Assembly: GCF_021026295.1 (NCBI RefSeq)
Contig: NZ_JAJNDA010000007.1
Coordinates: forward strand, 186,001-250,000
DNA length: 64,000 nucleotides
Source: Actinomycetospora soli
GTDB lineage: Bacteria; Actinomycetota; Actinomycetes; Mycobacteriales; Pseudonocardiaceae
Reading direction: 5' to 3'
The position numbers and the translations under genes are program-made. The notes below the pieces were generated by a model. It was not told where the DNA came from. It ran no database searches and saw only the letters and a list, made by a program, of their open reading frames with translations. Position 1 is the first letter of the stretch, and every line of letters begins with the position of its first letter. This document shows, piece after piece, positions 1 through 64,000 of the stretch.

Positions 1-252
1 GTCCCGCGTCTCGGGCGCGGGGTGAAGTTCCGCTACGACCGGGCCCGCGACCGGCACGTGCTCCTGCTGCCCGAGACCGTGGTGGAGCTCAACGGCTCCG
101 GCGCCGCGATCCTCGAGCTCTGCGACGGGGTGCGGACGGTCGCCGAGATCGAGGCCGCCCTGCGGGAGCGCTACACCGACGTGCCCGAGGGGCAGGTCGT
201 CGCCTATCTGACCAAGCTCGCCGAGCGTCGACACGTGGAGATCCATGACTGA
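1..252 (+). CDS. pqqD: PqqD, PQQ peptide chaperone (5' end outside window)
   Basis: PqqD is the small peptide-binding chaperone (RRE fold) that presents the PqqA precursor to the radical SAM enzyme PqqE in pyrroloquinoline quinone biosynthesis. The visible 83 codons are open from base 1 and carry the family pattern: a PRL..GV..RYD start, VLLLPE, then LNGSGAAILELCDG and a helical C-terminus. A GTG at 22 could start a 76-aa protein, but the residues before it match the family, so the gene probably begins upstream. Its stop overlaps the pqqE start by 8 nt, implying translational coupling. pqqA, B and C are presumably upstream. Confidence 0.85.
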   Translation, partial: VPRLGRGVKFRYDRARDRHVLLLPETVVELNGSGAAILELCDGVRTVAEIEAALRERYTDVPEGQVVAYLTKLAERRHVEIHD

Positions 253-1366
253 CGTCGAAGGGGCAGCGCAGCGGAGCGCGACCGCGGTGGAGGGGCCTCT
301 CGGCCTGCTCGCGGAGCTGACCTACCGGTGCCCGCTGGCCTGCGCCTACTGCTCGAACCCGACCGAGCTCGCCGCCTACCGCGACGAGCTCACCACGGCC
401 GAGTGGCAGCGGGTGATCACCGAGGCCGCGGACCTCGGGGCGCTGCAGTGCCACCTCTCCGGCGGGGAGCCGCTGCTGCGCCGCGACCTCGTCGACCTCG
501 TGCGCACCGCCTCCGAGCAGGGGCTCTACACCAACCTCGTCACGAGTGCGCTCGGCTTCACCCCCGAGCGGGCGGCCGAGCTGCACGACGCCGGGCTCGA
601 CCACGTGCAGGTGTCGCTGCAGGCCGACGAGCCGACGCTGTCCGACCGGATCGCGGGCTCGCCGTCGTTCGCGCGCAAGATCGACGCCGCCCGGCGGGTG
701 CGGGAGCTGGGCTGGCCGCTCACGCTCAACGTCGTCCTGCACCGGCAGAACATCGACCGGGTGGCCGAGGTCCTGGCCGCCGCCGAGGAGCTCGAGGCCG
801 ACCGCATCGAGCTCGCGAACACCCAGTACTACGGCTGGGCCGCGGTGAACCGCGCCTCGCTGCTGCCCTCGCGCGACCAGCTGGCGGCGGCCGAGGTGGT
901 GGTCCGCGAGGCGAAGGAGCGCCTGCGCGGGCGCATGGAGATCATCTACGTGATCCCGGACTACTACGCGACCTACCCGAAGCCGTGCATGGGTGGCTGG
1001 GGCGCGCGCCAGCTCGTCGTCGTGCCGAACGGGAACGCCCTGCCCTGCCTCGCGGCGCACGACCTGCCGCTGCCGGCCGCGAACGTGCGGGAGCACCCGC
1101 TGGCCTGGATCTGGCGGGACTCGCCGATGTTCTCGGCCTACCGCGGCACCGACTGGATGCAGGACCCGTGCCGGTCGTGCTCGCGTCGGGAGATCGACCT
1201 CGGCGGCTGCCGCTGCCAGGCGTTCGCCCTCACCGGCGACGCCACCCGCACCGACCCGGTCTGCCACCTCGCGCCCGACCACGGCATCGTCGAGGCCGCC
1301 GTGGCCGAGGCGAACGAGGAGTCGCGTCCGGTCGAGCTCCCGCTGGTGGCGCGGCCGCACGCCTGA
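245..1366 (+). CDS. pqqE: PqqE, PqqA peptide cyclase (radical SAM)
   Basis: Radical SAM/SPASM enzyme that forms the Glu-Tyr carbon-carbon cross-link in PqqA, the first step of PQQ assembly. The [4Fe-4S] motif CxxxCxxC is visible as CPLACAYC (Cys29, 33, 36), followed by the SAM-binding SGGEPLLR loop. A cysteine-rich SPASM tail (CLAAHDLPLP, DPCRSCSRR, GGCRCQAFAL) occupies roughly residues 265-335. The 373-aa length fits the family. The ATG at 245 overlaps the pqqD stop, so the two are co-translated. It is the last gene of the operon and is followed by a large inverted repeat. Confidence 0.95.
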   Translation: MTDVEGAAQRSATAVEGPLGLLAELTYRCPLACAYCSNPTELAAYRDELTTAEWQRVITEAADLGALQCHLSGGEPLLRRDLVDLVRTASEQGLYTNLVTSALGFTPERAAELHDAGLDHVQVSLQADEPTLSDRIAGSPSFARKIDAARRVRELGWPLTLNVVLHRQNIDRVAEVLAAAEELEADRIELANTQYYGWAAVNRASLLPSRDQLAAAEVVVREAKERLRGRMEIIYVIPDYYATYPKPCMGGWGARQLVVVPNGNALPCLAAHDLPLPAANVREHPLAWIWRDSPMFSAYRGTDWMQDPCRSCSRREIDLGGCRCQAFALTGDATRTDPVCHLAPDHGIVEAAVAEANEESRPVELPLVARPHA

Positions 1367-1380
1367 GGGGGCTTCGCCTC

Positions 1381-1420
1381 GTGAGTACTTGTGACGGCTA
1401 TCGCCGTCACAAGTACTCAC
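1381..1420. repeat. Perfect inverted repeat, 18-bp arms, between convergent genes
   Basis: Arms 1381-1398 and 1403-1420 are perfect reverse complements (left arm GTGAGTACTTGTGACGGC) around a TATC loop. The repeat sits between the convergent pqqE and exchanger genes and could act as a bidirectional terminator. There is no T-run, and the arms are much less GC-rich than their surroundings, so it may instead be a repeated palindromic element. Confidence 0.8.
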
Positions 1421-1433
1421 ACGCTCGGCACCT

Positions 1434-2519
1434 CTAGTCGTCCATCGGCACGCCGCCGAAGGCCACCAGGCTGACGACGAAGTAGGCGACGTACAGGGCG
1501 AGCAGGACGATCCCGTGCCAGCGGCGCAGCCGGCCGGTGGCGAGGAAGCCCGCCGCGATCGCCGTCATGACGATGAGCACGGGCAGGTGCCAGGCCACCA
1601 CGTCCTCGTCGACCGCGATGGCGCCGCCCGTGAGCAGGATGATCCCGAGCTTGCCGGTGACCGAGAAGACGACGCTGCCGATGACGTTGGCGACCGCGAT
1701 CTCCGGCGCCCCCCGGCGCTGCGGCTCGGCGGTGAGGAAGATGTCCTCGAGCGACAGGGCCAGCGTCGCGATCGTGACGCCGAAGACGGTCCCCTCGATC
1801 CCGAGGGTCTCGATCACGCCCTCGGTGGCCTGACCGGCCGCGACGGCGCCGATCACGAGCCCGACCAGGGCGAGGACGGCGAGCCCGAGCCCCACCGCGG
1901 GGGAGTGCGCGCGGGCCTTGAGGAAGCCCTGGTCGACCCGCAGGTCGGCCGGCAGCGTGAAGTGGTGGCCCGGGGTGGCCGGCGGCTCGTCGCGCAGCGC
2001 GGTCGACCCGCCCCCGCCCCCGACCCCCGCGCCGACCTTTTCCAGCTGCTCGTAGACCTCGGCGTTGCGGAACACGGGCTTGCGGGCCGCGTACTCGCGC
2101 CACGCGACGAAGCCGACGAAGGCCACGAACGCGGCCAGCAGCACGATCCCGGACGCCAGGGTGAAGAACCCGGTGAGGGCGAAGGCGAGCATCACGATCG
2201 GCGCCAGCACGAACAGGACGAGATAGCTGCGCGGCACCTCGACCTCGCAGGGCGCGACGATGGCGGAGATCGCGAGCACGATCCCCGTCATCGCCACGGT
2301 CGTCCCGATGACGGTGCCGAGCGCGACGTTGCTCAGGTCCTCGAGATTCAGCACGATCCCGAACGCGAGGTCGTCGAACTCGATCCCGGTGAAGATCACG
2401 GCGATCAGGAACAGCGAGATCGTCCACCGGCTCGCCACGCCGACGAGATAGCCGATCAACTTCTCCGCACTGAAGACCAGCACCGCGATGCCGATCACGA
2501 ACAACAAGATCGATTCCAT
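1434..2519 (-). CDS. Sodium/calcium exchanger family protein
   Basis: Integral membrane cation antiporter of the CaCA superfamily, 361 aa. Two inverted alpha-repeats are recognisable. The first is at about residues 40-75 (FTGIEFDDLAFGIVLN then the LGTVIGTT helix); the second is at about 255-290 (TLALSLEDIFLTAEP then IANVIGS-like). A soluble Gly-rich loop (residues about 165-195) separates the halves. The acidic positions are GIEFDD and SLED rather than the common GTSLPE, so the transported ion is uncertain. About ten hydrophobic helices are visible. It is monocistronic and convergent with pqqE. Confidence 0.8.
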   Translation of the reverse strand: MESILLFVIGIAVLVFSAEKLIGYLVGVASRWTISLFLIAVIFTGIEFDDLAFGIVLNLEDLSNVALGTVIGTTVAMTGIVLAISAIVAPCEVEVPRSYLVLFVLAPIVMLAFALTGFFTLASGIVLLAAFVAFVGFVAWREYAARKPVFRNAEVYEQLEKVGAGVGGGGGSTALRDEPPATPGHHFTLPADLRVDQGFLKARAHSPAVGLGLAVLALVGLVIGAVAAGQATEGVIETLGIEGTVFGVTIATLALSLEDIFLTAEPQRRGAPEIAVANVIGSVVFSVTGKLGIILLTGGAIAVDEDVVAWHLPVLIVMTAIAAGFLATGRLRRWHGIVLLALYVAYFVVSLVAFGGVPMDD

Positions 2520-2660
2520 ACCGGTGCTCCCGCCGAATGATCGCCACGATGTCGAGTGCCACGATGTGATCGCGGTCGATGGTGATCGGCATCACCGGCG
2601 AAATCAACGGGTCGAAAGTCGGGGATCCGATCATCGGTGATCGGCGCGGAAGGTCGTGCG

Positions 2661-5435
2661 CTATCCGGTGTTGCGCATTCCGGCGGAGATGCCGTTGACC
2701 GTGAGCAGCAGGGCCCGCTGCAGGTCGGGGTCCGGTTCGTCGACCGTGCGGCGTTCGGCGAGCGCGTGCACCTGCAGGTGGTGCAGGGGCTCGAGATAGC
2801 TCTCGCGCACCTCGAGCGTCTGACGCAGCAGCGGGTTGTTCGCGACCAGGGCGTCGCCGGAGGAGAGGGCGAGGACCTCGCGCAGCGTGAGCGCGTGCTC
2901 GGTCTTGATGATCTCGAAGACGTCCTGCAGCTCGGGGTCGACCAGCTCGGCGACGTAGAAGCCGGCGATCCGCATGTCCGTCTTGGCCAGCGTCATCTCG
3001 ACGTTGGAGAGCAGGTTCGCGAAGAACGCCCAGTCCCGCATCTCGTCGATGACCTCGCCGTAGCCCGCCTCCCGGGCGGCTCTCAGCCCCGAGCCCAGCC
3101 CGAACCAGCCGGGGACGATCATGCGGGTCTGGGTCCAGCCGAAGACCCACGGGATGGCGCGGAGGTCGTCGAGCGAGGCGTCGCCACCGGCCCCGGGCCG
3201 CTTGCCGGGGCGGGACCCGACGTTGAGCATCGACAGCTCGTCGACGGGCGTCGCCTGGGTGAAGAAGTTCGGCAGGCCCTCGTGGCCGACCAGCGCGCCG
3301 TAGGCCTCCTGCGCGGCGTCGCTGATGACGTCCATCGCCTCGTCCCAGCGCTCCAGCTGGTCGGCGGGCACGCGGCTCGTCTGGTGCAGCAGCGTCGCCT
3401 CCAGCACCGCCGAGAGCATGATCTCGAGGTTGTCCTCGGCGAGGGAGGGCAGCGAGTACTTGTCGGAGATGACCTCGCCCTGCTCGGTCACCTTCATCAC
3501 CGCGTCGACGACGCCGTGCGGCTGGGCCGCGATCGCCTCGCCCGCCGGGCCGCCGCCGCGCCCGACCGAGCCGCCGCGACCGTGGAAGAGCCGCAGCCGC
3601 ACGCCGTGCTTGGCCGCGACGTCCCGCAGCTGGCGCTGCGCGGTGTGGATGGACCACTGGCTCGTCGTGATGCCGGCGCCCTTGTTGGAGTCCGAGTAGC
3701 CCAGCATCATCTCCTGCACGTCGCCGCGGGCCGCCACGATCGCGCGGTACGACGGGTCGGAGAGCATCCCGTCGAGCAGGTCGCCGGAGATCTTCAGCTC
3801 GGTCGCGGTCTCGAACAGCGGCACGATGTCGAGCGACGAGCGGGCGCCGTCGACGTCGAGCTCGATCAGCCCCGCCTCGCGGGCGAGCACCGCCACCGCG
3901 AGGACGTCGTCGACGTTCTGGGCCATCGACATGACGTAGGTGTGCAGGGCCTCCTCGCCGTAGGTCTCCTGCACCTCGCGGATCGTGTCGAAGACGTCGA
4001 GGGTCTCCCGGAAGCTGTCGTCGCCGATGTCCTGCCGGTTGCGCCGCGGGGTCAGCGCCCGGCGCCCGGCGAGCTCGCGGGACAGCACCTCGATCCGGCC
4101 GTCGTGGTCGAGCTCGCCGTACGGCGTCTCCAGCTCCCCGAGCCGGTCGAACAGTGCGGCGAGCGCGGTGTGGTGGAGCTTGGTGTGCTCGCGGACGTCG
4201 ACCGAGGCGAGGTGCAGACCCACCGCGTTGGCCGTGCGCATGACGTCGCGCAGCATCCCGTCGGCGATGCGGTCGCCCTGGTGGGAGCGCAGCGAGCGGT
4301 CCATCACCTCCAGGTCGGCGAGGTACTCCGCGGAGCCCAGGTAGTCCCGGCCGGGCACGTGCGGGGAGCCGTCGAGGTAGCGGGCCCGGGTGTTCTCCAG
4401 CCGCGCGTACACGTACGAGCACTTGAGGCGGTAGGGCTCCTCGGCGTTGAGCCGGACGAAGCGGTCGTGGATCTCGGGCAGGTGGCGGCGGTCGCGGGCC
4501 AGGCTGCGCCGCAGGTCCTCGCTCACGCCCACCAGCCGCGTCGACACCGAGAGCTCCTGCACGAGCTCCTCGATCAGCCCGATCTGGATGCGCACCCCGC
4601 GGTCGGCGTAGACCGCCATGGCGTCGCGGGTGAGGTCGGCGGTGACGTTCGGGTTGCCGTCCCGGTCGCCGCCGACCCAGCAGCCGAGCACGAGCGGGCG
4701 GGCACCCTCGGGCAGGTGCAGCCCGACGCGGTCGAGCTCCTCGTCGAGCACGGTGAGCACCTCGGGCACAGCGTGCCGCCCCAGCTGCTCCAGGTAGTAG
4801 GAGACCGAGCGGGCCTCGTCGAGCACCGTCGGCCGCTCGGGGCGGATCTCGTCGGTCTGCCACATGAGGTCGACGAGCCGCGCGAGCTTCGTCTCGGCCA
4901 CGTCCTCGGACAGCCCGTCGCCGAGGATGCCCGCGATCGCCCGCAGCTTGCCGAGCACCGACTGCCGCTGCGCCTCGGTGGGGTGGGCGGTGAAGGTCGG
5001 CTTGAGCTGCAGGCGGGAGAGCGCGGTCGCGACCTCGTCGGGGTCGGCCTCGGTGACCAGCCGCTCGGCGAGCAGGTGGATCGGGCCCTCGCCGCCCTCG
5101 TGCACCGCCTGCCGCTCCGACGCCCGGTGCGTCTGCTCGGCGACGTTGGCCAGGTGGAAGTACGTGGCGAAGGCCCGCGCGAGGACGGCGGCGGTGCCGG
5201 GGTCGAGCGACGCGAGCAGGTCCCGGATCCCGGTGTCGCCGCGCTCGGGCACCTCGCGGACGAGGTGCCGGACCTTCTCGACGAGGTCGAGCATGTCCTC
5301 GCCGTTCTGCCGCGCCAGGGTCTTCCCGAGCAGGGTCGAGAGGCGCCGGATGTCGGTCCGCAGCGCGGAGTGCTCGGACTCGGAGGACACGCTGGTCTCG
5401 GTCGACACGGAGTCGGAACGGCGGCCGGTGCTCAT
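2661..5435 (-). CDS. ppc: Phosphoenolpyruvate carboxylase
   Basis: Anaplerotic enzyme converting PEP and bicarbonate to oxaloacetate. Diagnostic motifs are present in order: FTAHPTEAQR with the catalytic His, VGGDRDGNPNVT, LGYSDSNKGAG, FHGRGGSVGRGGGP and the invariant C-terminal RNTG. The 924-aa length is normal for bacterial PEPC. The ATG at 5435 is chosen because a GAGGAG ribosome site lies about 10 nt upstream; longer in-frame extensions have no family similarity. The N-terminal Ser/Thr-rich 25 residues are poorly conserved in the family. It is divergent from the glutathionyl-hydroquinone reductase gene across a 343-bp region. Confidence 0.97.
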   Translation of the reverse strand: MSTGRRSDSVSTETSVSSESEHSALRTDIRRLSTLLGKTLARQNGEDMLDLVEKVRHLVREVPERGDTGIRDLLASLDPGTAAVLARAFATYFHLANVAEQTHRASERQAVHEGGEGPIHLLAERLVTEADPDEVATALSRLQLKPTFTAHPTEAQRQSVLGKLRAIAGILGDGLSEDVAETKLARLVDLMWQTDEIRPERPTVLDEARSVSYYLEQLGRHAVPEVLTVLDEELDRVGLHLPEGARPLVLGCWVGGDRDGNPNVTADLTRDAMAVYADRGVRIQIGLIEELVQELSVSTRLVGVSEDLRRSLARDRRHLPEIHDRFVRLNAEEPYRLKCSYVYARLENTRARYLDGSPHVPGRDYLGSAEYLADLEVMDRSLRSHQGDRIADGMLRDVMRTANAVGLHLASVDVREHTKLHHTALAALFDRLGELETPYGELDHDGRIEVLSRELAGRRALTPRRNRQDIGDDSFRETLDVFDTIREVQETYGEEALHTYVMSMAQNVDDVLAVAVLAREAGLIELDVDGARSSLDIVPLFETATELKISGDLLDGMLSDPSYRAIVAARGDVQEMMLGYSDSNKGAGITTSQWSIHTAQRQLRDVAAKHGVRLRLFHGRGGSVGRGGGPAGEAIAAQPHGVVDAVMKVTEQGEVISDKYSLPSLAEDNLEIMLSAVLEATLLHQTSRVPADQLERWDEAMDVISDAAQEAYGALVGHEGLPNFFTQATPVDELSMLNVGSRPGKRPGAGGDASLDDLRAIPWVFGWTQTRMIVPGWFGLGSGLRAAREAGYGEVIDEMRDWAFFANLLSNVEMTLAKTDMRIAGFYVAELVDPELQDVFEIIKTEHALTLREVLALSSGDALVANNPLLRQTLEVRESYLEPLHHLQVHALAERRTVDEPDPDLQRALLLTVNGISAGMRNTG

Positions 5436-5778
5436 GTACGGCGTCTCCTCGCGGGCGGGGTCACGGGACGCCCACGGCAGCGGGGGACGTCGGGCATCGT
5501 TCCCCGGAAGCCGGTTCCCGTACACCTTCCCGGCGGGATGTCCGGTATGACCGGGCACCCGTGGCCGACCGTGCTCGTGGTCCTCGAGAACAACGCGATG
5601 TGCCGGCCCGGGTGGTGACGCAGGCCGGGGGCCTAGGCAGATGATCATGCCGAGCGCGACACGGACGTCTGTCGCGCTCGACATGATCATCTGTCTACGG
5701 GGCGCCGAGCCGACCGCGCCGTCGTCGGGAATGCCAGGCGCGCGCGTCGCGGACGGCCACGCCGGGAATGTCCCCACC
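5436..5778. other. Divergent intergenic region, ppc / hydroquinone reductase
   Basis: This 343-bp gap should hold the ppc promoter on the left and the reductase promoter on the right. The only strong structure is the long inverted repeat at 5634-5697, plus a weak copy of the dispersed GTCGTCGGGAA motif at 5721-5731. No convincing gene was seen. Confidence 0.6.
5634..5697. repeat. Long inverted repeat, 28-bp arms, in a promoter region
   Basis: Arms 5634-5661 and 5670-5697 match at 26 of 28 positions around the 8-nt loop CGGACGTC. Each arm contains ATGATCAT flanked by GCGCGACA sequence. It lies between divergent genes, so it is not placed like a terminator. The outer arm is AT-richer than the surroundings. 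Confidence 0.8.
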
Positions 5779-6819
5779 GTGAGCACCACTGCCGGCAACA
5801 CGAAGGCCTACGCCGACTCCAGCGGCTCGTTCAAGCGCCGCGGACCGCGCTTCACCGACCGGATCGTCGCGAACCCCTCCGGGCCGGGGGAGTGGCCCGC
5901 GGAGCCGGGGCGCTACCGCCTCGTCGTCTCGCTGGCCTGCCCGTGGGCGCACCGCTCCGTGATCGTGCGGCGGCTGATGGGGCTGGAGGACGCGATCTCG
6001 CTGGCCATCACCGATCCGCTGCAGGACGACCGGTCGTGGCGGTTCTCGCTCGACGAGGGCGGCGTCGACCCCGTGCTCGGCTACACCCACCTCGAGCAGG
6101 CCTACCTCGCGCGCGACCCGGAGGACGGCACCGAGAACGGCGTCTCCGTGCCGGCGGTCGTCGACGTCGCCTCCGGGGCGCTCGTCACCAACGACTACCC
6201 GCAGATCACGATCGACCTGGGGCAGCAGTGGCGGGCCCACCAGCGGGCCGGCGCGCCCGACCTCTACCCCGAGGCGCTGCGCGAGGAGATCGACGAGGTC
6301 AACGAGGGCGTCTTCCACGACGTGAACAACGGGGTCTACAAGGCGGGCTTCGCCACGAAGCAGACCCGGTACGAGGAGGCCTACGCCGCGCTCTTCGCCC
6401 GGCTCGACGAGCTCGACGAGCGCCTCGAGAACCAGCGCTACCTCGTGGGCGAGAGCATCACCGAGGCCGACATCCGGCTGTTCACCACGCTCGCCCGGTT
6501 CGACGCGGTCTACCAGGCCCACTTCAAGTGCAACCGGCAGAAGCTCGCCGAGTTCGGCGCGCTCTGGGCCTACGCCCGCGACCTCTACCAGACCCCCGGC
6601 TTCGGGGACACGGTCGACTTCGACCACATCAAGCGGCACTACTACATGGTCCAGACGACGATCAACCCGACGCAGGTCGTCCCGCTCGGGCCGGAGCCGT
6701 CGGTCTGGCTCACTCCGCACCACCGCGAGGAGCTCGGCGGGTCGCCGTTCGGGCCGGAGGGCACCGCCCCCGCGCCGCTGGAGCACCCGTTGCGCCCGCT
6801 GGGCCCGATCGACATGTGA
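5779..6819 (+). CDS. Glutathionyl-hydroquinone reductase-type GST
   Basis: GST superfamily protein of the YqjG/ECM4 (Xi-class) group, which reduces thiol conjugates of hydroquinones. The family active-site motif CPWAHR is at residues 54-59, with an N-terminal thioredoxin-like fold and an all-helical C-terminal half (NEGVFHDVNNGVYKAGFA, ESITEADIRLFTTL, HIKRHYY). Its 346 aa is typical once the C-terminal extension is counted. The GTG at 5779 was chosen because the family N-terminus begins just after it. Actinobacteria usually make mycothiol, so the physiological thiol may not be glutathione. Confidence 0.88.
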   Translation: MSTTAGNTKAYADSSGSFKRRGPRFTDRIVANPSGPGEWPAEPGRYRLVVSLACPWAHRSVIVRRLMGLEDAISLAITDPLQDDRSWRFSLDEGGVDPVLGYTHLEQAYLARDPEDGTENGVSVPAVVDVASGALVTNDYPQITIDLGQQWRAHQRAGAPDLYPEALREEIDEVNEGVFHDVNNGVYKAGFATKQTRYEEAYAALFARLDELDERLENQRYLVGESITEADIRLFTTLARFDAVYQAHFKCNRQKLAEFGALWAYARDLYQTPGFGDTVDFDHIKRHYYMVQTTINPTQVVPLGPEPSVWLTPHHREELGGSPFGPEGTAPAPLEHPLRPLGPIDM

Positions 6820-6849
6820 GGGCGGGTCGGCCCCGGGTAGCCGTGTGCC

Positions 6850-8661
6850 GTGAGTGCACCGAAGAACGTCGCCGAGCACGTCCTCGACCGCCTCGCGGCC
6901 TGGGGCGTCCACCGCTTCTACGGCTACCCGGGCGACGGCATCGGCGGGATCTTCACCGCCCTGCCCGGACGGGACGACGCCGAGTTCGTCCAGGTCCGGC
7001 ACGAGGAGACCGCCGCGTTCGCGGCGTGCGCCGACGTCAAGTACGGCGGGTCGCCCATCGGCTGCTGCGTGGTCACCAGCGGGCCCGGGGCGATCCACGC
7101 GCTCAACGGGCTCTACGACGCCAAGCTCGACCACCAGCCCGTCGTCGCGCTGCTCGGGCACACCGCGCAGACCGCGCAGGCGGGCGGCTACTACCAGGAG
7201 ATCGACCTCGGCACGTTGTTCTCCGACGTCGGGGGCTACGTGGCCGAGGTGAAGGACCCCTCGCAGGTGCGCCACGTCGTCGACCGCGCGTGCCGCACCG
7301 CCCTGGCCGACCGCACCGTCGCCGTCGTCATCCTGCCCAGCGACGTGCTGGAGGAGGGCGCCGTCCCGGAGCCGCCGGACGCGCACGGCTACTACCAGAC
7401 CTCCGCCGTCCCCTCCTCCGACCCGGGCGCCCCGGCCCCGGCCGCGCTCGAGGCGGCGGCCGCGGTGCTGAACGCGGGGGAGAAGGTCGCGATCCTCGCG
7501 GGCGCCGGTGCGCTCGGGGCGTCGACCGAGCTGACCGAGGTCGCGAACCGCCTGGGCGCCGGGCTCTCCACCGCGCTGCTCGGCAAGGGCGTGATCGACG
7601 AGCGCTCACCCTGGAACTGCGGCGCGATCGGCCTGCTCGGCACCACGGCCTCGTGGCACCTCATGCGCGAGTGCGACACCCTGCTCATCGTCGGTTCGAC
7701 GATGCCCTACACCGAGTACTACCCGGCGCCCGGCCAGGCGCGCGCGGTGCAGATCGACGTCGACGGGTCCCGCTGCGGCATCCGCTACGACACCGACGTC
7801 AACCTCACCGGCGACGCGGCGCCGACCCTCGAGGCCCTCCTGCCGCTGCTCGAGGACAAGACCGACCCGTCGTGGCGGGCGCACGTCGAGCGGTGGACCG
7901 CCTCGTGGGACGACTACTCCGAGCAGCGCGCCCACCAGCGGACCTCGAAGCTCAACCCGGAGCTCGTCGTCCGGGAGCTCTCCGACCGCCTGCCCGACGA
8001 CGCGCAGATCGCGGTGGACTGCGGCACCGCCACCTCCTGGTACGCCCGCGACCTCACCCTGAAGCCGACCCAGCGGGGGTCGCTGTCGGGCACGTTGCTG
8101 TCGATGGGCGGGGCGCTGCCGTACGCGATCGCGGCCAAGACCGCCCACCCGGACCGACCCGTCGTCGGGCTGGTGGGCGACGGCGCCATGCAGATGAACG
8201 GGGTCAACGAGCTGATCACGGTGCAGCGCTACTGGCGGACCTGGGCCGACCCACGGTTCGTCCTGCTGGTGCTGTCCAACGACGACCTCTCCTACGTCTC
8301 GTGGGAGACCCGCGGGATGCTCGGGGAGGCGCCGGACCCGCAGTCGCAGGCCGTCCCGGACGTCCCCTACGCGGAGTGGGCGAGGCTGCTCGGGCTGGGC
8401 GGGGCCACCCTGACCGACCGCGACGACATCGGGTCGGTCTGGGACGCCGCCCTCGCCGCGGACCGGCCGTTCGTCGTCGACGCGAAGGTCGACAAGGACA
8501 TCCCGCTGGTCCCGCCGCACGTCACGCTGCAGCAGGCGTTCAACACCGCGCGCTCGCAGGTCGCCGGCGACCCCGACGCGCTCTCGATCATCGCCAACGG
8601 CGTGAAGGAGACCGTCGGCGCGAAGGCCCGGTCGCTGCTGGGCCTCGCGCCGAAGGACTGA
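6850..8661 (+). CDS. Thiamine diphosphate enzyme, pyruvate oxidase/acetolactate synthase-like
   Basis: Three-domain ThDP-dependent enzyme, 603 aa. The N-terminal PYR domain has the cofactor-activating Glu in RHEETAAF (about residue 54). The central domain is Rossmann-like (about 195-330). The C-terminal PP domain carries the ThDP/Mg motif GDGAMQMNG to LSNDDLSYV (about 442-475). The overall pattern resembles PoxB-like pyruvate oxidases and uncharacterised actinobacterial ThDP proteins more than biosynthetic acetolactate synthase. Substrate is not assignable from sequence alone. It lies 30 bp after the hydroquinone reductase gene and may share its transcript. Confidence 0.85.
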   Translation: MSAPKNVAEHVLDRLAAWGVHRFYGYPGDGIGGIFTALPGRDDAEFVQVRHEETAAFAACADVKYGGSPIGCCVVTSGPGAIHALNGLYDAKLDHQPVVALLGHTAQTAQAGGYYQEIDLGTLFSDVGGYVAEVKDPSQVRHVVDRACRTALADRTVAVVILPSDVLEEGAVPEPPDAHGYYQTSAVPSSDPGAPAPAALEAAAAVLNAGEKVAILAGAGALGASTELTEVANRLGAGLSTALLGKGVIDERSPWNCGAIGLLGTTASWHLMRECDTLLIVGSTMPYTEYYPAPGQARAVQIDVDGSRCGIRYDTDVNLTGDAAPTLEALLPLLEDKTDPSWRAHVERWTASWDDYSEQRAHQRTSKLNPELVVRELSDRLPDDAQIAVDCGTATSWYARDLTLKPTQRGSLSGTLLSMGGALPYAIAAKTAHPDRPVVGLVGDGAMQMNGVNELITVQRYWRTWADPRFVLLVLSNDDLSYVSWETRGMLGEAPDPQSQAVPDVPYAEWARLLGLGGATLTDRDDIGSVWDAALAADRPFVVDAKVDKDIPLVPPHVTLQQAFNTARSQVAGDPDALSIIANGVKETVGAKARSLLGLAPKD

Positions 8662-8684
8662 CCGGCGACCCCTACGGTGGGGCC

Positions 8685-9083
8685 ATGGCAGTCACCGTGG
8701 AGAACGCCGACGACCTGACCCGTGCGCCGGGCGCGTCGGTCACCCCCGACACCCTCCCGAACGACCTGGACATCACCGACCTCGTCGTCGGTGGCGGCGC
8801 CGAGGCGTCGCACCGCGACACCGTGCAGGTGCAGTACGAGGGCCGGCTCGTGTCGAACTCGAGCGAGTTCGACTCGTCGTGGAGCCGCGGCGGGGCCCCG
8901 GTCGAGTTCCCGCTCGGGCAGGTCATCGACGGGTTCAAGCTGGGCATCTCCGGCATGCGCGAGGGCGGGCGCCGCGTCCTCGTCGTGCCGCCGCACCAGG
9001 GCTACGGCCCGCAGGGCGCGGGCGGGGTCATCCCGCCGAACGCCCACCTGGTGTTCGTCGTGGACCTCGTCAAGGTCAACTGA
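8685..9083 (+). CDS. FKBP-type peptidyl-prolyl isomerase
   Basis: Single-domain cytoplasmic FKBP, 132 aa, catalysing cis-trans isomerisation of X-Pro bonds. Visible family landmarks are VQYEGRLV, FDSSWSRGGAPVEFPLG, VIDGFKLGISGMREGG, the YGPQGAGGVIPPNAHLVF hydrophobic pocket and the closing VDLVKVN strand. No signal peptide is present. It starts at the ATG 23 nt after the ThDP enzyme gene and is followed by a large palindrome that may terminate its transcript. Confidence 0.92.
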   Translation: MAVTVENADDLTRAPGASVTPDTLPNDLDITDLVVGGGAEASHRDTVQVQYEGRLVSNSSEFDSSWSRGGAPVEFPLGQVIDGFKLGISGMREGGRRVLVVPPHQGYGPQGAGGVIPPNAHLVFVVDLVKVN

Positions 9084-9093
9084 TCCTCTAGGG

Positions 9094-9125
9094 TGCGCGG
9101 TGTTACCGACCGGTACCACCGCGCA
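9094..9125. repeat. 32-bp imperfect palindrome just before a ribosome site
   Basis: Left half TGCGCGGTGTTACCGA and right half CCGGTACCACCGCGCA pair at 14 of 16 positions. The right edge is 2 nt before the CCAGGAGG ribosome site of the following SRPBCC gene. It could be a terminator of the FKBP gene, a translation-masking hairpin or an operator. Confidence 0.7.
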
Positions 9126-9140
9126 TCCAGGAGGTCGATC

Positions 9141-9611
9141 GTGCCGGAGAAGGCGCCAGACGTCGTCGTCAGCGAGTTCGTGGCGGCCCCGCCGGAGAAG
9201 GTGTGGGAGCTCGTCGGCGACCCCGCCCGTATCGGCGAGATCTCGCCCGAGTGCTACTCGATCACGTGGCTCGGCGGCGCCACCGGTCCGAGGCCCGGTG
9301 CCCGGTTCATCGGCTGGAACCGCAAGGGCCTCCTGCGCTGGCCGACCACCAGCACGGTCGCCGAGTACGACCCCGCGCACCACATCAGCTGGGACGTCGA
9401 CGTCGTCGGCCAGTCCGTCGCCCGCTGGAGCTTCACCCTCGAGCCCGAGGGCTCCGGCACCAAGGTCACCCAGCGTTGGATCGACAAGCGCACCGCGATC
9501 GCCTCGCTCGTCGGCAAGGGCCGCACCTCGGACAGCCCGTCGCACAACCGCGAGGGCATGGCGCGCACGCTCGCGACGGTGAAGGCGCGCGCCGAGGGCC
9601 GCGCGGCCTGA
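9141..9611 (+). CDS. SRPBCC-fold protein (polyketide cyclase/START-like)
   Basis: Protein of 156 aa with the helix-grip SRPBCC pattern: an N-terminal strand with FVAAPPEKVWELVGDPARIGEISPE, alternating strands (ARFIGWNRKG, HHISWDVDVV), then VARWSFTLEPEGSGTKVTQRW and a long C-terminal helix. Such proteins bind hydrophobic ligands; the ligand is unknown here. The GTG at 9141 is supported by AGGAGG 7 nt upstream. Position directly after the palindrome suggests its expression is separately controlled. Confidence 0.82.
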   Translation: MPEKAPDVVVSEFVAAPPEKVWELVGDPARIGEISPECYSITWLGGATGPRPGARFIGWNRKGLLRWPTTSTVAEYDPAHHISWDVDVVGQSVARWSFTLEPEGSGTKVTQRWIDKRTAIASLVGKGRTSDSPSHNREGMARTLATVKARAEGRAA

Positions 9612-9677
9612 CCGTCCGGGTTCCCTCCGACGGGTGACCCCATTGGCGGATTCCTCCCCGCTCGTCAGGATCGGGGG

Positions 9678-11477
9678 GTGCTTCCCGACGACGGGTCCTC
9701 CCGGACCGGCGTGCGCGGGCTCGACGGCCCGGCGGCGGACCTGATCGCGACGTTGGCGGTCTGGGGCGGCGCCGCGAGCGTCGAGCACCTCGCCGCGGTG
9801 TCGGGGCTGCCCGCCGGGTCGATGCTGCGCGCGGTCCGCGAGGCCGTCGACGCGGACGTGCTGATCTGGCGCGACGACGAGCGGCTCGAGTTCGTCCGCA
9901 CCGAGGACCGGGAGACGGCGTACGCGGCGATCCCGCGGCCGCTGCGCACGCTCCTGCACTCGGCGCACGCGGCCGCACTGGAGAGCGCCGACGCCGTGTC
10001 CCGGGCCGGCACGCTCGCCGCGGCGGGTCGGGTCGACGAGGCGGTCCGGGTCGCGCGCGGGGAGCTCGCCGCGTCCGAGGACCCGGCCGTGCGGGCCCGC
10101 ATCCGCTCGTTCCTGATCTTCACCCTGATCAGCGCGGCGCGGGTGGACGACGCGCGGGCCGAGATCGACGCGGTCCTCGCCCTCCCGCTGCCCCGCGAGC
10201 AGCAGGACCGGTTGACCCACCTGCGCACGTGGGTCGACCTGCTGGCGGGCGACGGCCCGGTGCCCACCGCCGACCCGGTGGAGGGGGACCCGACCGCGCT
10301 GCTCAACGCCGCGAGCGCGTCGTTCCTGCGCGGCCGGACCGTCCGGGCCACCGAGCTCGCGGTGGCGTCCGTCGAGGCGCGGGCGGGGGAGTCGTGGGCC
10401 GAGGCCGCGACGGCGACGGTGTGGCCGGCCTGGTGCCGCCTGCTCGCCGAGGGGCCCGCGGCCGCCGAACGCGACGCCCGCGACGTGCGCGACCGGGCCG
10501 CCCGCGCCGGGCACCTGTGGCTGGGGCCGTACCACGACTTCGTGTCGGCCCGGGTGCACGCGGTCGCCGGGCGTTGGCCGGACGCGTCGGCCGAACTCGA
10601 CGCCGGCCTGGCCGCCGCGGCGGCCACCGGGACCGGGTGGACCTCGCTCGCGGTAGCCGGCCGCGCCCGGCTGGACCTCGACCGCGGCGACACGACGACG
10701 GCGGCCGCCGCGCTCGAGGGCGCGGCCGGACTGACCGAGCAGTTCGGCCTCCCCACGCTCGCGATCGCCGCCGCCCTGCTCGACGAGTCCCGGGGAGCAC
10801 CGGAGGTCGGTCTGCGTCGCGCCGACGATGCGTGGCGCGCGGCGCACCGGGACGGCCGGATCGCGGCGGTCGCGATGTCCGCGACGGACGTGACCCGCCT
10901 CGCCCTGCGCGCCGACCGGCGCGACGTGCTCGACGACCTCGCTGCCGCGCTGCGCGCCGATCCGCCCGAGGGCGTGCTGCTCCGGCCGCTCGTCGACCTC
11001 GTCGTCGGGCTCGCCGGGGACGACCTGGCCGCCGTCCTCGCCGCGGTCGACGCGCTGGAGAGCGCCGGGGACGTCCCGGGCTCGATGACGGCCCGTGAGG
11101 AGGCGGCCTGCCTGGCGGCGCGTCTCGGCGACGCGGACGCGGCCCGCGCCCTGGCGGCCCGCGTGCGGGAGACGGCCGACCGGCTGGGTGCCGACGGGGT
11201 GTCCCGACGGCTGGCCAACCGGCTGCGGGCCCTCGGCGTACGACTCGGCGCGGGCGGCCGCCGGGGACGCCCCCCGGAGGGCTGGGACGCGCTCACCCCG
11301 ACCGAGCGCCGGGTCGCCGAACTCGTCGCCGAGGGCGTGGCGGGCCCGGAGATGGCCGTGCGGCTCGCGATCTCGCCGCGCACCGTGCAGACCCACGTCT
11401 CGAACGCGCTGCGCAAGCTCGGCCTGCGCACCCGGGTCGAGCTCGCGACGACGGCGGCACGGCACCACCCGGGCTGA
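9678..11477 (+). CDS. LuxR-family transcriptional regulator, large (TPR/MalT-like middle)
   Basis: Regulator of 599 aa. The C-terminal 65 residues form a LuxR-type HTH (LTPTERRVAELVAEGVAGPEMA, then RTVQTHVSNALRKLG). Residues about 20-75 read like a winged-helix segment of LuxR/AAA-type regulators, and the middle is an Ala-rich helical repeat region like the TPR-type regions of LAL proteins. No Walker A motif is visible, so the AAA ATPase module of true LAL regulators is absent. The GTG start overlaps a copy of the dispersed repeat, which encodes the first residues (LPDDGS); the real start could be further in. Confidence 0.85.
   Translation: MLPDDGSSRTGVRGLDGPAADLIATLAVWGGAASVEHLAAVSGLPAGSMLRAVREAVDADVLIWRDDERLEFVRTEDRETAYAAIPRPLRTLLHSAHAAALESADAVSRAGTLAAAGRVDEAVRVARGELAASEDPAVRARIRSFLIFTLISAARVDDARAEIDAVLALPLPREQQDRLTHLRTWVDLLAGDGPVPTADPVEGDPTALLNAASASFLRGRTVRATELAVASVEARAGESWAEAATATVWPAWCRLLAEGPAAAERDARDVRDRAARAGHLWLGPYHDFVSARVHAVAGRWPDASAELDAGLAAAAATGTGWTSLAVAGRARLDLDRGDTTTAAAALEGAAGLTEQFGLPTLAIAAALLDESRGAPEVGLRRADDAWRAAHRDGRIAAVAMSATDVTRLALRADRRDVLDDLAAALRADPPEGVLLRPLVDLVVGLAGDDLAAVLAAVDALESAGDVPGSMTAREEAACLAARLGDADAARALAARVRETADRLGADGVSRRLANRLRALGVRLGAGGRRGRPPEGWDALTPTERRVAELVAEGVAGPEMAVRLAISPRTVQTHVSNALRKLGLRTRVELATTAARHHPG
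9682..9697. repeat. Dispersed repeat copy (TTCCCGACGACGGGTC)
   Basis: Exact 15-bp core TTCCCGACGACGGGT plus C, lying in codons 2-7 of the LuxR-type regulator. It is part of the dispersed repeat family described under findings. Confidence 0.7.
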
Positions 11478-11562
11478 GCCCTCCGTCTACGTCATCGCAC
11501 GGATGTTCCGGCGATGGATCTCGGTCACGCTGAGTCGTACGTACTGCGGCGAAAGGGTGGCC

Positions 11563-12105
11563 ATGTCCTTCTTCCTGTTCATGTGGATCGTCCTGCTCGG
11601 CGGGCTGGTACTCCACGTGATCCTCGACCGGTCTCCCGAACGTCGGACCGGGCGGCGCCTCCTCGAACTGACGGCGCTCTGGTTCGTGGTCGTCGGCCTC
11701 GGGGTGAACGGCGTGCTGGCCGGACTGGTCCACATGGGACCCGGTGCCGCGGCCGCGGCGGAGAGCATCGGCTGGTCCCCGTCGCCGTTCCAGTGGGAGA
11801 ACGGCGGCTCCGACCTCGCCGTCGGCCTCGCCGGTCTCGCCGTCGCGTGGACCCGCTTCCGCGACGGCTGGATGAGCGCGACGATCTTCGTCGCCTTCGT
11901 GCAGCTCTACCTCGACGGCATCCAGCACGTCACGCAGTGGCTGATGCACGGCAACACCGCGCCCGACAACGTCGGCGCCATCCCCACCTGCTTCCTCGTG
12001 CCCGCGATCGCCGCGATCACGACCTGGGCCGCGCGCCGCGCCGCCGCCCGCCACACCGCGCCCGGCGCCCACGAGAGCGCCGCCCCCACCCGCGTGCCGG
12101 CCTGA
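11563..12105 (+). CDS. Membrane protein, DUF6790-like
   Basis: Small polytopic membrane protein of 180 aa with about four hydrophobic segments (residues 2-20, 36-58, 75-95 and 145-165) and a polar Ala-rich tail. Conserved-looking polar residues lie in WSPSPFQWENGGSDLAVG and QLYLDGIQHVTQWL. The family assignment is from memory and tentative. The ATG at 11563 has GAAAGGG upstream. It sits just before another unknown membrane gene. Confidence 0.7.
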   Translation: MSFFLFMWIVLLGGLVLHVILDRSPERRTGRRLLELTALWFVVVGLGVNGVLAGLVHMGPGAAAAAESIGWSPSPFQWENGGSDLAVGLAGLAVAWTRFRDGWMSATIFVAFVQLYLDGIQHVTQWLMHGNTAPDNVGAIPTCFLVPAIAAITTWAARRAAARHTAPGAHESAAPTRVPA

Positions 12106-12136
12106 GCCCGCACCGACCCGCCGTCAGGAGCCCGAG

Positions 12137-12628
12137 ATGCCCGCCACGTCCTGGCTGATCATCGTCGCGATGATCGCCTACGCCATCTACAAGCAGACCC
12201 AGCGCCACGAGATCGTCGGGTCGTCCCGCTTCAAGCTCGCGATCATCTACGGGATCGTGGGCATCGCCATCGGCGGCTACCACGCGCCGACCAGCGGTCT
12301 CGCCTGGACGTTCCTCGGCGCGAGCATCCTGCTCTCGGTGGTCGTGGGACTCGCCCGCGGTCGCCTGACGCGGGTGTGGCCGGAGGGTGGGCGGGTCTAC
12401 GCGCAGGGCACCGCCCTGACCATCGGCCTGTTCCTCGGCATGGTCGTGCTCAAGTTCGCCCTCGGCACCCTCGCGTACTTCGCGGGGATCAGTGACGACG
12501 GCGGGATCGGCGAGGTCCTGCTCATGATCGCCGTCATGGTCGCCTTCCAGGCCGAACTCGTGTGGCGGCGGGCGCAGCCGCTCGGGGCGCGGGAGTCCTC
12601 GAAGGACGCCGTCGGGGCCGCCCGTTAG
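12137..12628 (+). CDS. Membrane protein, DUF1453-like
   Basis: Integral membrane protein of 163 aa with four predicted hydrophobic helices (residues 4-16, 33-52, 56-75, 93-135 as a pair). It resembles CcdC/DUF1453-type proteins in size and topology, but no catalytic motif is visible. An AGGAGC ribosome site precedes the ATG at 12137. It is followed within 10 bp by the exonuclease III gene and may be co-transcribed with it. Confidence 0.68.
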   Translation: MPATSWLIIVAMIAYAIYKQTQRHEIVGSSRFKLAIIYGIVGIAIGGYHAPTSGLAWTFLGASILLSVVVGLARGRLTRVWPEGGRVYAQGTALTIGLFLGMVVLKFALGTLAYFAGISDDGGIGEVLLMIAVMVAFQAELVWRRAQPLGARESSKDAVGAAR

Positions 12629-12637
12629 CGTGGTGGG

Positions 12638-13498
12638 GTGCGAGTGGCGACCTGGAACGTGAACTCCGCGAAGGCCCGCGAGCCGCGCCTGCTGGGCTGG
12701 CTCGACGACCGCGCGCCCGACGTCGTGTGCCTGCAGGAGACCAAGCTCTCCGACGAGGCGTTCGACGAGACCTTCGGGGCCGCGCTGGCCGAGCGGGGGT
12801 ACCAGGTCGCCCACTACGGCGAGGGCCGCTGGAACGGTGTGGCCCTGCTGTCGCGGGTGGGCCTGGACGACGTGGTGAACGGGCTCCCCGGTGCTCCCGG
12901 CTACCCGCACCAGGAGGCGCGGGCCGTCACCGCGACGTGCGGCGACATGCGCGTGACCAGCGTCTACGTGCCGAACGGCCGCACCGTCGACGACCCGCAC
13001 TACGCCTACAAGCTGGAGTGGCTCGGCGTGCTGCGCGACGTGGTGGAGGCGGGCGATCCCGACCGCACGATCGTCGCGGGGGACTTCAACATCGCGCCGG
13101 CCGACCTCGACGTCTACTCCGTCGAGGTGTTCGCCGAGTCCACGCACGTCACGCCGCCGGAGCGCGAGGCCCTCGCCGCGATCGAGAAGACCGGGCTGCA
13201 CGACGTGGTCCGGGAGCGCTGGGTCGACGTCCCCGCCTTCACCTACTGGGACTACCGCGGCGGCGCCTTCCACCAGGACCGCGGCATGCGGATCGACCTC
13301 GTCCTCGCGGGCGCCCCGATCGCCGAGCGTCGGCAGGCCGCGTGGGTCGACCGGCAGGCCCGCAAGGGCACCGGGCCCTCCGACCACGCCCCGGTGATCG
13401 TCGACCTCGACACCGCCCCCGACGGCGACATCGGCCCGGTCGTACCGCCGCCCTCCCTCGGCGCGAAGAAGGGCGCCCCGCGGCGGAAGAAGGCCTGA
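12638..13498 (+). CDS. xthA: Exodeoxyribonuclease III (AP endonuclease)
   Basis: Mg-dependent exonuclease/phosphatase-family AP endonuclease of base excision repair, 286 aa. Family motifs appear in order: ATWNVNSAKARE, VVCLQETKL (metal-binding Glu), SVYVPNGR, the catalytic GDFNIAP, the DYRGGAF segment, RIDLVLAG, and SDHAPVIVDL with the catalytic Asp-His. The GTG at 12638 gives the standard N-terminus. The last 25 residues (Pro/Lys-rich) extend beyond the catalytic fold. Confidence 0.95.
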   Translation: MRVATWNVNSAKAREPRLLGWLDDRAPDVVCLQETKLSDEAFDETFGAALAERGYQVAHYGEGRWNGVALLSRVGLDDVVNGLPGAPGYPHQEARAVTATCGDMRVTSVYVPNGRTVDDPHYAYKLEWLGVLRDVVEAGDPDRTIVAGDFNIAPADLDVYSVEVFAESTHVTPPEREALAAIEKTGLHDVVRERWVDVPAFTYWDYRGGAFHQDRGMRIDLVLAGAPIAERRQAAWVDRQARKGTGPSDHAPVIVDLDTAPDGDIGPVVPPPSLGAKKGAPRRKKA

Positions 13499-13569
13499 GG
13501 CCTGCGCGCCGGGCGGGTGACAAGGGTCGACCCGGAGTCCGCCGCCGCCGATCCGGCGGAAGCGCACCC

Positions 13570-13584
13570 ACCCGCCGTCGGGAA
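13570..13584. repeat. Dispersed repeat copy (one mismatch)
   Basis: ACCCGCCGTCGGGAA differs at one position from the core ACCCGTCGTCGGGAA. It lies between the exonuclease III gene and the following small ORF. Confidence 0.5.
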
Positions 13585-13600
13585 GCGGCATGCTCGGGCG

Positions 13601-13768
13601 ATGGCGGACGACGACGGGACGGGGCGGCTCCCGCGGGCAGGCGAGGCGGTCGTCGAGGAGCTGGTGACGCTGATCCTCGACCACGTCGTGCCGACCGTCG
13701 GCTGGTATCGCGACCAGGTCGCGCACCGAATGGGTATCAGCCCGGCGGCGGCCGCCGGGATCCCGTGA
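13601..13768 (+). CDS. Small hypothetical protein
   Basis: Possible 55-aa protein starting MADDDGTGR and containing a helix VVEELVTLILDHVVPTVGWYRDQVAHRMG. No family recognised. An in-frame GTG at 13517 would lengthen it through the dispersed repeat, which looks unlikely. It is convergent with the helicase gene with a 3-bp gap. Coding status is uncertain. Confidence 0.4.
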   Translation: MADDDGTGRLPRAGEAVVEELVTLILDHVVPTVGWYRDQVAHRMGISPAAAAGIP

Positions 13769-13771
13769 CCG

Positions 13772-16297
13772 TCAGACCGTCTCGAACGGCCCCACGTGGG
13801 TCACGTGCACGACGGCCGAGCCGACCTCGTCGGAGGCGTCGAGGTCGACGGTGGCGGTGATGCCCCAGTCGTGGTCGCCCTCGGGATCGTCGAAGACCTG
13901 GCGGACCTGCCACGTGCGGCCCTGGTCGACGACCCGGAACAGCGCCGGGCCGCGGGCGTCCGGGCCGGCGCCGAGGGTCGGGTACTCGTCGAAGTAGTCG
14001 AGCATCGCCTGCGACCAGGTGTCGAGCGACGGGCCCTCGTCGCCCGAGAGCTCGGCCAGGTCCCCCGGCACACGGCGGGCGAACAGCTCGACGCGCCGGA
14101 ACATCTCGTTGCGCACCAGCACCCGGAAGGCCCGCTCGTTGCGGGTGACCGGCGGCGGGCCCTGGTCGATCGGGGCGGCGTCGGTGCCCGCCGCGTCGAG
14201 CTCGGTCGGGTTGGACAGCGTCTCCCACTCGTCGAGCAGCGACGAGTCGGTCTGGCGGACGAGCTCGCCGAGCCAGGCGATGAGGTCGTCGAGGTCGTCG
14301 GTGCCCGCCGACTCCGGGATCGTCTGCCGCAGCGCCCGGTAGGCGTCGGTGAGGTAGCGCAGCACCAGGCCCTCGGACCGGGCGATCTTGTAGTGCGAGA
14401 CGAACTCGACGAAGGTCATCGCCCGCTCGTAGAGGTCCCGGACGACGGCCTTGGGGGAGAGCTCCGCGTCGCCGACCCAGGGGTGGCCCTTGCGGTAGGT
14501 CTCGAACGCGGGCTCCAGCAGCTCGACGAGCGGCTTCGGCCAGGTGATCTCCTCGAGGCGCTCCATCCGCTCCTCGTACTCGAGCCCCTCGGCCTTCATC
14601 GCGCCGACGGCCTCGCCGCGCGCCGCGTTCTCCTGGGCGCGCAGGACCTGCTTGGGGTCGTCCAGCGTCGACTCGACGACGCTGACCAGGTCCAGCGAGT
14701 AGGTCGGGGACTCGTCGTCGAGCAGCTCGAACGCGGCGAGCGCGAACGGCGAGAGCGGCTGGTTGAGCGCGAAGTCGACCTGCAGGTCGTCGACGAGGCG
14801 GACCGTGCGCCCGGCCTCGTCGGGAACCTCCAGCACCTCGACGACGTCGGCCTCGATGAGCCCGCGGAAGAGCTGGATCGCGCGCAGGATCAGCCGGCGC
14901 TGCGTGGGACGGTCGGCGTGGTTGTCCTCGAGCAGGTGGCGCATCGCCGGGAAGTACGGGCCGGGGCGCTGCGCGACCTGCAGCAGCATCGCCGTCGTCA
15001 CGCGCATCTGGCTCGTGAGCTGCTCGGGCTGGGCCTCGACCAGCTTCTCCATCGTGCGCTCGGACCACGACACGAACCCGTCCGGCGCCTTCACGCGGAC
15101 GACCCGCCGCTGCTTCTTGACGTCGTCGCCGGCCTTCGCGAGGCGCTTCGCGTTCTCCACCTCGTGCTCGGGGGCCTGCACGACGACGAAGCCCGCGGTG
15201 TCGTAGCCCGCGCGCCCTGCCCGGCCCGCCACCTGGTGGAACTCGCGGGCGCGCAGGTGCCGGACCCGCTGCCCGTCGAACTTCGTCAGCGCCGTGAACA
15301 GCACCGTGCGGATGGGGATGTTGATCCCGACGCCGAGCGTGTCGGTGCCGCAGATCAGCTTGAGCAGGCCGGCCTGGGCCAGCGTCTCCACGAGCCGGCG
15401 GTACTTCGGCAGCATCCCGGCGTGGTGCACGCCGATGCCGTGGCGCACGAGGCGGGACAGGGTCTTCCCGAACCCGGCGGTGAAGCGGAACGAGCCGATC
15501 AGCTCGGCGATCTGCTCCTTCTCCGCCTTCGTCGAGACGTTCAGGCTCATCAGCGCCTGCGCCTGCTCGATCGCCGCGGCCTGCGTCGTGTGGACGATGT
15601 AGACGGGCGCCTGCCGACCGGTGATGAGCTCGGAGATCGTCTCGTGCAGCGGGGTGGTCGACCAGCGGAACGACAGCGGCACGGGACGCTCGGTGTTCGC
15701 GACGACCGCGGTCTCGCGTCCGGTGCGCCGCGTCAGGTCCTCCTGGAAGAAGGACACGTCGCCGAGCGTCGCGCTCATCAGCAGGAACTGGCACTGGGGC
15801 AGCTCGATCAGCGGCACCTGCCACGCCCACCCGCGGTCGGGGTCGGCGTAGAAGTGGAACTCGTCCATGACGACCTGGCCGATGTCGGCACCCGCGCCCT
15901 CGCGCAGCGCCCAGTTGGCCAGCACCTCGGCGGTGCAGCAGATGACCGGCGCCTCCGGGTTGACCGCCGCGTCGCCGGTGAGCATCCCGACGTTGGCGTA
16001 CCCGAGCTGCGCGCCGAGGGAGAAGAACTTCTCGCTGACCAGCGCCTTGATCGGCGCGGTGTAGACGGTGCGCTCGCCGCGCGACATCGCGGCGACGTGC
16101 GCGCCGAGGGCGATCAGCGACTTCCCGGAGCCGGTGGGCGTCGAGACGATCACGTTCGCGCCGGTGACGAGCTCGATCAGCGCCTCGGCCTGCGCCGGGT
16201 ACAGCTCCAGCCCGCGCTCGGCCGCCCAGGCGGAGAAGCCCTCGAACAGCTCGTCGGGGTCGGCGCCGGGCGTGGGGAGCAGGGACGGTGCGCTCAT
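13772..16297 (-). CDS. Ski2-like DEAD/DEAH-box RNA helicase with DUF3516
   Basis: Superfamily 2 ATP-dependent helicase, 841 aa. Motif I is TPTGSGKS (about residues 53-60), motif Ia TAPIKALVSEKFF, motif II DEFHFY (a DExH variant), motif III SATL, with HHAGMLPKYRRLVE and motif VI QVAGRAGRAGYD completing the core by about residue 370. The remaining 450 residues match the actinobacterial DUF3516 extension. It likely unwinds RNA, but the substrate is unknown. Start ATG at 16297; a KhtT-like gene begins 82 bp beyond it on the other strand. Confidence 0.9.
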   Translation of the reverse strand: MSAPSLLPTPGADPDELFEGFSAWAAERGLELYPAQAEALIELVTGANVIVSTPTGSGKSLIALGAHVAAMSRGERTVYTAPIKALVSEKFFSLGAQLGYANVGMLTGDAAVNPEAPVICCTAEVLANWALREGAGADIGQVVMDEFHFYADPDRGWAWQVPLIELPQCQFLLMSATLGDVSFFQEDLTRRTGRETAVVANTERPVPLSFRWSTTPLHETISELITGRQAPVYIVHTTQAAAIEQAQALMSLNVSTKAEKEQIAELIGSFRFTAGFGKTLSRLVRHGIGVHHAGMLPKYRRLVETLAQAGLLKLICGTDTLGVGINIPIRTVLFTALTKFDGQRVRHLRAREFHQVAGRAGRAGYDTAGFVVVQAPEHEVENAKRLAKAGDDVKKQRRVVRVKAPDGFVSWSERTMEKLVEAQPEQLTSQMRVTTAMLLQVAQRPGPYFPAMRHLLEDNHADRPTQRRLILRAIQLFRGLIEADVVEVLEVPDEAGRTVRLVDDLQVDFALNQPLSPFALAAFELLDDESPTYSLDLVSVVESTLDDPKQVLRAQENAARGEAVGAMKAEGLEYEERMERLEEITWPKPLVELLEPAFETYRKGHPWVGDAELSPKAVVRDLYERAMTFVEFVSHYKIARSEGLVLRYLTDAYRALRQTIPESAGTDDLDDLIAWLGELVRQTDSSLLDEWETLSNPTELDAAGTDAAPIDQGPPPVTRNERAFRVLVRNEMFRRVELFARRVPGDLAELSGDEGPSLDTWSQAMLDYFDEYPTLGAGPDARGPALFRVVDQGRTWQVRQVFDDPEGDHDWGITATVDLDASDEVGSAVVHVTHVGPFETV

Positions 16298-16378
16298 CGC
16301 CGTCCATCCTCCCAGGTCCGCGCGACGACGCCGGGGACCGGCGACCCGTGGGCGCCCGGACGGTTAGCGTGGGCAGGC

Positions 16379-16861
16379 GTGGACGTCGAGCTGACCAGGC
16401 TGCCGGGGATCGGCACGAAGCAGGAGTTCGTCACGGGCGACGGACGCCGGGTCGGGGTGCTGACCCACCGCGACGGGCACCGGGAGCTGCTGCTGACCGG
16501 CCGCGAGGACCCGGACGCCTGTGTCGCGAGCGTCCCGCTGTCGGAGGCCGAGTGCAACGCGCTCGGCACGCTGCTCGGCGCGCCGAACCTCGTCGCGAAG
16601 CTGGGGGACCAGCAGCGCGAGGTGGAGGGCGTGAACACCGCGCAGTTCCCGATCGCCGCCGGCTCGCCCTACGTGGGCCGCGCCCTGGGCGACACCGCGA
16701 TGCGCACCCGGACGGCCACGTCCATCGTCGCCGTGGTCCGCGACCACGTCGTCTCCCCGTCGCCCCGCCCGGACTTCGTGTTCGCGGCCGGGGACCTGGT
16801 GGTGATCGTCGGGACGGGCGAGGGACTGAGGCAGGCGGCGGAGATCCTCGAGGCCGGCTGA
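16379..16861 (+). CDS. TrkA-C domain regulatory subunit, KhtT-like
   Basis: Cytoplasmic protein of 160 aa with an N-terminal region starting ELTRLPGIGTKQEFVT and a C-terminal TrkA-C/RCK-C domain (about residues 75-160, ending DLVVIVGTGEGLRQAAEIL). This architecture is that of KhtT/YhaT, the nucleotide-sensing regulator of the KhtU K+/H+ antiporter. The antiporter gene follows 8 bp downstream, which strongly supports the pairing. The GTG at 16379 matches the family N-terminus. Confidence 0.88.
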   Translation: MDVELTRLPGIGTKQEFVTGDGRRVGVLTHRDGHRELLLTGREDPDACVASVPLSEAECNALGTLLGAPNLVAKLGDQQREVEGVNTAQFPIAAGSPYVGRALGDTAMRTRTATSIVAVVRDHVVSPSPRPDFVFAAGDLVVIVGTGEGLRQAAEILEAG

Positions 16862-16869
16862 GCGCTCCC

Positions 16870-18042
16870 GTGGAGACCGCTCTCGCGCTGGAGGAACTCG
16901 GCGCCCTGTTCTTCGGGCTCGGCGTCCTCGGCCGGCTCGCCGGCCGCATCGGGATCTCGCCGATCCCGCTCTACCTGCTCGGCGGGCTGGCATTCGGGCA
17001 GGGCGGGCTGCTGCCGCTCGCGGGTATCGAGGGGTTCACCGAGCTCGCGAGCGAGGTCGGCGTCGTCCTGCTGCTGCTCCTGCTCGGCCTCGAGTACTCG
17101 GCGTCCGACCTCGTCGGCGGGCTGCGCCGGTCGTGGCTCGCCGGGATCGTCGACATGGTGCTCAACGCGACGCCGGGCGCGGTCGCGGCGCTGCTGCTCG
17201 GCTGGGGCCCGGTCGGCGCGCTGGCGATGGCCGGCGTCACGTGGGTCTCGTCGTCGGGGATCATCGCGAAGGTCCTCTCCGACCTCGGTCGTCTCGGCAA
17301 CCGCGAGACCCCGGCCGTCCTCTCGGTCCTCGTCATGGAGGACCTCGCGATGGCGCTCTACCTGCCCGTGACGACGGCGGTGCTGGCCTCGCTCGGGTTC
17401 CTCGCGGGCCTGCGGACGGTGGCGATCGCCCTGGTCCTGCTCGTCGTCGTGCTGGTGGTGGCGCTGCGCTTCGGCGGCGCGGTGTCCGCCGTCGTCGACT
17501 CGCCGAGCTCCGAGGTGTTCCTGCTGCGGGTGATCGGGGTGGCGCTGCTCGTCGCCGGCGTCGCCTCGCAGCTGCAGGTCTCCGCCGGCGTCGGCGCGTT
17601 CCTGCTCGGCATCGCGATCAGCGAGGACACCGCCGAGAACGCGACCCGTGTACTGAGCCCGCTGCGCGACCTGTTCGCCGCCGTGTTCTTCGTCGTCTTC
17701 GGCCTGAACACCGACCCGGCGTCGATCCCGGCGGTCATCCCGGTCGCGCTCGCACTCGCCGTCGTCACCACGATGACGAAGATCGGTACCGGCTGGTTCG
17801 CCGCCCGGCAGGCCGGGGTGGGGTCGCTCGGCCGGTGGCGGGCGGGTGCCGCGCTGGTGGCGCGGGGCGAGTTCTCGATCGTCATCGCGGGGCTCGCGCT
17901 GAGCTCGGCGGCGATCGACCCGGAGTTCGCGCCGCTCGCGACGACCTACGTGCTGCTCATGGCGGTCCTGGGACCGGTCCTCGCCCGCGTGGTCGTGCCG
18001 GCCCACGGTGCGCTGTCCGGACGACGACGCGCCGCCGCCTGA
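16870..18042 (+). CDS. CPA2 K+/H+ antiporter, KhtU-like
   Basis: Membrane antiporter of the monovalent cation:proton antiporter-2 family, 390 aa with about 11-12 hydrophobic helices. Characteristic stretches are LLLLLLGLEYS (early helix), VTWVSSSGIIAKVLSDLG, LSVLVMEDLAMALYLP with the ion-binding acidic residue, SAGVGAFLLGIAIS, and the FFVVFGLNTDP loop. No RCK domain is fused; it is supplied by the KhtT-like protein encoded just upstream. Start GTG at 16870. Confidence 0.9.
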   Translation: METALALEELGALFFGLGVLGRLAGRIGISPIPLYLLGGLAFGQGGLLPLAGIEGFTELASEVGVVLLLLLLGLEYSASDLVGGLRRSWLAGIVDMVLNATPGAVAALLLGWGPVGALAMAGVTWVSSSGIIAKVLSDLGRLGNRETPAVLSVLVMEDLAMALYLPVTTAVLASLGFLAGLRTVAIALVLLVVVLVVALRFGGAVSAVVDSPSSEVFLLRVIGVALLVAGVASQLQVSAGVGAFLLGIAISEDTAENATRVLSPLRDLFAAVFFVVFGLNTDPASIPAVIPVALALAVVTTMTKIGTGWFAARQAGVGSLGRWRAGAALVARGEFSIVIAGLALSSAAIDPEFAPLATTYVLLMAVLGPVLARVVVPAHGALSGRRRAAA

Positions 18043-18063
18043 CGGAGTGGGTACACGCCCGTC

Positions 18064-18450
18064 ATGACCTTGACCTCGTCGTCGTCGAAGGCCCCCTGGT
18101 TCCCTCGCGTGCTGGGCGCCGCGACCGCGGCCTACAGCGTGGCCATCATCGCGAAGCCCGAACTGTTCGCCCGTCCCACCAAGCTCGCCCCGGACGCCGG
18201 GTCGCTCTCGCGCGGCACTGCGATCGGCATCCGCGCCCTCGGCGGCCGGGACCTCGCGTCGGGCCTGGCGATGGCGTTCGCGCCGGACGGGGAGGCGCTG
18301 CGGACGGCGACGGCCGTGCGGGTCGGCTCCGACGTGGTCGACCTGGTGCTGCTCGGCACGAGCCTGCCCGACCGGGAGGCGCGGACGAAGGCGGTCGCGG
18401 TGGCGGGCGCGTGGGGCGCGCTGTGCGCGCTGGGGTGGTGGCTGGCCTGA
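18064..18450 (+). CDS. Small membrane protein, unknown
   Basis: Protein of 128 aa with hydrophobic segments near residues 15-28, 58-72, 88-100 and 110-126. The pattern RALGGRDLASGLAMAFAPD and VGSDVVDLVLL is typical of an actinobacterial family of unannotated four-helix membrane proteins. It follows the antiporter by 21 bp and could share its transcript. No function can be assigned. Confidence 0.65.
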   Translation: MTLTSSSSKAPWFPRVLGAATAAYSVAIIAKPELFARPTKLAPDAGSLSRGTAIGIRALGGRDLASGLAMAFAPDGEALRTATAVRVGSDVVDLVLLGTSLPDREARTKAVAVAGAWGALCALGWWLA

Positions 18451-18457
18451 GCGGTCG

Positions 18458-18700
18458 TCAGGCCGACTCGGCCTCGGCGGGCTGCGGCACCGGCTCGACG
18501 CGCAGGTGGTAGACACCGGCACCGTCGGTGAGCGGATGCAGGTCGTAGTGGTGCACGACCTTCGGACCGTCGTGGAGGTGGGTGTGGGTCACCGTGGGCA
18601 GCGGGGCGCCGTGACGGGCCTCGCGGACCTCGACGCGGCCGTCGAGCGGGCCGCCGAGGTAGAGCAGGACGGCGTCCTCACGGGTCGTCTCGTCGGACAT
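18458..18700 (-). CDS. Small conserved-looking hypothetical protein
   Basis: Soluble 80-aa protein, acidic N-terminus, then LLYLGGPLDGRVEVRE, several histidines (VTHTHLHDGPKVVHHYDLH) and the strand GVYHLRVEPVP. The LGGPLDG start is common in small actinobacterial proteins and phage-derived proteins of unknown role. Start ATG at 18700. It is convergent with the preceding membrane gene. Confidence 0.6.
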   Translation of the reverse strand: MSDETTREDAVLLYLGGPLDGRVEVREARHGAPLPTVTHTHLHDGPKVVHHYDLHPLTDGAGVYHLRVEPVPQPAEAESA

Positions 18701-18782
18701 GGTCTGCCTCCCCGGGGTCTCGCGGTTCCGCCACAGGGTAGGTGGGGAACCGGCTCGGCGCTGCGTCCGTCCGGGGTATCTC

Positions 18783-19439
18783 GTGACCAGCGGTGACGAC
18801 GACGTGACCCTCGGCGAACTCGATGCCCAGGTCACGAGCTGGACCGCCCCCGGCACGGCCCCGCTCGTGCCGGAGGTGACGCTGCTGCTCGCCGACGACA
18901 TCCACCGCACCTGGTCCGAGACCGACGAGGCCGCCCCGCCGTTCTGGGCCTTCGCGTGGGCGGGCGGGCAGGCGCTCGCGCGCTGCGTGCTCGACCGGCC
19001 CGAGCTCGTCGTCGGGAAGAAGGTCCTGGACCTGGCGAGCGGGTCGGGCATCGTCGGGATCGCCGCGTTGCGGGCGGGGGCCGCGTCGGTCGTCGCCTCC
19101 GACCACGACGCCCGCGCCCGCGTCGCGACGGCGCGCAACGAGGCGCTCAACGGCGTGCCGGTGGAGGTGGTGGGCGACCTCGTGGGCGAGTCGGACCTCG
19201 TGGTGGACGTCGACGTGATCCTCGCCGGCGACGTGTTCTACGAGCAGCCGATGGCGCGGCTGATGCTGGAGTTCCTCGACGAGGCGACGGGCGTCGGGAT
19301 CGAGGTCTACGTCGGCGACCCGGGGCGGGAGTACCTCCCCCGACGGCGGGTCGAGGCGCTCGCGACCTACGACGTCCCGGAGACCTCGGACCTCGAGGGC
19401 CGGGCGGTCACGCCGACCACGGTGCACCGGTTGATCTAG
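18783..19439 (+). CDS. Class I SAM methyltransferase, PrmA/ETFB-KMT-like
   Basis: Soluble methyltransferase of 218 aa. The sequence shows FWAFAWAGGQALAR, then the SAM-binding motif I VLDLASGSGIVGIAA, motif post I VASDHD, and VILAGDVFYEQP in place of the catalytic (N/D)PP loop. That pattern matches the EtfB lysine methyltransferase / ribosomal protein L11 methyltransferase-like group. The protein substrate is not determinable here. GTG at 18783 is chosen as the first in-frame start after the promoter gap; a GTG 21 nt later is possible. Confidence 0.82.
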   Translation: MTSGDDDVTLGELDAQVTSWTAPGTAPLVPEVTLLLADDIHRTWSETDEAAPPFWAFAWAGGQALARCVLDRPELVVGKKVLDLASGSGIVGIAALRAGAASVVASDHDARARVATARNEALNGVPVEVVGDLVGESDLVVDVDVILAGDVFYEQPMARLMLEFLDEATGVGIEVYVGDPGREYLPRRRVEALATYDVPETSDLEGRAVTPTTVHRLI

Positions 19440-19456
19440 CGGGTAAGCACCGTGAC

Positions 19457-20611
19457 GTGGCCGACCTCTTCTCCCCGCTGGCCGTCAAGGGCGTCACCCT
19501 GCGCAACCGCATCGGGATGTCGCCGATGACGATGCACGAGTCGGTCGACGGCACGATGAACGACTACCACGTGATGTACCTCGGGGCCCGGGCCGCGGGC
19601 GGCTTCGGGCTGGTCTTCCCGGAGCAGGTCGCCATCGTGCCGGAGGGCCGGACGACGCCCGACTGCGCCGGCATCTGGGCCGACCACCAGGTCGAGAGCC
19701 ACGCGCGGGTCACGTCGATGCTGTCCAAGTTCGGCGCGGTGCCCGGCATCCAGCTCGGGCACACCGGGCGCAAGGGCAGCGAGGTCGCGAAGCACGACGT
19801 CGTCGACGGCTACCAGGGCGGCTGGCAGCTGCCGCCCGACCACCCGCGCGGCTGGCAGGTCTCGGGTCCCTCGGCGGTCTGTTACGACGACGGGCACCAC
19901 GACCACCCGGTCCACGCGCTGACCGTGGAGGAGATCCGGGGGCTGCACCGGTCCTACGCCGACGCCGCGCGTCGGGCCGCCGACGCGGGATACCGGTGGC
20001 TGGAGATGCACTTCGCGCACGGATACCTCGGCGCGGAGTTCTTCTCGCCGCTGGCGAACCACCGCGACGACGAGTACGGCGGGTCGCTGGAGAACCGGGC
20101 CCGGTTCCTGCTCGAGGCGCTCGACGCGGTCCGGGAGGTGTGGCCCGAGGAGTACCCGCTGACGATGCGGCTGGGCTCCGACGACGGCCACCCCGACGGC
20201 GTGCAGTTCGACGACGCCGTCACCGCGGTCGGCTGGATGGCCGAGCACGGCCTCGACCTCGCCGACATGAGCATGGGCTTCAACACCGCAGACATGCCGG
20301 ACCGCCCCGACTTCCACCGTCCCGCGTTCATGGCCGAGCGCGCCGCGCGAGTGCGGAAGGAGGTCGGCATCCCGATGATGTCGAGCTGGAACCTCGGGCG
20401 CCCGCAGGACGCCGACGCGGCGGTCCGGGACGGGTGGATCGACGTCGTCCTGCTCGGGACCCCGGCCCTGACCAACCCGCACTGGCCGGTCTGGGCGGCC
20501 CGCGAGCTCGGCCGCGAGCGCCCGTTCGACCTGCTGCCCGACGACTGGCAGTGGTGGATCGAGCACTTCCGCGGCCCCGAGCAGAGCATCGGGCTGCCGC
20601 CGGTCGGATAG
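19457..20611 (+). CDS. NADH:flavin oxidoreductase, Old Yellow Enzyme family
   Basis: FMN-dependent TIM-barrel reductase, 384 aa. Landmarks: LFSPLAVKGVTLRNRIGMSPM at the N-terminus, GIQLGHTGRKGS, the His-rich substrate site around residues 175-190, GYRWLEMHFAHGYLGAEFFSP, NHRDDEYGGSLENRARF and LRLGSDD. The long YqjM-like class fits. The usual His/Asn pair after GIEIH is present as LEMHFAHG. Substrate is unknown. The GTG at 19457 lies 15 bp after the methyltransferase stop, so the genes are probably co-transcribed. Confidence 0.9.
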   Translation: MADLFSPLAVKGVTLRNRIGMSPMTMHESVDGTMNDYHVMYLGARAAGGFGLVFPEQVAIVPEGRTTPDCAGIWADHQVESHARVTSMLSKFGAVPGIQLGHTGRKGSEVAKHDVVDGYQGGWQLPPDHPRGWQVSGPSAVCYDDGHHDHPVHALTVEEIRGLHRSYADAARRAADAGYRWLEMHFAHGYLGAEFFSPLANHRDDEYGGSLENRARFLLEALDAVREVWPEEYPLTMRLGSDDGHPDGVQFDDAVTAVGWMAEHGLDLADMSMGFNTADMPDRPDFHRPAFMAERAARVRKEVGIPMMSSWNLGRPQDADAAVRDGWIDVVLLGTPALTNPHWPVWAARELGRERPFDLLPDDWQWWIEHFRGPEQSIGLPPVG

Positions 20612-20671
20612 GTCGGCCCGAGTACCTGCTCCATTCGCGAGCATGTTGCGCCGGATGGCCCCTGGATCTTG

Positions 20672-20687
20672 TCGAACTGGTGTTCGA
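20672..20687. promoter_or_regulatory. LexA (SOS) box
   Basis: TCGAACTGGTGTTCGA is a perfect match to the actinobacterial LexA operator TCGAAC-N4-GTTCGA. It lies 10 bp before the start codon of the DUF222/HNH gene, so that gene is very probably DNA-damage inducible. Confidence 0.85.
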
Positions 20688-20697
20688 TGATGGGTGC

Positions 20698-22602
20698 ATG
20701 GCGATCGAGGCAGGGTGGGACCCCGACACGGGGATGCCGCTGCCTGACGACCCGCCGTTCGTGCCGCTCTCGGACGAGGAGCTCGCGGCGTGGGCGGTCG
20801 AGGACGCCCTCGCGCCGATCTCGGCGTACTCCTTCGATGATGAGGAGGAGCCGCCACTCGCCACCGAGCCGGTCGAGCCGGTGGAGCCTGGGTGGGCGGT
20901 GCCGGGAGTCTCGGAGCCGGAGGCGTCCTCGGACGGTGAGGTGTCGGCGGGGTCGTTGGCGTTGTTGGCCGAGGGCGCGGCGGCGGTGCGGGCCCGACGG
21001 TTGGCGGGGGCCCGGTTGTACCGGGCGATCAACGCGATCCGTGACAGCGATGTCCTCGACGAGACCGGCTACCGGCGGATGTCGCGGCTGCTCGAGGACC
21101 ATCTGCGCCTGGACCCCACCACGGTGCGCCTGCTCGAGCGGCAGGCGGACGCGCTGCGCGAGACCGTCACCCCCACCGGAGCCACGACACCGGCCGATCT
21201 GCCCGCGACGGCGGCGGTGGTCGAGGACGGGCTGGTCGACGAGCACCACGTCGAGATCATCCGCAAGACCATGCAGCGTCTCGGCGCGGTCCCCGGCCTC
21301 GGGCCGGCGGTGCTGGCGACGGCGGAGGAGCAGCTCGCGGCGTTGGCCACCACCCACAGCCCGAAGGCGTTGTTCTCGGCGGCCAAGGTGATCGCGGATC
21401 GGCTCGACCCCGACGGGGCGGCCCCGAAGGACGACGACGCCTCGGGCAACGAGTTGCGCTACACCAAGCGCCGCAACGGTGACCTGCACGCCAAACTGGT
21501 ACTGCGCGAACGGACCGCGGCAGCCCTGTTCGACGACGCCATCCGGGCCGCCACGCCTGCTCCGGCGTCGTCGGTGGTCGCCGACCCGGACACCGGGGAA
21601 GCCCCGGAATCCGCCGATGGGAACCGTGGGCACGACCCGCGCGACGAGGCCGACCGCTCCCTCCCGGCCCGCCAAGCCTCCGGGCTGCTGGACCTGATCT
21701 CCGCCAGCCACCACGCCGGCCTCAACGAACCCGACCCCGAGCCCGGCACCGGGCAGGCGTCGATGCCGTTCCCCGACCCCGGCCTCGACGAGACCGTGCC
21801 CGGGAACGACGCGCGAACCGATGTCACCGGCACCGGTTCCGACGCGAACCGCGCACCGGAGCCCGCCACCGACGAGCCCTCGCCCGAGGAGGACGCGGGA
21901 ACCGGTGCCACCGGCACCGGATCCGACGCCACCTCCAAGCGCGAGCCCGAGGCGGACGAGCCCTCGATGTTCGGCCCCGGCGCGCCCACGCCGGACCACG
22001 AATCCGATGCAACTACTGAGTCCGAGGCCGATGAACCACCGCCACCGCGGCGGCCGTGGACCCCACCGGACGTCGACACCATGGCGCTCCCCGGCCGGGA
22101 ACGCGTCACCCTGACCGTGACGCTGGACTACGAGACGCTGCGCCAACAACTCGCCGACACCAGCACCGCACTGGCCCTGCTCGGTGACTCCACCTGGATC
22201 CGCCCCGACACCGCGCGGCGGTTGGCGTGCGACGCCGACATCATCCCCATGCTGCTCGGCTCGAAGGGTGAAGTCCTCGACGTCGGCCGCAAGACCCGCT
22301 CGATCCCCACCGCCACCGCCCGCGCCGTCACCCGCCGGGATCGGCACTGCGCGTTCCCCGGCTGCCGCCGACGCGCGCGGCACTCCGAAATCCACCACAT
22401 CATCCACTGGGCCAACGGCGGACACACCGAACCCGACAACCTCGTCTGCCTCTGCCGGTATCACCACGACCTCGTCCACCACAGCGGCTGGGACGTCCAC
22501 ATGACCGACCACATGCCCTGGTTCCGACCCCCCACATGGCTCGACCCCACCCGACAACCCCGACACAACCGGCCCTGGCAGGCCATGGACAGGGCTGCCT
22601 GA
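20698..22602 (+). CDS. DUF222/HNH endonuclease (13E12-family)
   Basis: Protein of 634 aa with a DUF222 (13E12 repeat-like) body and a C-terminal HNH nuclease domain at about residues 545-600. The HNH metal site is visible as CAFPGC, then SEIHHIIHWANGG, NLVCLCRYHHDLVHH. Between them is a long disordered acidic Pro/Glu/Thr-rich linker (about 280-460) that includes a 28-residue tandem duplication. 13E12 proteins are multi-copy in mycobacteria and related genera and several are LexA-controlled; the SOS box 10 bp upstream fits. Function in damage response or as a selfish element is unresolved. Confidence 0.88.
   Translation: MAIEAGWDPDTGMPLPDDPPFVPLSDEELAAWAVEDALAPISAYSFDDEEEPPLATEPVEPVEPGWAVPGVSEPEASSDGEVSAGSLALLAEGAAAVRARRLAGARLYRAINAIRDSDVLDETGYRRMSRLLEDHLRLDPTTVRLLERQADALRETVTPTGATTPADLPATAAVVEDGLVDEHHVEIIRKTMQRLGAVPGLGPAVLATAEEQLAALATTHSPKALFSAAKVIADRLDPDGAAPKDDDASGNELRYTKRRNGDLHAKLVLRERTAAALFDDAIRAATPAPASSVVADPDTGEAPESADGNRGHDPRDEADRSLPARQASGLLDLISASHHAGLNEPDPEPGTGQASMPFPDPGLDETVPGNDARTDVTGTGSDANRAPEPATDEPSPEEDAGTGATGTGSDATSKREPEADEPSMFGPGAPTPDHESDATTESEADEPPPPRRPWTPPDVDTMALPGRERVTLTVTLDYETLRQQLADTSTALALLGDSTWIRPDTARRLACDADIIPMLLGSKGEVLDVGRKTRSIPTATARAVTRRDRHCAFPGCRRRARHSEIHHIIHWANGGHTEPDNLVCLCRYHHDLVHHSGWDVHMTDHMPWFRPPTWLDPTRQPRHNRPWQAMDRAA
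21815..21982. repeat. 84-bp imperfect tandem duplication inside the HNH gene
   Basis: Two successive 84-bp units encode 28-residue repeats with shared TGTGSDA and DEPS motifs in the acidic linker of the HNH protein. The period is a multiple of 3, so the frame is kept. Confidence 0.65.
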
Positions 22603-22701
22603 GCGCTGTGCTCGGGCAGCCCCGTCCCGCCGGCGGGGACGTGTCTCGCGCACCACCCCCGCGACCGGAACACCCGCGACCGGCGCGGGGTTGGCCCGCG
22701 C

Positions 22702-23361
22702 ATGAGGATCGGCATCATCGGAGCGGGCCTGATCGCGGGCACGCTGACGCGGCGGCTCACGTCCCTGGGGCACGAGGTGCGGGTGGCCAACTCCCGCGAC
22801 CCCGAGACGCTCGCGGACCTGGCCGCGGAGACCGGCGCGACCGCGGTGTGGGCGAGCGAGGCGGCGCAGGACGCGGACCTCGTCGTCGTGAGCATCCCGC
22901 AGAAGAACACCCCGAACCTGCCCGAGGGCGTGGTCGCGAGCCGGAAGCCCGGCGCGCCCGTCGTCGAGACGAACAACTACTACCCGCAGCAGCGCGACGG
23001 TCGGATCGACGCGATCGAGGAGGGCACCCCGGAGAGCGTCTGGGTGTCCGAGCAGCTCGGCACGCCGGTCTACAAGGCGTTCAACGGCATCTACTGGGAG
23101 CACCTGCTCAACCGCGGCCGCCCGCGCGGCGAGGCCGGGCGCATCGCGCTCCCGGTCGCCGGGGCCGACGGCCCGGGCAAGGAGACGGTGCTGGCGCTGG
23201 TCGACGAGCTCGGGTTCGACCCGGTCGACGCCGGGCCGCTCGAGGAGTCGTGGCGTCAGCAGCCCGGCACGCCGGTGTACGGCACGGACCTCGACGCCGA
23301 CGGCGTCCGCGCGGCCCTGGCCGCGGCCCCGCCGGAGCGTCCGGCGGAGTTCTCGGCCTGA
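22702..23361 (+). CDS. NAD(P)-binding reductase, F420-dependent NADP reductase-like
   Basis: Rossmann-fold protein of 219 aa beginning MRIGIIGAGLIAGTLTRRL with the GxGxxA/G nucleotide loop, VRVANSRDPE (NADP-type Ser-Arg after strand 2) and VVVSIPQKN. It belongs with the NPD/F420H2:NADP oxidoreductase-like family found in actinobacteria. The C-terminal part (VYKAFNGIYWEHLL) contacts the second substrate in that family. Start ATG at 22702. Monocistronic as far as can be seen. Confidence 0.82.
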   Translation: MRIGIIGAGLIAGTLTRRLTSLGHEVRVANSRDPETLADLAAETGATAVWASEAAQDADLVVVSIPQKNTPNLPEGVVASRKPGAPVVETNNYYPQQRDGRIDAIEEGTPESVWVSEQLGTPVYKAFNGIYWEHLLNRGRPRGEAGRIALPVAGADGPGKETVLALVDELGFDPVDAGPLEESWRQQPGTPVYGTDLDADGVRAALAAAPPERPAEFSA

Positions 23362-23507
23362 GCCGCGGGCCTTCCCACGATCGTGACGTACTCCATCCGG
23401 TCGAGTCCGTGACGATTCCCGCGCGGCAGACGTCCCACTGGTGAGTGCGGCGGTCGGATGTTCCCCGGCCGCCGCCCGCCAGGGGCCGCCGACGGAGGGA
23501 GACCGCC

Positions 23508-23687
23508 ATGACGACGGGACGCACGACCGGGACCGGCGAGCGCCGCGACACCGGGGCCGAGCGCCGCCCGGGCTGGGGCGAGCTGCTGCGCACCCCGGGC
23601 GCGATCCGCGGCGGCGTCGCGCTGCTCGTGCTGCTGGCGATCTACCTGATCGGCGCGCTGTCGCACCTGCACGTGCTCGGCCTGTAG
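23508..23687 (+). CDS. Small single-pass membrane protein
   Basis: Protein of 59 aa: a polar Arg/Thr-rich N-terminus, then one hydrophobic helix (GGVALLVLLAIYLIGAL, about residues 36-52) and a short tail. A GGAGGGAG ribosome site lies just before the ATG at 23508, supporting translation. No family recognised. Confidence 0.6.
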   Translation: MTTGRTTGTGERRDTGAERRPGWGELLRTPGAIRGGVALLVLLAIYLIGALSHLHVLGL

Positions 23688-23723
23688 CGGTCACCGCACC
23701 GCGCCGTGGGGCATGATCGGCCC

Positions 23724-24710
23724 ATGCGCGCAGTGCAGGTGAGCAAGCTCGAGGGTCCGGAGGCACTCGAGGTCGTCGAGGTCGACGAGCCGGTCGCCGG
23801 CCCGGACCAGGTCCTCATCGACGTCGAGGCGGCGGGGGTCGTGTTCCCCGACCTGCTGCAGACGCGGGGCGAGTACCAGATGAAGCCGGAGCTGCCGTTC
23901 GTCCTCGGCTCCGAGGTCGCCGGCACCGTGCGCACCGCCCCCGACGGGTCCGGGTTCTCGCCCGGCGACCGCGTCGCGGCGCTCTGTGTCGTGGGCGCGT
24001 TCGCTGAGACCGTCGCCGCCAACGTCGACCAGACGTTCCCGCTGCCCGATGCGGTGTCCTTCGACGTCGGCGCGGGCCTGCCGATGAACTACCTGACCGC
24101 CGAGTTCGTCGTCGCGACCCGGGGTCGGCTCGCCGAGGGCGAGACCGTGCTGGTGCACGGCGCCGCGGGCGGCGTCGGGATCGCCTGCATCCAGTTCGCC
24201 AAGGCGCGGGGCGCCACCGTCATCGCCGTCGTGTCGACCGAGGGCAAGGCCGAGGTCGCCCGCTCCGCCGGTGCCGACCACGCCGTGCTCGTCACCGACG
24301 CCGAGGGCACGGGCTTCAAGGACGCGGTCCTCGCGCTGACCGACAAGCGGGGCGTCGACGTGATCGTCGACCCGGTCGGTGGCGACCGCTTCACCGACTC
24401 GCTGCGCTCGCTCGCCCGCGCCGGGCGGCTCGTCGTCGTCGGGTTCACCGGCGGCGAGATCCCGACGGTGAAGGTGAACCGGCTGCTGCTGCGCAACACC
24501 GAGGTGGTCGGCGCCGGCTGGGGCGAGTGGGCCTGGAGCAACCCCGGGTACATGCGCCGTCAGTGGGACGAACTGACCGACGACATCGCCTCCGGCCTCC
24601 TCGCGCCGCCGATCAGCGGCGTCTACCCGCTCGCGGAGGCCGCCGCAGCGGTCGGCGAGCTGGCGGAGCGGCGGGTCACGGGCAAGGTCGTGATCCACAC
24701 CCGCGAGTAG
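23724..24710 (+). CDS. NADPH:quinone oxidoreductase, zinc-independent MDR family
   Basis: Medium-chain dehydrogenase/reductase of 328 aa. N-terminal GroES-like part (VVFPDLLQTRGEYQMKPELPFVLGSEVAGTV), then the NADPH-binding AAGGVGIACIQFAKARGATVIA (about 148-170) and the VDPVGGDRF segment. The structural and catalytic zinc ligands of alcohol dehydrogenases are missing, as expected for QOR-type enzymes. It probably reduces quinones or conjugated enones. Start ATG at 23724. The alpha/beta hydrolase gene follows 51 bp later. Confidence 0.88.
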   Translation: MRAVQVSKLEGPEALEVVEVDEPVAGPDQVLIDVEAAGVVFPDLLQTRGEYQMKPELPFVLGSEVAGTVRTAPDGSGFSPGDRVAALCVVGAFAETVAANVDQTFPLPDAVSFDVGAGLPMNYLTAEFVVATRGRLAEGETVLVHGAAGGVGIACIQFAKARGATVIAVVSTEGKAEVARSAGADHAVLVTDAEGTGFKDAVLALTDKRGVDVIVDPVGGDRFTDSLRSLARAGRLVVVGFTGGEIPTVKVNRLLLRNTEVVGAGWGEWAWSNPGYMRRQWDELTDDIASGLLAPPISGVYPLAEAAAAVGELAERRVTGKVVIHTRE

Positions 24711-24761
24711 TCCGGATACGGTCCTCCCCGACATCGACACCGCCGTCGGGGAGGTCCGATC

Positions 24762-25550
24762 ATGCTCGCCCACAGCCGCACCGGGAGCGGGGAACCCCTG
24801 TTCCTCGTCCACGGCATCACCCACCGCCGTCAGGGCTGGGACCCGGTGATCCCGTTGCTGGACCGCGAGCACGAGGTGATCGCGATCGACCTCCCCGGGC
24901 ACGGCGAGTCCGCCGACGTCGACCCCGGGTTCGACGGCTCGACCCGACCGCTGGTCGAGGCGGTCGAGGGGCTCGCGAGCGACCTCGGGATCGAGCGCCC
25001 GCACATCGCCGGCAACTCGCTCGGCGGGCTCATCGCCCTGGAGATGGCGGCGCGGGGCTCGGTGCGCTCGGCGACCGCGCTGTCGCCCGCGGGCTTCTGG
25101 TCGCCCGTCGGCCGCCTCTGGGCGAAGACGCTGCTCGGCGGCTCCTCGAAGCTCCTCCAGTCGTGGTCGCGCGAGCGGCTGGACGCCGTGCTCGGGTCGA
25201 AGGCGGGCCGGCACGCGCTGCTGAGCGCCCTGGTCGCCCACCCCGGACGGGACCACTACGCGGGGATGGGCGACGACCTGCAGGGCCTCGCCCGCCCGCG
25301 CGAGGGCTTCGCGACGATGCTCGCCGCGCTCGACACGTGGACGGCGCCGCGCCGCTCGGACGTCCCGACGATGGTCGGCTGGGGCGCCCGCGACTACCTG
25401 CTCCCGCGCGTGCAGATCCGGCGCCTGCGCCAGGTGCTGCCGGACGCCCGCGTCGTGGTGCTGCCGGGCTGCGGCCACGTCCCGATGGCCGACGACCCGG
25501 AGCTCACCGCGGAGCTGATCCTCGGCACCGCGCGACTCTCCCGCGTCTAG
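24762..25550 (+). CDS. Alpha/beta hydrolase
   Basis: Cytosolic alpha/beta-hydrolase fold enzyme, 262 aa. The oxyanion segment LVHGITHRRQGWDPV is followed by DLPGHGES, the nucleophile elbow GNSLGG with Ser about residue 86, a lid region (about 120-185), Asp in WGARDYLLP and the catalytic His in GCGHVPM. All triad residues are visible. Substrate is unknown. Start ATG at 24762. Confidence 0.87.
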   Translation: MLAHSRTGSGEPLFLVHGITHRRQGWDPVIPLLDREHEVIAIDLPGHGESADVDPGFDGSTRPLVEAVEGLASDLGIERPHIAGNSLGGLIALEMAARGSVRSATALSPAGFWSPVGRLWAKTLLGGSSKLLQSWSRERLDAVLGSKAGRHALLSALVAHPGRDHYAGMGDDLQGLARPREGFATMLAALDTWTAPRRSDVPTMVGWGARDYLLPRVQIRRLRQVLPDARVVVLPGCGHVPMADDPELTAELILGTARLSRV

Positions 25551-25589
25551 ACCCATGCACGGGTGCTGATCCGTGGCAGGCTGCGGGCC

Positions 25590-25769
25590 GTGGCCCACGA
25601 GAACGAGTGGTACTACTGCCTGAAGCACAACACGGTGGAGCCGTACGACGGGTGTCGCGCGGCCGACCGCCTCGGTCCCTATCCCGATCAGGACACCGCC
25701 GCGCGGGCGCTCGAGATCGCCCGCGAGCGGACCGAGGAGGAGGACCGCCGGGACCGCGAGAGTCGCTGA
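25590..25769 (+). CDS. Small conserved actinobacterial protein (EWYYCLKH type)
   Basis: Soluble 59-aa protein with the pattern EWYYCLKHNTVEPYDGC, DRLGPYPDQDTAARALEIA. This aromatic-Cys core is recognisable from short unnamed proteins found widely in actinobacteria; the paired Cys could bind metal or form a disulphide. The GTG at 25590 excludes an unconserved extension. It ends 2 bp before the OsmC gene, suggesting one transcript. Confidence 0.7.
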   Translation: MAHENEWYYCLKHNTVEPYDGCRAADRLGPYPDQDTAARALEIARERTEEEDRRDRESR

Positions 25770-25771
25770 CG

Positions 25772-26209
25772 GTGGCCCACGAGTACCGGCTCACGGTGTC
25801 CTGGTCGGACGACCCGGGCACCGTGGACTACCGGTCCTACACGCGGAACCACACGGTCGCGGCGACCGGGAGGCCGACGCTCGAGGGCTCGGCCGACCGG
25901 TCCTTCCACGGCGACGCCTCCCGGTGGAACCCGGAGGAACTGCTGGTGGCGGCCCTGTCCGAGTGCCACCTGCTCAGCTTCCTGCACCTCGCGGCCGAGG
26001 CCGGCGTCGTCGTGACCGCCTACACCGACAGCCCGGTCGGGCGGATGACCCGCGACGACGACGGCGGCTGGTCCTTCGAGTCCGTCGTCCTGCACCCGGA
26101 GATCACGACGACGGGCGGGGCCGCCGATCTCGACGCGCTCCACCACGCCGCGCACGAGGCGTGCTTCATCGCCCGCAGCGTGGCGTTCCCGGTGACGGTC
26201 GCGACCTAG
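25772..26209 (+). CDS. OsmC/Ohr-family protein
   Basis: OsmC-fold thiol peroxidase-like protein, 145 aa. The family segment NPEELLVAALSECHLLSFLHLAAEAGV carries the first redox Cys (SECH). The second appears in HEACFIARSV near the C-terminus, so the two-Cys peroxidatic pair is intact. It may detoxify organic hydroperoxides. Its stop overlaps the stop of the convergent IclR gene by 4 bp at a CTAG. Confidence 0.85.
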   Translation: MAHEYRLTVSWSDDPGTVDYRSYTRNHTVAATGRPTLEGSADRSFHGDASRWNPEELLVAALSECHLLSFLHLAAEAGVVVTAYTDSPVGRMTRDDDGGWSFESVVLHPEITTTGGAADLDALHHAAHEACFIARSVAFPVTVAT

Positions 26210-26952
26210 CGGTACCAGAGCCGGTGCGCGGTCCGGGCGACGTCGGTGACGGCGCGGATCGTCTCCGCGCGGCAGGTGTCGAGCTGGCGGGTCGGCATGG
26301 ACACCGCGAGGCAGGCCGCCACGCGGCCGCCCGGGTCGGCCACGGGGGCGGCGACGCAGCTGAACCCCTCCGCGAACTCCTCGCGGTCGAGGGCGTAGCC
26401 GTCGCGGCGGATCGTCGCGAGCTCGACGTCGAGGGTCAGCGGGTCGGTGATCGTGGTGGCCGTGAACCGCGTCCAGGACGCGCCCTCGAGGCGGGACCGG
26501 CGCGCGGACGAGAAGGCCATGAGCACCTTCGCGGCCGCGACGGCGTGCGCCATGGTCGGCGGCACCCGGGCGGGCAGCTCCGGGATCCGGGCGAGCCGCT
26601 CGTGGCCCCGGGCGTCGAGCAGGTCGACGTGGTCGTCGTCGGTCCACTCCGCCAGGTAGGCCCGCGCCCGCGTGCGGCGGTGCAGCTCGGTGACGGCGTC
26701 GGCGAGCATCGTCGGGACCTCGGACGCCCGCGCCACGGGACCGGCGAGGCCCTCGGGCCCCGGCCGCATGCGGAAGGTGCCGGCCGACGTCCGCTCGACG
26801 TACCCGCCCGCCACGAGCGCGTCCACGGCCTGCCGGGCCGACGCGGTCGGGCGCCCGAGCTGCCGTTCGGCGCTGCGCAGGTCGAGTCCGTCCGGGTTCG
26901 CGGCGAACAGGCGCAGGGCGCGCAGGGTGCCGGCGGGGGCAGCGGTCGTCAC
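26206..26952 (-). CDS. IclR-family transcriptional regulator
   Basis: Regulator of 248 aa with an N-terminal winged HTH (about residues 9-60: LRALRLFAANPDGLDLRSAERQLG, TASARQAVDALVAGGYVERT) and a C-terminal effector-binding domain typical of IclR (GYALDREEFAEGFSCVAAPVADPGGRVAACLAVSMP). The usual IclR linker is present. Start GTG at 26952. Its target is not adjacent in an obvious way; the convergent OsmC gene is only a candidate. Confidence 0.85.
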   Translation of the reverse strand: MTTAAPAGTLRALRLFAANPDGLDLRSAERQLGRPTASARQAVDALVAGGYVERTSAGTFRMRPGPEGLAGPVARASEVPTMLADAVTELHRRTRARAYLAEWTDDDHVDLLDARGHERLARIPELPARVPPTMAHAVAAAKVLMAFSSARRSRLEGASWTRFTATTITDPLTLDVELATIRRDGYALDREEFAEGFSCVAAPVADPGGRVAACLAVSMPTRQLDTCRAETIRAVTDVARTAHRLWYR

Positions 26953-27007
26953 CCTCCGGAGCCTAGATCGCGGAGGGTGACGTGCTGCTGAGCTGAACGA
27001 GTGAAAC

Positions 27008-28051
27008 TCAGTAGCCGGAGGAGCCGCCGGCGTCGCCGTAGCCGCTGCCGCCGCCACTCGCGGGAGCCGGAGCCGCGGAGCCGCCCTGCGCCTGTCCGCC
27101 ACTCGGAGCAGCGCTCGGGGCCGAGGCGTTCGGCGCGACCGGCTTGCCGTCCGGACCCACCGCGCGCCAGGTCCCGCCGACCCCGTTGCCGGCGGTCTCG
27201 CCCGGCGCGGCGTCCTTCGCGAACCGGTAGAGCGGCCAGCCGTTGAGGGTGAGCTGCTGGGTGCCGTCGGGGCGGTCGACCGTGCCCACGCGGCTCGCGT
27301 CGATGCCCTTGAGCCACGGGTCGGCGTCCGAGGCCAGGACCGGCGGCCACTGCTCGGCGCAGGAGCCGGTGCAGGTGCTCGCCGCGGGCTTGTTCGAGTC
27401 CTTCGTGAACGAGTACAGCGTGTAGCCGTCGCTCGTGGCCACGGTGCCCAGCGGCGTCTGCCGCGTCGCCAGGTTCGCCCCGGTCAGCGAGGTCAGCGCG
27501 ACCTGGCCCGCACCCGCCGTCGGGGTGACCGCCTGGTCGGACGTGCCCCAGTGGGCGATCGCGACGTAGCCGGCGGCCCCGGCGGCGACCGCACCCGCCG
27601 CGACGAGGGCGAGCAGGGCGGTGCGACCGCGACCGCCCCGGCCGCGCCGGTGTCCGCCGGTCATCGGCAAGGGACCGCTCGGGTGCTGGTCACGCGGGCG
27701 GGGCTCGACGTCGTCGGCGAGCCGCCGACGGACGGTCGGCTCGGTGGCACCGCGCGGCCCGAGGTCGCGGGGGAGGGCCTGCGGGCCGGACATCGGGCGC
27801 TCCGCCGCGGGCCAGCCACCGGTGACCGGACCACGGCCGGCCACCGGCTGCGGACCGGAGTAGGGCACCGCCGCGTGGGCCCCGGAGCCGTACGGGCTCA
27901 CCGGCTGCGGACCCGACACGGGCCCGCCGTACGGCGCGGCCGGGTAGCCACCCGTGCGCGGGGCGGCGTCGGGGCCGTCGTACGGCCGGGCCTCCCGGGG
28001 CACGGGGATGCCGAACTCCGGTCGCGGGTCCTGCTGCACATCGGGGCGCAT
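27008..28051 (-). CDS. Membrane-anchored secreted-repeat protein (COG4315/Lipoprotein_15)
   Basis: Protein of 347 aa. Residues 1-140 are a cytosolic Pro/Gly/Tyr-rich low-complexity stretch (repeated YGGP, SGPQP, GPVTGG). An Arg-rich stop is followed by one transmembrane helix (about 143-165). Outside are two repeats of the secreted-repeat family, with TLYSFTKDSNKPAASTC...CAEQWPPVL and PLYRFAKDAAPGE..GTWRAV, and a Gly/Ser/Ala tail. Family role is unknown; some members bind haem or are redox-linked. The ATG at 28049-28051 is chosen because upstream in-frame sequence is unlike coding DNA. Confidence 0.8.
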   Translation of the reverse strand: MRPDVQQDPRPEFGIPVPREARPYDGPDAAPRTGGYPAAPYGGPVSGPQPVSPYGSGAHAAVPYSGPQPVAGRGPVTGGWPAAERPMSGPQALPRDLGPRGATEPTVRRRLADDVEPRPRDQHPSGPLPMTGGHRRGRGGRGRTALLALVAAGAVAAGAAGYVAIAHWGTSDQAVTPTAGAGQVALTSLTGANLATRQTPLGTVATSDGYTLYSFTKDSNKPAASTCTGSCAEQWPPVLASDADPWLKGIDASRVGTVDRPDGTQQLTLNGWPLYRFAKDAAPGETAGNGVGGTWRAVGPDGKPVAPNASAPSAAPSGGQAQGGSAAPAPASGGGSGYGDAGGSSGY

Positions 28052-28366
28052 GGGGGTCCTACCTCCGTCGCTGGGGAGCGGTGCCGCCGCGGGAGTCGGG
28101 GGCATCCCGCGGCGGCGCAGCCAGAACGGTAGGGAGCACGGGGTCGCCGACCCCGCTTTGCTGAGAGCGAGCGGCCGGACACACCGTGCAGGGGCTCGTC
28201 CGACGCGGCGAACGGCGGCAGGTTCTTCCGGACGGCGGGTGCGGTTGCTCCGTCTGCCGAGGTCACGGTTCAGCAACGGTGTCGCGGGACCGCTCGTCGC
28301 GAGACGGGCCCGACCGGCAGCGACCGGCACCGACCCGTCGTCGGGAAGGACCCCGGAACACGACAA
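28052..28366. other. Intergenic DNA with a dispersed repeat
   Basis: A 315-bp stretch with no convincing gene, between the start of the secreted-repeat gene and the tRNA terminator. It contains the best copy of the dispersed repeat (28326-28347) and should contain the promoter of the secreted-repeat gene. The frame is open through this region, but its composition looks non-coding. Confidence 0.55.
28326..28347. repeat. Dispersed repeat, 22-bp form
   Basis: Begins GGCACCGACCCGTCGTCGGG and continues AA. All 22 bases recur, inverted, at 43258-43279. Confidence 0.8.
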
Positions 28367-28396
28367 AGGCCCTGGTCACAGAAGTGACCAGGGCCT
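28367..28396 (-). terminator. Terminator of the tRNA-Val(GAC) cluster
   Basis: Perfect 13-bp stem (28367-28379 with 28384-28396) with loop AGAA, directly after the 3' end of tRNA-Val on the minus strand, followed by TTTGTCG. Clearly a Rho-independent-type hairpin. Confidence 0.85.
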
Positions 28397-28400
28397 GTTG

Positions 28401-28472
<72 letters not shown>

Positions 28473-28473
28473 G

Positions 28474-28545
28474 AGGCGGAGGCGGGAATCGAACCCGCGT
28501 ACAGGGCTTTGCAGGCCCTTGCCTAAACCACTCGGCCACTCCGCC
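28474..28545 (-). tRNA. tRNA-Cys (GCA)
   Basis: Minus-strand cloverleaf with acceptor GGCGGAG/CTCCGCC, anticodon loop containing TGCAAA (anticodon GCA) and the tRNA-Cys discriminator U. Adjacent to tRNA-Val with one base between. Confidence 0.95.
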
Positions 28546-28571
28546 GGGATCCTCGGAGGCCTGCCTCCCCG

Positions 28572-28644
28572 AGCGGACGACGGGACTCGAACCCGCGACC
28601 CTCACCTTGGCAAGGTGATGCGCTACCAACTGCGCTACGTCCGC
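28572..28644 (-). tRNA. tRNA-Gly (GCC)
   Basis: Minus-strand cloverleaf with acceptor GCGGACG/CGTCCGC, anticodon loop TTGCCAA (anticodon GCC) and T-loop GGTTCGAGTCC. First gene of the Gly-Cys-Val cluster. Confidence 0.95.
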
Positions 28645-28736
28645 ATGTCATCGGTAAGAAGTTCCGGAGAAGTTCTCCCTGCCGATGACGAGAACTCTAC
28701 TGCATCGTGCGCGGCCCCCGATCAGGGGGGTGGTGA

Positions 28737-29156
28737 TCAGCTCGGGTCGGTGGAGAGCAGCAGGCCGAGCGCGTGCTCGAGGTCCAGCCAGTCGTCCTCG
28801 GCGCCCGGCTCGATCACCTCGTGGGTGCGCTGGAGGAACTCCGAGACCTCGCGGGCGAGCGCGCGGAACGTCGCGTGGCCGGAGGGGGAGGAGAGCTCGA
28901 TCTCGACCGACTCGCCCTCGGAGGGACGGATGCGGACGTCACCGTCGCCGGCGGCGTCGATGAGGCCCTCGGTGAGGAGGTCGCGGGAGAACACCCACTC
29001 CACCCAGCCGGCGCGGCCGGTCCGGAAGGCCGCCTGCACGGCGTAGGGGTCCCGGGTGTCGTAGCGGAGCTCGACCTGGACCGGCACCGGCGGGTTCGGC
29101 GGACCGATCAGGTCGAACACGGCCGTGGACCGGATCGTCACGTGGTCGTTGTGCAT
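28737..29156 (-). CDS. SsgA-like sporulation/cell division regulator
   Basis: SALP family protein, 139 aa, cytosolic. The sequence follows the family: LRYDTRDPYAVQAAFRTGRAGWVEWVFSRDLLTEGL, then IRPSEGESVEIELSSPSGHATFRA and a C-terminal helix. SsgA/SsgB proteins position FtsZ during sporulation septation in streptomycetes; in Pseudonocardiales single SsgB-like copies are common. Start ATG at 29156. A tRNA cluster lies downstream and a sigma factor gene is divergent. Confidence 0.9.
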   Translation of the reverse strand: MHNDHVTIRSTAVFDLIGPPNPPVPVQVELRYDTRDPYAVQAAFRTGRAGWVEWVFSRDLLTEGLIDAAGDGDVRIRPSEGESVEIELSSPSGHATFRALAREVSEFLQRTHEVIEPGAEDDWLDLEHALGLLLSTDPS

Positions 29157-29394
29157 TCGAAGGCTGCCTTTCGCGCACGCTGCTGTCGAAGAGGGGAACG
29201 ACCGGCGGCCGAGCCTGTGACGCCGGTTCACCCGGCTCACGCACCGAGCACATCTTAGGAGTACCCGGTCGAGCCCTTACCTGGTCCGCCTCCGTAACGA
29301 CCGCCCCTCCCTGCCGGAGCGCCCACCGCTACCCGACCGCACTAACCTGTGGCTCGTCGGACCCGGACACGAGGGCACAGGAGGAGGTGGACCC

Positions 29395-30045
29395 GTGGCA
29401 GAGGCGTCGCAGCGACGATCCGAGCCGACTGCGGAGAGTGACGGAATCTCGGACGACGTCGTGGCGGACGCCACACTGCTGCGCGCCGTGGCCGAGCGGG
29501 CGCCCCGGGCCCTCGACGCCTTCTACGACCGCTTCTCCCGCCGGGCCTACGCCCTGGCCCGCCGGATCTGCGTCGACGAGACGATCGCCGAGGACGTGGT
29601 GCAGGAGGTCTTCCTCCACGTCTGGCGCCACCCGGACCGCTTCGACGCCACGCGGGGCAGCGTCGCGACCTGGCTGATGACCATGGTCCACCACCGCGCC
29701 GTCGACGCGGTGCGCCGCGAGGCGACCCGCCGCAAGTACACGGTGCCCCCGGCCGACGACGGCGACGAGTGGTCCGCGCAGGACCGCCTCCCCTCCGGTC
29801 CGGGGGCCGACGAGGCCGCGCTGGACCGTGTCGTCGCCGGTCACGTGCGCGACGCCCTGGGCCGGCTGCCCACCGAGCAGCGGGAGGCCCTCACGCTCGC
29901 CTACTTCGGGGGTTTCACCCAGCGGGAGGTCGCGAGCATCGCCGGGGTCCCGTTGGGCACGGTGAAATCGCGCATGTTCACGGCGGTCCGCACGTTGCGG
30001 GGTCTGCTGGACGGTCAGGTCGAGCGAGGGGAGGGATCGGCATGA
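29395..30045 (+). CDS. ECF RNA polymerase sigma factor, SigK-like
   Basis: Group 4 sigma factor, 216 aa. Region 2 spans about residues 40-105 (AFYDRFSRRAYALARRI, DVVQEVFLHVWR), and region 4 about 155-205 (LPTEQREALTLAYFGGFTQREVASIAGVPLGTVKSRM). The GTG at 29395 is preceded by GGAGGAGG. The stop overlaps the start of the zinc-type anti-sigma gene (ATGA), the standard arrangement of a SigK/RskA pair that responds to an envelope or redox signal. Confidence 0.93.
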   Translation: MAEASQRRSEPTAESDGISDDVVADATLLRAVAERAPRALDAFYDRFSRRAYALARRICVDETIAEDVVQEVFLHVWRHPDRFDATRGSVATWLMTMVHHRAVDAVRREATRRKYTVPPADDGDEWSAQDRLPSGPGADEAALDRVVAGHVRDALGRLPTEQREALTLAYFGGFTQREVASIAGVPLGTVKSRMFTAVRTLRGLLDGQVERGEGSA

Positions 30046-30845
30046 GGGCGACGCCCGACGGCCACCCCGAGCTCGCCGTGGCCTGGGTCCTCCACACGCT
30101 GGAGCCCGAGCAGGACGCGGAGTTCGCCGCCCACCTCGACGAGTGCGCCGCGTGCCTCGAGATCGTGGCCGGGACCGAGGAGGTCGGCGGCCTGCTGGGC
30201 GCGGCCGTCGAGCCGGTCGAGCCGCCGCCCTCGTTGCGGGCGCGGATCCTCGAGGCGGCGGCCGCCCCCGATGACAGCAGTGCGTCACCGCTTTCACCCG
30301 GTGCCGGCGACGCCACGTCGTCGACCGTCGTCCCGCTGCAGCGGCGGCGCTGGGTCCGGCGTGCGACCGCCGGGCTGGCGGTGGCGGCCGCGGCAGCGCT
30401 CGTCGTCGTGATCGGCGGGCTGGTGAACGCGAACCGCGATCTCGCCCAGGAGCGCGACGCGGCCGCCGCGCAGGCGGACCGGAGCCGGCAGGTCGTCGAA
30501 CTCGTCGACGCGGCGTCCCGGCCCGGGACGCCGCACGCCGTGCTGGCGTCGACCGAGGGGACCTTCGTCGGGCTGGTCGTGGACCGCGGCGCGGGACCCG
30601 AGTTCCTCGCGACGGGGCTGCCGCCGAACGACGCCGCGCACACCTACGTGCTCTGGGGTCTGGCCGGGGGCCGACCGGTCGGGCTGGGGACGTTCGACAT
30701 GTCCGGTTCGGGGCCCGTGACGGCTTCCGTACCCTCGGGGGTGGCCGGCGGCCGGTTCGCCGGGTTCGCCGTGTCGTACGAACCCGGACGAACGGTGCCG
30801 GCCGCGCCGACGCAGGTCGTCGCGAGCGGTCAGCTGGCGGGCTGA
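30042..30845 (+). CDS. Anti-sigma factor, RskA/anti-sigma-K type
   Basis: Single-pass membrane anti-sigma factor, 267 aa. The cytosolic N-terminal zinc-binding anti-sigma domain shows HLDECAAC (HxxxCxxC). A transmembrane helix lies at about residues 108-130, and the extracytoplasmic C-terminal domain (YVLWGLAGGRPVGLGTFDM) matches the anti-sigma-K family. It overlaps the sigma gene by 4 nt and should sequester it at the membrane until proteolysis. Confidence 0.92.
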   Translation: MRATPDGHPELAVAWVLHTLEPEQDAEFAAHLDECAACLEIVAGTEEVGGLLGAAVEPVEPPPSLRARILEAAAAPDDSSASPLSPGAGDATSSTVVPLQRRRWVRRATAGLAVAAAAALVVVIGGLVNANRDLAQERDAAAAQADRSRQVVELVDAASRPGTPHAVLASTEGTFVGLVVDRGAGPEFLATGLPPNDAAHTYVLWGLAGGRPVGLGTFDMSGSGPVTASVPSGVAGGRFAGFAVSYEPGRTVPAAPTQVVASGQLAG

Positions 30846-30886
30846 CCCCGTCGCGGCCCGCACCGACGACGAGGCCAGGGAAGGCG

Positions 30887-31384
30887 ATGACCCAGGACCA
30901 GGGCACCACCTCCGAGCGACCGACCGAGCCGACCGCGCCCGCCGCGCCGCCCGACCCGCCGTCGAGAAGGCGCCTGCACGGCCTGCGCATCCGCGTGCGG
31001 GCCTTCCGGATGAAGGTGCGCGCCCGTCCGCACTGGAACTTCGCGTGGCGCTTCGGCATCGGCTTCATCGGCACCGTCGTGCTGATCCTCGGCGTCATCG
31101 CGATCCCGTACCCCGGCCCCGGGTGGCTGATCGTCTTCACCGGCCTCGGCATCCTCTCGACGGAGTTCGAGTGGGCCGGGCGCGTCCTGCGCTTCGCGCG
31201 GCGCTACTACGACCGGTGGGTCGCGTGGGTGAAGCGGCAGAACAAGGTGGTGCAGCTGCTGTTGGCGCTGGCCACGGGTCTGATCGTGCTCGCGACCCTC
31301 TGGCTGCTGGACGCGCTGTGGATCGTCGCCAAGCTGGTCGGCCTCGGGCACTGGACCTGGCTGCACAGCCCGATCATGGCGTGA
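30887..31384 (+). CDS. PGPGW-motif membrane protein (TIGR02611-like)
   Basis: Membrane protein of 165 aa. Pro-rich cytosolic N-terminus, then helices at about 55-75, 78-92 and 120-145. The segment IPYPGPGWLIVFTGLGILSTEFEWA contains the PGPGW motif that defines this actinobacterial family. Function unknown. ATG at 30887 with GGGAAGG upstream. It is the last chromosomal gene before the tRNA-Val that hosts the integrative element. Confidence 0.82.
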   Translation: MTQDQGTTSERPTEPTAPAAPPDPPSRRRLHGLRIRVRAFRMKVRARPHWNFAWRFGIGFIGTVVLILGVIAIPYPGPGWLIVFTGLGILSTEFEWAGRVLRFARRYYDRWVAWVKRQNKVVQLLLALATGLIVLATLWLLDALWIVAKLVGLGHWTWLHSPIMA

Positions 31385-31404
31385 GCTAGGCTGGTCCCTG
31401 CTGC

Positions 31405-31476
31405 GGGCGATTAGCTCAGGGGGAGAGCGCTTCGTTCACACCGAAGAGGTCACTGGTTCGATCCCAGTATCGCCCA
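31405..31476 (+). tRNA. tRNA-Val (CAC), AICE integration site
   Basis: Cloverleaf with acceptor GGGCGAT/ATCGCCC, anticodon loop TTCACAC (anticodon CAC) and T-loop GGTTCGATCCC. No encoded CCA. The 3' 44 nt belong to the attachment core, so the gene is restored by element-borne sequence after integration. It therefore remains functional. Confidence 0.95.
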
Positions 31477-31482
31477 CGCAGG
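31433..31482. repeat. attL core, 50-bp direct repeat
   Basis: From the anticodon arm of tRNA-Val(CAC) to 6 bp past its end. Identical over 50 bp to 43146-43195. The integrase gene lies just inside, as is usual for tRNA-site tyrosine recombinases. Confidence 0.93.
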
Positions 31483-31526
31483 AAGGCCCTGGTCAGGGAC
31501 TCGCGAGAGTCGCCGGCCAGGGCCTT
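31483..31526 (+). terminator. Element-borne terminator after tRNA-Val(CAC)
   Basis: Stem AAGGCCCTGG (31483-31492) with CCAGGGCCTT (31517-31526) followed by TGTCGTGT. It lies inside the element, so it replaced the host terminator, which is now at the attR side. Confidence 0.75.
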
Positions 31527-31573
31527 TGTCGTGTCAGGGGTCGGTTGAGGCAGCGTCGAGGCAGCAGCGGGCA

Positions 31574-32782
31574 TCAGAGGTCGTCCCCCTCGTCGTCGCC
31601 GAGCGCGGCGAGGATGCGGCTCGGGTCGGCGGTCCGGCGGGTGTAGAGGTCGAGCGTGGTCGAGGCCCGCTCGTGACCCATGACACGTTGGACCATGTTC
31701 GGCGGGACGCCGTCGTCGACCAGCCACGTCGCGTAGGAGTGGCGCAGGTCGTGGAAGCGCAGCCCGCCGTGGTGGCGCCGGGCGATCTCCATCACGGCCT
31801 GGTACTCGGTCTTGGTCTCCAGTGACTGCTCGTCGCCGTCCTTGTCGCGCCACCGGGCCTCGAACTTCTTCTCGCCCAGCTCCCTCACCTCGCCGATGAA
31901 CCCGGCCCGCACGAGCGAGGGACGCCAGACCCGGGCGCGGAACGCGGTCCGGCCGATCGGGCCCTGAATCTCGTTGGCGAAGACCGGCGAGGTGGACGGC
32001 GAGGGCCAGCGCTCGACGTGCTCGGCGACCAGACGGCGGACCCAGCCGGGGATCGGGACGTCGCGCCGTCCGGCGACCGACTTGGGGAAGGGCTTGAACG
32101 ACCGGTGCCCGGCGACCTCCACGACGGTGCGGACCACCCGCAGGACACCCGCCTCCAGGTCGATGGCGTCGTCCATGAGCCCGGCGACCTCGCCCCACCG
32201 CAACCCGCAGCCGGCGGCCGTGGCGATCAGCGCGCGGTGGCGCTCGGGGACCTTCGGGAGCAGGACGTGGCGCAGGGTCGGCCGGCTGATGATCTGCTCG
32301 TCGGTGTCGGTCTTGCGGCGCTTCGGGACCCGGACGTCGAGCGCGGGGTTGAAGGCGATCAGCCGGTTACGGACCGCCGAGCGCAGCACCGCCGAGGCGA
32401 GCCGATGAGCCTCGGCGACCGTGGCCCGGGCGCGCCGGTGGCCCAGCTCGGTCACCCACGCCTGCACCGACAGGTGGTCGATCTTGGCGAGCGGCCAGGA
32501 CTCCCACTGCGGCAGCACGTGAGTGCGCATCACCGAGCGGTCCCGGGCAGCGGTGGTGTGCTCGGTGTTCCACGAAGCCATCCAGGCGGCTGCGTGCTCG
32601 CCGAAGGTCATCCGGCCCGCGTGCGGGGACACGTAGAGACCCCGGCTCTTCGAGGACTCGGTCTCGGCGAGGAAGGCGCTGGCGTCCTTCTTCGTCGTGA
32701 AGACCTTGGAGCGCTGCGAGCCGGTGGGGTCGCGCCAGAACGCCTTCCACTTCCCGGTCTCGGTCTTCCGGACGAAGCCCAT
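31574..32782 (-). CDS. int: Tyrosine site-specific integrase
   Basis: Phage-type tyrosine recombinase, 402 aa. The SAM-like core-binding domain is about residues 65-150. The catalytic domain shows GLRWGEVAGL (first Arg about 193), HDLRHSYATW (HxxR about 341), GHERASTTLDLYTR with His and the nucleophilic Tyr about 378. An N-terminal AP2-like arm domain (KAFWRDPTGSQRSKVF) is present. It catalyses recombination between the 50-bp att cores. Its ATG overlaps the xis stop by 1 nt (TGATG). Confidence 0.95.
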   Translation of the reverse strand: MGFVRKTETGKWKAFWRDPTGSQRSKVFTTKKDASAFLAETESSKSRGLYVSPHAGRMTFGEHAAAWMASWNTEHTTAARDRSVMRTHVLPQWESWPLAKIDHLSVQAWVTELGHRRARATVAEAHRLASAVLRSAVRNRLIAFNPALDVRVPKRRKTDTDEQIISRPTLRHVLLPKVPERHRALIATAAGCGLRWGEVAGLMDDAIDLEAGVLRVVRTVVEVAGHRSFKPFPKSVAGRRDVPIPGWVRRLVAEHVERWPSPSTSPVFANEIQGPIGRTAFRARVWRPSLVRAGFIGEVRELGEKKFEARWRDKDGDEQSLETKTEYQAVMEIARRHHGGLRFHDLRHSYATWLVDDGVPPNMVQRVMGHERASTTLDLYTRRTADPSRILAALGDDEGDDL

Positions 32783-32964
32783 CAGGCCGCGTCCGTGGTC
32801 GTCGTGCCGTTGAGCCAGGCGTGGAAGCGCTCGCGAGGGATGAGCCAGCGCCGACCCATCCGGACGGCGGGGATGCGGCCCTCGCGCACGGCCTCGTACG
32901 TCGCGGAGCGGGCGGTGCCGAGCATCGCGGCGACCTCCTCGACGGTGTAGGTCAGCAGTTCCAT
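32782..32964 (-). CDS. xis: Excisionase-like MerR/AlpA-type HTH protein
   Basis: Winged HTH DNA-binding protein of 60 aa: TYTVEEVAAMLGTARSATYEAVREGRIPAVRMGRRWLIPRERF. This is the helix-turn-helix domain 17 (excisionase) family pattern. It precedes int with overlapping stop/start, as in pSAM2, and should direct element excision. Confidence 0.9.
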   Translation of the reverse strand: MELLTYTVEEVAAMLGTARSATYEAVREGRIPAVRMGRRWLIPRERFHAWLNGTTTTDAA

Positions 32965-32967
32965 GTC

Positions 32968-33318
32968 TCAGTCCTCCGTGATGAGCCGGCCGAGGTGGCC
33001 GAGCTGGTTGTGGGCGGTGGTGAGCTGGTCGTAGAGCGGGCCGAGGTGGCGGTGGGCCTCGACCAGGGCGTCGTCGGCGCGGTCGAGGGCGTCGGCGGGG
33101 TCGCGGCCGCGGTCGTCGTAGTGCGCGGTGACGTCAGCACGGCGCAGAGACCGGGCGAGGTAGTCGAGGAGCTGGGGCAGCCGCCCGGTCAGCTCGACGA
33201 GGTTCCCGACGACGGCGTAGGCGCCGGGGCCGTCGACCAGGCCGCGGTGGGAGGCGTGGCAGGCGTCCCTGAGCGCCTCAGCAGCTTTCTCGACGTCGCG
33301 GGCGACGGGGTGGCTCAT
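32968..33318 (-). CDS. AICE small helical protein, unknown
   Basis: Soluble 116-aa protein, mostly alpha-helical by pattern with many Ala, Asp and His; heptad-like leucines in RLPQLLDYLARSLRRAD and LGPLYDQLTTAHNQLGHLGRL. No catalytic motif visible. It lies between the small membrane ORF and xis, with an ATGA overlap to the former. Similar small ORFs occupy this operon position in other AICEs, where spread (spd) functions have been mapped; that is inference here. Confidence 0.7.
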   Translation of the reverse strand: MSHPVARDVEKAAEALRDACHASHRGLVDGPGAYAVVGNLVELTGRLPQLLDYLARSLRRADVTAHYDDRGRDPADALDRADDALVEAHRHLGPLYDQLTTAHNQLGHLGRLITED

Positions 33319-33536
33319 CGCGCCTCCTGGACGTTGGCGGCGCGGTCGGCGGCGGAGCCGAGTTCCCGCGCGAACTCGGCGGTGCCGCTCGTGACGGCAG
33401 GCCCAAGGGCGGGGAAGGCGGCGAAGAGCAGGCAGACCGTGACGATCCCGGACAGCGCGGCGGGGCCGGCCTTGCTGCTCTTGGCGAGCAGCAGGGTCAC
33501 CAGGAAGGCGATGACGACGAAGGCGGCGAGGTTCAC
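33315..33536 (-). CDS. AICE small membrane protein
   Basis: Protein of 73 aa with two hydrophobic helices (about 2-18 and 27-45) and a polar charged tail ending NVQEAR. Start ATG at 33536 overlaps the tra stop, and its stop overlaps the next start (ATGA), so it is translationally coupled on both sides. Position and size resemble membrane Spd proteins that accompany Tra translocases in actinomycete plasmids. Confidence 0.7.
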   Translation of the reverse strand: MNLAAFVVIAFLVTLLLAKSSKAGPAALSGIVTVCLLFAAFPALGPAVTSGTAEFARELGSAADRAANVQEAR

Positions 33537-34747
33537 GACGCCCTCCGCCCGTGGGTCTGGATGCGGTCGCAGAACTCGCCGTAGTCCCCGAGGTACGGGG
33601 CGCGGAGGCGGGTGCAGTCGTGCCCGGGAGCGGACAGGTAGGCGATCCCGGGGGCGGAGTTGGCGTGCTCGGGACCGAGCTGGCGGGCGTCCTCGCCGTG
33701 CAGCATGACCAGCGACTCGCCCGGCACCCGGAACGAGAGCCGGAGGGCGAACTGGTCGCGGGCGTAGCCGCCGCCGACGGCGTTGGCCTCGAACCGCTGG
33801 GCGAGCATCAAGACCCGGAACGCGGCCTTGCGCCCCTCGGACACGAGTCGCAGCACGGCCGAGGTGATGCGCTCGGCGAGCTTCTTGTCCTTCGCCTGGG
33901 CCGCGCGCAGCAGCCCGGGGAACTCCTCCAGGACCACGAGCACGAGCGGTGTCCTGGTGGTCGGGGTGACCTTGTCGCGACGGGGCGGCATGGTGTCGAG
34001 GCGGCGGTCCATCTCGGCGACGAGCCGGTCGAGCAGTGCGGCGTGGGCGGGGATGTCGCGGGTGCCGGTGGTCTGCCAGTCGTGGTGGGCGGTGTCGGTC
34101 CAGGCGCGGCCGAGGACGAGGCCGGTGATGTCGGAGCCGGCCACGAGGACGTCCGGTGCGGCGCAGACCTGGGCGAGCAGGCCGTAGGTGAAGGCGGACT
34201 TTCCGGCGCCGTTCTGGCCCTGCACGGCGAGGTGGGCGGCATCGGCGAGTGCGTGCCCGAGGGTGACCCCGTCCTCAGCGCGCCCGAGGATCACCGTCTC
34301 GTCGGCGCGGGAGGTGATGAGTCGGCGGAGGGCGAAGGCGTCGGCGAGAGGGTCGGTCCCCAGCAGGATGACCCGGACCCAGCGCCCAGCGATCGGTTCA
34401 ACCCGCAGCCCTTGGAAGCCGAGGGTGTGGGCGAGGCGCGGGGCGTGGGCGCGGAGGTCCTCAGGCTCGCCGCCGGGCAGTAGTTCGGCGGTGAAGGTGG
34501 TCCGGCCCCGCAGGATGCGGGCTGCGCCGAAGCGTGGGGTGCGGACGGTCATCCCGGCGGCGGCCTGGACGTACTGGCAGACCCCGACGCCGAAGCAGGC
34601 TTCGCGCCACAGGCCGCGTAGTTCGTCCTCGAGGCGTGCGTGGTGCTGGAGGCAGCGCTGTTCGGCCCAGCGGGCCCTCAGGCCGTCGAACAGGCCTCGT
34701 CCGCCGCGCCAGTGCCGGTGCGGGGAGAGGAAGGCGAGCGTGGTCAT
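33533..34747 (-). CDS. FtsK/SpoIIIE-type DNA translocase (Tra)
   Basis: Conjugative translocase of 404 aa. P-loop VQGQNGAGKSAFTYG at about residues 170-184 and Walker B LVLVVLEEFPGL at about 270. The sensor-like segment SEGRKAAFRVLMLAQRFEANAV follows. AICEs transfer double-stranded DNA with one such protein. N-terminal membrane helices of larger TraB/FtsK homologues are not visible here, so membrane attachment may depend on the adjacent small membrane protein. The ATG at 34747 overlaps the wbl stop (TGATG); an in-frame extension upstream is not likely. Confidence 0.88.
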   Translation of the reverse strand: MTTLAFLSPHRHWRGGRGLFDGLRARWAEQRCLQHHARLEDELRGLWREACFGVGVCQYVQAAAGMTVRTPRFGAARILRGRTTFTAELLPGGEPEDLRAHAPRLAHTLGFQGLRVEPIAGRWVRVILLGTDPLADAFALRRLITSRADETVILGRAEDGVTLGHALADAAHLAVQGQNGAGKSAFTYGLLAQVCAAPDVLVAGSDITGLVLGRAWTDTAHHDWQTTGTRDIPAHAALLDRLVAEMDRRLDTMPPRRDKVTPTTRTPLVLVVLEEFPGLLRAAQAKDKKLAERITSAVLRLVSEGRKAAFRVLMLAQRFEANAVGGGYARDQFALRLSFRVPGESLVMLHGEDARQLGPEHANSAPGIAYLSAPGHDCTRLRAPYLGDYGEFCDRIQTHGRRAS

Positions 34748-35109
34748 CACGCGGCCTCCCATCGTTCGGTGCAGCGGGCGCACAGGTCGCCGTCGACCGC
34801 GGGCATCGGGAACAGCAGCGAGCAGGCCGGGCACATCGGGTCGGTGTCGGCCAGGACGTCCGGCACGCCGGCGGAGCGGGCGCGGCGGATGGCGCGCCGG
34901 TCGGTGGGGGTGGTGGCGGCCCAGAGGCCGTGTTCCTGGCCGGTGTCGAGGGCCCAGCGCAGGCAGTCGGTGGCGACCGGGCAGCGCGAGCAGATCGGGG
35001 CGACGGCCATCTTGTGGCGGGCGGCGATCAGGCTGGTGTCGTCATCGGTGGGTGGGAAGAACAGCTCGGGGTCGGTGTCGCGGCACGCCGCGTGGCTCTG
35101 CCAGCTCAT
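34747..35109 (-). CDS. WhiB-like protein with extra zinc ribbon
   Basis: Wbl-family [4Fe-4S] protein, 120 aa. The four cluster Cys are Cys9, 40, 43, 49 in the usual C-xn-CxxC-x5-C spacing. The beta-turn motif G[VI]WGG is altered to GLWAATT (residues 61-67), followed by basic RRAIRRAR. A second CxxC pair (CPAC at 93-96, CARC at 110-113) adds a probable zinc ribbon not found in standard Wbl proteins. Located between pra and tra, so probably a regulator of the transfer operon. Confidence 0.88.
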   Translation of the reverse strand: MSWQSHAACRDTDPELFFPPTDDDTSLIAARHKMAVAPICSRCPVATDCLRWALDTGQEHGLWAATTPTDRRAIRRARSAGVPDVLADTDPMCPACSLLFPMPAVDGDLCARCTERWEAA

Positions 35110-35112
35110 GAC

Positions 35113-35517
35113 CTACGCCGCCTCAGCGGTGTCGGCGGAGCGGCGGCCACCGGGGCGGGCGGTGGTGGCGGGGCGGATGGCGTCGGCGGTGAAGGAGACG
35201 TCGACGCCCTTGCCGCCGTTGCGGGCCTGGCGGACCTTGGCGACCAAGCCGTCGAGCTCGACCGGGGCGTAGGGGGCGAGCTCGGGGGCCTCGTGGCTGA
35301 TGACGCGGACGCCGTGCAGTTCGTGGCGGCCGTCGCGGCCGGTGGGGAGCATGACGTCGTAGATGCGGACGGGGGCGCCGGTGGCCTCGTCGATGAGGGG
35401 TTGGCCGGAGGAGCGGCGGCCGTTGGGGCCGTCTTCCCAGCGCTCCATGGTCTGGGCGTGGCCGGTGGCGACCGGCTGCATCAGGTTGGTGTCGATGGGG
35501 GCGTTGAACTCGAACAC
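35113..35517 (-). CDS. Pra-like activator of AICE replication, integration and excision
   Basis: Protein of 134 aa, first gene of the leftward operon. The pattern VRIYDVMLPTGRDGRHELHGVRV, APYAPVELDGLVAKVRQARNG and VSFTADAIRPA matches Pra of pSAM2-type elements, which activates the rep/xis/int operon. The GTG start at 35517 is supported by AGGAG 6 nt upstream; the longer frame upstream is Pro/His-rich and looks non-coding. Its promoter should overlap the GGGAC operator array. Confidence 0.75.
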   Translation of the reverse strand: MFEFNAPIDTNLMQPVATGHAQTMERWEDGPNGRRSSGQPLIDEATGAPVRIYDVMLPTGRDGRHELHGVRVISHEAPELAPYAPVELDGLVAKVRQARNGGKGVDVSFTADAIRPATTARPGGRRSADTAEAA

Positions 35518-35582
35518 GTGGGGCTCCTGGAGTCGGTGTCCCGCCTGGTCCGGCGGGTGAGTCCAGGAGACGGCGAGGGCGG

Positions 35583-35663
35583 GGGACACCCCCACCGCCA
35601 AGAAGGGACGTGACGGGACGTCCTGTGGGCCTTAAAGTGTCCCTAGGCGTGATCGAACGTCCC
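35583..35663. promoter_or_regulatory. Operator array between pra and HTH regulator
   Basis: Five heptamers of GGGACRY type: GGGACAC (35583), GGGACGT (35605 and 35615), GTGTCCC (35637) and ACGTCCC (35657). Starts are 22, 10, 22 and 20 bp apart, close to whole helical turns. The array lies in the 161-bp divergent promoter region, suggesting cooperative repressor binding, presumably by the HTH protein at 35679. Confidence 0.6.
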
Positions 35664-35678
35664 GGGAGGTCCCTCGCC

Positions 35679-36443
35679 ATGTCGACGAATCAGCGGCTCC
35701 GTGGCTCGATCGTCTCGGCCGGGCTGCGTCCGGCGGACCTGGCCGAGCGGGTCGGGGTGGACGCCAAGACCGTCGAGCGGTGGATCACCAAGGGCCGGCT
35801 ACCGCATCGCACCCACCGGGTCGCCGTCGCCGATGCCCTGTCGGTCGATGAGGGCTACATCTGGCCCGAGGTGGTCGACCTGCCGGTCACGCAGTCGGCG
35901 AGTCAGGCCGAGCTGCTGGCGATGCACCCGTCTCGGGCGTCCATCCCGCACGAGACCTGGGCCCAGCTCATGGACGGCGCTCGCGAAGCGATCGACATCT
36001 TGGTTTACGCCGGGTCGTTCCTCTTCGAGCAGTACGACTTCGTCGACGTCATCCGCCGCAAGGCCAGCCAGGGAGTGCGCGTCCGCATCCTCATCGGCGA
36101 TGAGACCTCCGGCGCCGTCGCCCTACGCGCCGAGGAGGAAGGCACCAGTGGCGGGCTGCAAGGGCGCATCCAGCTCCACCGCCGCTACCTGCGCGACCTC
36201 GACGGTGTCCGCGGTGTCGAGGTCCGCGCCCACGGCACTACGCTTTACAACTCGCTCTTCCGCTTCGACCTAGACCTACTCGTGAACGGCCACGCGTGGG
36301 GCGCGCCCGCCGGACAGTCACCGATTCTACATTTGCGGCGAGTCGCAGGTGGTCGTATTTGGGACCACTATATGAAGTCGTTCGAGAGCGTATGGGACAT
36401 TGCGAAGACAGCAGCTAGGAATCCGCGCTTCTGTGGGCCGTAA
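35679..36443 (+). CDS. HTH regulator with PLD-like C-terminal domain
   Basis: Protein of 254 aa. Residues 6-60 form an XRE-like HTH (VSAGLRPADLAERVGVDAKTVERWITKGR). The rest (about 85-250) reads like a phospholipase D-like fold: IDILVYAGSFLFEQ, FVDVIRRKASQGVRVRILIGD, a final IWDHYMKSFESVWD, but no HxK motif is seen. The ATG at 35679 has GGGAGG upstream. Divergent from pra, it occupies the KorSA-type repressor position. GC content drops sharply within its last 200 bp, marking a mosaic join to the cargo. Confidence 0.8.
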   Translation: MSTNQRLRGSIVSAGLRPADLAERVGVDAKTVERWITKGRLPHRTHRVAVADALSVDEGYIWPEVVDLPVTQSASQAELLAMHPSRASIPHETWAQLMDGAREAIDILVYAGSFLFEQYDFVDVIRRKASQGVRVRILIGDETSGAVALRAEEEGTSGGLQGRIQLHRRYLRDLDGVRGVEVRAHGTTLYNSLFRFDLDLLVNGHAWGAPAGQSPILHLRRVAGGRIWDHYMKSFESVWDIAKTAARNPRFCGP

Positions 36444-36459
36444 AAAGGAGTGTTGCAAC

Positions 36460-37803
36460 TTGACAAATGACGGTGATTTCAGATGCCCGACCCCTACTGC
36501 CCACCGTCGCTTGGACGAAGCGCATAAGTGGTGGCACGGGTGTCTCAACAGTTACGACGATGTAGACAATTTTCGGGCCAACTTGAACGCAGGGGTACAA
36601 GCACTTCGGAACGTCACCTGGATGATCCAGAAGGAAAAAAGCCTGGTTCGGGATTTCGACGCTTGGTACGCCGCATGGCAAGACTCAATGAAGGCGGACC
36701 CCATTATGCGCTGGCTGGTGAAGTCGCGAAACAGAATCGTTAAGGAGGGTGACCTGGAGATTAACTCCACCGCGCAAATGCGTTTCGTCCACGGGTACGA
36801 AGGTGCGGCCGAGATCTACGCGAGTGGTCTACCTGATTCGCCAATTGCGGAAGAAGTTGCGCGCACTATTTCACCGCTTACGAGACCATCGGAGTACGCG
36901 AAGCGGCTGCCGCACATGGGTCTACCGCGTTATATCTGGCAGGACACGGTTCTCTACGTCCAACGTCGGTGGGTAGATCAAGCGCTGCCAGAGCGAGAGC
37001 TGCTAGATGCCCTCGCGCACTGCTATGGATTTCTCGCGCGCATCGTAGCGGACGCGCATTTGCGTGACGGCTACGAACTGGGCGTTCGCGAGATCAGGGG
37101 TGCTATAAGCATCGAGGTCCCGACTGAACATCTGTCCGGTCGACTGCCATGCATGGCTTCTACTTTGATGAAGCGGACGAGTGCTTACGCAATCGGCGAG
37201 GATGGTCCGGTTTCAATGATCTACCAAAGTCAGGCAGTGGATCTGCCTAAGTTGAGTTTGGATAAGATCGACAAACGATATAAGATCGCGCCCGACTGGG
37301 ATTCGAGGCTGGCCGCTGCTACAACGCTGTTCGAGCGAGTGCCAGTCTACATGGAGCGTGCCAAGAAGATTCTCGAGAAGGATAAGAACCACATTACGCT
37401 GTGTATCCTTCACCAAGACGCTCAGCCAATCGACTTCTTTCCGATAGACATCGAGACTCACGCAGACAAGATGGTGATCTCGCAAATTATTGCTGACCGA
37501 ATTCAACATCGGGGAGCCGATGGAGCCATCGTAATCGGTGAAATGTGGATCGCCCCTGAGTCCCGAGATGGTGAGGGCTACCCCGTGCGCGCGACCGACA
37601 ATCCAGACAGACTAGACGCCCTGGCGGTCGTGGCCCAGGATAGGACGGGGTGGGGTCGAATGATCACGTCGATCTACACGCGTCGTTTCGGGAAAGTGCG
37701 ATTCATCCACGAGCAGGATGAGTCGGGCGAGGACGTCCAGCACGGTCTCCTTTCCGTTGCTAGCAGGATGTGGGCGAGTTGGGGTCCCACAGCTATAGAC
37801 TAG
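36460..37803 (+). CDS. Unknown AICE cargo protein (447 aa)
   Basis: No family recognised with confidence. GC is far below that of its neighbours. The N-terminal half is helical with LNAGVQALRNVTWMIQKE, DFDAWYAAWQDSM and RWLVKSRNRIVKEGD; the C-terminal half is alpha/beta (ITLCILHQDAQPIDFFPI, ADGAIVIGEMWIAPE). The TTG at 36460 is proposed because AAGGAG lies about 9 nt upstream; an in-frame ATG at 36400 is inside the preceding gene. The RN-x-I-V-x-E pattern recalls HEPN RN motifs but lacks the His. The Nudix gene follows 50 bp later. Confidence 0.75.
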   Translation: MTNDGDFRCPTPTAHRRLDEAHKWWHGCLNSYDDVDNFRANLNAGVQALRNVTWMIQKEKSLVRDFDAWYAAWQDSMKADPIMRWLVKSRNRIVKEGDLEINSTAQMRFVHGYEGAAEIYASGLPDSPIAEEVARTISPLTRPSEYAKRLPHMGLPRYIWQDTVLYVQRRWVDQALPERELLDALAHCYGFLARIVADAHLRDGYELGVREIRGAISIEVPTEHLSGRLPCMASTLMKRTSAYAIGEDGPVSMIYQSQAVDLPKLSLDKIDKRYKIAPDWDSRLAAATTLFERVPVYMERAKKILEKDKNHITLCILHQDAQPIDFFPIDIETHADKMVISQIIADRIQHRGADGAIVIGEMWIAPESRDGEGYPVRATDNPDRLDALAVVAQDRTGWGRMITSIYTRRFGKVRFIHEQDESGEDVQHGLLSVASRMWASWGPTAID

Positions 37804-37853
37804 ATGGAGACGCGGAAAGCGTTCGGCAAGAACAACCGAAAGCGAGTTCACTA

Positions 37854-38324
37854 GTGAGGCTTGACTATTTCGACGACCCCAAAGCGCCGACCGCAAATAG
37901 TATAGTTCCGTCCGTCACGGCCGCTACGCGTGACGAGTACGGCCGAGTTCTTTTGATTCATAAGATCGACAACGGCTTCTGGGCCCTACCAGGAGGTGCG
38001 ATGGAGCTCGGCGAGTCCGTCCGAGACGCGGCAGTCCGCGAGGTCGAGGAGGAAACCAGCGTCCGAGTTGAGGTGACCGGACTTGTTGGAATTTACACGG
38101 ACCCGGGTCATGTGATGGTCTACGATGACGGTGAAGTCCGGCAAGAGTTCTCGATATGCTTTCACGCCCGGCCACTCGGTGGAAAAGCGCGGGGTGACAT
38201 GACCGAGTCGAAAGCCGCACGTTGGGTCGAGCCTTCAGAGTTGTCCAAATTGTCGATTCACCCTAGCATGCGACGGCGCATCGATAGAGCCCTGGAAGCC
38301 ACTAGTGAACCGGAGATAATCTGA
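37854..38324 (+). CDS. Nudix hydrolase (Pif-like position)
   Basis: Cytosolic Nudix enzyme, 156 aa. The Nudix box GGAMELGESVRDAAVREVEEETSV is complete except that the last Gly is Ser. It is preceded by GFWALPGG, and WVEPSEL lies near the end. pSAM2 encodes a Nudix-motif protein (Pif) that confers transfer immunity, so an immunity role is plausible but not shown. The GTG at 37854 is the first start after the upstream stop giving a family-like N-terminus; the ribosome site is weak. GC is lower than the chromosome. Confidence 0.85.
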   Translation: MRLDYFDDPKAPTANSIVPSVTAATRDEYGRVLLIHKIDNGFWALPGGAMELGESVRDAAVREVEEETSVRVEVTGLVGIYTDPGHVMVYDDGEVRQEFSICFHARPLGGKARGDMTESKAARWVEPSELSKLSIHPSMRRRIDRALEATSEPEII

Positions 38325-38472
38325 TTATCTATAGCACCACCTCTCGGTTACCGTCGGCGACACTACTTCAAAGAGTTTTTTTGGGCGTACCTCCAGCACC
38401 TGCTAGCGGACTGCGCGGGCTACGATGAAGAGAGCTTTTGTATCAAAATCCAAAGCGATTCGGTTCTTTTGC

Positions 38473-39231
38473 TCATCCCTCATGCAGCTTTCTGATTACG
38501 TCCTCCTGCTCTTCGTCGCTCAGCGCCTCGAACTCTTCTATCTCTCTCGCCAGCCGGGTAAGTTCATCCGCAAGCGGTGGCATCTTCCGTGGACCCTGAA
38601 GTCTTTGCACGGCTTCCGTGATCTCTGATTTCGCTGCAAATCCCCAATGATGGAGACGATCTTCGTCAAGCTCGACTTCTGTAACGGTCGTCTCAAAATC
38701 AGAACGCTTATCGTTCCATGCCCGACGGATCGACGTGGGCTCTGTCAGGGCGACGCGCTCGAAGGTCGCAGCAATATCTCTCAACCAGACAGCGTAAAGG
38801 CTCGTTTTCCGCTCGCTTTCCGAACACACGAGCACGGCGGCCTCGGGAGTCTCTGCCGATTTCCTATCGAGGTGAACGAGAGTGTGACTGTGTACAAATT
38901 GATTCACGAGGGTCCGTAGTCCAAGCGACGTAGATGTCGGCTTCTTAAAGTCATACATTTCGACAGCTTGAAGGATGTCGATAGGGAAAGAGAAGCGAAA
39001 GCGCCTCAAGTTCACCTCAGAGTTAAGTGCCATGCGGATGCAGGGAGTTGACAGCGACGCAGGCGTCTTACCTGACTCCAGCATTCGTCTCGAAGAGAAC
39101 GCACCAAGTGCTAGGTTTCTTTCTAGTTTATATGTAGCGTGTTCCGTCCAAGTATCGCGCGTAGCATCGTGTCGAATCTGCGCAGCAATACGGAATAAGT
39201 CTTTGCGCCAGAAGATGGACTCCACTATCAC
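38473..39231 (-). CDS. Unknown AICE cargo protein (252 aa)
   Basis: Low-GC gene pointing leftward, convergent with the Nudix gene. The protein has a beta-rich N-terminus (EVNLRRFRFSFPIDILQ), a central helix LGLRTLVNQFVHSHTLVHLD, then SLYAVWLRDIAATFERVAL and an acidic helical C-terminus (LAREIEEFEALSDEEQEDVI). No family or catalytic motif recognised; the R-x7-H spacing in the central helix does not fit a HEPN nuclease. The ATG at 39231 is preceded by AT-rich DNA. Confidence 0.65.
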   Translation of the reverse strand: MIVESIFWRKDLFRIAAQIRHDATRDTWTEHATYKLERNLALGAFSSRRMLESGKTPASLSTPCIRMALNSEVNLRRFRFSFPIDILQAVEMYDFKKPTSTSLGLRTLVNQFVHSHTLVHLDRKSAETPEAAVLVCSESERKTSLYAVWLRDIAATFERVALTEPTSIRRAWNDKRSDFETTVTEVELDEDRLHHWGFAAKSEITEAVQRLQGPRKMPPLADELTRLAREIEEFEALSDEEQEDVIRKLHEG

Positions 39232-39288
39232 GCGGACAGTGTAGGGCCTGCACTGCGCCCCCCGGCCAGTTGAGCGATACAGAGAAGT

Positions 39289-39849
39289 CTAAGTGGCTGC
39301 GCCGAGTCGGACGGTTGTTCGCTCAATTGCGGCGGAGATGTCGGGCCGGGCGCGGGTCATGGCGCGGCCGACGATGGAGTCGGGCTCGTAGCGGGCCAGG
39401 ATCTCGGCTAGGCGCTCGGAGTAGTCGAAGGACTGGCCGCGTGGGCCCGTAGTCATGTCGGCTGTCCAGAGCGCATCGGGCACGGGTCCGTCCTCTTTGG
39501 ACCAGTCGCCCAACTCGGCAGACAAGCCGCGTTCCTCGGCCTCGTAGGTCGCGGCGGAGTGGTGGGCGACGAGGGCACAGAGGCGGGGGGAATGCCCCCG
39601 GGCGGCGAGGTAACGAGCGCCGTCGATGGGGTGGAAGCCGGTCTGGACCAGCTCGGGGGCGTATCCGAGGTCGTGGAACCAGGCTGCAACGACCAGGAGG
39701 TCACGGTCCGGCTCTGGCACGGCGGCGGACAGCTCTGCCGCGCGCCGGGCGACCTGCTGGGTGTGTGCCCACCGCGCGCCGAGAGGGGCCAGCAACTCCC
39801 GTGCGAGGTCGGCAGCGGCAGCGGGTCCCGGACGTTCCTGCACGCTCAC
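39289..39849 (-). CDS. HD-domain phosphohydrolase coupled to rep
   Basis: HD-superfamily protein of 186 aa. Metal ligands are visible in order: WAHTQQVA (first His), AAWFHDLGY (His-Asp), an HPIDGARYL segment and ALVAHHSA. HD enzymes hydrolyse phosphomonoesters, (p)ppGpp or nucleotides; the substrate here is unknown. The GTG at 39849 overlaps the rep stop as GTGA, better than the ATG at 39870, so it is translationally coupled to rep. GC is back to chromosomal level. Confidence 0.8.
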   Translation of the reverse strand: MSVQERPGPAAAADLARELLAPLGARWAHTQQVARRAAELSAAVPEPDRDLLVVAAWFHDLGYAPELVQTGFHPIDGARYLAARGHSPRLCALVAHHSAATYEAEERGLSAELGDWSKEDGPVPDALWTADMTTGPRGQSFDYSERLAEILARYEPDSIVGRAMTRARPDISAAIERTTVRLGAAT

Positions 39850-41243
39850 GACTGTAGGACTCGGCGCCATCGCAGCACCGCCCGCGCGTCGTCACGCCAG
39901 CCGTACGGCTGTAACTCGCGGCGCGGAGGTCCGTCGCCAGGCTTAGCGACAGTCCAGGCCAGACCACGAGCGGAGAGCCACCGACGGGCGCCGTCCAGGC
40001 CGTCGCGCTCGGCGGCTGCGAGGAGGTCGTTCTCCTTCCGCGCGCGGATGACTTCCTCCCACGCCTCGCGGGGGATCGCGATGCGTTCGTCGGCGTCCTG
40101 GTCCTCGGCGGCGATCTCCTCGTCGGTGGCCTCATGGCCGAGCCCGGCGAGGGTGCGGAGGTCGCGGCGGCCGGTGGACCAGGTGAGCTGCCGTCGCCCG
40201 TCGGACGCGGTTTCCCACTCCCACCAGCGGGCCATGTCGCCGGCCTCGTAGGTCTCCACGGTGTCCCCGAGGAGCTGCATCGGGGTTCGACCCCCGTGGC
40301 GGTGGCCCTCCTTGCGGTGCCCGGAGGTGACCTCGTGGGCCATCTTCGTGAAGTAATCGGCAAGGTCCCCGTCGCCGAGCTGGGCCCGCCGCAGGTCCCA
40401 GCCGTGCTCCGGCGAAGCGGAAAACCCGCGGCGTTCGAGGGCGCGGGACCAGCGCCCGAACATGCGGAGGCCGAGCGCGGCGCGGGCGAGGTCGGCGGAG
40501 ACCTGCTCGCGGAAGCACAGCAGCACGTGGACATGGACGTGCCAGCCGTTGACGCCGTGGGTGACCTCCACGGCACGAGCCCACCCGAGCAGCCCACCGA
40601 ACCGGTCGGTGTCCTGCTGCCACATCGCCCCGGAGGTGACGGAGCGCCAGGCGTACGAGAGGACGTCCCAGCAGCCCTCGGAGGCGTCGAGGGCGGCCAG
40701 CTCGTCATCCTCGCGGACAGCCGTGTCCTCGTCGACGTCGTCGCCCGCCTGCCGGGCGAGGTCCCGGCGCCACGCCCGGTCCTCCAGCTCGGTCCGCCGG
40801 GCCCGTTCAGGCCGAGAGAGTCCGAGCCGGTCACCACGGGTGTGGCGCATCGTCAGGGTCACCAGGAACGCCGACCCGCCCATCTCGTCGACAGTGCGCA
40901 TGACGGTAGCGAGGTCATCGGCGCGCCGGGTGGCGATCTTCGCGGCGCACACGGGGCAGGACCACACCGACCCGCACGTCGTCAGGCCGCCGTAGGCGGC
41001 GGAGCGGGAGCCGTTCGGGTTCGTGATCACTCCGAGTGTCACCCCCGACTCCGAGGTGGTCGAGGAGCCGCAGGTTCGGATGCGGCGTAGACCGGTGAAC
41101 TTCTTGAGCGATCGTCGGCGCTCCCACCGCGACGCCCGGGCGGCCTGGGCCTGGACGAGCTTGTCGGGCGCGGCGGAGCCTTCGCGGCGTCGCCGGTCGG
41201 GGCGAAGAGTTGTTGCCCCTTTACCGAGAGCGGGCCGGGTCAT
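39846..41243 (-). CDS. Rolling-circle replication initiator (RepSA-type, HUH)
   Basis: HUH-endonuclease initiator of 465 aa that should nick the element origin for rolling-circle replication after excision. Zinc-type Cys near the N-terminus (CGSVWSCPVCAAKIA, about residues 87-101), then motif 2 GWHVHVHVLL (about 231-240) with the metal-binding histidines. Motif 3 is DYFTKMAHEV with the candidate nucleophilic Tyr about 297. The size and pattern match RepSA/RepAM proteins of AICEs. Start ATG at 41243, downstream of a strong hairpin. Confidence 0.92.
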   Translation of the reverse strand: MTRPALGKGATTLRPDRRRREGSAAPDKLVQAQAARASRWERRRSLKKFTGLRRIRTCGSSTTSESGVTLGVITNPNGSRSAAYGGLTTCGSVWSCPVCAAKIATRRADDLATVMRTVDEMGGSAFLVTLTMRHTRGDRLGLSRPERARRTELEDRAWRRDLARQAGDDVDEDTAVREDDELAALDASEGCWDVLSYAWRSVTSGAMWQQDTDRFGGLLGWARAVEVTHGVNGWHVHVHVLLCFREQVSADLARAALGLRMFGRWSRALERRGFSASPEHGWDLRRAQLGDGDLADYFTKMAHEVTSGHRKEGHRHGGRTPMQLLGDTVETYEAGDMARWWEWETASDGRRQLTWSTGRRDLRTLAGLGHEATDEEIAAEDQDADERIAIPREAWEEVIRARKENDLLAAAERDGLDGARRWLSARGLAWTVAKPGDGPPRRELQPYGWRDDARAVLRWRRVLQS

Positions 41244-41761
41244 CGGGCACCGCCAGCCGTGAGCGGGGCCGGCGCTGGCGCGCCGGGGGTGCCCGGCCCC
41301 TGCGGGCCGGGCACGCTTCCCCTCCTGTCTTCGACCCGGGGCGCGCGCCCTGCCTGGGGGCCTGGCACCCAGGCGGCGACAGCAGCAGGCAGCGCCACGA
41401 CAGCGAGCGCCGGGACGACGAGCCCACCTCGAGCACAGGGCACAGCGCCCGCGAAGCCGTGACGCGGCGTGGGGCGGCTCAGGGCCGCGCGGCCAAGAAC
41501 CCCGAGGAACCGGCTGCGCCGGGCTGCCGTGTCGGCGGCGGCCGAGTTTGAACGGCCGTCCCTCACCAGCAAGGGCCGCGAACCATCTTGACCGGCAACC
41601 GGGGCGGGCCAGCTCAGCGACGTCGAGGGCCGCTCAAGATCGTTCGCTTCCTCCCTTGCTGGCGAGCCTCCGACGGCCGAACGGGCCGCAGGCGCGGTGG
41701 AGCCGGGGACGGCCCCACCCACAGCGCCCGCCGCCGATACGGCCCACCACCGGAGGCCCCC
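41244..41761. other. Candidate AICE origin region
   Basis: A 518-bp region without a convincing gene, upstream of rep. It contains a perfect 11-bp stem GTGCCCGGCCC with CTGC loop (41289-41314), a 7-bp stem (41352-41374) and several smaller repeats. AICE double-strand origins usually lie next to rep, so this is the best place for the origin and for the rep promoter. The longer frames crossing it are Pro/Arg-rich and look spurious. Confidence 0.5.
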
Positions 41762-42085
41762 GTGACCAACCTCGCCGCCCTCCTCGACACCTGGCAGCAG
41801 TGGAACGCCCACCACGTCATGACCCACGTCCCCGGGCACGAGGCAGGGGAGCCGGCCGTCAGCGCCCTGGACGCGCTCCGGGACTCCCACGAGCTCGTCG
41901 AGCTGCTGACCGCGTGGCAGTGGCAGGCCGTGCACGCCGCCCGCCGCGACGGGGCCAGCTGGGAGCAGATCGCTACGACCATGGGCGTCACCGTCAACCA
42001 GGCCCGCGCCGAGTACGCCGCCGTGCTCGACCGCCAGGAGCAGGCCCTCGGCCGTGACGTCAGCGCCTACCGCGCTGTGCTGTAG
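41762..42085 (+). CDS. Small HTH protein (sigma-70 region 4-like)
   Basis: Protein of 107 aa. Residues about 35-95 include ELVELLTAWQWQAVHAARRDGASWEQIATTMGVTVNQARAEY, an HTH similar to sigma region 4 or to small actinobacterial regulators. A GGAGG ribosome site stands 7 nt before the GTG at 41762. It is transcribed away from rep, so it may control copy number or transfer; this is inference. Confidence 0.75.
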   Translation: MTNLAALLDTWQQWNAHHVMTHVPGHEAGEPAVSALDALRDSHELVELLTAWQWQAVHAARRDGASWEQIATTMGVTVNQARAEYAAVLDRQEQALGRDVSAYRAVL

Positions 42086-42198
42086 TTCTAAGCTAGCGGA
42101 ACTACTTTCCGGAACCATGCCTCTCCCTCATTTGGTCCATAGCGCAACGTGAGATCGCTGCTAACTTTTATTGCCTCACTCTGAGCGCTGGGGGTGCT

Positions 42199-42972
42199 GT
42201 GAACACACGCAGTCGGTCAGAGGCGATCGAGGAGGTTGCGCTTCTCGTCTTTCTTCTCGCATGCTTCCTCCTCTCCTTTTTCAAGGACCTGTTTCCTGTC
42301 CTCGAGGAGGGATTGGCAGCTGCGGTCTTTGCTGGACTTCTCTTTCTGCTTAAGCAGATTCGCGATCTTCGACTGGAGCTGAGAGAGAAGGAGGTGGAGG
42401 AGAAGTACTTCGCGAACGCCGACGAGTTTTACTCGTCAGCAGCGCGAGCAGTTGGACGAGCGAACCGTGAGATTTGCGCGACGTACTTCCGTGACGAACC
42501 GCCGTCGGGTCGAGGAGACAAGCGCGACGCGTACTTTGCTGCCGTAATTGAGGCTGCCCGGCAGCGTCGGACGGTCCGCCGAATCATTAAGGTCACCAAC
42601 CCGGACCTCGCTCAATGGTGCGTGGACCAGAAGAAGCTCTGCGAAGAGGTGGAGAGCTACTACGTGCGAGTGCTGACGATCTCCGGCGACGTAGAGCCTA
42701 TGAATATGGCAATTCTCGACGAAGAGGTCGTCTACCTCGCTTTTGCGGGTCCAACTGGGTCGCAGATCGGGGGCGTTCGTCCCCAGGGGCGCCGACTGGC
42801 CTCCTTCTTTAGATCGCGATTCGACGAACACTGGCGGATCGCAGTTCCCATCGAGCACTTTGTGACGGGGCGAGAGTGCGAAATGCTCCTCCGCGCAACT
42901 GGCGGCGCGACTGCATCGGCAGATGAGGGAGCAGGGGCTCGGGGCGCCGTCGGAGGCTCTCCCGCAGGTTGA
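42199..42972 (+). CDS. Membrane-anchored AICE protein with PLD-like soluble domain
   Basis: Protein of 257 aa, low GC. Two hydrophobic helices (about 12-28 and 35-52) are followed by a charged linker (LRLELREKEVEEKY). A soluble domain runs from about 75 to 225 with DEFYSSAARAVGRANREICATYF, YFAAVIEAARQRRTVRRIIKV, NMAILDEEVVYLAFAG and FFRSRFDEHWRI. The order of elements resembles the C-terminal domain of the HTH gene at 35679, again with no HxK. Function unknown; entry exclusion or abortive defence is conceivable. It is the last gene before attR. Confidence 0.7.
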   Translation: MNTRSRSEAIEEVALLVFLLACFLLSFFKDLFPVLEEGLAAAVFAGLLFLLKQIRDLRLELREKEVEEKYFANADEFYSSAARAVGRANREICATYFRDEPPSGRGDKRDAYFAAVIEAARQRRTVRRIIKVTNPDLAQWCVDQKKLCEEVESYYVRVLTISGDVEPMNMAILDEEVVYLAFAGPTGSQIGGVRPQGRRLASFFRSRFDEHWRIAVPIEHFVTGRECEMLLRATGGATASADEGAGARGAVGGSPAG

Positions 42973-43145
42973 GAGGAGACCTTCAGTGGGTGTCAGGAGC
43001 CGAGGCTCTCGCTCAAGATCAATGCAGCATCGAGGCAGCACGAGCCCCAGCAGCAGTCCCAGCGGCGCTGGACGTAGGAGCACGAAACAGCAGGTCAGCG
43101 CCCATGCGACGGCAGCGGGGGAGACTCCGAACTCGACCGCAGGCC

Positions 43146-43195
43146 CGTTCACACCGAAGAGGTCACTGGTTCGATCCCAGTATCGCCCACGCAGG
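43146..43195. repeat. attR core, 50-bp direct repeat
   Basis: Copy of 31433-31482, containing the anticodon-loop to 3'-end part of tRNA-Val(CAC). It lacks the 5' half, so it is not a functional tRNA. Confidence 0.93.
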
Positions 43196-43196
43196 C

Positions 43197-43228
43197 AGGC
43201 CCGGTTCCCGTTCCAGGGAGCCGGGCCT
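43197..43228 (+). terminator. Original host terminator of tRNA-Val(CAC)
   Basis: Stem AGGCCCGGTTCCC (43197-43209) with GGGAGCCGGGCCT (43216-43228), one G-T pair, followed by TCGTCG. It sits at the tRNA-proximal edge of attR and would follow tRNA-Val directly in an element-free chromosome. Confidence 0.75.
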
Positions 43229-43628
43229 TCGTCGTTCCCGGGGGCGGTCCCCGCTCGTTCCCGACGACGGGTCGGTGCCAATTCTCAGTTGCATCGGGCG
43301 CCCGCTGGGGCTCTCCGCGCCACTGACATCCGGTCGCCACCGACGTCAGTGGCATCGGGGGCACTCGGAACGCCCCTGTGCCACTGGAGTCCCGGCCGTG
43401 CCGCCGGGTGTCCCGCGGACCGGATGTCCGCCGACCACGGGAGGCGCCGGAGGCGACCACGAGGTCGACACGTCGGACATGCCGGCCTCCCCGATCACCG
43501 GCCCGATCCGGCGACGTCCCTGCCATCGGACGCCGGCAACGACGAGGGCCGGAGCGGACAGGTCCGGACCACCTGATTGTGCACGACCGACTTCCGTCCG
43601 GACGGTTGAACGCTCTAGTATCTGTCTC
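43229..43628. other. Intergenic DNA after attR
   Basis: About 400 bp without a convincing gene. It holds the 22-bp dispersed repeat (43258-43279), a short inverted repeat CCACTGAC/GTCAGTGG (43320-43327 and 43345-43352), and presumably the promoter of the 79-aa gene at 43629. Confidence 0.5.
43258..43279. repeat. Dispersed repeat, 22-bp form (inverted)
   Basis: Reverse complement of the copy at 28326-28347 over all 22 positions. Confidence 0.8.
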
Positions 43629-43868
43629 GTGCACGAGCGGACGGTGTGGGGCGAGCGGGCTCGCCTGGCGGCGTGGTCGGCGCTGGTGAACATCGACGAG
43701 CTGGGGCTCGACGACGTGGGCCGCGTCCAGGTCCTCGAACTCGCGCGCTCGCTCACCGAGCTCCCCGACCAACGCAAGGCCCGACTCCTGCGGGAGGCGC
43801 TGTCGCGGTCGAGCGGGCTGACCGTCCGCACCGTCGTCTCCTGGCTCGACGAGGTCCCCGTCGCCTGA
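43629..43868 (+). CDS. Small helical protein, unknown
   Basis: Soluble 79-aa protein: ERARLAAWSALVNIDELGLDDVGRVQVLELARSLTELPDQRKARLLREAL, then VRTVVSWLDEV. Helical and charged, without metal or catalytic motifs. GTG at 43629; a longer frame runs back through intergenic DNA but is unlikely. Chromosomal base composition. Confidence 0.6.
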   Translation: MHERTVWGERARLAAWSALVNIDELGLDDVGRVQVLELARSLTELPDQRKARLLREALSRSSGLTVRTVVSWLDEVPVA

Positions 43869-43954
43869 TCGGCGGGGCGCGACCGACCCGTGCTTCCGGC
43901 TGTCGGGGGGTCCCTCTACGGTCACCTCGTCGGGTGAGGCGGGGAGGACATCAC

Positions 43955-44812
43955 ATGGGTGCACGTCGGGCCGTGGTCGCCGCGGTGGCGGTGATCGGGC
44001 TGCTCCTCGTGGGGACGGCCGCGTGGGCGAACCAGGCGCAGCCGCTGCGCTACGTCAACCTGGGAGACAGCTACAGCTCGGGTGCGGGCATCCAGCCGGC
44101 CGCCCCGGGATCGGCGCCCGCGTGCAGCCAGTCGCAGCTGAACTGGGCGCACGACATCGCGACCGACACCGGCGCGCAGCTCACCGACGTCTCCTGCAGC
44201 GGCGCGAAGACCAAGGACTTCCGCACCTCGCAGTCGGCCGGTGTCGCGCCGCAGCTCGACGCGCTGAAGCCGGACACCCAGCTGGTCACGCTGACCATCG
44301 GCGGCAACGACGGCGACGTGTTCACCACCGCGTTCGGTCAGTGCGCCCAGCTCGGCCTCCAGTCGCTCGGCCGCGGCAACCCGTGCGAGCAGAAGTTCGG
44401 CACGACGTTCGTCGACCAGGTGCGCAAGACGACGTACCCGAACATCGTCAAGGCGCTGCAGGACGTCCGGAAGAAGGCGCCGAAGGCCCGCGTCGCGATC
44501 TCGGGCTACCTGCAGATCCTCTCGCCGACGGGGTGCTTCCCGGTCATGCCGGTCGCGTCGGGCGACGTGGCGTACCTGAACGATCTCCAGGCCACGCTGA
44601 ACGACGCCGTGGAGCGCGCCGCCGCACGGACCGGCGCGACCTACCTCGACGTCACCGGCATCTCCACCGGCCACGACGCCTGCCAGCTGCCCGGGACCCG
44701 CTGGGTCGAGCCGGTCATCCCGGTCAACGCTGCGCCGGTGCACCCGAACGCGATCGGCGAGCGGGAGATGGCGAACAACGCGATCGCGACGCTGGGCCTC
44801 TCGAAGGTCTGA
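43955..44812 (+). CDS. Secreted SGNH-family lipase/esterase
   Basis: Exported serine esterase of 285 aa. A signal peptide (Arg-Arg then VVAAVAVIGLLLVGTAAWA, cleavage near residue 25) is followed by block I GDSYSSG with nucleophile Ser39. Block III GGND lies about residues 112-115, and block V has the catalytic His in APVHPNAIG near residue 267. Cys pairs typical of the streptomycete lipase subgroup are present (CSQSQ, CSGAKT, CAQL, CEQKF). Start ATG at 43955. Confidence 0.9.
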   Translation: MGARRAVVAAVAVIGLLLVGTAAWANQAQPLRYVNLGDSYSSGAGIQPAAPGSAPACSQSQLNWAHDIATDTGAQLTDVSCSGAKTKDFRTSQSAGVAPQLDALKPDTQLVTLTIGGNDGDVFTTAFGQCAQLGLQSLGRGNPCEQKFGTTFVDQVRKTTYPNIVKALQDVRKKAPKARVAISGYLQILSPTGCFPVMPVASGDVAYLNDLQATLNDAVERAAARTGATYLDVTGISTGHDACQLPGTRWVEPVIPVNAAPVHPNAIGEREMANNAIATLGLSKV

Positions 44813-44818
44813 GTCGGG

Positions 44819-45460
44819 TCAGGGCCGCCGGGCCGGGAGCTCCGTCAACGCGCGGAGCTCCTCGGCCAGCCGGTCGCGGTGCTCGTCGACGATGCCCGAC
44901 GACGGGTCGGTGCCGTCCGACCAGGCCAGCGCGTCCGTGAGGACGCGGAGCGCCGCGTTCACCGCGGCCGCGCGGACGAGGACCGTCAGGTCGTGCTCGG
45001 GCAGGCCGAGACGGCGGCCGAGCACGGCCGCGAACACGGGCTCGGCCCGCTCGTGCAGCACCAGCCACGTGGCGCGCACGCCCGGCTCGTCGCGCGACAT
45101 CCGCACCACCGCGAGCACGGCCTCGAGGTCCTCGGGCGCCACGACGTAGGCCGAGCGCAGGTGCTCGCCGAGCTCGTCGGACGGCTGCCACGAGCGCAGG
45201 ACCTCCACGAACGCGTCGAGCGAGACCGACAGTAGCGGCTCGACGCAGGCCTCCTTCGAGCGGAAGAGCCGCCAGAGCGTGCGCTCCGAGACCCCGGCGG
45301 CACGGGCGATCTGCTCGCCGGTGGTCTCGGCGACCCCGTGCTCGCGGAACAGCGCCACGGCCTGCCGGGAGATCGCCAGGCGTTGCCGTCGCCGCTGCTC
45401 CTCGGTGACCGGCGGTCGGCCGCGGCGGCCCGCCGACCCGTCGTCGGGAGCTGTGGTCAT
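44819..45460 (-). CDS. TetR-family transcriptional regulator
   Basis: Repressor of 213 aa. N-terminal HTH (about residues 18-62: RLAISRQAVALFREHGVAETTGEQIARAAGVSERTLWRLFRSKEA) and a helical ligand-binding domain. It is divergent from a P450 gene with a palindrome between, so it probably controls that P450. Copies of the dispersed repeat lie within both its N-terminal codons (PDDGS) and its C-terminal part (DPSSG). ATG at 45460 preferred over 45466. Confidence 0.88.
   Translation of the reverse strand: MTTAPDDGSAGRRGRPPVTEEQRRRQRLAISRQAVALFREHGVAETTGEQIARAAGVSERTLWRLFRSKEACVEPLLSVSLDAFVEVLRSWQPSDELGEHLRSAYVVAPEDLEAVLAVVRMSRDEPGVRATWLVLHERAEPVFAAVLGRRLGLPEHDLTVLVRAAAVNAALRVLTDALAWSDGTDPSSGIVDEHRDRLAEELRALTELPARRP
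44895..44914. repeat. Dispersed repeat, 20-bp form, inside the TetR gene
   Basis: Reverse complement is GGCACCGACCCGTCGTCGGG, identical to the 28326 copy over 20 bp. Encodes part of the C-terminal region of the TetR protein. Confidence 0.75.
45435..45450. repeat. Dispersed repeat, partial, at TetR start
   Basis: GACCCGTCGTCGGGAG, encoding APDDGSA just after the TetR start codon. Confidence 0.6.
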
Positions 45461-45483
45461 CCGCACACCTTACCCACCTTTTA

Positions 45484-45500
45484 ATGGCACTGACTGCCAC
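45484..45500. promoter_or_regulatory. Probable TetR operator
   Basis: Short palindrome TGGCA-CTGAC-TGCCA (core 45485-45499) in the 84-bp divergent gap between the TetR and P450 genes. Confidence 0.5.
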
Positions 45501-45544
45501 AAAGACGTACCGTCGGTGATGTCGCCGTCACGTTGAGGAGCATC

Positions 45545-46762
45545 ATGACTGCCACCACCGACCGGACCGCGGACCTGCACCTGCCGTTCGAGCGTCCGAA
45601 CATCCTCGAGATCGCCCCGCTCTACGACGTCCTGCGTCGCGAGGCCCCGGTCGCGGCGGTGACGACCCCCGCCGGTGACCCGGCCTGGCTGGTCACCCGC
45701 TTCGACGAGGTCCGCGACCTGCTCGGCGACAAGCGCCTCGGCCGCTCGCACCCGCACCCGGAGCAGGCCGCCCGCATCACCGACGGCGCGGTGCAGGAGG
45801 GGCCGTCGGGCAACTACGAGACCGAGGAGGCCGACCACACGCGGATGCGCCGCCTCCTCACTCCGGCGTTCTCCGCGAAGCGCATGCGACAGATGGGCGA
45901 GGACGTGCAGTCGCTCGTCGACGGCTACCTCGATGCGCTGGTCGCGGCGAAGGACGCGGACGGCGTGGCGGACCTGCACGAGACGCTGGCGGTCCCGCTG
46001 CCGGTCGCGGTGATCTGCCGCCTGCTCGGGGTCCCGCACGACGACTCGGGCTACTTCCGCGACCTCTCCGACCGCATGGCGAGCTACGGCAACGGCGACG
46101 ACGCCCATGCGGCGCGCGCGGAGTTCGGCCGGTACATGGCGAGCCTGGCGGAGCAGAAGCGGGCGGCACCGCAGGAGGACGTCATCTCCGACCTGGTCCA
46201 CGCCCAGGAGGAGGACGAGAACTACGACTACGCCGAGATGATCCGGCTCTCGGTCGGTCTGCTCTTCGCCGGCCACGAGACCACGGTCAACCGCATCGGG
46301 CTCGGCGTGCTGATGCTGCTCACCGAGCCCGAGCGCTGGAACTACCTGGCCGAGGACCCGGAGGGTCGGACCGACCGGGTGGTCGAGGAGATCATGCGCC
46401 TCGGCGCGCCGGGCGACCTCGGCCTGCTGCGCTACGCGCACACCGACGTCGACGTCGCGGGCGTGACGATCCGGGAGGGCGACGCGGTGATCCTCTCGGT
46501 CAACGCCGCGAACCGGGACCCGGAGGCGTTCGCCGACGCCGAGGCGTTCGAGCCGGAGCGCGAGGAGCGCGCCCACGTCGGCTTCGGCCACGGCGGGCAC
46601 TTCTGCATCGGGGCGAGCCTCGCCCGCACCGAGCTGCGCACCGTCTTCCGCACGCTCGCGACGCGGCTGCCGGACCTGCGCCTCGCGGTCGACCTCGACG
46701 ACATCGCCGTGCGCACCCAGCACCTCACCGGCGGCGTGAAGGCCCTGCCCGTCACCTGGTGA
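45545..46762 (+). CDS. Cytochrome P450
   Basis: Soluble bacterial class I P450, 405 aa. I-helix oxygen-binding motif LLFAGHETT (about residues 238-246), ExxR as EEIMR, and the haem loop FGHGGHFCIGASLAR with the Cys ligand near residue 354. It needs ferredoxin and a reductase from elsewhere. No ferredoxin gene adjoins. Substrate cannot be read from sequence; the divergent TetR gene suggests induction by a small molecule. Start ATG at 45545 with GAGGAG upstream. Confidence 0.94.
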   Translation: MTATTDRTADLHLPFERPNILEIAPLYDVLRREAPVAAVTTPAGDPAWLVTRFDEVRDLLGDKRLGRSHPHPEQAARITDGAVQEGPSGNYETEEADHTRMRRLLTPAFSAKRMRQMGEDVQSLVDGYLDALVAAKDADGVADLHETLAVPLPVAVICRLLGVPHDDSGYFRDLSDRMASYGNGDDAHAARAEFGRYMASLAEQKRAAPQEDVISDLVHAQEEDENYDYAEMIRLSVGLLFAGHETTVNRIGLGVLMLLTEPERWNYLAEDPEGRTDRVVEEIMRLGAPGDLGLLRYAHTDVDVAGVTIREGDAVILSVNAANRDPEAFADAEAFEPEREERAHVGFGHGGHFCIGASLARTELRTVFRTLATRLPDLRLAVDLDDIAVRTQHLTGGVKALPVTW

Positions 46763-46805
46763 CACCGCGGTCGACCCGGGGCCGCCCCTCGGCCCCGGGT
46801 CGACC

Positions 46806-47144
46806 TCACCGGGCGGCCGCGATCAGGTCGGCCAGGGCCGCGCTGTCGTGGTCCGGCCCGCAGCCCTCGAGCAGAAACGTGACGCTGCGGGTGTTGCGCG
46901 TGCGCAGCGGGAGGAGCTCCTGGTAGGCGGGGGAGCGGTACCAGGCCCGCGCCGAGGACACGTCGGGGAAGCCGATCAGCACGAGCACGCCGTCGAAGGG
47001 GCCCTCGAGCACCTCCGGCGTGGCCCCGTGGACGAGGAACCGTCCGCCGTGCGGATCGAGCGTCGCCTGGATGCGGCGCAGGTAGTCGAGGATCTCGTCG
47101 TTCTGGTCGATGTCGTGGAGCAGGCCCACCGCGTATGCGTTCAC
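46806..47144 (-). CDS. DUF1330 family protein
   Basis: Small dimeric alpha/beta-barrel type protein of 112 aa. The DUF1330 signature is visible in GGRFLVHGATPEVLEGPFDG, LIGFPDVSSARAWYRSPAYQELLPLR. Such proteins are of uncertain function. The start ATG at 47144 gives a family-length N-terminus (YAVGLLHDIDQNDEILDYLRRI). Convergent with the P450 gene. Confidence 0.82.
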   Translation of the reverse strand: MNAYAVGLLHDIDQNDEILDYLRRIQATLDPHGGRFLVHGATPEVLEGPFDGVLVLIGFPDVSSARAWYRSPAYQELLPLRTRNTRSVTFLLEGCGPDHDSAALADLIAAAR

Positions 47145-47232
47145 GACGACGAGCGTGGTCCGGTGCCCGCACGGGAGCGATGACCTCCCGGGTCATGTTG
47201 CCGAGGCCCCGCGCGTCGCGCACCGTGGACGG

Positions 47233-47640
47233 GTGACCAAGGCCGTGCAGGACCTCATGATCGCCGTGGAGCGGGTGCACGACGCCCTGCACACCGCGAT
47301 CCGGGCCGGCGGACCGGTCGCCCACCTGCTCGACGAGGACGCCACGGTCGACGTCCTGCCGAGCGGGGTGGGGGCCACCGGGGCGTCCGAGGTGGAGCGG
47401 TTCGTCGCCGAGCGGGTGGTGCTCCCCGGCGACCTCACCGTGCGCCGCACCTCGCGCACGGGGGACCGGTTCCGGGTCGTCGACGAGGAGACGTTCGCCT
47501 TCACCCACGACCGCGAGCTGGACTGGCTGCTCCCGGGCGAGCCGACCGGGAAGCCGGTCGAGCTCGTCGTCGTGACCCTCACCGCGGTCAAGCGCGGGCG
47601 CGTGACCCGGGCCCGGATGGTGTGCGCCGGGCGGCCCTGA
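47233..47640 (+). CDS. Hypothetical protein, possible SnoaL/NTF2-like fold
   Basis: Soluble 135-aa protein: helical start (VQDLMIAVERVHDALHTAI), AHLLDEDATVDVLPSG, then strands (LTVRRTSRTGDRFRVVDEETFAFTHD, VELVVVTLTAVKRGRVTRARMVCAG). The order helix then antiparallel strands fits an NTF2-like fold, but no residue-level signature is clear. GTG at 47233 is chosen over earlier frames that overlap the DUF1330 promoter. Confidence 0.65.
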   Translation: MTKAVQDLMIAVERVHDALHTAIRAGGPVAHLLDEDATVDVLPSGVGATGASEVERFVAERVVLPGDLTVRRTSRTGDRFRVVDEETFAFTHDRELDWLLPGEPTGKPVELVVVTLTAVKRGRVTRARMVCAGRP

Positions 47641-47660
47641 CGCCCCTGTACCGTCGCGCC

Positions 47661-47954
47661 ATGCTCGCGGAGCTCCTCGCCCGGCTGAACCGCATGATCA
47701 CGTGGCCCCCGCCGGACACCGACCGGAACCGCTTCCTGTTCCGGCTCACCTTCCCACTGGCCGCTCTCGCGTCCGTCTACGTGCTGACGTTCGCGCTGGT
47801 CAGCGACGGCCTGCTGCCCTACTTCGTGTCGATCGTCCTGCTGATGGTCACCGGGGTCAGCGGCATCGGGCTCCTCCTGATGCGGGCGCACCGCCAGGAG
47901 GTGGCGGCGGCCGAGGCGGCCGAGCTCGCGCGGGTCGAGGGCGCCGCCCCGTAG
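47661..47954 (+). CDS. Small membrane protein, unknown
   Basis: Protein of 97 aa with two hydrophobic helices (about 24-44 and 49-70) and a charged Ala/Glu-rich tail. ATG at 47661, 20 bp after the previous gene; probably co-transcribed with it. No family recognised. Confidence 0.65.
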   Translation: MLAELLARLNRMITWPPPDTDRNRFLFRLTFPLAALASVYVLTFALVSDGLLPYFVSIVLLMVTGVSGIGLLLMRAHRQEVAAAEAAELARVEGAAP

Positions 47955-48077
47955 CGCGTCGCCCGCGCTCTTCCGGCGTGTGCCGGTCCCGGGACCGGGG
48001 CATTCCCGGGCCTCGACGCCCGGCGCGGGTCGGCGGCCCGACCGGGCGGCCCGAGCGCCACGAAGGAGCACTCCGAC

Positions 48078-48551
48078 GTGACCGACACGACCGCGGACCT
48101 CGGACAGCAGGTCTTCCGCCTCGTCTACCGCAGCCGCACGACGATGGGCGGTGCGAACCGTCCGGCGGAACTCGAGGAGATCTTCGAGGTGTCGCGGCGG
48201 AAGAACCAGCACCTCGGGCTCAGCGGAGCGCTGCTCGTCTGGCAGGACACCTTCGTCCAGGTCCTCGAGGGCGACGAGGCGGTGGTGCGCGACCTGTACG
48301 CCACCATCGCCTCCGACCAGCGGCACGAGCGGGTGGAGACGCTCGACGAGGGCGTGGTCTCGGCGCGGGCGTTCGGCCGGTGGGCGATGGCGCACGTGTC
48401 CGACGACGAGGGTGCCGACCTGCCCGCGGCCCGCGGCGCGGAGGCCCCCGACGCCCCGCACGCCGTCCCGCGGCGCGAGGACCGGCGGCAGGAGATGCTG
48501 CTCGACCTCATGCGGGAGTACGCCGACCCGGGGATCGAGCCGCTCCGGTAG
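48078..48551 (+). CDS. BLUF-domain blue-light photoreceptor
   Basis: FAD-binding BLUF protein of 157 aa. Key residues: Tyr in FRLVYRSR (residue 17), Asn-Gln region RRKNQHLGLSGALLVWQDTFVQVLEGDEA, where Asn, Leu-Ser-Gly and the Gln of QVLEG form the flavin hydrogen-bond network, and the closing WAMAHV with Trp. A polar C-terminal extension of 55 residues has no output domain, so it probably signals by protein contact. GTG start at 48078, AAGGAGC upstream. Convergent with a MarR gene. Confidence 0.88.
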   Translation: MTDTTADLGQQVFRLVYRSRTTMGGANRPAELEEIFEVSRRKNQHLGLSGALLVWQDTFVQVLEGDEAVVRDLYATIASDQRHERVETLDEGVVSARAFGRWAMAHVSDDEGADLPAARGAEAPDAPHAVPRREDRRQEMLLDLMREYADPGIEPLR

Positions 48552-48558
48552 CCCGCCG

Positions 48559-49080
48559 TCAGCCCTCCGCGACCTTCTCCCACCGGTCGGCGAGCCGGTC
48601 CAGGTCGGCGAGCAGCGCGGAGAACGCGCCCTCGTCGTCCGCCCCGCCGTCGGGCACGTCCATGAGCTCGGCGTGCAGCCGGCCGACCTTCGCGGTGACG
48701 TCGTCGACGAGCGCCGAGCCCTGCTCGGTCAGCGTGAGCAGCTTCCGTCGGCCGTCCGACGGCGCCGTGTCGCGCCGGATCAGGGACCGGTCCTCGAGCC
48801 GCTTGCACACGTCGGCCATCGTCGAGCGGTCGAGCGCCACGCACGCGGCCAGCGAGCCCTGGTCGACCTCCGGGTACTCGCGCACCGCCGTCAGCACCGC
48901 GAACTGGGGTCCCGTCAGCGTGGTGTCCACGTGCCGCAGCCAGGCGGCCGAGTAGGCCTGGTAGAGCCGCCGCGCGAGGAACCCGGGCGACCCGCGCAGC
49001 CGTTCCGGCGTCGTCGGTCGGCCCTGCTCACGGGTCGGTGCCGCGCCTGCGGCGGTGGTCCCGTCGTCATCTCCGCTCAT
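48559..49080 (-). CDS. MarR-family transcriptional regulator
   Basis: Winged-HTH dimeric regulator of 173 aa. Central wHTH is VDTTLTGPQFAVLTAVREYPEVDQGSLAACVALDRSTMADVCKRLEDRSLIRRDTAPSDGRRK in overlapping parts, with the DGRRK wing, followed by LTLTEQGSALV. Start ATG at 49080 excludes an Arg-rich extension. Convergent with the BLUF gene with 7 bp between. The 231-bp upstream gap contains TCGCGTGACGCGA (49229-49241), a possible operator. Confidence 0.85.
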   Translation of the reverse strand: MSGDDDGTTAAGAAPTREQGRPTTPERLRGSPGFLARRLYQAYSAAWLRHVDTTLTGPQFAVLTAVREYPEVDQGSLAACVALDRSTMADVCKRLEDRSLIRRDTAPSDGRRKLLTLTEQGSALVDDVTAKVGRLHAELMDVPDGGADDEGAFSALLADLDRLADRWEKVAEG

Positions 49081-49311
49081 CCCGTTCCTCGTTCCCCCGG
49101 GCACCGGATGGCGGGCGCGGGCGGTCACGAGGAGTCGTCCTCGGTGGTGAAGACCGACCGCGTCCTCCGTCCGACGCGTAGCTCGCGTCACCCGTCCGGC
49201 GTGGACGGTGACGCATCCCCCCTTCACGTCGCGTGACGCGACTGCATCCAGCACGCTACGACGTGACCCCGCCGGAGGCGAGAGGACCCGGCCGGGACGC
49301 GCCGCGAACCG

Positions 49312-50127
49312 TCAGGACGGACGGGGCACCAGCGGGGCCGGGACCTCCGCCGGGAACAGCCGTCGGACGTCGTCGAGGGTCACCAGACGCAACCCGATCA
49401 CCTGGTCGACGACGGCCACGCGCCAGCCCCGCGTCTTGTCGTTGAGCCGCACGCCGCGCAGCCAGCGCTGGGCGTGCCGGAACGCCTCGCTCTGGGTCTT
49501 CGGGCTCGGGACGGGCCGTCCCGCGCCCCGGTGCCAGGCCGCGATCTGGTCGGCGTCGCCGTGCACGTGCTGGGGCGAGCGCAGCGACGGGGAGATCGAC
49601 GGGGCGGCGCCGTCCGGGCTCAGGGCGGCCGCGATGAGGGTCGGACCGCAGGCCGCGACGAGCACCGACCACCAGGTCTCGTCGGTGGGGAGGGCGGCGT
49701 TCACCGTCCGGCCGCCGGCGAGGTCCTCGCGCTCCGCCGCGCTCGCGGTCGGGGCGAACGCCAGCAGCGCGAGCGTCACCTCCCGCCCGTCGGCGAGCCA
49801 CAACCCGAGCGAGGCGCGCGAGTCGCGCACGAGCAGGCCGTTGCCGGCGCGGATCCGGTCCTGCCCGGCGACGCCCGGCACGACGAGCGTCAGCTGCCCG
49901 CCGTGGCGCTGCCGGTTGATGACGAGGTACGCGTCGTCGCGGATCTCGATCTCGGCGGCGACCCGGGACACCTGGTCGTCGTCGACCTGGACGTGCCGGT
50001 CGCTCGCGCCGTTGCGCCCGATCGTCGCCGTCTCGCCCCACGGGACCGACAGGCGGCGTTCGCTGCGCACGTCGAGGAGCGCCAGCCCCCCGAGGGGCAG
50101 GCGCCCGACCCCCGGCCGGTTCCGCAC
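49312..50127 (-). CDS. FHA-like domain protein, C-terminal unknown
   Basis: Protein of 271 aa, third gene of an operon. Residues about 15-90 are FHA-like: LSVPWGETATIGR, DRHVQVDDDQVSRVAAEIEIRDD, YLVINRQRHGG, but the phosphothreonine-binding SxxH is changed to SRVAAE. The C-terminal half (SEAFRHAQRWLRGVRLNDKTRGWRVAVVDQVIG) is not recognised. The GTG at 50127 starts 5 nt after the preceding stop, so it is coupled to the other FHA gene. Confidence 0.7.
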   Translation of the reverse strand: MRNRPGVGRLPLGGLALLDVRSERRLSVPWGETATIGRNGASDRHVQVDDDQVSRVAAEIEIRDDAYLVINRQRHGGQLTLVVPGVAGQDRIRAGNGLLVRDSRASLGLWLADGREVTLALLAFAPTASAAEREDLAGGRTVNAALPTDETWWSVLVAACGPTLIAAALSPDGAAPSISPSLRSPQHVHGDADQIAAWHRGAGRPVPSPKTQSEAFRHAQRWLRGVRLNDKTRGWRVAVVDQVIGLRLVTLDDVRRLFPAEVPAPLVPRPS

Positions 50128-50131
50128 CCGA

Positions 50132-51391
50132 TCAGTATCCCCGGGCCGCGACCTGCGTGGTCGTGGCCGGGTCGGAGTCCGCGACCGCCAGCAGACGCAG
50201 CCGCGGGCCGTCGGTGCCGAGGGTGATCTCGGCGCCGGGCGGCACCGGGGTCGGGCCGTCGATGCGCCGGCCGTCGACCCGCGTGCCGTTGGTGGAGCCG
50301 AGGTCGGTGGCCGTCCAGCCGCCCGAGCGGTCCGGGGCCAGGCGGACGTGCCGCCACGAGACGCCCGGGTGCTCCACGGGCAGACCCGCCGCCGGGTCAC
50401 GGCCCAGCTCGACCGTCCCGGCCAGCTCCGTGTCGCCGAGCCGGGCGCCCGCCGCGTCCTCCACGACCAGCACGGCCTTCGCGGGATTCCCGACGACGAG
50501 CGTGCGCAGCCGGGCCGGCACGGCGCCGGTCACACGCGTGGCCAGCGCCGCCAGGCCGCCGCCCGCTGCCGGCGGGCGGCCGCCGGGGAGCAGCCGTGGC
50601 CCACGGCCGACGACCGACGTCAGCAGGTCGCCACGGTCGCCCGGGTGTCCGGGGGCGCGCCTCCCGCCCCCGGACCCGGGCGGGACGGGCCCGCTGCCCC
50701 GGCCGTCCCACCCGGTGCCCGGCCCGAGCGCGGCCGGGCCCCCTCCCGCGCCCCGCGCCGGGGCGAGAGGGACCGCCGTCGACGCGCATGCGGCGGCGAC
50801 GGGGGTCTGTTGCGGCTCGGAGAAGGCCGCGGTGACGACGACGCGGCCGAGCGGCACGTCGTCGGAGACCAGCAGGTGCACCCACGTCCGCTCGGCGAGG
50901 CGGCGCACCCCGCGTTCGCGGCCGTGCTCGACGTAGCCCTCGGCGAGCTCGCGGGCGAGCGCCTCGAGCGGGCGGCGCCCCGCCACCTCGGCACCGTCGA
51001 CGGGGTTCCACTCGACCCACAGGTGCGGGGCCGCGACCTGCTGCCCGCGCGGGGTCCACACCAGGGCGTCGTCGCCGTCGAGGCGCGCCGCGGTGACCCG
51101 CAGCAGGCCGTCGCCGTGGACCCACGGCCGCGCGAGGACCGTGCGCAGCGCGCGCCGGACGGGGGCGGCGGCCGGCGGGGGGACGCTCAGGTCGACGGTC
51201 GCGGTGGTCGACGGGGGAGCGGCGAGCGGCTCGGGCCGCGGGCGGGCCCACGCTGCGACGACGACGGCGAGGCCGGCCGCCAGCGCGACGAGCACGAGGA
51301 TCAGGACCGCGACCAGCAGGGACCCCGTCGTCCACCACAGGAGCAGGAGCGCGGCGACGGTCCCGCCGACGACGAGCCGGGTGCGGCTCAT
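50132..51391 (-). CDS. Membrane-anchored FHA-domain protein
   Basis: Protein of 419 aa. Two N-terminal transmembrane helices (about 6-20 and 24-48), a cytosolic region with a DUF-like fold (about 75-200), a Pro/Gly-rich linker, and a C-terminal FHA domain (about 335-405). The FHA core is intact: VELGRDPAAGLPVEHPGVSWRHVRLA, LGSTNGTRVDGRRI. It should bind phosphothreonine made by a Ser/Thr kinase. ATG overlaps the CvpA stop (ATGA). Confidence 0.85.
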   Translation of the reverse strand: MSRTRLVVGGTVAALLLLWWTTGSLLVAVLILVLVALAAGLAVVVAAWARPRPEPLAAPPSTTATVDLSVPPPAAAPVRRALRTVLARPWVHGDGLLRVTAARLDGDDALVWTPRGQQVAAPHLWVEWNPVDGAEVAGRRPLEALARELAEGYVEHGRERGVRRLAERTWVHLLVSDDVPLGRVVVTAAFSEPQQTPVAAACASTAVPLAPARGAGGGPAALGPGTGWDGRGSGPVPPGSGGGRRAPGHPGDRGDLLTSVVGRGPRLLPGGRPPAAGGGLAALATRVTGAVPARLRTLVVGNPAKAVLVVEDAAGARLGDTELAGTVELGRDPAAGLPVEHPGVSWRHVRLAPDRSGGWTATDLGSTNGTRVDGRRIDGPTPVPPGAEITLGTDGPRLRLLAVADSDPATTTQVAARGY

Positions 51392-51882
51392 CGGTCGGCG
51401 CCGATCGCCGTGACCCGCTCCAGCCCGGGCACCTGCCCGGCGACCTGGGCGGGCGGCGGGAGGTGGTCGGCGGCGGTCGTCAGGACCCCGCTGTCCTCGG
51501 CGGCGCGGCCGGCCCAGGCCGGGCCGACCGCGACCGCGGCCGCCCCGACCAGGACGCACACCAGCAGCGCGAGCCCGCCGTGCGCGACGACGCCGACGGC
51601 CCGGTCGACGAGCACCGGCCGGGCGTGGCGGCCCCCGGCGCGCGCGGCGAGAGTGTCCGCGAGCCGGCGCCCGAGGCCGAGGCCGATCAGCCCGGCGACG
51701 AGCACGCAGGCGATCAGCAGGGGCGTGGAGGCGGCGTCCCACCAGTCGGCCACCGTCGCGCCGACGATCACCCCGAGCACGGCGCCCGCGAGCGCGAGCA
51801 CCAGGGACGTCCCGCCTCGACGCCAGCCGCGCCAGGCGGCGAGGGCGACGACGGCGAGCACCACGAGATCCACGAGCGTCAC
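51388..51882 (-). CDS. CvpA-family membrane protein
   Basis: Protein of 164 aa with four hydrophobic helices (about 3-18, 24-48, 55-75, 95-118), beginning LVDLVVLAVVALAAWRGWRRGG as in CvpA/colicin V production proteins. In mycobacteria a CvpA domain anchors MarP; here no protease domain is present. It is the first gene of the operon with the two FHA proteins. Confidence 0.8.
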   Translation of the reverse strand: MTLVDLVVLAVVALAAWRGWRRGGTSLVLALAGAVLGVIVGATVADWWDAASTPLLIACVLVAGLIGLGLGRRLADTLAARAGGRHARPVLVDRAVGVVAHGGLALLVCVLVGAAAVAVGPAWAGRAAEDSGVLTTAADHLPPPAQVAGQVPGLERVTAIGADR

Positions 51883-51940
51883 GGGTCCTCCTCAGCAGTC
51901 GGTCACCTGCGAGTCAACCGACGCCGCGGGGCCGCGGGGG

Positions 51941-51954
51941 CCCGTCGTCGGGAA
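51941..51954. repeat. Dispersed repeat, partial, in intergenic DNA
   Basis: CCCGTCGTCGGGAA between the divergent CvpA and ferredoxin reductase genes. The full 15-bp core would need A at 51940, which is G. Confidence 0.55.
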
Positions 51955-52028
51955 CTAATTACCGAGCTCCGGGCGGGCGCGTGAGCGGGCGCACACCGGC
52001 GACTGTGAGCCGGATCGTGCGGTCGATC

Positions 52029-52076
52029 CGGTACCGTGGGTAGCGGTTACCGGCGGTCTCCGGTACTCCTGGTACC
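52029..52076. promoter_or_regulatory. GGTAC-type repeats before the desaturase operon
   Basis: CGGTACCG (52029), GGTTACCG (52045), CGGTACTC (52061) and GGTACC (52071) lie in the 5' region of the desaturase operon. The first three starts are 16 bp apart. They could be regulator sites, for example for a TetR-type desaturase repressor; this is inference. Confidence 0.35.
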
Positions 52077-52104
52077 TAGAAGTTCACCAGCAGAGGAGAC
52101 CACC

Positions 52105-53202
52105 GTGACGGCCGCACTCTCACCACGCGTCCGGCGCCTGCGTGACCTGGCGACCCGCCTCACCACGCCGCTGCTCCCGGACGACTACCTGACCCTCGTC
52201 AACCCGCTGTGGTCCGCCCGTGAGCTGCGGGGCCGGATCGTCAGCGTCACCCCCGAGGCCGAGGACGCGGCGACGATCGTCGTCGAGCCCGGCTGGGGCT
52301 GGGACTTCCCGCACGCCGCCGGCCAGTACATCGGCATCGGCGTGCAGATCAACGGGCGCTTCGTGTGGCGCTCGTACTCGCTGACCACGCCGCCCTCGCG
52401 CGACGGCAAGCGCCTCGTGATCACCGTCCGCGCCATGCCGGACGGGTTCGCCTCGCAGCACCTCGTCTCGGGCGTCGCGCCGGGCACGATCGTCCGCCTG
52501 GCCCCGCCCGCGGGCGAGTTCGTCCTGCCCGACCCGCTGCCCGGGAAGGTCCTCTTCCTGACGGCGGGCTCCGGCATCACCCCGGTCATGGCGATGCTGC
52601 GCTCGCTCGACCGGCGGGCCGACGCCGCCGAGGATCTCGTGCTCGTGCACTCGGCCCCCGACGCCGGGCGGGCCCTGTTCGCCGACGAGCTCGACCTGCT
52701 CGCCCGCCGCCACCCGACGTGGCGGATCGTGCAGCGGCACACGCGCACCGAGGGCCACCTGACGCTGCCCGCCGGGCTCGACGAGGTCGTGCCCGACTGG
52801 CGCGAGCGGCAGACCTGGGCCTGCGGCCCCGCCGAGATGCTCGACGCCGCCGAGAAGGCGTTCGCCGACGCGGGCGTCGGCGAGGCGCTGCACCTCGAGC
52901 GGTTCGCCGCGTCGTTCTCCGGCAGCGCCGAGGGCGGCACGATCACCTTCGCCCGGTCCGGGCGCACCGTCGAGACCGACGGCGCCACCACCGTGCTGCA
53001 GGCCGGCGAGCAGGCCGGCGTGCCGATGCCGTTCGGCTGCCGCATGGGCATCTGCCACACCTGCGTCGCCCCGCTGCGCTCCGGTGCCGTCCGCGACCTG
53101 CGTGACGGCAGCGAGCACCGCGTGGCCGACACCGACCAGTCCACCCGCACCGTCCAGACCTGCGTCACCGCTCCGTCCGGTGACTGCACCGTCGACCTGT
53201 AA
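52105..53202 (+). CDS. Ferredoxin reductase for DesA3-type desaturase (Rv3230c-like)
   Basis: Electron-transfer protein of 365 aa with FAD, NAD(P) and 2Fe-2S domains. FAD binding RSYSLT (about residue 88-93), NAD(P)-binding FLTAGSGITPVMAMLR, a CGP motif (WACGPAEM), and the C-terminal plant-type ferredoxin with CRMGICHTC (Cys near 311-319) and a last Cys near the end. In M. tuberculosis the homologue feeds electrons to stearoyl-CoA desaturase DesA3. Start GTG at 52105, GAGGAG upstream. The desaturase gene follows 14 bp later. Confidence 0.92.
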   Translation: MTAALSPRVRRLRDLATRLTTPLLPDDYLTLVNPLWSARELRGRIVSVTPEAEDAATIVVEPGWGWDFPHAAGQYIGIGVQINGRFVWRSYSLTTPPSRDGKRLVITVRAMPDGFASQHLVSGVAPGTIVRLAPPAGEFVLPDPLPGKVLFLTAGSGITPVMAMLRSLDRRADAAEDLVLVHSAPDAGRALFADELDLLARRHPTWRIVQRHTRTEGHLTLPAGLDEVVPDWRERQTWACGPAEMLDAAEKAFADAGVGEALHLERFAASFSGSAEGGTITFARSGRTVETDGATTVLQAGEQAGVPMPFGCRMGICHTCVAPLRSGAVRDLRDGSEHRVADTDQSTRTVQTCVTAPSGDCTVDL

Positions 53203-53216
53203 GAGAGGAGCCAGGG

Positions 53217-54410
53217 ATGGCCATCTCCGACATCAAGGAATTCGCGCACCTGACCGAGGCCGACGTCGAGGCCCTCGGCGAGGAGTTCGACCAGATCCGT
53301 CGCGACGTCGAGGCGACGCGCGGTGCGGCCGACGAGGAGTACATCCGGTCGATCATCAGGACCCAGCGCCGCATCGAGATCGCGGGCCGGGCGGCGCTGT
53401 TCGGCAGCGTCGTGCCGCCGCTCTGGATGGCGGGCGCCGCCCTGCTGGGCGTGGCCAAGATTCTCGAGAACATGGAGATCGGCCACAACGTCATGCACGG
53501 CCAGTGGGACTGGATGAACGACCCCGAGATCCACTCGGCCACGTGGGAGTGGGACAACACCTGCCCCGCGGAGCAGTGGAAGCACTCGCACAACTACCTG
53601 CACCACACGTACACGAACGTCATCGGCAAGGACAAGGACGTCGGGTACGAGATCCTGCGGGTCACCTCGGACCAGAAGTGGCACCCGATCAACATCGGGC
53701 AGCCGGTGTTCAACACCCTGCTCATGCTGCTGTTCCAGCACGGGGTCGCCATTCACGACCTCGACATCGAGGGCCTGCTCCGCCGGGACATCCAGGACCC
53801 GGAGGAGTTCAAGGCCAAGCTCGAGCAGGTCGGGCGCAAGATGCGCAAGCAGATGGGCAAGGACTACATCCTCTTCCCGCTGCTGACCGGGCCGCAGTTC
53901 ATCACGACGCTGACCGCGAACATGGCGGCCAACCTCATCCGCAACGTGTGGTCCTACGCGATCATCTTCTGCGGGCACTTCCCCGACGGCGCCGAGGTGT
54001 TCACCGAGGAGCAGCTCGAGAACGAGACGCAGGGCGAGTGGTACCTACGCCAGCTCCTCGGGTCGGCGAACTTCACCGGCAACCGCCTGATGCACGTCAT
54101 GTCCGGCTCGCTCGGCTACCAGATCGAGCACCACCTGTTCCCGGACCTGCCGTCCAACCGCTACCCGGAGATCGCGGAGCGGGTGAAGGCGATCTGCGAG
54201 AAGTACGACCTGCCCTACAACATCGGGCCCTTCCCGAAGCAGTTCTGGAAGTCGATCCGCACCATCTGGCGGCTCGCCCTCCCGAACCGCAAGGCCGCGG
54301 AGGAGCAGGCTGCACACGAGTCGGAGGGGCTGCGCCGCGAGAACGCGACCAGCACCCCGTCCGCCGAGGCGGACGCGCGGCGCGCGGCGACGGAGCCGGT
54401 GGCCGCCTAG
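53217..54410 (+). CDS. desA3: Membrane acyl-CoA delta-9 desaturase, DesA3-like
   Basis: Di-iron membrane fatty acyl desaturase, 397 aa. Three His boxes: GHNVMHG (about residues 92-97), HSHNYLHH (about 122-129), and QIEHHLFP (about 301-308). Hydrophobic segments are at about 60-85, 160-180 and 235-260. It should introduce a double bond at C9 of stearoyl- or palmitoyl-CoA using electrons from the reductase just upstream. The acidic Ala/Glu-rich C-terminus is a nonconserved tail. Confidence 0.93.
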   Translation: MAISDIKEFAHLTEADVEALGEEFDQIRRDVEATRGAADEEYIRSIIRTQRRIEIAGRAALFGSVVPPLWMAGAALLGVAKILENMEIGHNVMHGQWDWMNDPEIHSATWEWDNTCPAEQWKHSHNYLHHTYTNVIGKDKDVGYEILRVTSDQKWHPINIGQPVFNTLLMLLFQHGVAIHDLDIEGLLRRDIQDPEEFKAKLEQVGRKMRKQMGKDYILFPLLTGPQFITTLTANMAANLIRNVWSYAIIFCGHFPDGAEVFTEEQLENETQGEWYLRQLLGSANFTGNRLMHVMSGSLGYQIEHHLFPDLPSNRYPEIAERVKAICEKYDLPYNIGPFPKQFWKSIRTIWRLALPNRKAAEEQAAHESEGLRRENATSTPSAEADARRAATEPVAA

Positions 54411-54676
54411 GGGCTCCCGGATCCGAGCGGACGGCACTCTCGCGCGCCCTCGAGGCGGCGGGGGTGCCGTTCGTGCGTTCCGGGCGGCGCCGTCAGCCCG
54501 CCACGAGGGTGGCTCGCAGCGGCCTACCGTGGACCCGTGACGAGCGTCGAGGACGTCGACGTGCCCGGGGCGCGGCTGCACCGGCGCACCCGACGGACGC
54601 GCTGTCGGCCCGCTGAGCAGGACGGTCCCGGCACGACGCGCCTGCTCGGTGGGGGACCACGACGCGACGTGCGGGG

Positions 54677-55105
54677 TCAGTCGTCCCGGTCGCCCGCCTC
54701 GGCGGGTCGACCCGCGGGGCCACGCAGCGACCGCAGCGCCGCGAGCGCCCGGTCGCGCTCGTGGGCCGGGACGAGCAGGTGGTCGTGGTGGACGCCCGCG
54801 AGGACGTTGCAGCTGATCCCGGCGTCGGCGAGGACGCGGGAGAACGCCGCCGTGAGGCCGACCGCCTCCAGTGACGAGTGGACCGTCAGCGTCAGCCAGG
54901 CCGCGACGAACCCGTACGGCACGCCCAGCGCGTCGGCGTCGGGGCGGGGGAGGACGAGCGTGACGCCCTCCTCCTCGACCACCACGGCGTGCGCCCGGGC
55001 CGTGGCCGGGTGGCCGGCGGCGACCGTGGCGTAGACGAACTCCCCGTCCCGCACGACCGCGTCGAGCGAGGCGAGCATCCGCGCGAGGTCCGTCGAACCG
55101 GTCAC
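54677..55105 (-). CDS. ACT-domain protein
   Basis: Small cytosolic protein, 142 aa, made of two ACT-like repeats: EFVYATVAAGHPATA, then LTLTVHSSLEAVGLTAAFSRVLADAGISCNVLAGVHHDHLLVPAH. These match the actinobacterial ACT/DUF2241-type family that may bind amino acids. GTG at 55105 preferred over a GC-rich extension. Upstream gap 55106-55249 is short. Confidence 0.82.
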   Translation of the reverse strand: MTGSTDLARMLASLDAVVRDGEFVYATVAAGHPATARAHAVVVEEEGVTLVLPRPDADALGVPYGFVAAWLTLTVHSSLEAVGLTAAFSRVLADAGISCNVLAGVHHDHLLVPAHERDRALAALRSLRGPAGRPAEAGDRDD

Positions 55106-55249
55106 CCCCACAGCCTGCCGCCCGCTGTCCCCCGACGAGCGGGCGTTCGCGCACGATCTGCTCACCCGACTCCGCCGGGCGACGGAACGCGGGGCCCGAT
55201 CAGGGGAAGCCCCGTCAGACCGACCCGATCGCGTACCCTTGTTACGTTC

Positions 55250-55483
55250 ATGTTTCCGACACGGCCGGAGTGGTCAGCAGTGAACGCGCAGGGACAGCGG
55301 TGGCAGTCGAGCACCTTCTCGAGCGGCGGCCCGGGCCGCGTGGAGTGGCGGTTCGACGGCGGGCAGGTGCAGCTGCGTCACGGCGGGCACAGCGAGCAGG
55401 GCACTCTCACGCTGAGCCGGTCCGAGTGGCAGGCGTTCGTCGCCGCGGCCAAGGCCGGCCAGGCCGGGTCGATCGCCTACTGA
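55250..55483 (+). CDS. DUF397-like small protein
   Basis: 77-aa protein with the DUF397-like pattern QRWQSSTFSSGGPGRVEWRFDGGQVQLRHGG, then LTLSRSEWQAFVAAAKAG. DUF397 proteins in streptomycetes pair with XRE regulators; here no such regulator is adjacent. ATG at 55250. Convergent with the SSS transporter with 7 bp between. Confidence 0.7.
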   Translation: MFPTRPEWSAVNAQGQRWQSSTFSSGGPGRVEWRFDGGQVQLRHGGHSEQGTLTLSRSEWQAFVAAAKAGQAGSIAY

Positions 55484-55490
55484 GCCCCGC

Positions 55491-56990
55491 TCACGCCGAC
55501 ACGGCGGGCTCCGGCTCGCCGGTCGGCGCCGGCTCGCGGCGCGGCCGCACGAGCGAGATCAGGCCCCCGACGACGAGCGTGATCACCACCCCGAGCGGCA
55601 CGAACCAGGGGAACGCCAGGGGCGAGCCGTCGATCGAGATCCCGAGCGCCGCCCAGCCGACCCCCACCAGCGTCGCGACGAACGCCACGAACGCGGCCAC
55701 GCCGTCGGCCCGGCGCACGATCAGCCCGAGCAGGAACGCCCCGAGCAGCGCGCCGTAGGTGTACGACGCGATCGAGAGGCCCAGCTCGACCACCGGGTTC
55801 TCGGTGGTGGTGAACAGCGACGCGAACCCCACCATCACCAGCGCCCACACGCCGGTCATCCACCGCGCGACCCGCAGCATCGTCTGCTCGCCCGGGCGCC
55901 AGTTGCCCCACGACTGCACCAGGTCGGCCAGCGTCGAGGTCGACAGCGAGTTCAGCGCGCTGGACAACGACCCCATCGTCGCGGCGAGGATGCCGGCCAC
56001 GAGCAGCCCGGACAGACCCATCGGCAGGTCCCGCAGGATGAACTCGCCGAACACCTGGTCGCTGGTCAGCCCCAGCGAGGCGAGCGGCGCACCCCCGTTG
56101 CGGGCCCACAGCAGCGCCCCGACCAGGGAGAACAGCGCGAACTGCACGCCGATCGCGACGGCCGAGCCGATCATCGCCTTCCGCCCGTCGGACAGCGACC
56201 GGCAGGAAAGCACCCGCTGCGCGATGAGCTGGTCGGATCCGTGCGAGCCCATCGTCAGCAGCGCGCCACCCACGATCGCGGTGACGAACGCGTAGGGGCT
56301 CGTCAGGATCGGCTTGGAGAAGTCGAACACCGTGAACTTGCCGGCGTCCCACGCGGCGGCCCAGCCGCCCGCCCCGACCTGCAGCGAGAGCACCACCACG
56401 CAGATCACGGCGCCCACGAGGTAGAGCCCCATCTGCAGGAAGTCGGTCCAGACGACGGCCTTGATGCCGCCGACGTAGGTGTAGGCCACGGTCACCGCGG
56501 TGATCGCGAGGACGATGACGAAGTAGTTGACGTCGAGCCCGAACTCGGCGAGCAGCAGCTTGATCGGGATGGCGCCGGCGAAGAGCCGCACCCCCTCGGC
56601 CAGCAGCCGCGTGACCAGGAACGTCAACGACGCGAGGCCCTGCGTGTGCCGGCCGAAGCGTTCGCCGAGGTACTGGTAGGCCGACACGAACCCGCCGCGG
56701 AAGTACAGCGGCAGCAGCACGAAGGACACGAGGATGCGGCCGACGAGGTACCCGACGGCGAGCTCGACGTAGGAGAACGACCCGCCGTAGGCCACGCCCG
56801 GCACGCTGATCACGGTGAGGGTGGAGGTCTCGGTGGCGACGATCGAGAACATGACCGCCCACCACGGCAGCGACCGCTCGCCGGTGAAGTAGTCGGTGGC
56901 CGAGCGCTGCCGCCCGGAGAGCTTCAGCCCGATCACCGCGATCGCCACGAGGTAGGCGACGATGACGGCCAGGTTGACGACGTCGTGCAT
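55491..56990 (-). CDS. Sodium:solute symporter (SSS family)
   Basis: Na+-coupled transporter of 499 aa with about 13 helices. Family landmarks: TDYFTGERSLPWWAVMFSIVATETS, GGIKAVVWTDFLQMGLYLVGA and GLLVAGILAATMGSLSSALNSLST. It is the last gene of the amino-sugar operon, starting 8 nt after the SIS gene. Its likely substrate is therefore an amino sugar such as MurNAc or GlcNAc; that is inference from context. ATG at 56990 with AGGAGCC upstream, overlapping the previous stop. Confidence 0.9.
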   Translation of the reverse strand: MHDVVNLAVIVAYLVAIAVIGLKLSGRQRSATDYFTGERSLPWWAVMFSIVATETSTLTVISVPGVAYGGSFSYVELAVGYLVGRILVSFVLLPLYFRGGFVSAYQYLGERFGRHTQGLASLTFLVTRLLAEGVRLFAGAIPIKLLLAEFGLDVNYFVIVLAITAVTVAYTYVGGIKAVVWTDFLQMGLYLVGAVICVVVLSLQVGAGGWAAAWDAGKFTVFDFSKPILTSPYAFVTAIVGGALLTMGSHGSDQLIAQRVLSCRSLSDGRKAMIGSAVAIGVQFALFSLVGALLWARNGGAPLASLGLTSDQVFGEFILRDLPMGLSGLLVAGILAATMGSLSSALNSLSTSTLADLVQSWGNWRPGEQTMLRVARWMTGVWALVMVGFASLFTTTENPVVELGLSIASYTYGALLGAFLLGLIVRRADGVAAFVAFVATLVGVGWAALGISIDGSPLAFPWFVPLGVVITLVVGGLISLVRPRREPAPTGEPEPAVSA

Positions 56991-56998
56991 CCCGGCTC

Positions 56999-58000
56999 CT
57001 ACTCGGTTTCCGTGATCTTGTGCAGCCCGCCGGGGGCGTCCACGTCCACCCCGCGCGCGAGCGCGAGGCGCCATGCGAGCTTCTGGGCGGGGACGACGGC
57101 GACGATCGGGGAGACGAGGCCCGGCAGCGGGCCGGGCAGGTCGGGCCCGGTCACGACGACGGGTGCGCCGCGCTCGCGGAGCTCCGCGCGCAGGTCGAGG
57201 ACCGACGCGCTCGCGGCCTCGTCGGGTGCGACGAGCAGGACCGGGGTCGCGGGGCCGACCGCGCCGATGGGGCCGTGGCGTAGGTCGGCGGGGGAGAAGG
57301 GCGTGACCAGCGACCCGGTCAGCTCGGTCAGCTTGAGCGCGGCCTCGTGCGCGGTCGCGAGGTTGACCCCGCGCCCGACGGTGACCCCGCGCCACGACGC
57401 CCCGAACACTTCGACGGCCTCGTCGACGTCGACCCCCAGCGCCCGCTCGACGAGGTCCGGGACGCGGTCGAGGTCCGCGAGCAGGGCCTCAGCGGCGGGC
57501 TCGGGGGCGAGGCCGGCGGCGAGGACGGCGACGGCGGCCAGCGAGGCGGTGTAGGTGCCGGTCGCGGCGACCGAGCGCTCCTCGCCGACGTGCAGCGGCA
57601 GGATCAGGTCGGCCTGCGCGGCGAGGTCGGACGCGGGGTCGTTCGTGACGGCGAGGGTGGGCGCGCCGCGCTCGCGGGCGTCGCGGAGCACCGCGACGAT
57701 GTCCGGGGAGCGGCCGGACTGCGAGATCCCGACGACGAGCCGGCGCCAGACGGTGGGCGCGGCCCCGTACGCGGTGAGCAGGCTCGGCGTCGCGAGCGTG
57801 ACCTCCCGCTCCGCGACCAGCGGGACGAGGTAGCGGGCGTAGCGCGCCGCGTTGTCCGAGCTGCCCCGGGCGGCGATGACGACCCCGCAGGTCGCGGCGG
57901 CCAGCTCGCGCACGGCGGCGGCCGCGGCGGCACCCGTCGTCAGGAAGGAGCGCAGGGCGGCGGGCTGGGCGTGGAGCTCGGACTCGAGCCGGGACGTCAC
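56999..58000 (-). CDS. SIS-domain amino-sugar phosphate deaminase/isomerase (NagB-II/GlmS-like)
   Basis: Two tandem SIS domains, 333 aa. N-terminal SIS: IAARGSSDNAARYARYL, GISQSGRSPDIVAVL. C-terminal SIS: TVGRGVNLATAHEAALKLTELTG, SPADLRHGPIGAV. It matches the isomerase half of GlmS without its glutaminase, as in NagB-II and AgaS. It should convert GlcN-6-phosphate to Fru-6-phosphate and ammonia, replacing the classical NagB that is missing here. GTG at 58000 overlaps the nagA stop. Confidence 0.85.
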   Translation of the reverse strand: MTSRLESELHAQPAALRSFLTTGAAAAAAVRELAAATCGVVIAARGSSDNAARYARYLVPLVAEREVTLATPSLLTAYGAAPTVWRRLVVGISQSGRSPDIVAVLRDARERGAPTLAVTNDPASDLAAQADLILPLHVGEERSVAATGTYTASLAAVAVLAAGLAPEPAAEALLADLDRVPDLVERALGVDVDEAVEVFGASWRGVTVGRGVNLATAHEAALKLTELTGSLVTPFSPADLRHGPIGAVGPATPVLLVAPDEAASASVLDLRAELRERGAPVVVTGPDLPGPLPGLVSPIVAVVPAQKLAWRLALARGVDVDAPGGLHKITETE

Positions 58001-59112
58001 CGGTCCACCTCCTCGCCGCCGAGCAGCACCCGCGTGACGGCGAGCGCGTCGTCGAGCACGGTCACGTCGGCGACCCCGCCCGGGCGCAGCACCCCGAGGT
58101 CGGGGTGCGGGCGGTGGGCCGGGCCGACGAGCCGGGCGGGCGTCGCGGTGGCGGCGACGAGGGCGTCGACGAGGCCGAGCCCGGCAGTGACCGCGACCCG
58201 CACGCACCCCGCGAGGGTGGCGGCGCTGCCGGCGAGGGTGCCGTCGGGGTTGCGGACGGCGCCGTCGGCGAGGGTGACCTCGACGTCGCCCAGGCGGAAC
58301 GTGCCGTCCGGCATGCCCGCGGCGGCCGTCGCGTCGGTGATCAGCGCCCAGCGGCCGCGGGCGGCGCCGGCGGTGACACGGAGGACGTCCGGGTCGAGGT
58401 GGTGGCCGTCGGCGATGAGCGTGACCACGGCGGCCGGGTGGGCGAGGGCGGCCACGGCGAGCCCGGGGGCGCGGTGGTCGAAGCCGGACATCGCGTTGAA
58501 CAGGTGCGTCGCACCCGCGATCCCGGCGTCGAACCCGGCGCGGGCCTCGGCGGCCGAGGCGTCGCTGTGCCCGGCCATCACGGTGACCCCCGCCCGCAGC
58601 GCGACGGCGAGGACGGCATGGGCGCCGTCGAGCTCCGGGGCGATCGTCGTGAGGGCCACCAAGCCCGCCGTCAGGAACGCGCCGAACGCCGCGGGGGCGG
58701 GCGGGCGCAGGAACGACGGCGGGTGCGTGCCGGGTCGCTTCGGGGACAGGAAGGGGCCCTCGACGTGGGCGCCGAGCAGGCGGGCCCCGCCCGGCGCCGG
58801 GCGGGCGGCGTCGAGGACGCGCAGGGCGGTCGTCGTGGTGTCGGGCGCCGCGGTGATGACGGTCGGGGCGACCGCCGTGACCCCGTCGCGGGCCAGCGCC
58901 GCGCGGAACGCGTGCACCTCGTCGGCGTCGGTGACGGCGGTCAGGTCGACACCCGCGTAGCCGTTGCACTGGACGTCCACGAGTCCGGGCACCGCGATCG
59001 CGCCACCGGCGGCCGGCGGGAGCCCGACGGCGTCGATCCGCCCGTCGACCACGGCCACGTCACCGGGGTGCAGCACGCCGCCCACGAGCGCCGCGGACAC
59101 GCCGAGCCTCAC
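57997..59112 (-). CDS. nagA: N-acetylglucosamine-6-phosphate deacetylase
   Basis: Amidohydrolase-fold deacetylase, 371 aa. Motifs: PGLVDVQCNGYAGVDL, GAHVEGPFLSP, MAGHSDAS, HLFNAMSG, ADGHHL and the catalytic Asp in LITDATAAAG. It removes the acetyl group from GlcNAc-6-P, giving GlcN-6-P for the SIS enzyme downstream. GTG at 59112 overlaps the AnmK stop (GTGA). Confidence 0.93.
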   Translation of the reverse strand: MRLGVSAALVGGVLHPGDVAVVDGRIDAVGLPPAAGGAIAVPGLVDVQCNGYAGVDLTAVTDADEVHAFRAALARDGVTAVAPTVITAAPDTTTTALRVLDAARPAPGGARLLGAHVEGPFLSPKRPGTHPPSFLRPPAPAAFGAFLTAGLVALTTIAPELDGAHAVLAVALRAGVTVMAGHSDASAAEARAGFDAGIAGATHLFNAMSGFDHRAPGLAVAALAHPAAVVTLIADGHHLDPDVLRVTAGAARGRWALITDATAAAGMPDGTFRLGDVEVTLADGAVRNPDGTLAGSAATLAGCVRVAVTAGLGLVDALVAATATPARLVGPAHRPHPDLGVLRPGGVADVTVLDDALAVTRVLLGGEEVDR

Positions 59113-60242
59113 GACCGCACCTCCAGGGCGTGGACGGCCGCGACCGGCTCGGGCAGCCGCAGCGGACGGTGGCCGCTGCTGAGGCGGCCCAGGACGCGCG
59201 GGGTGGCCGACCCGGTGGCGCCGGGGAGCACCCCGGGCACGCCGTGCCAGGTGAGGGCGCCGAGCAGGGCGGTCAGGACGGCCTCCTTCGCGTCGGACGG
59301 CAGGCCGCGCTCCTCGGCGGCCACGAGCGGGACCGGGTCGAGGGCCGCGGCGAGCGCGGCGCGCAGGACCGGGTTCGCCATGCCGCCACCCGCGCCGACG
59401 ACCTCGACGGCCCCGTGCGCGCGGCAGGCGTCGGCGACGGTGCGGGCGGTCAGCGCGACGAGGGTGGCCGCGAGGTCGGCGGCCGCGATCCCCGGCGCGG
59501 CGTGCGCGACCGCGGCGTCCAGGGCGGCCGCGGTGAACAGCTCGCGCCCGGTCGTCTTCGGCGGCGGCGCGGCGTAGTACGGCTCGGCGAGCAGGTGGTC
59601 GAGCAGCGCGGCGTGCACGGTCCCGGCCGCCGCGAGGGCCCCGTCCACGTCGTACGCGGTCCCGGTCGCCCGGTGTGCGACGACGTCGAGCCAGCAGTTG
59701 GCGGGCCCCGTGTCGAAGGCGGTGGTCCCCGCCGGCGCGACGACGGTGACGTTCGCGATCCCGCCGAGGTTCAGCGCGATGCGGGTCTCCGGGCCGGCCA
59801 GCCAGAGGGCGTCGAGCGTGCTCGCCAGCGGGGCGCCGTGCCCGCCGGCCGCGATGTCGGTCGAGCGCAGGTCGCTGACCACCGGCACGCCCGTCGCCTC
59901 CGCGATCCACGCGGGCTGACCGAGCTGGAGGCCGCCGGTCGCCCGGCCGTCCTCGATGCCGTGGAAGACGGTCTGGCCGAGCCAGGCGACGAGGTCGGCG
60001 TCGTGCCCGCGAGCGGCCGCCGCGGCCGCCCGCCCGACCTCGTGGTCGAGCGCCGCGATCTCGCCGACCGTCGTCGTCGCGGGCGGCAGCACGGCGAGCA
60101 GGCGTTCCTGCAGGCCCTCCGGCCACCCGACGGCCCCGTGGTGGCGCACGGCGAGCGTCGTCGTCGGGCCGACCTCGACCTCGCACACCGCGACGTCCAG
60201 GCCGTCCGCCGACGTCCCCGACAGCATCCCCACGACGATCAC
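59109..60242 (-). CDS. anmK: Anhydro-N-acetylmuramic acid kinase
   Basis: Sugar kinase of the ASKHA superfamily, 377 aa. Start region GMLSGTSADGLDVAV is the AnmK signature. Then GQTVFHG, VSDLRSTDIAAGGHGAPLAS, LNLGGIANVT, FDTGPANCWLD and VVGAGGGMANPVL. It phosphorylates 1,6-anhydroMurNAc, the product of peptidoglycan turnover, to MurNAc-6-P, the substrate of the adjacent MurQ domain. GTG start at 60242 overlaps the previous stop. Confidence 0.93.
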   Translation of the reverse strand: MIVVGMLSGTSADGLDVAVCEVEVGPTTTLAVRHHGAVGWPEGLQERLLAVLPPATTTVGEIAALDHEVGRAAAAAARGHDADLVAWLGQTVFHGIEDGRATGGLQLGQPAWIAEATGVPVVSDLRSTDIAAGGHGAPLASTLDALWLAGPETRIALNLGGIANVTVVAPAGTTAFDTGPANCWLDVVAHRATGTAYDVDGALAAAGTVHAALLDHLLAEPYYAAPPPKTTGRELFTAAALDAAVAHAAPGIAAADLAATLVALTARTVADACRAHGAVEVVGAGGGMANPVLRAALAAALDPVPLVAAEERGLPSDAKEAVLTALLGALTWHGVPGVLPGATGSATPRVLGRLSSGHRPLRLPEPVAAVHALEVRS

Positions 60243-62056
60243 CGGCCCACGGCCCCTCGGACCGAGCCCGCCGTCGTCAGCCGCTCGCGCGCCGCGGCGG
60301 AGTCCACCCCGGCGAGCAGGGACACGACCGCGGCGGCGACGTCGTCGCCCGCGGCCCGCAGCGCGGCGCGGGCCGCGTCCTCGTCCACCCCGGCGGCGTC
60401 GCGCACGATCCGCTCGGCGCGGCGGCGCAGCTTCGCGTTCGTCACGCGCACGCCGACCATCCACGGCCCGTAGGTCGCGCCGGACCGGACCATGGCCGCC
60501 GTCGTCAGCGTGTTCAGGGCGATCTTCTGCGCCGTCCCGGCAGCCAGGCGGGTCGAGCCCGCCAGCACCTCCGGGCCGGTGACCAGCTCGATCGCGACGT
60601 CTGCCAGCGCCGCTATCGGGCTCCCGGCCGTGTTCACGACGGCGACCGTGGTCGCCCCGAGCGCGCGGGCCGCGGTCAGCGCGCCGAGCACGTACGGCGT
60701 CCGGCCCGAGGCGGCGACGCCCACGACGACGTCGTCGGGCCCGACCAGGGCGTCCTCGACGTCCGCGCGCCCCGCCGCGTCGTCGTCCTCCGCGCCCTCG
60801 ACGGCCGCGTCCGCCGCGTCCCGGCCGCCCGCGAGCAGGGCGATCGCGCGGGACGGGTCGAGCCCGAAGGTCGGCGGCAGCTCCGCGGCGTCCTGCATCG
60901 CGAGGCGTCCGGACGTCCCGGCGCCGGTGTAGACCAGTCGCCCGCCCCGCCGGAACGCCGCGCCGAGGAGGTCGGCGGCGTGGGCGAGGTGCGCCGTGGT
61001 CGCGGCGACCGCACCGGGGGCAGCGGACTGCCCGTCGACCAGGCGCGCGACGAGGTCGTGGGTGGGCAGCGCGTCGAGCTGCTCGGACCCGGGCCGGACA
61101 CCCTCGGTGGGGAGGCGGTCGGTGTCGGCGGCGGGGCCCGTCCCGGGGTCCCGTTCCCGACGACGGGTCACGGCCGGTTCGTGCGCGGTGGTCGCGTCCG
61201 CGGCGAGGGCGACCAGGCCGTCGAGCGCGTCGCCGCGGGGCTCGTGCAGGGGCAGGCCGGCGGCGCGCACCCGGTCGGCGAGCGGCCCGGCGAGCCCGCC
61301 GACGAGGGCCACCCCCGGTGCCGGCCATGCGTCACTGCCGGCACCGGACGCCAGGGGAGCCACATCGTCGGCAGGGCCGGCCGCCGCCGCCCGCGCCGTC
61401 GCCACGAGGTCCGCCACCGCCGCGTCCACGATCCGCCCCGCCACGGCGTCACCCGCGTCGGCCGCCTCCAGCACGGCCGGCGCGAACGCGGCGAGCTCGG
61501 CGGGCGTGCCGGGCCGCGCGGCGAGCACGTCGCGCGCCGGGCCCGCCAGCGTCGTCGCGGGCCCCGACCCCTCGAGGGCGCGCAGGGCCGCGCGCAGGCC
61601 CTGCTGCCCGATCGTCGCGCCGCCGCCGGCGTCGCCGAGGAGCAGCCCGTGCCCGTCGACGCGGCGCACCGTCCCGGCGTCGTCGACCCCGAGCGCCACC
61701 GCCCCCGTCCCGACCGCCAGCACCACGCCCGCCCCGTGCGCGCCGAACGCGCCCGCGTGCCAGGCGACGACGTCGGACGTCACGGCGACGGCGTCCGGGT
61801 CGTGACCGTCCCAGCCGGCGGTCAGGGCCTCGGCCAGCTCGACCGCCGCCGCGGGCCGCGTCAGCGCCCCGGGCACGCCCACGGCCAGCGTCCAGGGCGG
61901 CGCCGGCGGCGTGCCCACGGCCCCACGCAGCACCGCGGCCACCCCGGTGGCGCCGCCGGGGTCGCCGAGACCGGCGCCCGTCGTCGTCGGGAAGCGCCGA
62001 TCGCCGACCGCGACGCGGGCCCCCGAGCGACCCAGGTCGACCGCGACCACCGTCAT
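60239..62056 (-). CDS. murQ: Fused amino-sugar kinase - MurNAc-6-P etherase (MurQ)
   Basis: Single 605-aa protein. Residues 1 to about 295 are a BadF/BadG-type kinase: VAVDLGRSGARVAVG, VLAVGTGAVALG and GLLLGDAGGGATIGQQGL. Residues about 310-605 are a full-length MurQ: RLVYTGAGTSGRLAMQDAAELPPTFG with the SIS phosphate site, and IALNTLTTAAMVRSGATYG. The first half should phosphorylate free GlcNAc or MurNAc, the second cleaves the lactyl ether of MurNAc-6-P to GlcNAc-6-P. Most MurQ are free-standing. The linker (about 296-301) is encoded by a dispersed-repeat copy. ATG overlaps the GntR stop. Confidence 0.9.
   Translation of the reverse strand: MTVVAVDLGRSGARVAVGDRRFPTTTGAGLGDPGGATGVAAVLRGAVGTPPAPPWTLAVGVPGALTRPAAAVELAEALTAGWDGHDPDAVAVTSDVVAWHAGAFGAHGAGVVLAVGTGAVALGVDDAGTVRRVDGHGLLLGDAGGGATIGQQGLRAALRALEGSGPATTLAGPARDVLAARPGTPAELAAFAPAVLEAADAGDAVAGRIVDAAVADLVATARAAAAGPADDVAPLASGAGSDAWPAPGVALVGGLAGPLADRVRAAGLPLHEPRGDALDGLVALAADATTAHEPAVTRRRERDPGTGPAADTDRLPTEGVRPGSEQLDALPTHDLVARLVDGQSAAPGAVAATTAHLAHAADLLGAAFRRGGRLVYTGAGTSGRLAMQDAAELPPTFGLDPSRAIALLAGGRDAADAAVEGAEDDDAAGRADVEDALVGPDDVVVGVAASGRTPYVLGALTAARALGATTVAVVNTAGSPIAALADVAIELVTGPEVLAGSTRLAAGTAQKIALNTLTTAAMVRSGATYGPWMVGVRVTNAKLRRRAERIVRDAAGVDEDAARAALRAAGDDVAAAVVSLLAGVDSAAARERLTTAGSVRGAVGR
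61153..61169. repeat. Dispersed repeat at the kinase-MurQ joint
   Basis: GTTCCCGACGACGGGTC contains the exact 15-bp core. On the coding strand it encodes TRRRE in the linker of the fusion. Confidence 0.75.
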
Positions 62057-62802
62057 CGGGGATCCGTGGAGATCATGACGGCGGCCGGGACCGTGGCGTC
62101 GCCGGGCGGGATGATGTCCATCTCGATGAGGTACCGGTCGCCGCGCGCGAACGACTCGACCCGCTCGATCACCTCGCCGCGGTGGTCCCGCGACGTCCGG
62201 ACGAACTGCAGCGCGGCCGAGCCGGCGGGCACCCCGAGCAGCTCCGCGTCCCGCGCCGCGAGCACCACGGGCGCCACCGACTGCGTCCCGGAGCGGATCC
62301 GGCGGTCGAAGCGCTCGGCGAGGATCTCGTAGTAGGAGGACGGGCCGTCGAGGTCGTCGCCGGTGAGGCCGGGGACGCGGGCGGCCGGGACGTGCAGGGT
62401 CTCGAGGGTCATGGGCTCGCCGTCCGCGAGCCGGACGCGGCAGACCCGCAGCACCGGTTCCCCGCCGGGCATCTCCAGCCGGGCGGCGAGGTCGGTGTCG
62501 GCGATGACGGTGTCCCACCACAGCAGGCGCGACGACGGCTCCAGGCCGCGGCGGCGCATGTCGTCGCCGAAGGAGGTGGCCATGAGCGGCTGCGCGACGG
62601 CTGGGCGGCGCACGAACGTGCCCGCGCCGTGGCGCCGCTCGACGATGCGGCGGGCCATGAGCTCCTCGAGCGCCTTGCGCACGGTCGCCCGGGAGACCCC
62701 GAACCGGGTGGACAGCTCCCGCTCACCTGGGAGCATGGCGCCCGGACCGAGTTCGGCGCACAGCGCGGCGACCTTGGCGCCCACTTCCGTCGATCGTGTC
62801 AC
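62053..62802 (-). CDS. GntR/HutC-family regulator of the amino-sugar operon
   Basis: GntR-family repressor of 249 aa, DasR/NagR-like. The wHTH is at about residues 15-70 (PGERELSTRFGVSRATVRKALEELMARRIVERRHGAGTFV). The UTRA effector domain covers about 85-240 (RLLWWDTVIADTDLAARLEMPGGEPVLRVCRVRLADGEPMTLE) and in this family binds GlcN-6-P or GlcNAc-6-P. GTG at 62802 is preferred; another at 62808 is possible. Its stop overlaps the kinase-murQ start (ATGA). Confidence 0.9.
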   Translation of the reverse strand: MTRSTEVGAKVAALCAELGPGAMLPGERELSTRFGVSRATVRKALEELMARRIVERRHGAGTFVRRPAVAQPLMATSFGDDMRRRGLEPSSRLLWWDTVIADTDLAARLEMPGGEPVLRVCRVRLADGEPMTLETLHVPAARVPGLTGDDLDGPSSYYEILAERFDRRIRSGTQSVAPVVLAARDAELLGVPAGSAALQFVRTSRDHRGEVIERVESFARGDRYLIEMDIIPPGDATVPAAVMISTDPR

Positions 62803-62811
62803 CGGCACGGG

Positions 62812-62827
62812 AGAGGTATAGACCTCT
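62812..62827. promoter_or_regulatory. DasR-like operator 1
   Basis: AGAGGTATAGACCTCT is a near-palindrome and matches the DasR consensus AGTGGTCTAGACCACT at 13 of 16 positions. It lies just upstream of the GntR start. Confidence 0.75.
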
Positions 62828-62842
62828 GATCCGTGTGAATCA

Positions 62843-62858
62843 AGAGGTCCGTACCTTT
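62843..62858. promoter_or_regulatory. DasR-like operator 2
   Basis: AGAGGTCCGTACCTTT, a weaker copy exactly 31 bp (about three helical turns) after operator 1. Confidence 0.6.
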
Positions 62859-62881
62859 CGCGGCGCGGCAGAATCGGTGCC

Positions 62882-63445
62882 GTGGAGATCGTCCGGCTCG
62901 TCGTGTCGCGGGAGCACGCGTACCTCGGTCGCCCCTCCGACGGCCCGGCCCGGGTGGACACCGTCGAGCCGTCGTCGATCGAGCTCCGGGCCGGCTTCGG
63001 CGTGGTGGGCGACCGCTACGCCGGCCGGGCCGCCCACCGCGACGCGGCCCTGACGATCGTCGCCGCGGAGGCGATCGAGTCCGTCGCGGCCGAACTCGGC
63101 GTGCCGCCGTTCGACCCGGTGCTCCTGCGTCGCACGGTGGTCACGCGGGGCCTCGACGTCGAGCGGCTCCGCGGCACCGACGTGCTCCTCGACTCCGGCG
63201 ACGGCCCGGTCCTGCTCGGCGGCCGCCGCCCCGCCGCCCCGTGCGGATGGATGGACGCCGTGCTCGCTCCCGGCGCCCACGCCCTGCTGCGCGGCCGCGC
63301 CGGGGTGCGCTTCGCCGTCCTCGGGTCCGGCACCCTGCGCGTCGGGCCGTTGTCGGTCTCCTTCCCGACGACGGCCGGGGGACTGTTCGACGAGGAGGTC
63401 CTGCTCGACCCGGCGCGGGCCGCCGTCGGGAGTCGACGGCGCTGA
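62882..63445 (+). CDS. MOSC-domain protein
   Basis: 187-aa protein with the MOSC fold of molybdenum cofactor sulfurase-like enzymes. GFGVVGDRYAGRAAHRDAALTIVAAEAIE and LRRTVVTRGLDVERLRG are typical, and the conserved Cys appears in AAPCGWMD. Such proteins (YiiM group) transfer sulfur or support N-hydroxylated compound reduction. GTG at 62882, divergent from the GntR gene. A near-copy of the dispersed repeat lies in its 3' part (63362-63376). Confidence 0.87.
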   Translation: MEIVRLVVSREHAYLGRPSDGPARVDTVEPSSIELRAGFGVVGDRYAGRAAHRDAALTIVAAEAIESVAAELGVPPFDPVLLRRTVVTRGLDVERLRGTDVLLDSGDGPVLLGGRRPAAPCGWMDAVLAPGAHALLRGRAGVRFAVLGSGTLRVGPLSVSFPTTAGGLFDEEVLLDPARAAVGSRRR

Positions 63446-63571
63446 CCGGCTCACGAACCGTGTCCGCCGGGAACCGGGCATCGGCGGGTCGAGGTCCTGC
63501 CGCGGGCGTCCGATCCCTGCTACGGTCCCGAGTGGTTGCATGATGCAACTCCTCACCTGGGGGAGCCTCGG

Positions 63572-64000
63572 ATGTCGGACACCACCTGCCACATGTCGGT
63601 CTCGCTCGACGGGTTCGCCGCCGGGCCCGACCAGGCCCGCGACAACCCGCTCGGGACGCGCGGGGTCGAGGTGCACGGCTGGCACATCGGCGACCCGCGC
63701 GCGACGGAGGCCGACGAGACCGCCACCGGGTGGCTCATGCGCCCGCGCGGCGCCTATGTCATGGGGCGGAACATGTTCGGCCCGGTCCGGGGCGAGTGGG
63801 ACGAGGACTGGCGCGGCTGGTGGGGCGACGAGCCGCCGTACCACGCGCCGGTGTTCGTGCTGACCCACCACGCGCACGCGCCGATCGAGATGGCGGGCGG
63901 GACGACGTTCCACTTCGTCACCGACGGGTTCGACGCCGCCTACGCGCAGGCGTGCGAGGTGGCGGGCGACCGGGGCGTGGACATCGCCGGTGGGGCGTCG
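63572..64000 (+). CDS. Dihydrofolate reductase-family (RibD-C) protein, 3' truncated by window
   Basis: RibD C-terminal/DHFR-fold reductase, first 143 residues visible. It begins CHMSVSLDGFAAGP, with WLMRPRGAYVMGRNMFG and YHAPVFVLTHHAHAPIEMAGGTTFHFVTDG, ending in DIAGGAS at the window edge. The family reduces pterin- or flavin-like substrates with NADPH; many members are of unknown role. ATG at 63572. Confidence 0.88.
   Translation, partial: MSDTTCHMSVSLDGFAAGPDQARDNPLGTRGVEVHGWHIGDPRATEADETATGWLMRPRGAYVMGRNMFGPVRGEWDEDWRGWWGDEPPYHAPVFVLTHHAHAPIEMAGGTTFHFVTDGFDAAYAQACEVAGDRGVDIAGGAS

Follow-up and report, generated by a model that had tools for sequence, protein, structure and literature searches.

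A lineage-specific genomic word in Actinomycetospora and the kinase-MurQ fusion gene that carries one copy

In the genome of Actinomycetospora soli, a gene fusion with a predicted role in MurNAc salvage carries in its linker an exact copy of a 15-letter word, GACCCGTCGTCGGGA. The word is lineage-specific, with about 260 copies in this genome, and is abundant in a few related soil bacteria. Comparison with relatives allows us to conclude with good confidence that the fusion is old and repeat-independent, and that the word arises by substitution and is kept above background. More tentatively, a subclade of Actinomycetospora may have evolved a 15–16 bp recognition word across its genomes, spread by in-place molecular drive and served by a dedicated reader (DNA-uptake machinery or a DNA-binding protein of the chromosome). 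We regard the word as the more important finding, the fusion adding modestly to the picture of MurNAc salvage.

The word in the window and across genomes

The word follows a 15–16 bp consensus, [GC]ACCCG[T/C]CGTCGGGA(A), and is asymmetric, with T, C or G at position 6 and almost only T at position 9. Within the window, the whole 64,000-nucleotide stretch of DNA that was analysed, the copy in the fusion runs from the final base of V296 to E301 (61155..61169, minus strand), and the four other exact copies lie directly upstream of a gene (9683..9697, minus), in intergenic DNA near a tRNA cluster at 28400–28644 (28332..28346, plus), in intergenic DNA at 43259..43273 (minus), and at, or immediately ahead of, the start of a minus-strand gene that is TetR-like by eye (45435..45449, plus). 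With up to two mismatches allowed, the window holds 16 matches, against a mean of 1.69 and a maximum of 6 in 100 shuffles. The entire genome contains 262 exact copies, 131 on each strand, and none of the reversed control. The initial annotation was right to report an exact dispersed repeat in the linker; its description of the repeat elsewhere as intergenic suits some copies and not most, as 44 of 60 examined copies (of 262) lie inside script-predicted genes, in all six frames. The other 16 exceed what the 12.3% of non-coding DNA would predict, with 11 in tandem gaps, 5 in divergent gaps and none in convergent gaps.

The excess of the word goes far beyond codon usage: 20 in-gene copies were counted against a mean of 0.07 and a maximum of 2 in 60 synonymous shuffles, and 4 of 11 occurrences of the peptide TRRR use ACCCGTCGTCGG, a spelling expected in 0.05%. 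Around 60 copies, the flanks agree in no more than an A directly after the word (35/60) and, weakly, a C before it (38/60). Near-matches form a graded series, with 18, 39, 69 and 107 sites at zero, one, two and three mismatches compared to means of 0, 0.05, 0.93 and 14.2 for 40 scrambled words; at four mismatches, the word (303) fell below the highest scrambled word (475). Thirteen pairs less than 60 nt apart occur among 526 sites with up to two mismatches, near the chance level of about 10 given by an arithmetic estimate. In one word-rich genome (G042), spacing is near-random and two exact inverted pairs fold as hairpins. A scan of viral contigs with the 14-mer core matched at least 120 stretches, with a single match in each of those listed, which looks like chance.

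Among 18 genomes of the genus, five are word-rich (190–262 copies), three word-poor (12–31) and ten hold 0–1 copies. Across 190 other genomes of the family, 13 contain one copy and 177 none, and other sampled genomes contain 0–3. To our knowledge, few groups are known for genomic words of such strength. A literature search, mostly without subscription papers, returned no paper with the exact word, and the titles and abstract openings listed, 10–25 of up to 32,086 papers, described no such word in actinobacteria or Actinomycetospora, which is weak evidence for novelty.

The fused gene, its operon and its relatives

The fused gene (60239..62056, minus strand) is a single 605-aa frame in which the initial annotation recognised a complete BadF-type kinase (a MurNAc/GlcNAc kinase by family) and a complete MurQ, and family and structure matches to its translation bear out both identities. 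Whole-domain profile matches place the second half (residues 313–602; 60251..61120, minus strand) in the MurQ family: it scored 341 bits against PRK05441, the MurNAc-6-P etherase profile (cut-off 168, E 4.9e-102, residues 313–602), passed the cut-off of 255 for PRK12570 at 314.9 bits, and reached 277 bits against the equivalog TIGR00274, below its cut-off of 302. The solved MurQ 4s12 matches the same half with an E-value of 1.3e-65. Catalysis in E. coli MurQ depends on Glu83 and Glu114; E392, E420 and E423, in the numbering of the fusion, are invariant in an alignment of seven fused proteins, and E392 (in DAAE) lines up with DASE of the solved MurQ. The kinase half (approximately residues 1–300; 61157..62056, minus strand), delimited by profile, structure match and alignments, ends in the conserved peptide HEPxVTRR. 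Pfam BcrAD_BadFG (PF01869) matches it at 48.3 bits (gathering threshold 31.5, E 1.3e-12) over residues 93–221 only, and the completeness claimed for it rests on alignment with other fused proteins. Its best solved match is 8zo3, a MurNAc/GlcNAc kinase (residues 94–223, E 2.7e-7), and its score against the NagK_SO3507 equivalog, 36 bits, is far below the cut-off of 370. An AlphaFold2 model made with seven close sequences had a mean pLDDT of 54.4 and a pTM of 0.35 and was set aside.

Judged by these families, the fused protein is most likely a bifunctional MurNAc-salvage enzyme, in which the kinase half would convert MurNAc to MurNAc-6-P, and perhaps also GlcNAc to GlcNAc-6-P, and the MurQ half would remove lactate from MurNAc-6-P to yield GlcNAc-6-P. 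The operon around it, all on the minus strand, is predicted to serve peptidoglycan sugars. The fusion overlaps by 4 nt both a GntR/UTRA regulator (62053..62808) and the anhydro-MurNAc kinase AnmK (59109..60242), and the other members are the GlcNAc-6-P deacetylase NagA (57997..59112), an SIS protein (56999..58000) whose best match, NagB-II deaminase, scored 174.8 bits, less than the curated cut-off of 430, and a sodium/solute symporter of the SSF family (55491..56990). By family, AnmK, NagA and the SIS protein would supply and extend the path. We found no description of a MurQ-kinase fusion in the titles and abstract openings listed by a similarly capped search, mostly without subscription papers, again weak evidence for novelty; the available main text of PMC13041923 and PMC5790795 names MurQ and uses neither 'fused' nor 'fusion'.

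Relatives carry the fusion without the word. The linker is word-free in two Actinomycetospora, A. endophytica and sp. TBRC 11914, and the fusion recurs in three genomes of one genus (g47) from another family of the same order (f2), where the word is absent at these loci and a similar HEPxV peptide (HEPHVIR) is present. In the fusion, the codons of the word encode HExxVxR, a conserved peptide at the C-terminal end of the kinase that word-free relatives also have, and a separate kinase (L038) carries HEQLVLR. Because the word lies in this peptide, 12–14 residues ahead of the start of MurQ similarity, the initial statement that it sits exactly at the joint holds only approximately. The same family also includes three loci (L045, L061 and L038) where kinase and murQ are separate neighbours within a matching operon, which makes a fusion of neighbouring genes plausible, as was initially proposed. 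In a quick MurQ tree, the two actinobacterial fusion groups adjoin (support 90), and L037, in which no kinase was found, is placed next to the g47 group with support 86; one fusion origin fits this tree as well as two. On this comparison of sequences, the fusion appears to be old, fairly ordinary and independent of the repeat.

The initial annotation had instead proposed that the repeat entered between two neighbouring genes, or was the former spacer between them, and that a small change then opened the frame and fused them. Relatives with separate adjacent genes agree with such an origin, as does the word at the joint of all five word-rich genomes (exact in four, with one mismatch in the fifth), but word-free fusions share the same linker peptide, none of the alignments inspected contains a clean insertion, scorable sites differ by substitutions, and copies of the word have almost no flanking sequence in common, making a role for the repeat highly improbable. 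The comparison it had called for, relatives with split genes with or without the repeat, yielded the three split loci, all word-free, and the observation it had named as contrary, distant fusions with an unrelated linker, is provided by Verrucomicrobiota loci, where a different kinase-MurQ fusion has other linkers and is distant in the tree. A further idea concerned V296, which reads GTGACC in the fusion: murQ of L045 begins with a GTGACC that overlaps the stop of the kinase gene (GTGAGC at the equivalent position of L061), and the fusion might have retained a relic of that start, an idea dropped because HExxVxR around V296 is already present in the g47 fusions and the separate kinase L038. 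Separate synthesis of the two halves, by translation from the in-frame GTG at V296, is very unlikely: all five word-rich genomes have this GTG, but no Shine-Dalgarno-like sequence is visible by eye upstream of it, and A. endophytica and TBRC 11914 have GTC instead.

Origin of the word and what might read it

An origin in place is illustrated by a YibE/F-type gene that 15 of the 18 genus genomes contain, with 18 nt identical in all five word-rich genomes and the same spacing with different codons in the ten others. Between word-rich genomes, 43 of 79 ungapped comparisons gave an identical word, and 1217 of 6775 control 15-mers from the same alignments were identical, comparisons that are non-independent as the same sites recur between genomes; certain pairs did not exceed their control, as from G042 to G098, where 1 of 5 sites was identical and the control fraction was 0.24. 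Some copies of the word persist despite diverged flanks, and the partner has substitutions in 36 of 95 word-rich comparisons. Gaps fall inside the word in 16 of 95 word-rich comparisons, 11 of 18 word-poor ones and 5 of 5 with the word-free genome, and the seven scored word-poor comparisons represent only three loci. No clean insertion was found in the 118 comparisons, 32 of them with gaps in the word; because gapped alignments are hard to score cleanly, a minority of insertions may exist. Neither presence and absence by insertion nor an element longer than the core, as for inserted dispersed repeats (REP/MITE), was observed. The word most likely arises where it stands, when base substitutions complete a near-match (in the fusion, within the codons of the pre-existing peptide HEPxVTRR), and it is kept above background at the sites that could be scored.

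By analogy, the word behaves like a genomic recognition word of the class of uptake sequences, HIP1 and Chi, and something in these cells presumably recognises it. The origin of genomic words is debated between drive, selection and repair bias. Uptake-like drive is our first guess, with a chromosomal DNA-binding protein as the main rival. We tentatively favour molecular drive by sequence-preferring DNA machinery, most like a DNA-uptake bias and rated somewhat short of an even chance, because copies turn over, can lie at any place on both strands and come with a graded series of near-matches. ComEC is encoded in all 15 good genus genomes, word present or not, and close word pairs occur at about the chance number, so neither offers specific support for uptake. 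The word could possibly be bound by a protein of the chromosome (a nucleoid-associated protein, a segregation or repair factor, or a global regulator) and selected at each site, which would agree with the intergenic enrichment and with retention where flanks diverge; the many copies inside genes in all six frames, the frequent partner substitutions, the near-random spacing and lack of replichore strand bias in G042, and recognition without dyad symmetry leave this on the doubtful side. The near-match cloud, in-place origin and lineage-wide gain would also suit a bias in mutation, such as the methylation-linked repair proposed for cyanobacterial HIP1, but HIPs, in the available text of PMC4390886, are palindromes tied to methyltransferases, and a non-palindromic word of 15–16 nt makes such a bias unlikely. 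With word-rich, word-poor and word-free genomes in one genus, gain of the word can be traced site by site, and comparisons of gene content offer a way to look for its putative reader.

Comparison with known systems

In the available text of PMC5790795, a transporter of the sodium symporter superfamily, MurK and MurQ are encoded by neighbouring genes in Tannerella forsythia. The same two reactions (here predicted from family), by a MurK/NagK-type BadF kinase and MurQ, and a similar operon recur at our locus, but the T. forsythia enzymes are separate and here kinase and etherase form one protein. The Verrucomicrobiota and g47 fusions likewise are one frame with the kinase first and MurQ second, the g47 loci lacking the word and the Verrucomicrobiota type having other linkers.

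DNA uptake sequences are not palindromic, and their frequent inverted pairs act as terminators. In the available text of PMC3630211 and PMC1939737, those of Neisseriaceae and Pasteurellaceae are over-represented words with lineage dialects and graded near-matches. Our word shares the non-palindromic form, the strong over-representation of one exact form, the lineage specificity and, up to three mismatches, the graded forms described in PMC1939737, with at least one scrambled word higher at four. It differs in its greater length (15–16 nt), its roughly 190–260 exact copies against thousands in Neisseria, and its actinobacterial host. The strand bias by replichore of KOPS-type oriented sites was not found in G042, judged from 100 listed of its 223 sites (half-arc asymmetry 16, matched in 352 of 500 shuffles). 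Like HIP1 and the alternate HIPs of cyanobacteria, which are genome-wide and differ by lineage in the available text of PMC4390886, the word is genome-wide and lineage-varying; unlike them, it is long and, given its asymmetric position preferences, not palindromic. If our tentative reading is true, the word would be the actinobacterial equivalent of an uptake sequence, observed in a genus that also includes word-poor and word-free members.

The kinase-MurQ fusion and its split relatives

The minus-strand gene at 62056 to 60239 translates into 605 residues without a stop, with a BadF-type kinase in the first ~300 residues (family and structure matches) and MurQ at residues 313-602 (profile search and solved MurQ structures), confirming that a single frame holds both enzymes, as the initial annotation had read it. 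The fusion is likely the second gene of an operon ordered GntR/UTRA regulator, kinase-MurQ, AnmK, NagA, SIS protein (nearest match NagB-II) and sodium/solute symporter, where genes 1-4 each overlap the next by 4 nt and an 8-nt gap separates the SIS gene from the symporter gene. In A. chiangmaiensis, A. termitidis and sp. NBRC 106378, the locus holding the fusion matched all six genes. Within the fetched loci, no match was found for the SIS gene in A. endophytica, or for the SIS gene and AnmK in sp. TBRC 11914. In TBRC 11914 (L066, L110) another frame encodes roughly the first 50 residues of the kinase, owing either to an error in sequencing or to a genuine frameshift near the start.

The fusion was present in 7 of 18 Actinomycetospora genomes, beside which we counted G203 (59% complete), whose kinase half runs off the contig. 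The fusion is thus present, whole or in part, in eight genomes. In the other ten, the fusion query gave no match or weak SIS-domain matches only, and MurQ therefore appears to be wholly missing from them. In a phylum-wide sample of 396 genomes, the fusion turned up in three more, all from a genus of another family in the same order (g47; three of nine sampled), with matches spanning residues 3 to 603 or 604. Single-frame read-through was seen at 13 of 76 loci tested, comprising nine Actinomycetospora records (including three strains met twice) and four of a Verrucomicrobiota type. One of the latter, labelled Polynucleobacter, has a MurQ almost identical to a Verrucomicrobiota row and is probably mis-binned. 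A distant Verrucomicrobiota-like fusion also lies on an 18-kb contig, possibly a contaminant, in a fragmented assembly from the Actinomycetospora family (L434, G048:C298).

The initial annotation had proposed that a dispersed 15-bp repeat, hereafter the word, either entered between two adjacent genes or was their old spacer, and that a small change then fused them. The exact word does occupy the linker in four of the seven genus fusions, with one mismatch in genome G075, and all word-rich genomes (190-262 copies) have the fusion. However, the word was not found in the linkers of A. endophytica (HEPFVTRRAAP) or TBRC 11914 (HEPAVVRRRTP), and g47 fusions read HEPHVIRV or HEPYVIRV there, with no word anywhere in the locus. 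Separate, adjacent genes do exist in relatives: at three loci of the same family (L045, L061, L038) the kinase immediately precedes murQ in a different frame, the pair is flanked by GntR and AnmK genes, and the word is absent from the entire locus. Because of these word-free, split and distant fusion loci, we conclude that kinase-MurQ fusions probably arose more than once and that the joint peptide is the conserved kinase end. The fusion is ordinary, old and independent of the word; both original observations are real, and the link drawn between them is wrong. We read the presence of the fusion in all word-rich genomes as probable shared descent, not cause.

Abundance and placement of the word

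The genome holding the window contains 131 exact copies on each strand and none of the reversed word. Five word-rich Actinomycetospora genomes carry 262, 247, 223 (the complete genome G042), 199 and 190 copies, A. endophytica (G200) and TBRC 11914 (G202) 31 each, G203 12, and the remaining ten 0 or 1. Among 190 further family genomes, 13 held one copy and 177 none; among 395 others in the phylum sample, 12 held one, one held three and the rest none.

Using gene calls from our own simple codon-usage script, we located 60 of the 262 copies (30 from 464 kb of sequence plus the first 30 listed for the rest of the genome): 44 fell within predicted genes and 16 between them, compared with a non-coding share of 12.3% in the 464 kb. 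The in-gene copies (24 sense, 20 antisense) use all six frames, encoding DPSSG, GPVVG, TRRR, PDDGS, SRRRV and PTTG. In G200 and G202, 23 of 30 copies checked (62 total) lay in predicted genes. In G042, a subset of 102 of the 223 sites was taken, and the 100 of them that were listed had near-random spacing and no replichore strand bias. Close pairs showed no clear excess in G042; two exact inverted pairs, in gaps between predicted genes, form hairpins of at least 18 pairs.

Codon usage as the source of the excess was ruled out by synonymous shuffling and by codon choice. In 410 genes, 20 copies were observed against a mean of 0.07 and a maximum of 2 in 60 shuffles preserving proteins and overall codon usage. 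Of 25 PDDG instances, 18 were spelled CCCGACGACGGG (10.8% expected), and of 11 TRRR instances, 4 were spelled ACCCGTCGTCGG (0.05% expected), CGT making up 4.6% of Arg codons.

Other repeats were also present. Two 62-nt copies of the tRNA-Val (31405-31477) 3' end, 95% identical, lie at 31433-31494 and 43146-43207; the ~11.7 kb between them, with an integrase-like gene identified by eye (31574-32782, minus strand), looks like an integrated element and contains no exact word. Long palindromic intergenic hairpins starting GTG form species-own families in G042, G098, G075 and G200 (L289-L298, L299-L308, L309-L314, L321-L326), some flanked by GGCC..GGCC mini-hairpins in G042, G098 and G200. Repeats of the GGTCGCTATAGCGA type occur in the window's genome, where both strands of 464 kb together gave 12.

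Origin in place and retention

Scorable sites show a word that is tied to its lineage, originates through base substitution and is retained more often than background. Of the 18 genus genomes, 15 have a YibE/F-like gene in which 18 letters, GACCCGTCGTCGGGAACG, are identical in all five word-rich genomes, with adjacent synonymous sites differing; word-poor G200 and nine genomes with no or almost no word copies use different codons there, with the spacing preserved. Of 63 word sites tested across ~1.6 Mb of word-rich sequence, 37 had a partner. Comparisons between word-rich genomes (n=95) were identical in 43, differed by substitutions only in 36 and were gapped in 16, versus 0 of 18 identical, seven with substitutions only (three loci) and 11 gapped against word-poor genomes. 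All five comparisons with a word-free genome were gapped; all came from the YibE/F site, where codon spacing shows that the lengths are equal. Among the gapped alignments printed, none contained a clean 15-16 nt insert, although one pair had a 21-nt gap across the word. In ungapped comparisons, which are not independent of each other, the word was identical in 43 of 79 (54%) versus 1217 of 6775 control 15-mers from the same alignments (18%). A smaller count over 20 ordered word-rich pairs gave 36 of 74 identical versus controls of 0.155-0.240; some pairs did not exceed control (1 of 5 sites from G042 to G098).

Near-matches and a possible reader

Flanking conservation in the 60 copies was slight: A at the next position (35/60), a weak C before the word (38/60) and little else. 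In the 16-mer that includes this next position, single-letter variants were tolerated at three places: letter 1 (G or C), position 6 (T, C or G) and letter 16. The CCCG/CGGG arms resemble a dyad, but position 9 is almost only T and position 6 has no preference for the complementary A; lacking matching preferences, the word is read directionally. In 584 kb of the window's genome, 18, 39, 69, 107 and 303 sites had 0 to 4 mismatches, versus means of 0, 0.05, 0.93, 14.2 and 137 and maxima of 0, 2, 5, 77 and 475 for 40 scrambled words, the last exceeding the word's 303. G042 and G098 gave concordant counts. The stretches of G200, G202 and G151 that were examined had no site with 0 or 1 mismatch and, respectively, 7, 2 and 0 sites with two. 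At about 3854-3916 of L423 (G098:C1), four head-to-tail 16-nt units are word copies with 0-2 mismatches.

Some cellular machinery is inferred to prefer the word. The turnover of its copies, their indifference to location and strand, the directional reading and the graded near-matches fit a drive operating at any near-match, in the manner of uptake bias. The intergenic enrichment would also fit a DNA-binding protein. Because ComEC occurs across the whole genus (detected in 16 of the 18 genomes, the two misses being 59% and 83% complete), it is neutral as to uptake, speaking neither for nor against it. What is surprising is the dispersed word, which merits separate study. In PMC1939737, uptake sequences and other constrained oligonucleotides are reported to show over-representation graded with the number of mismatches, the pattern seen here for the word.
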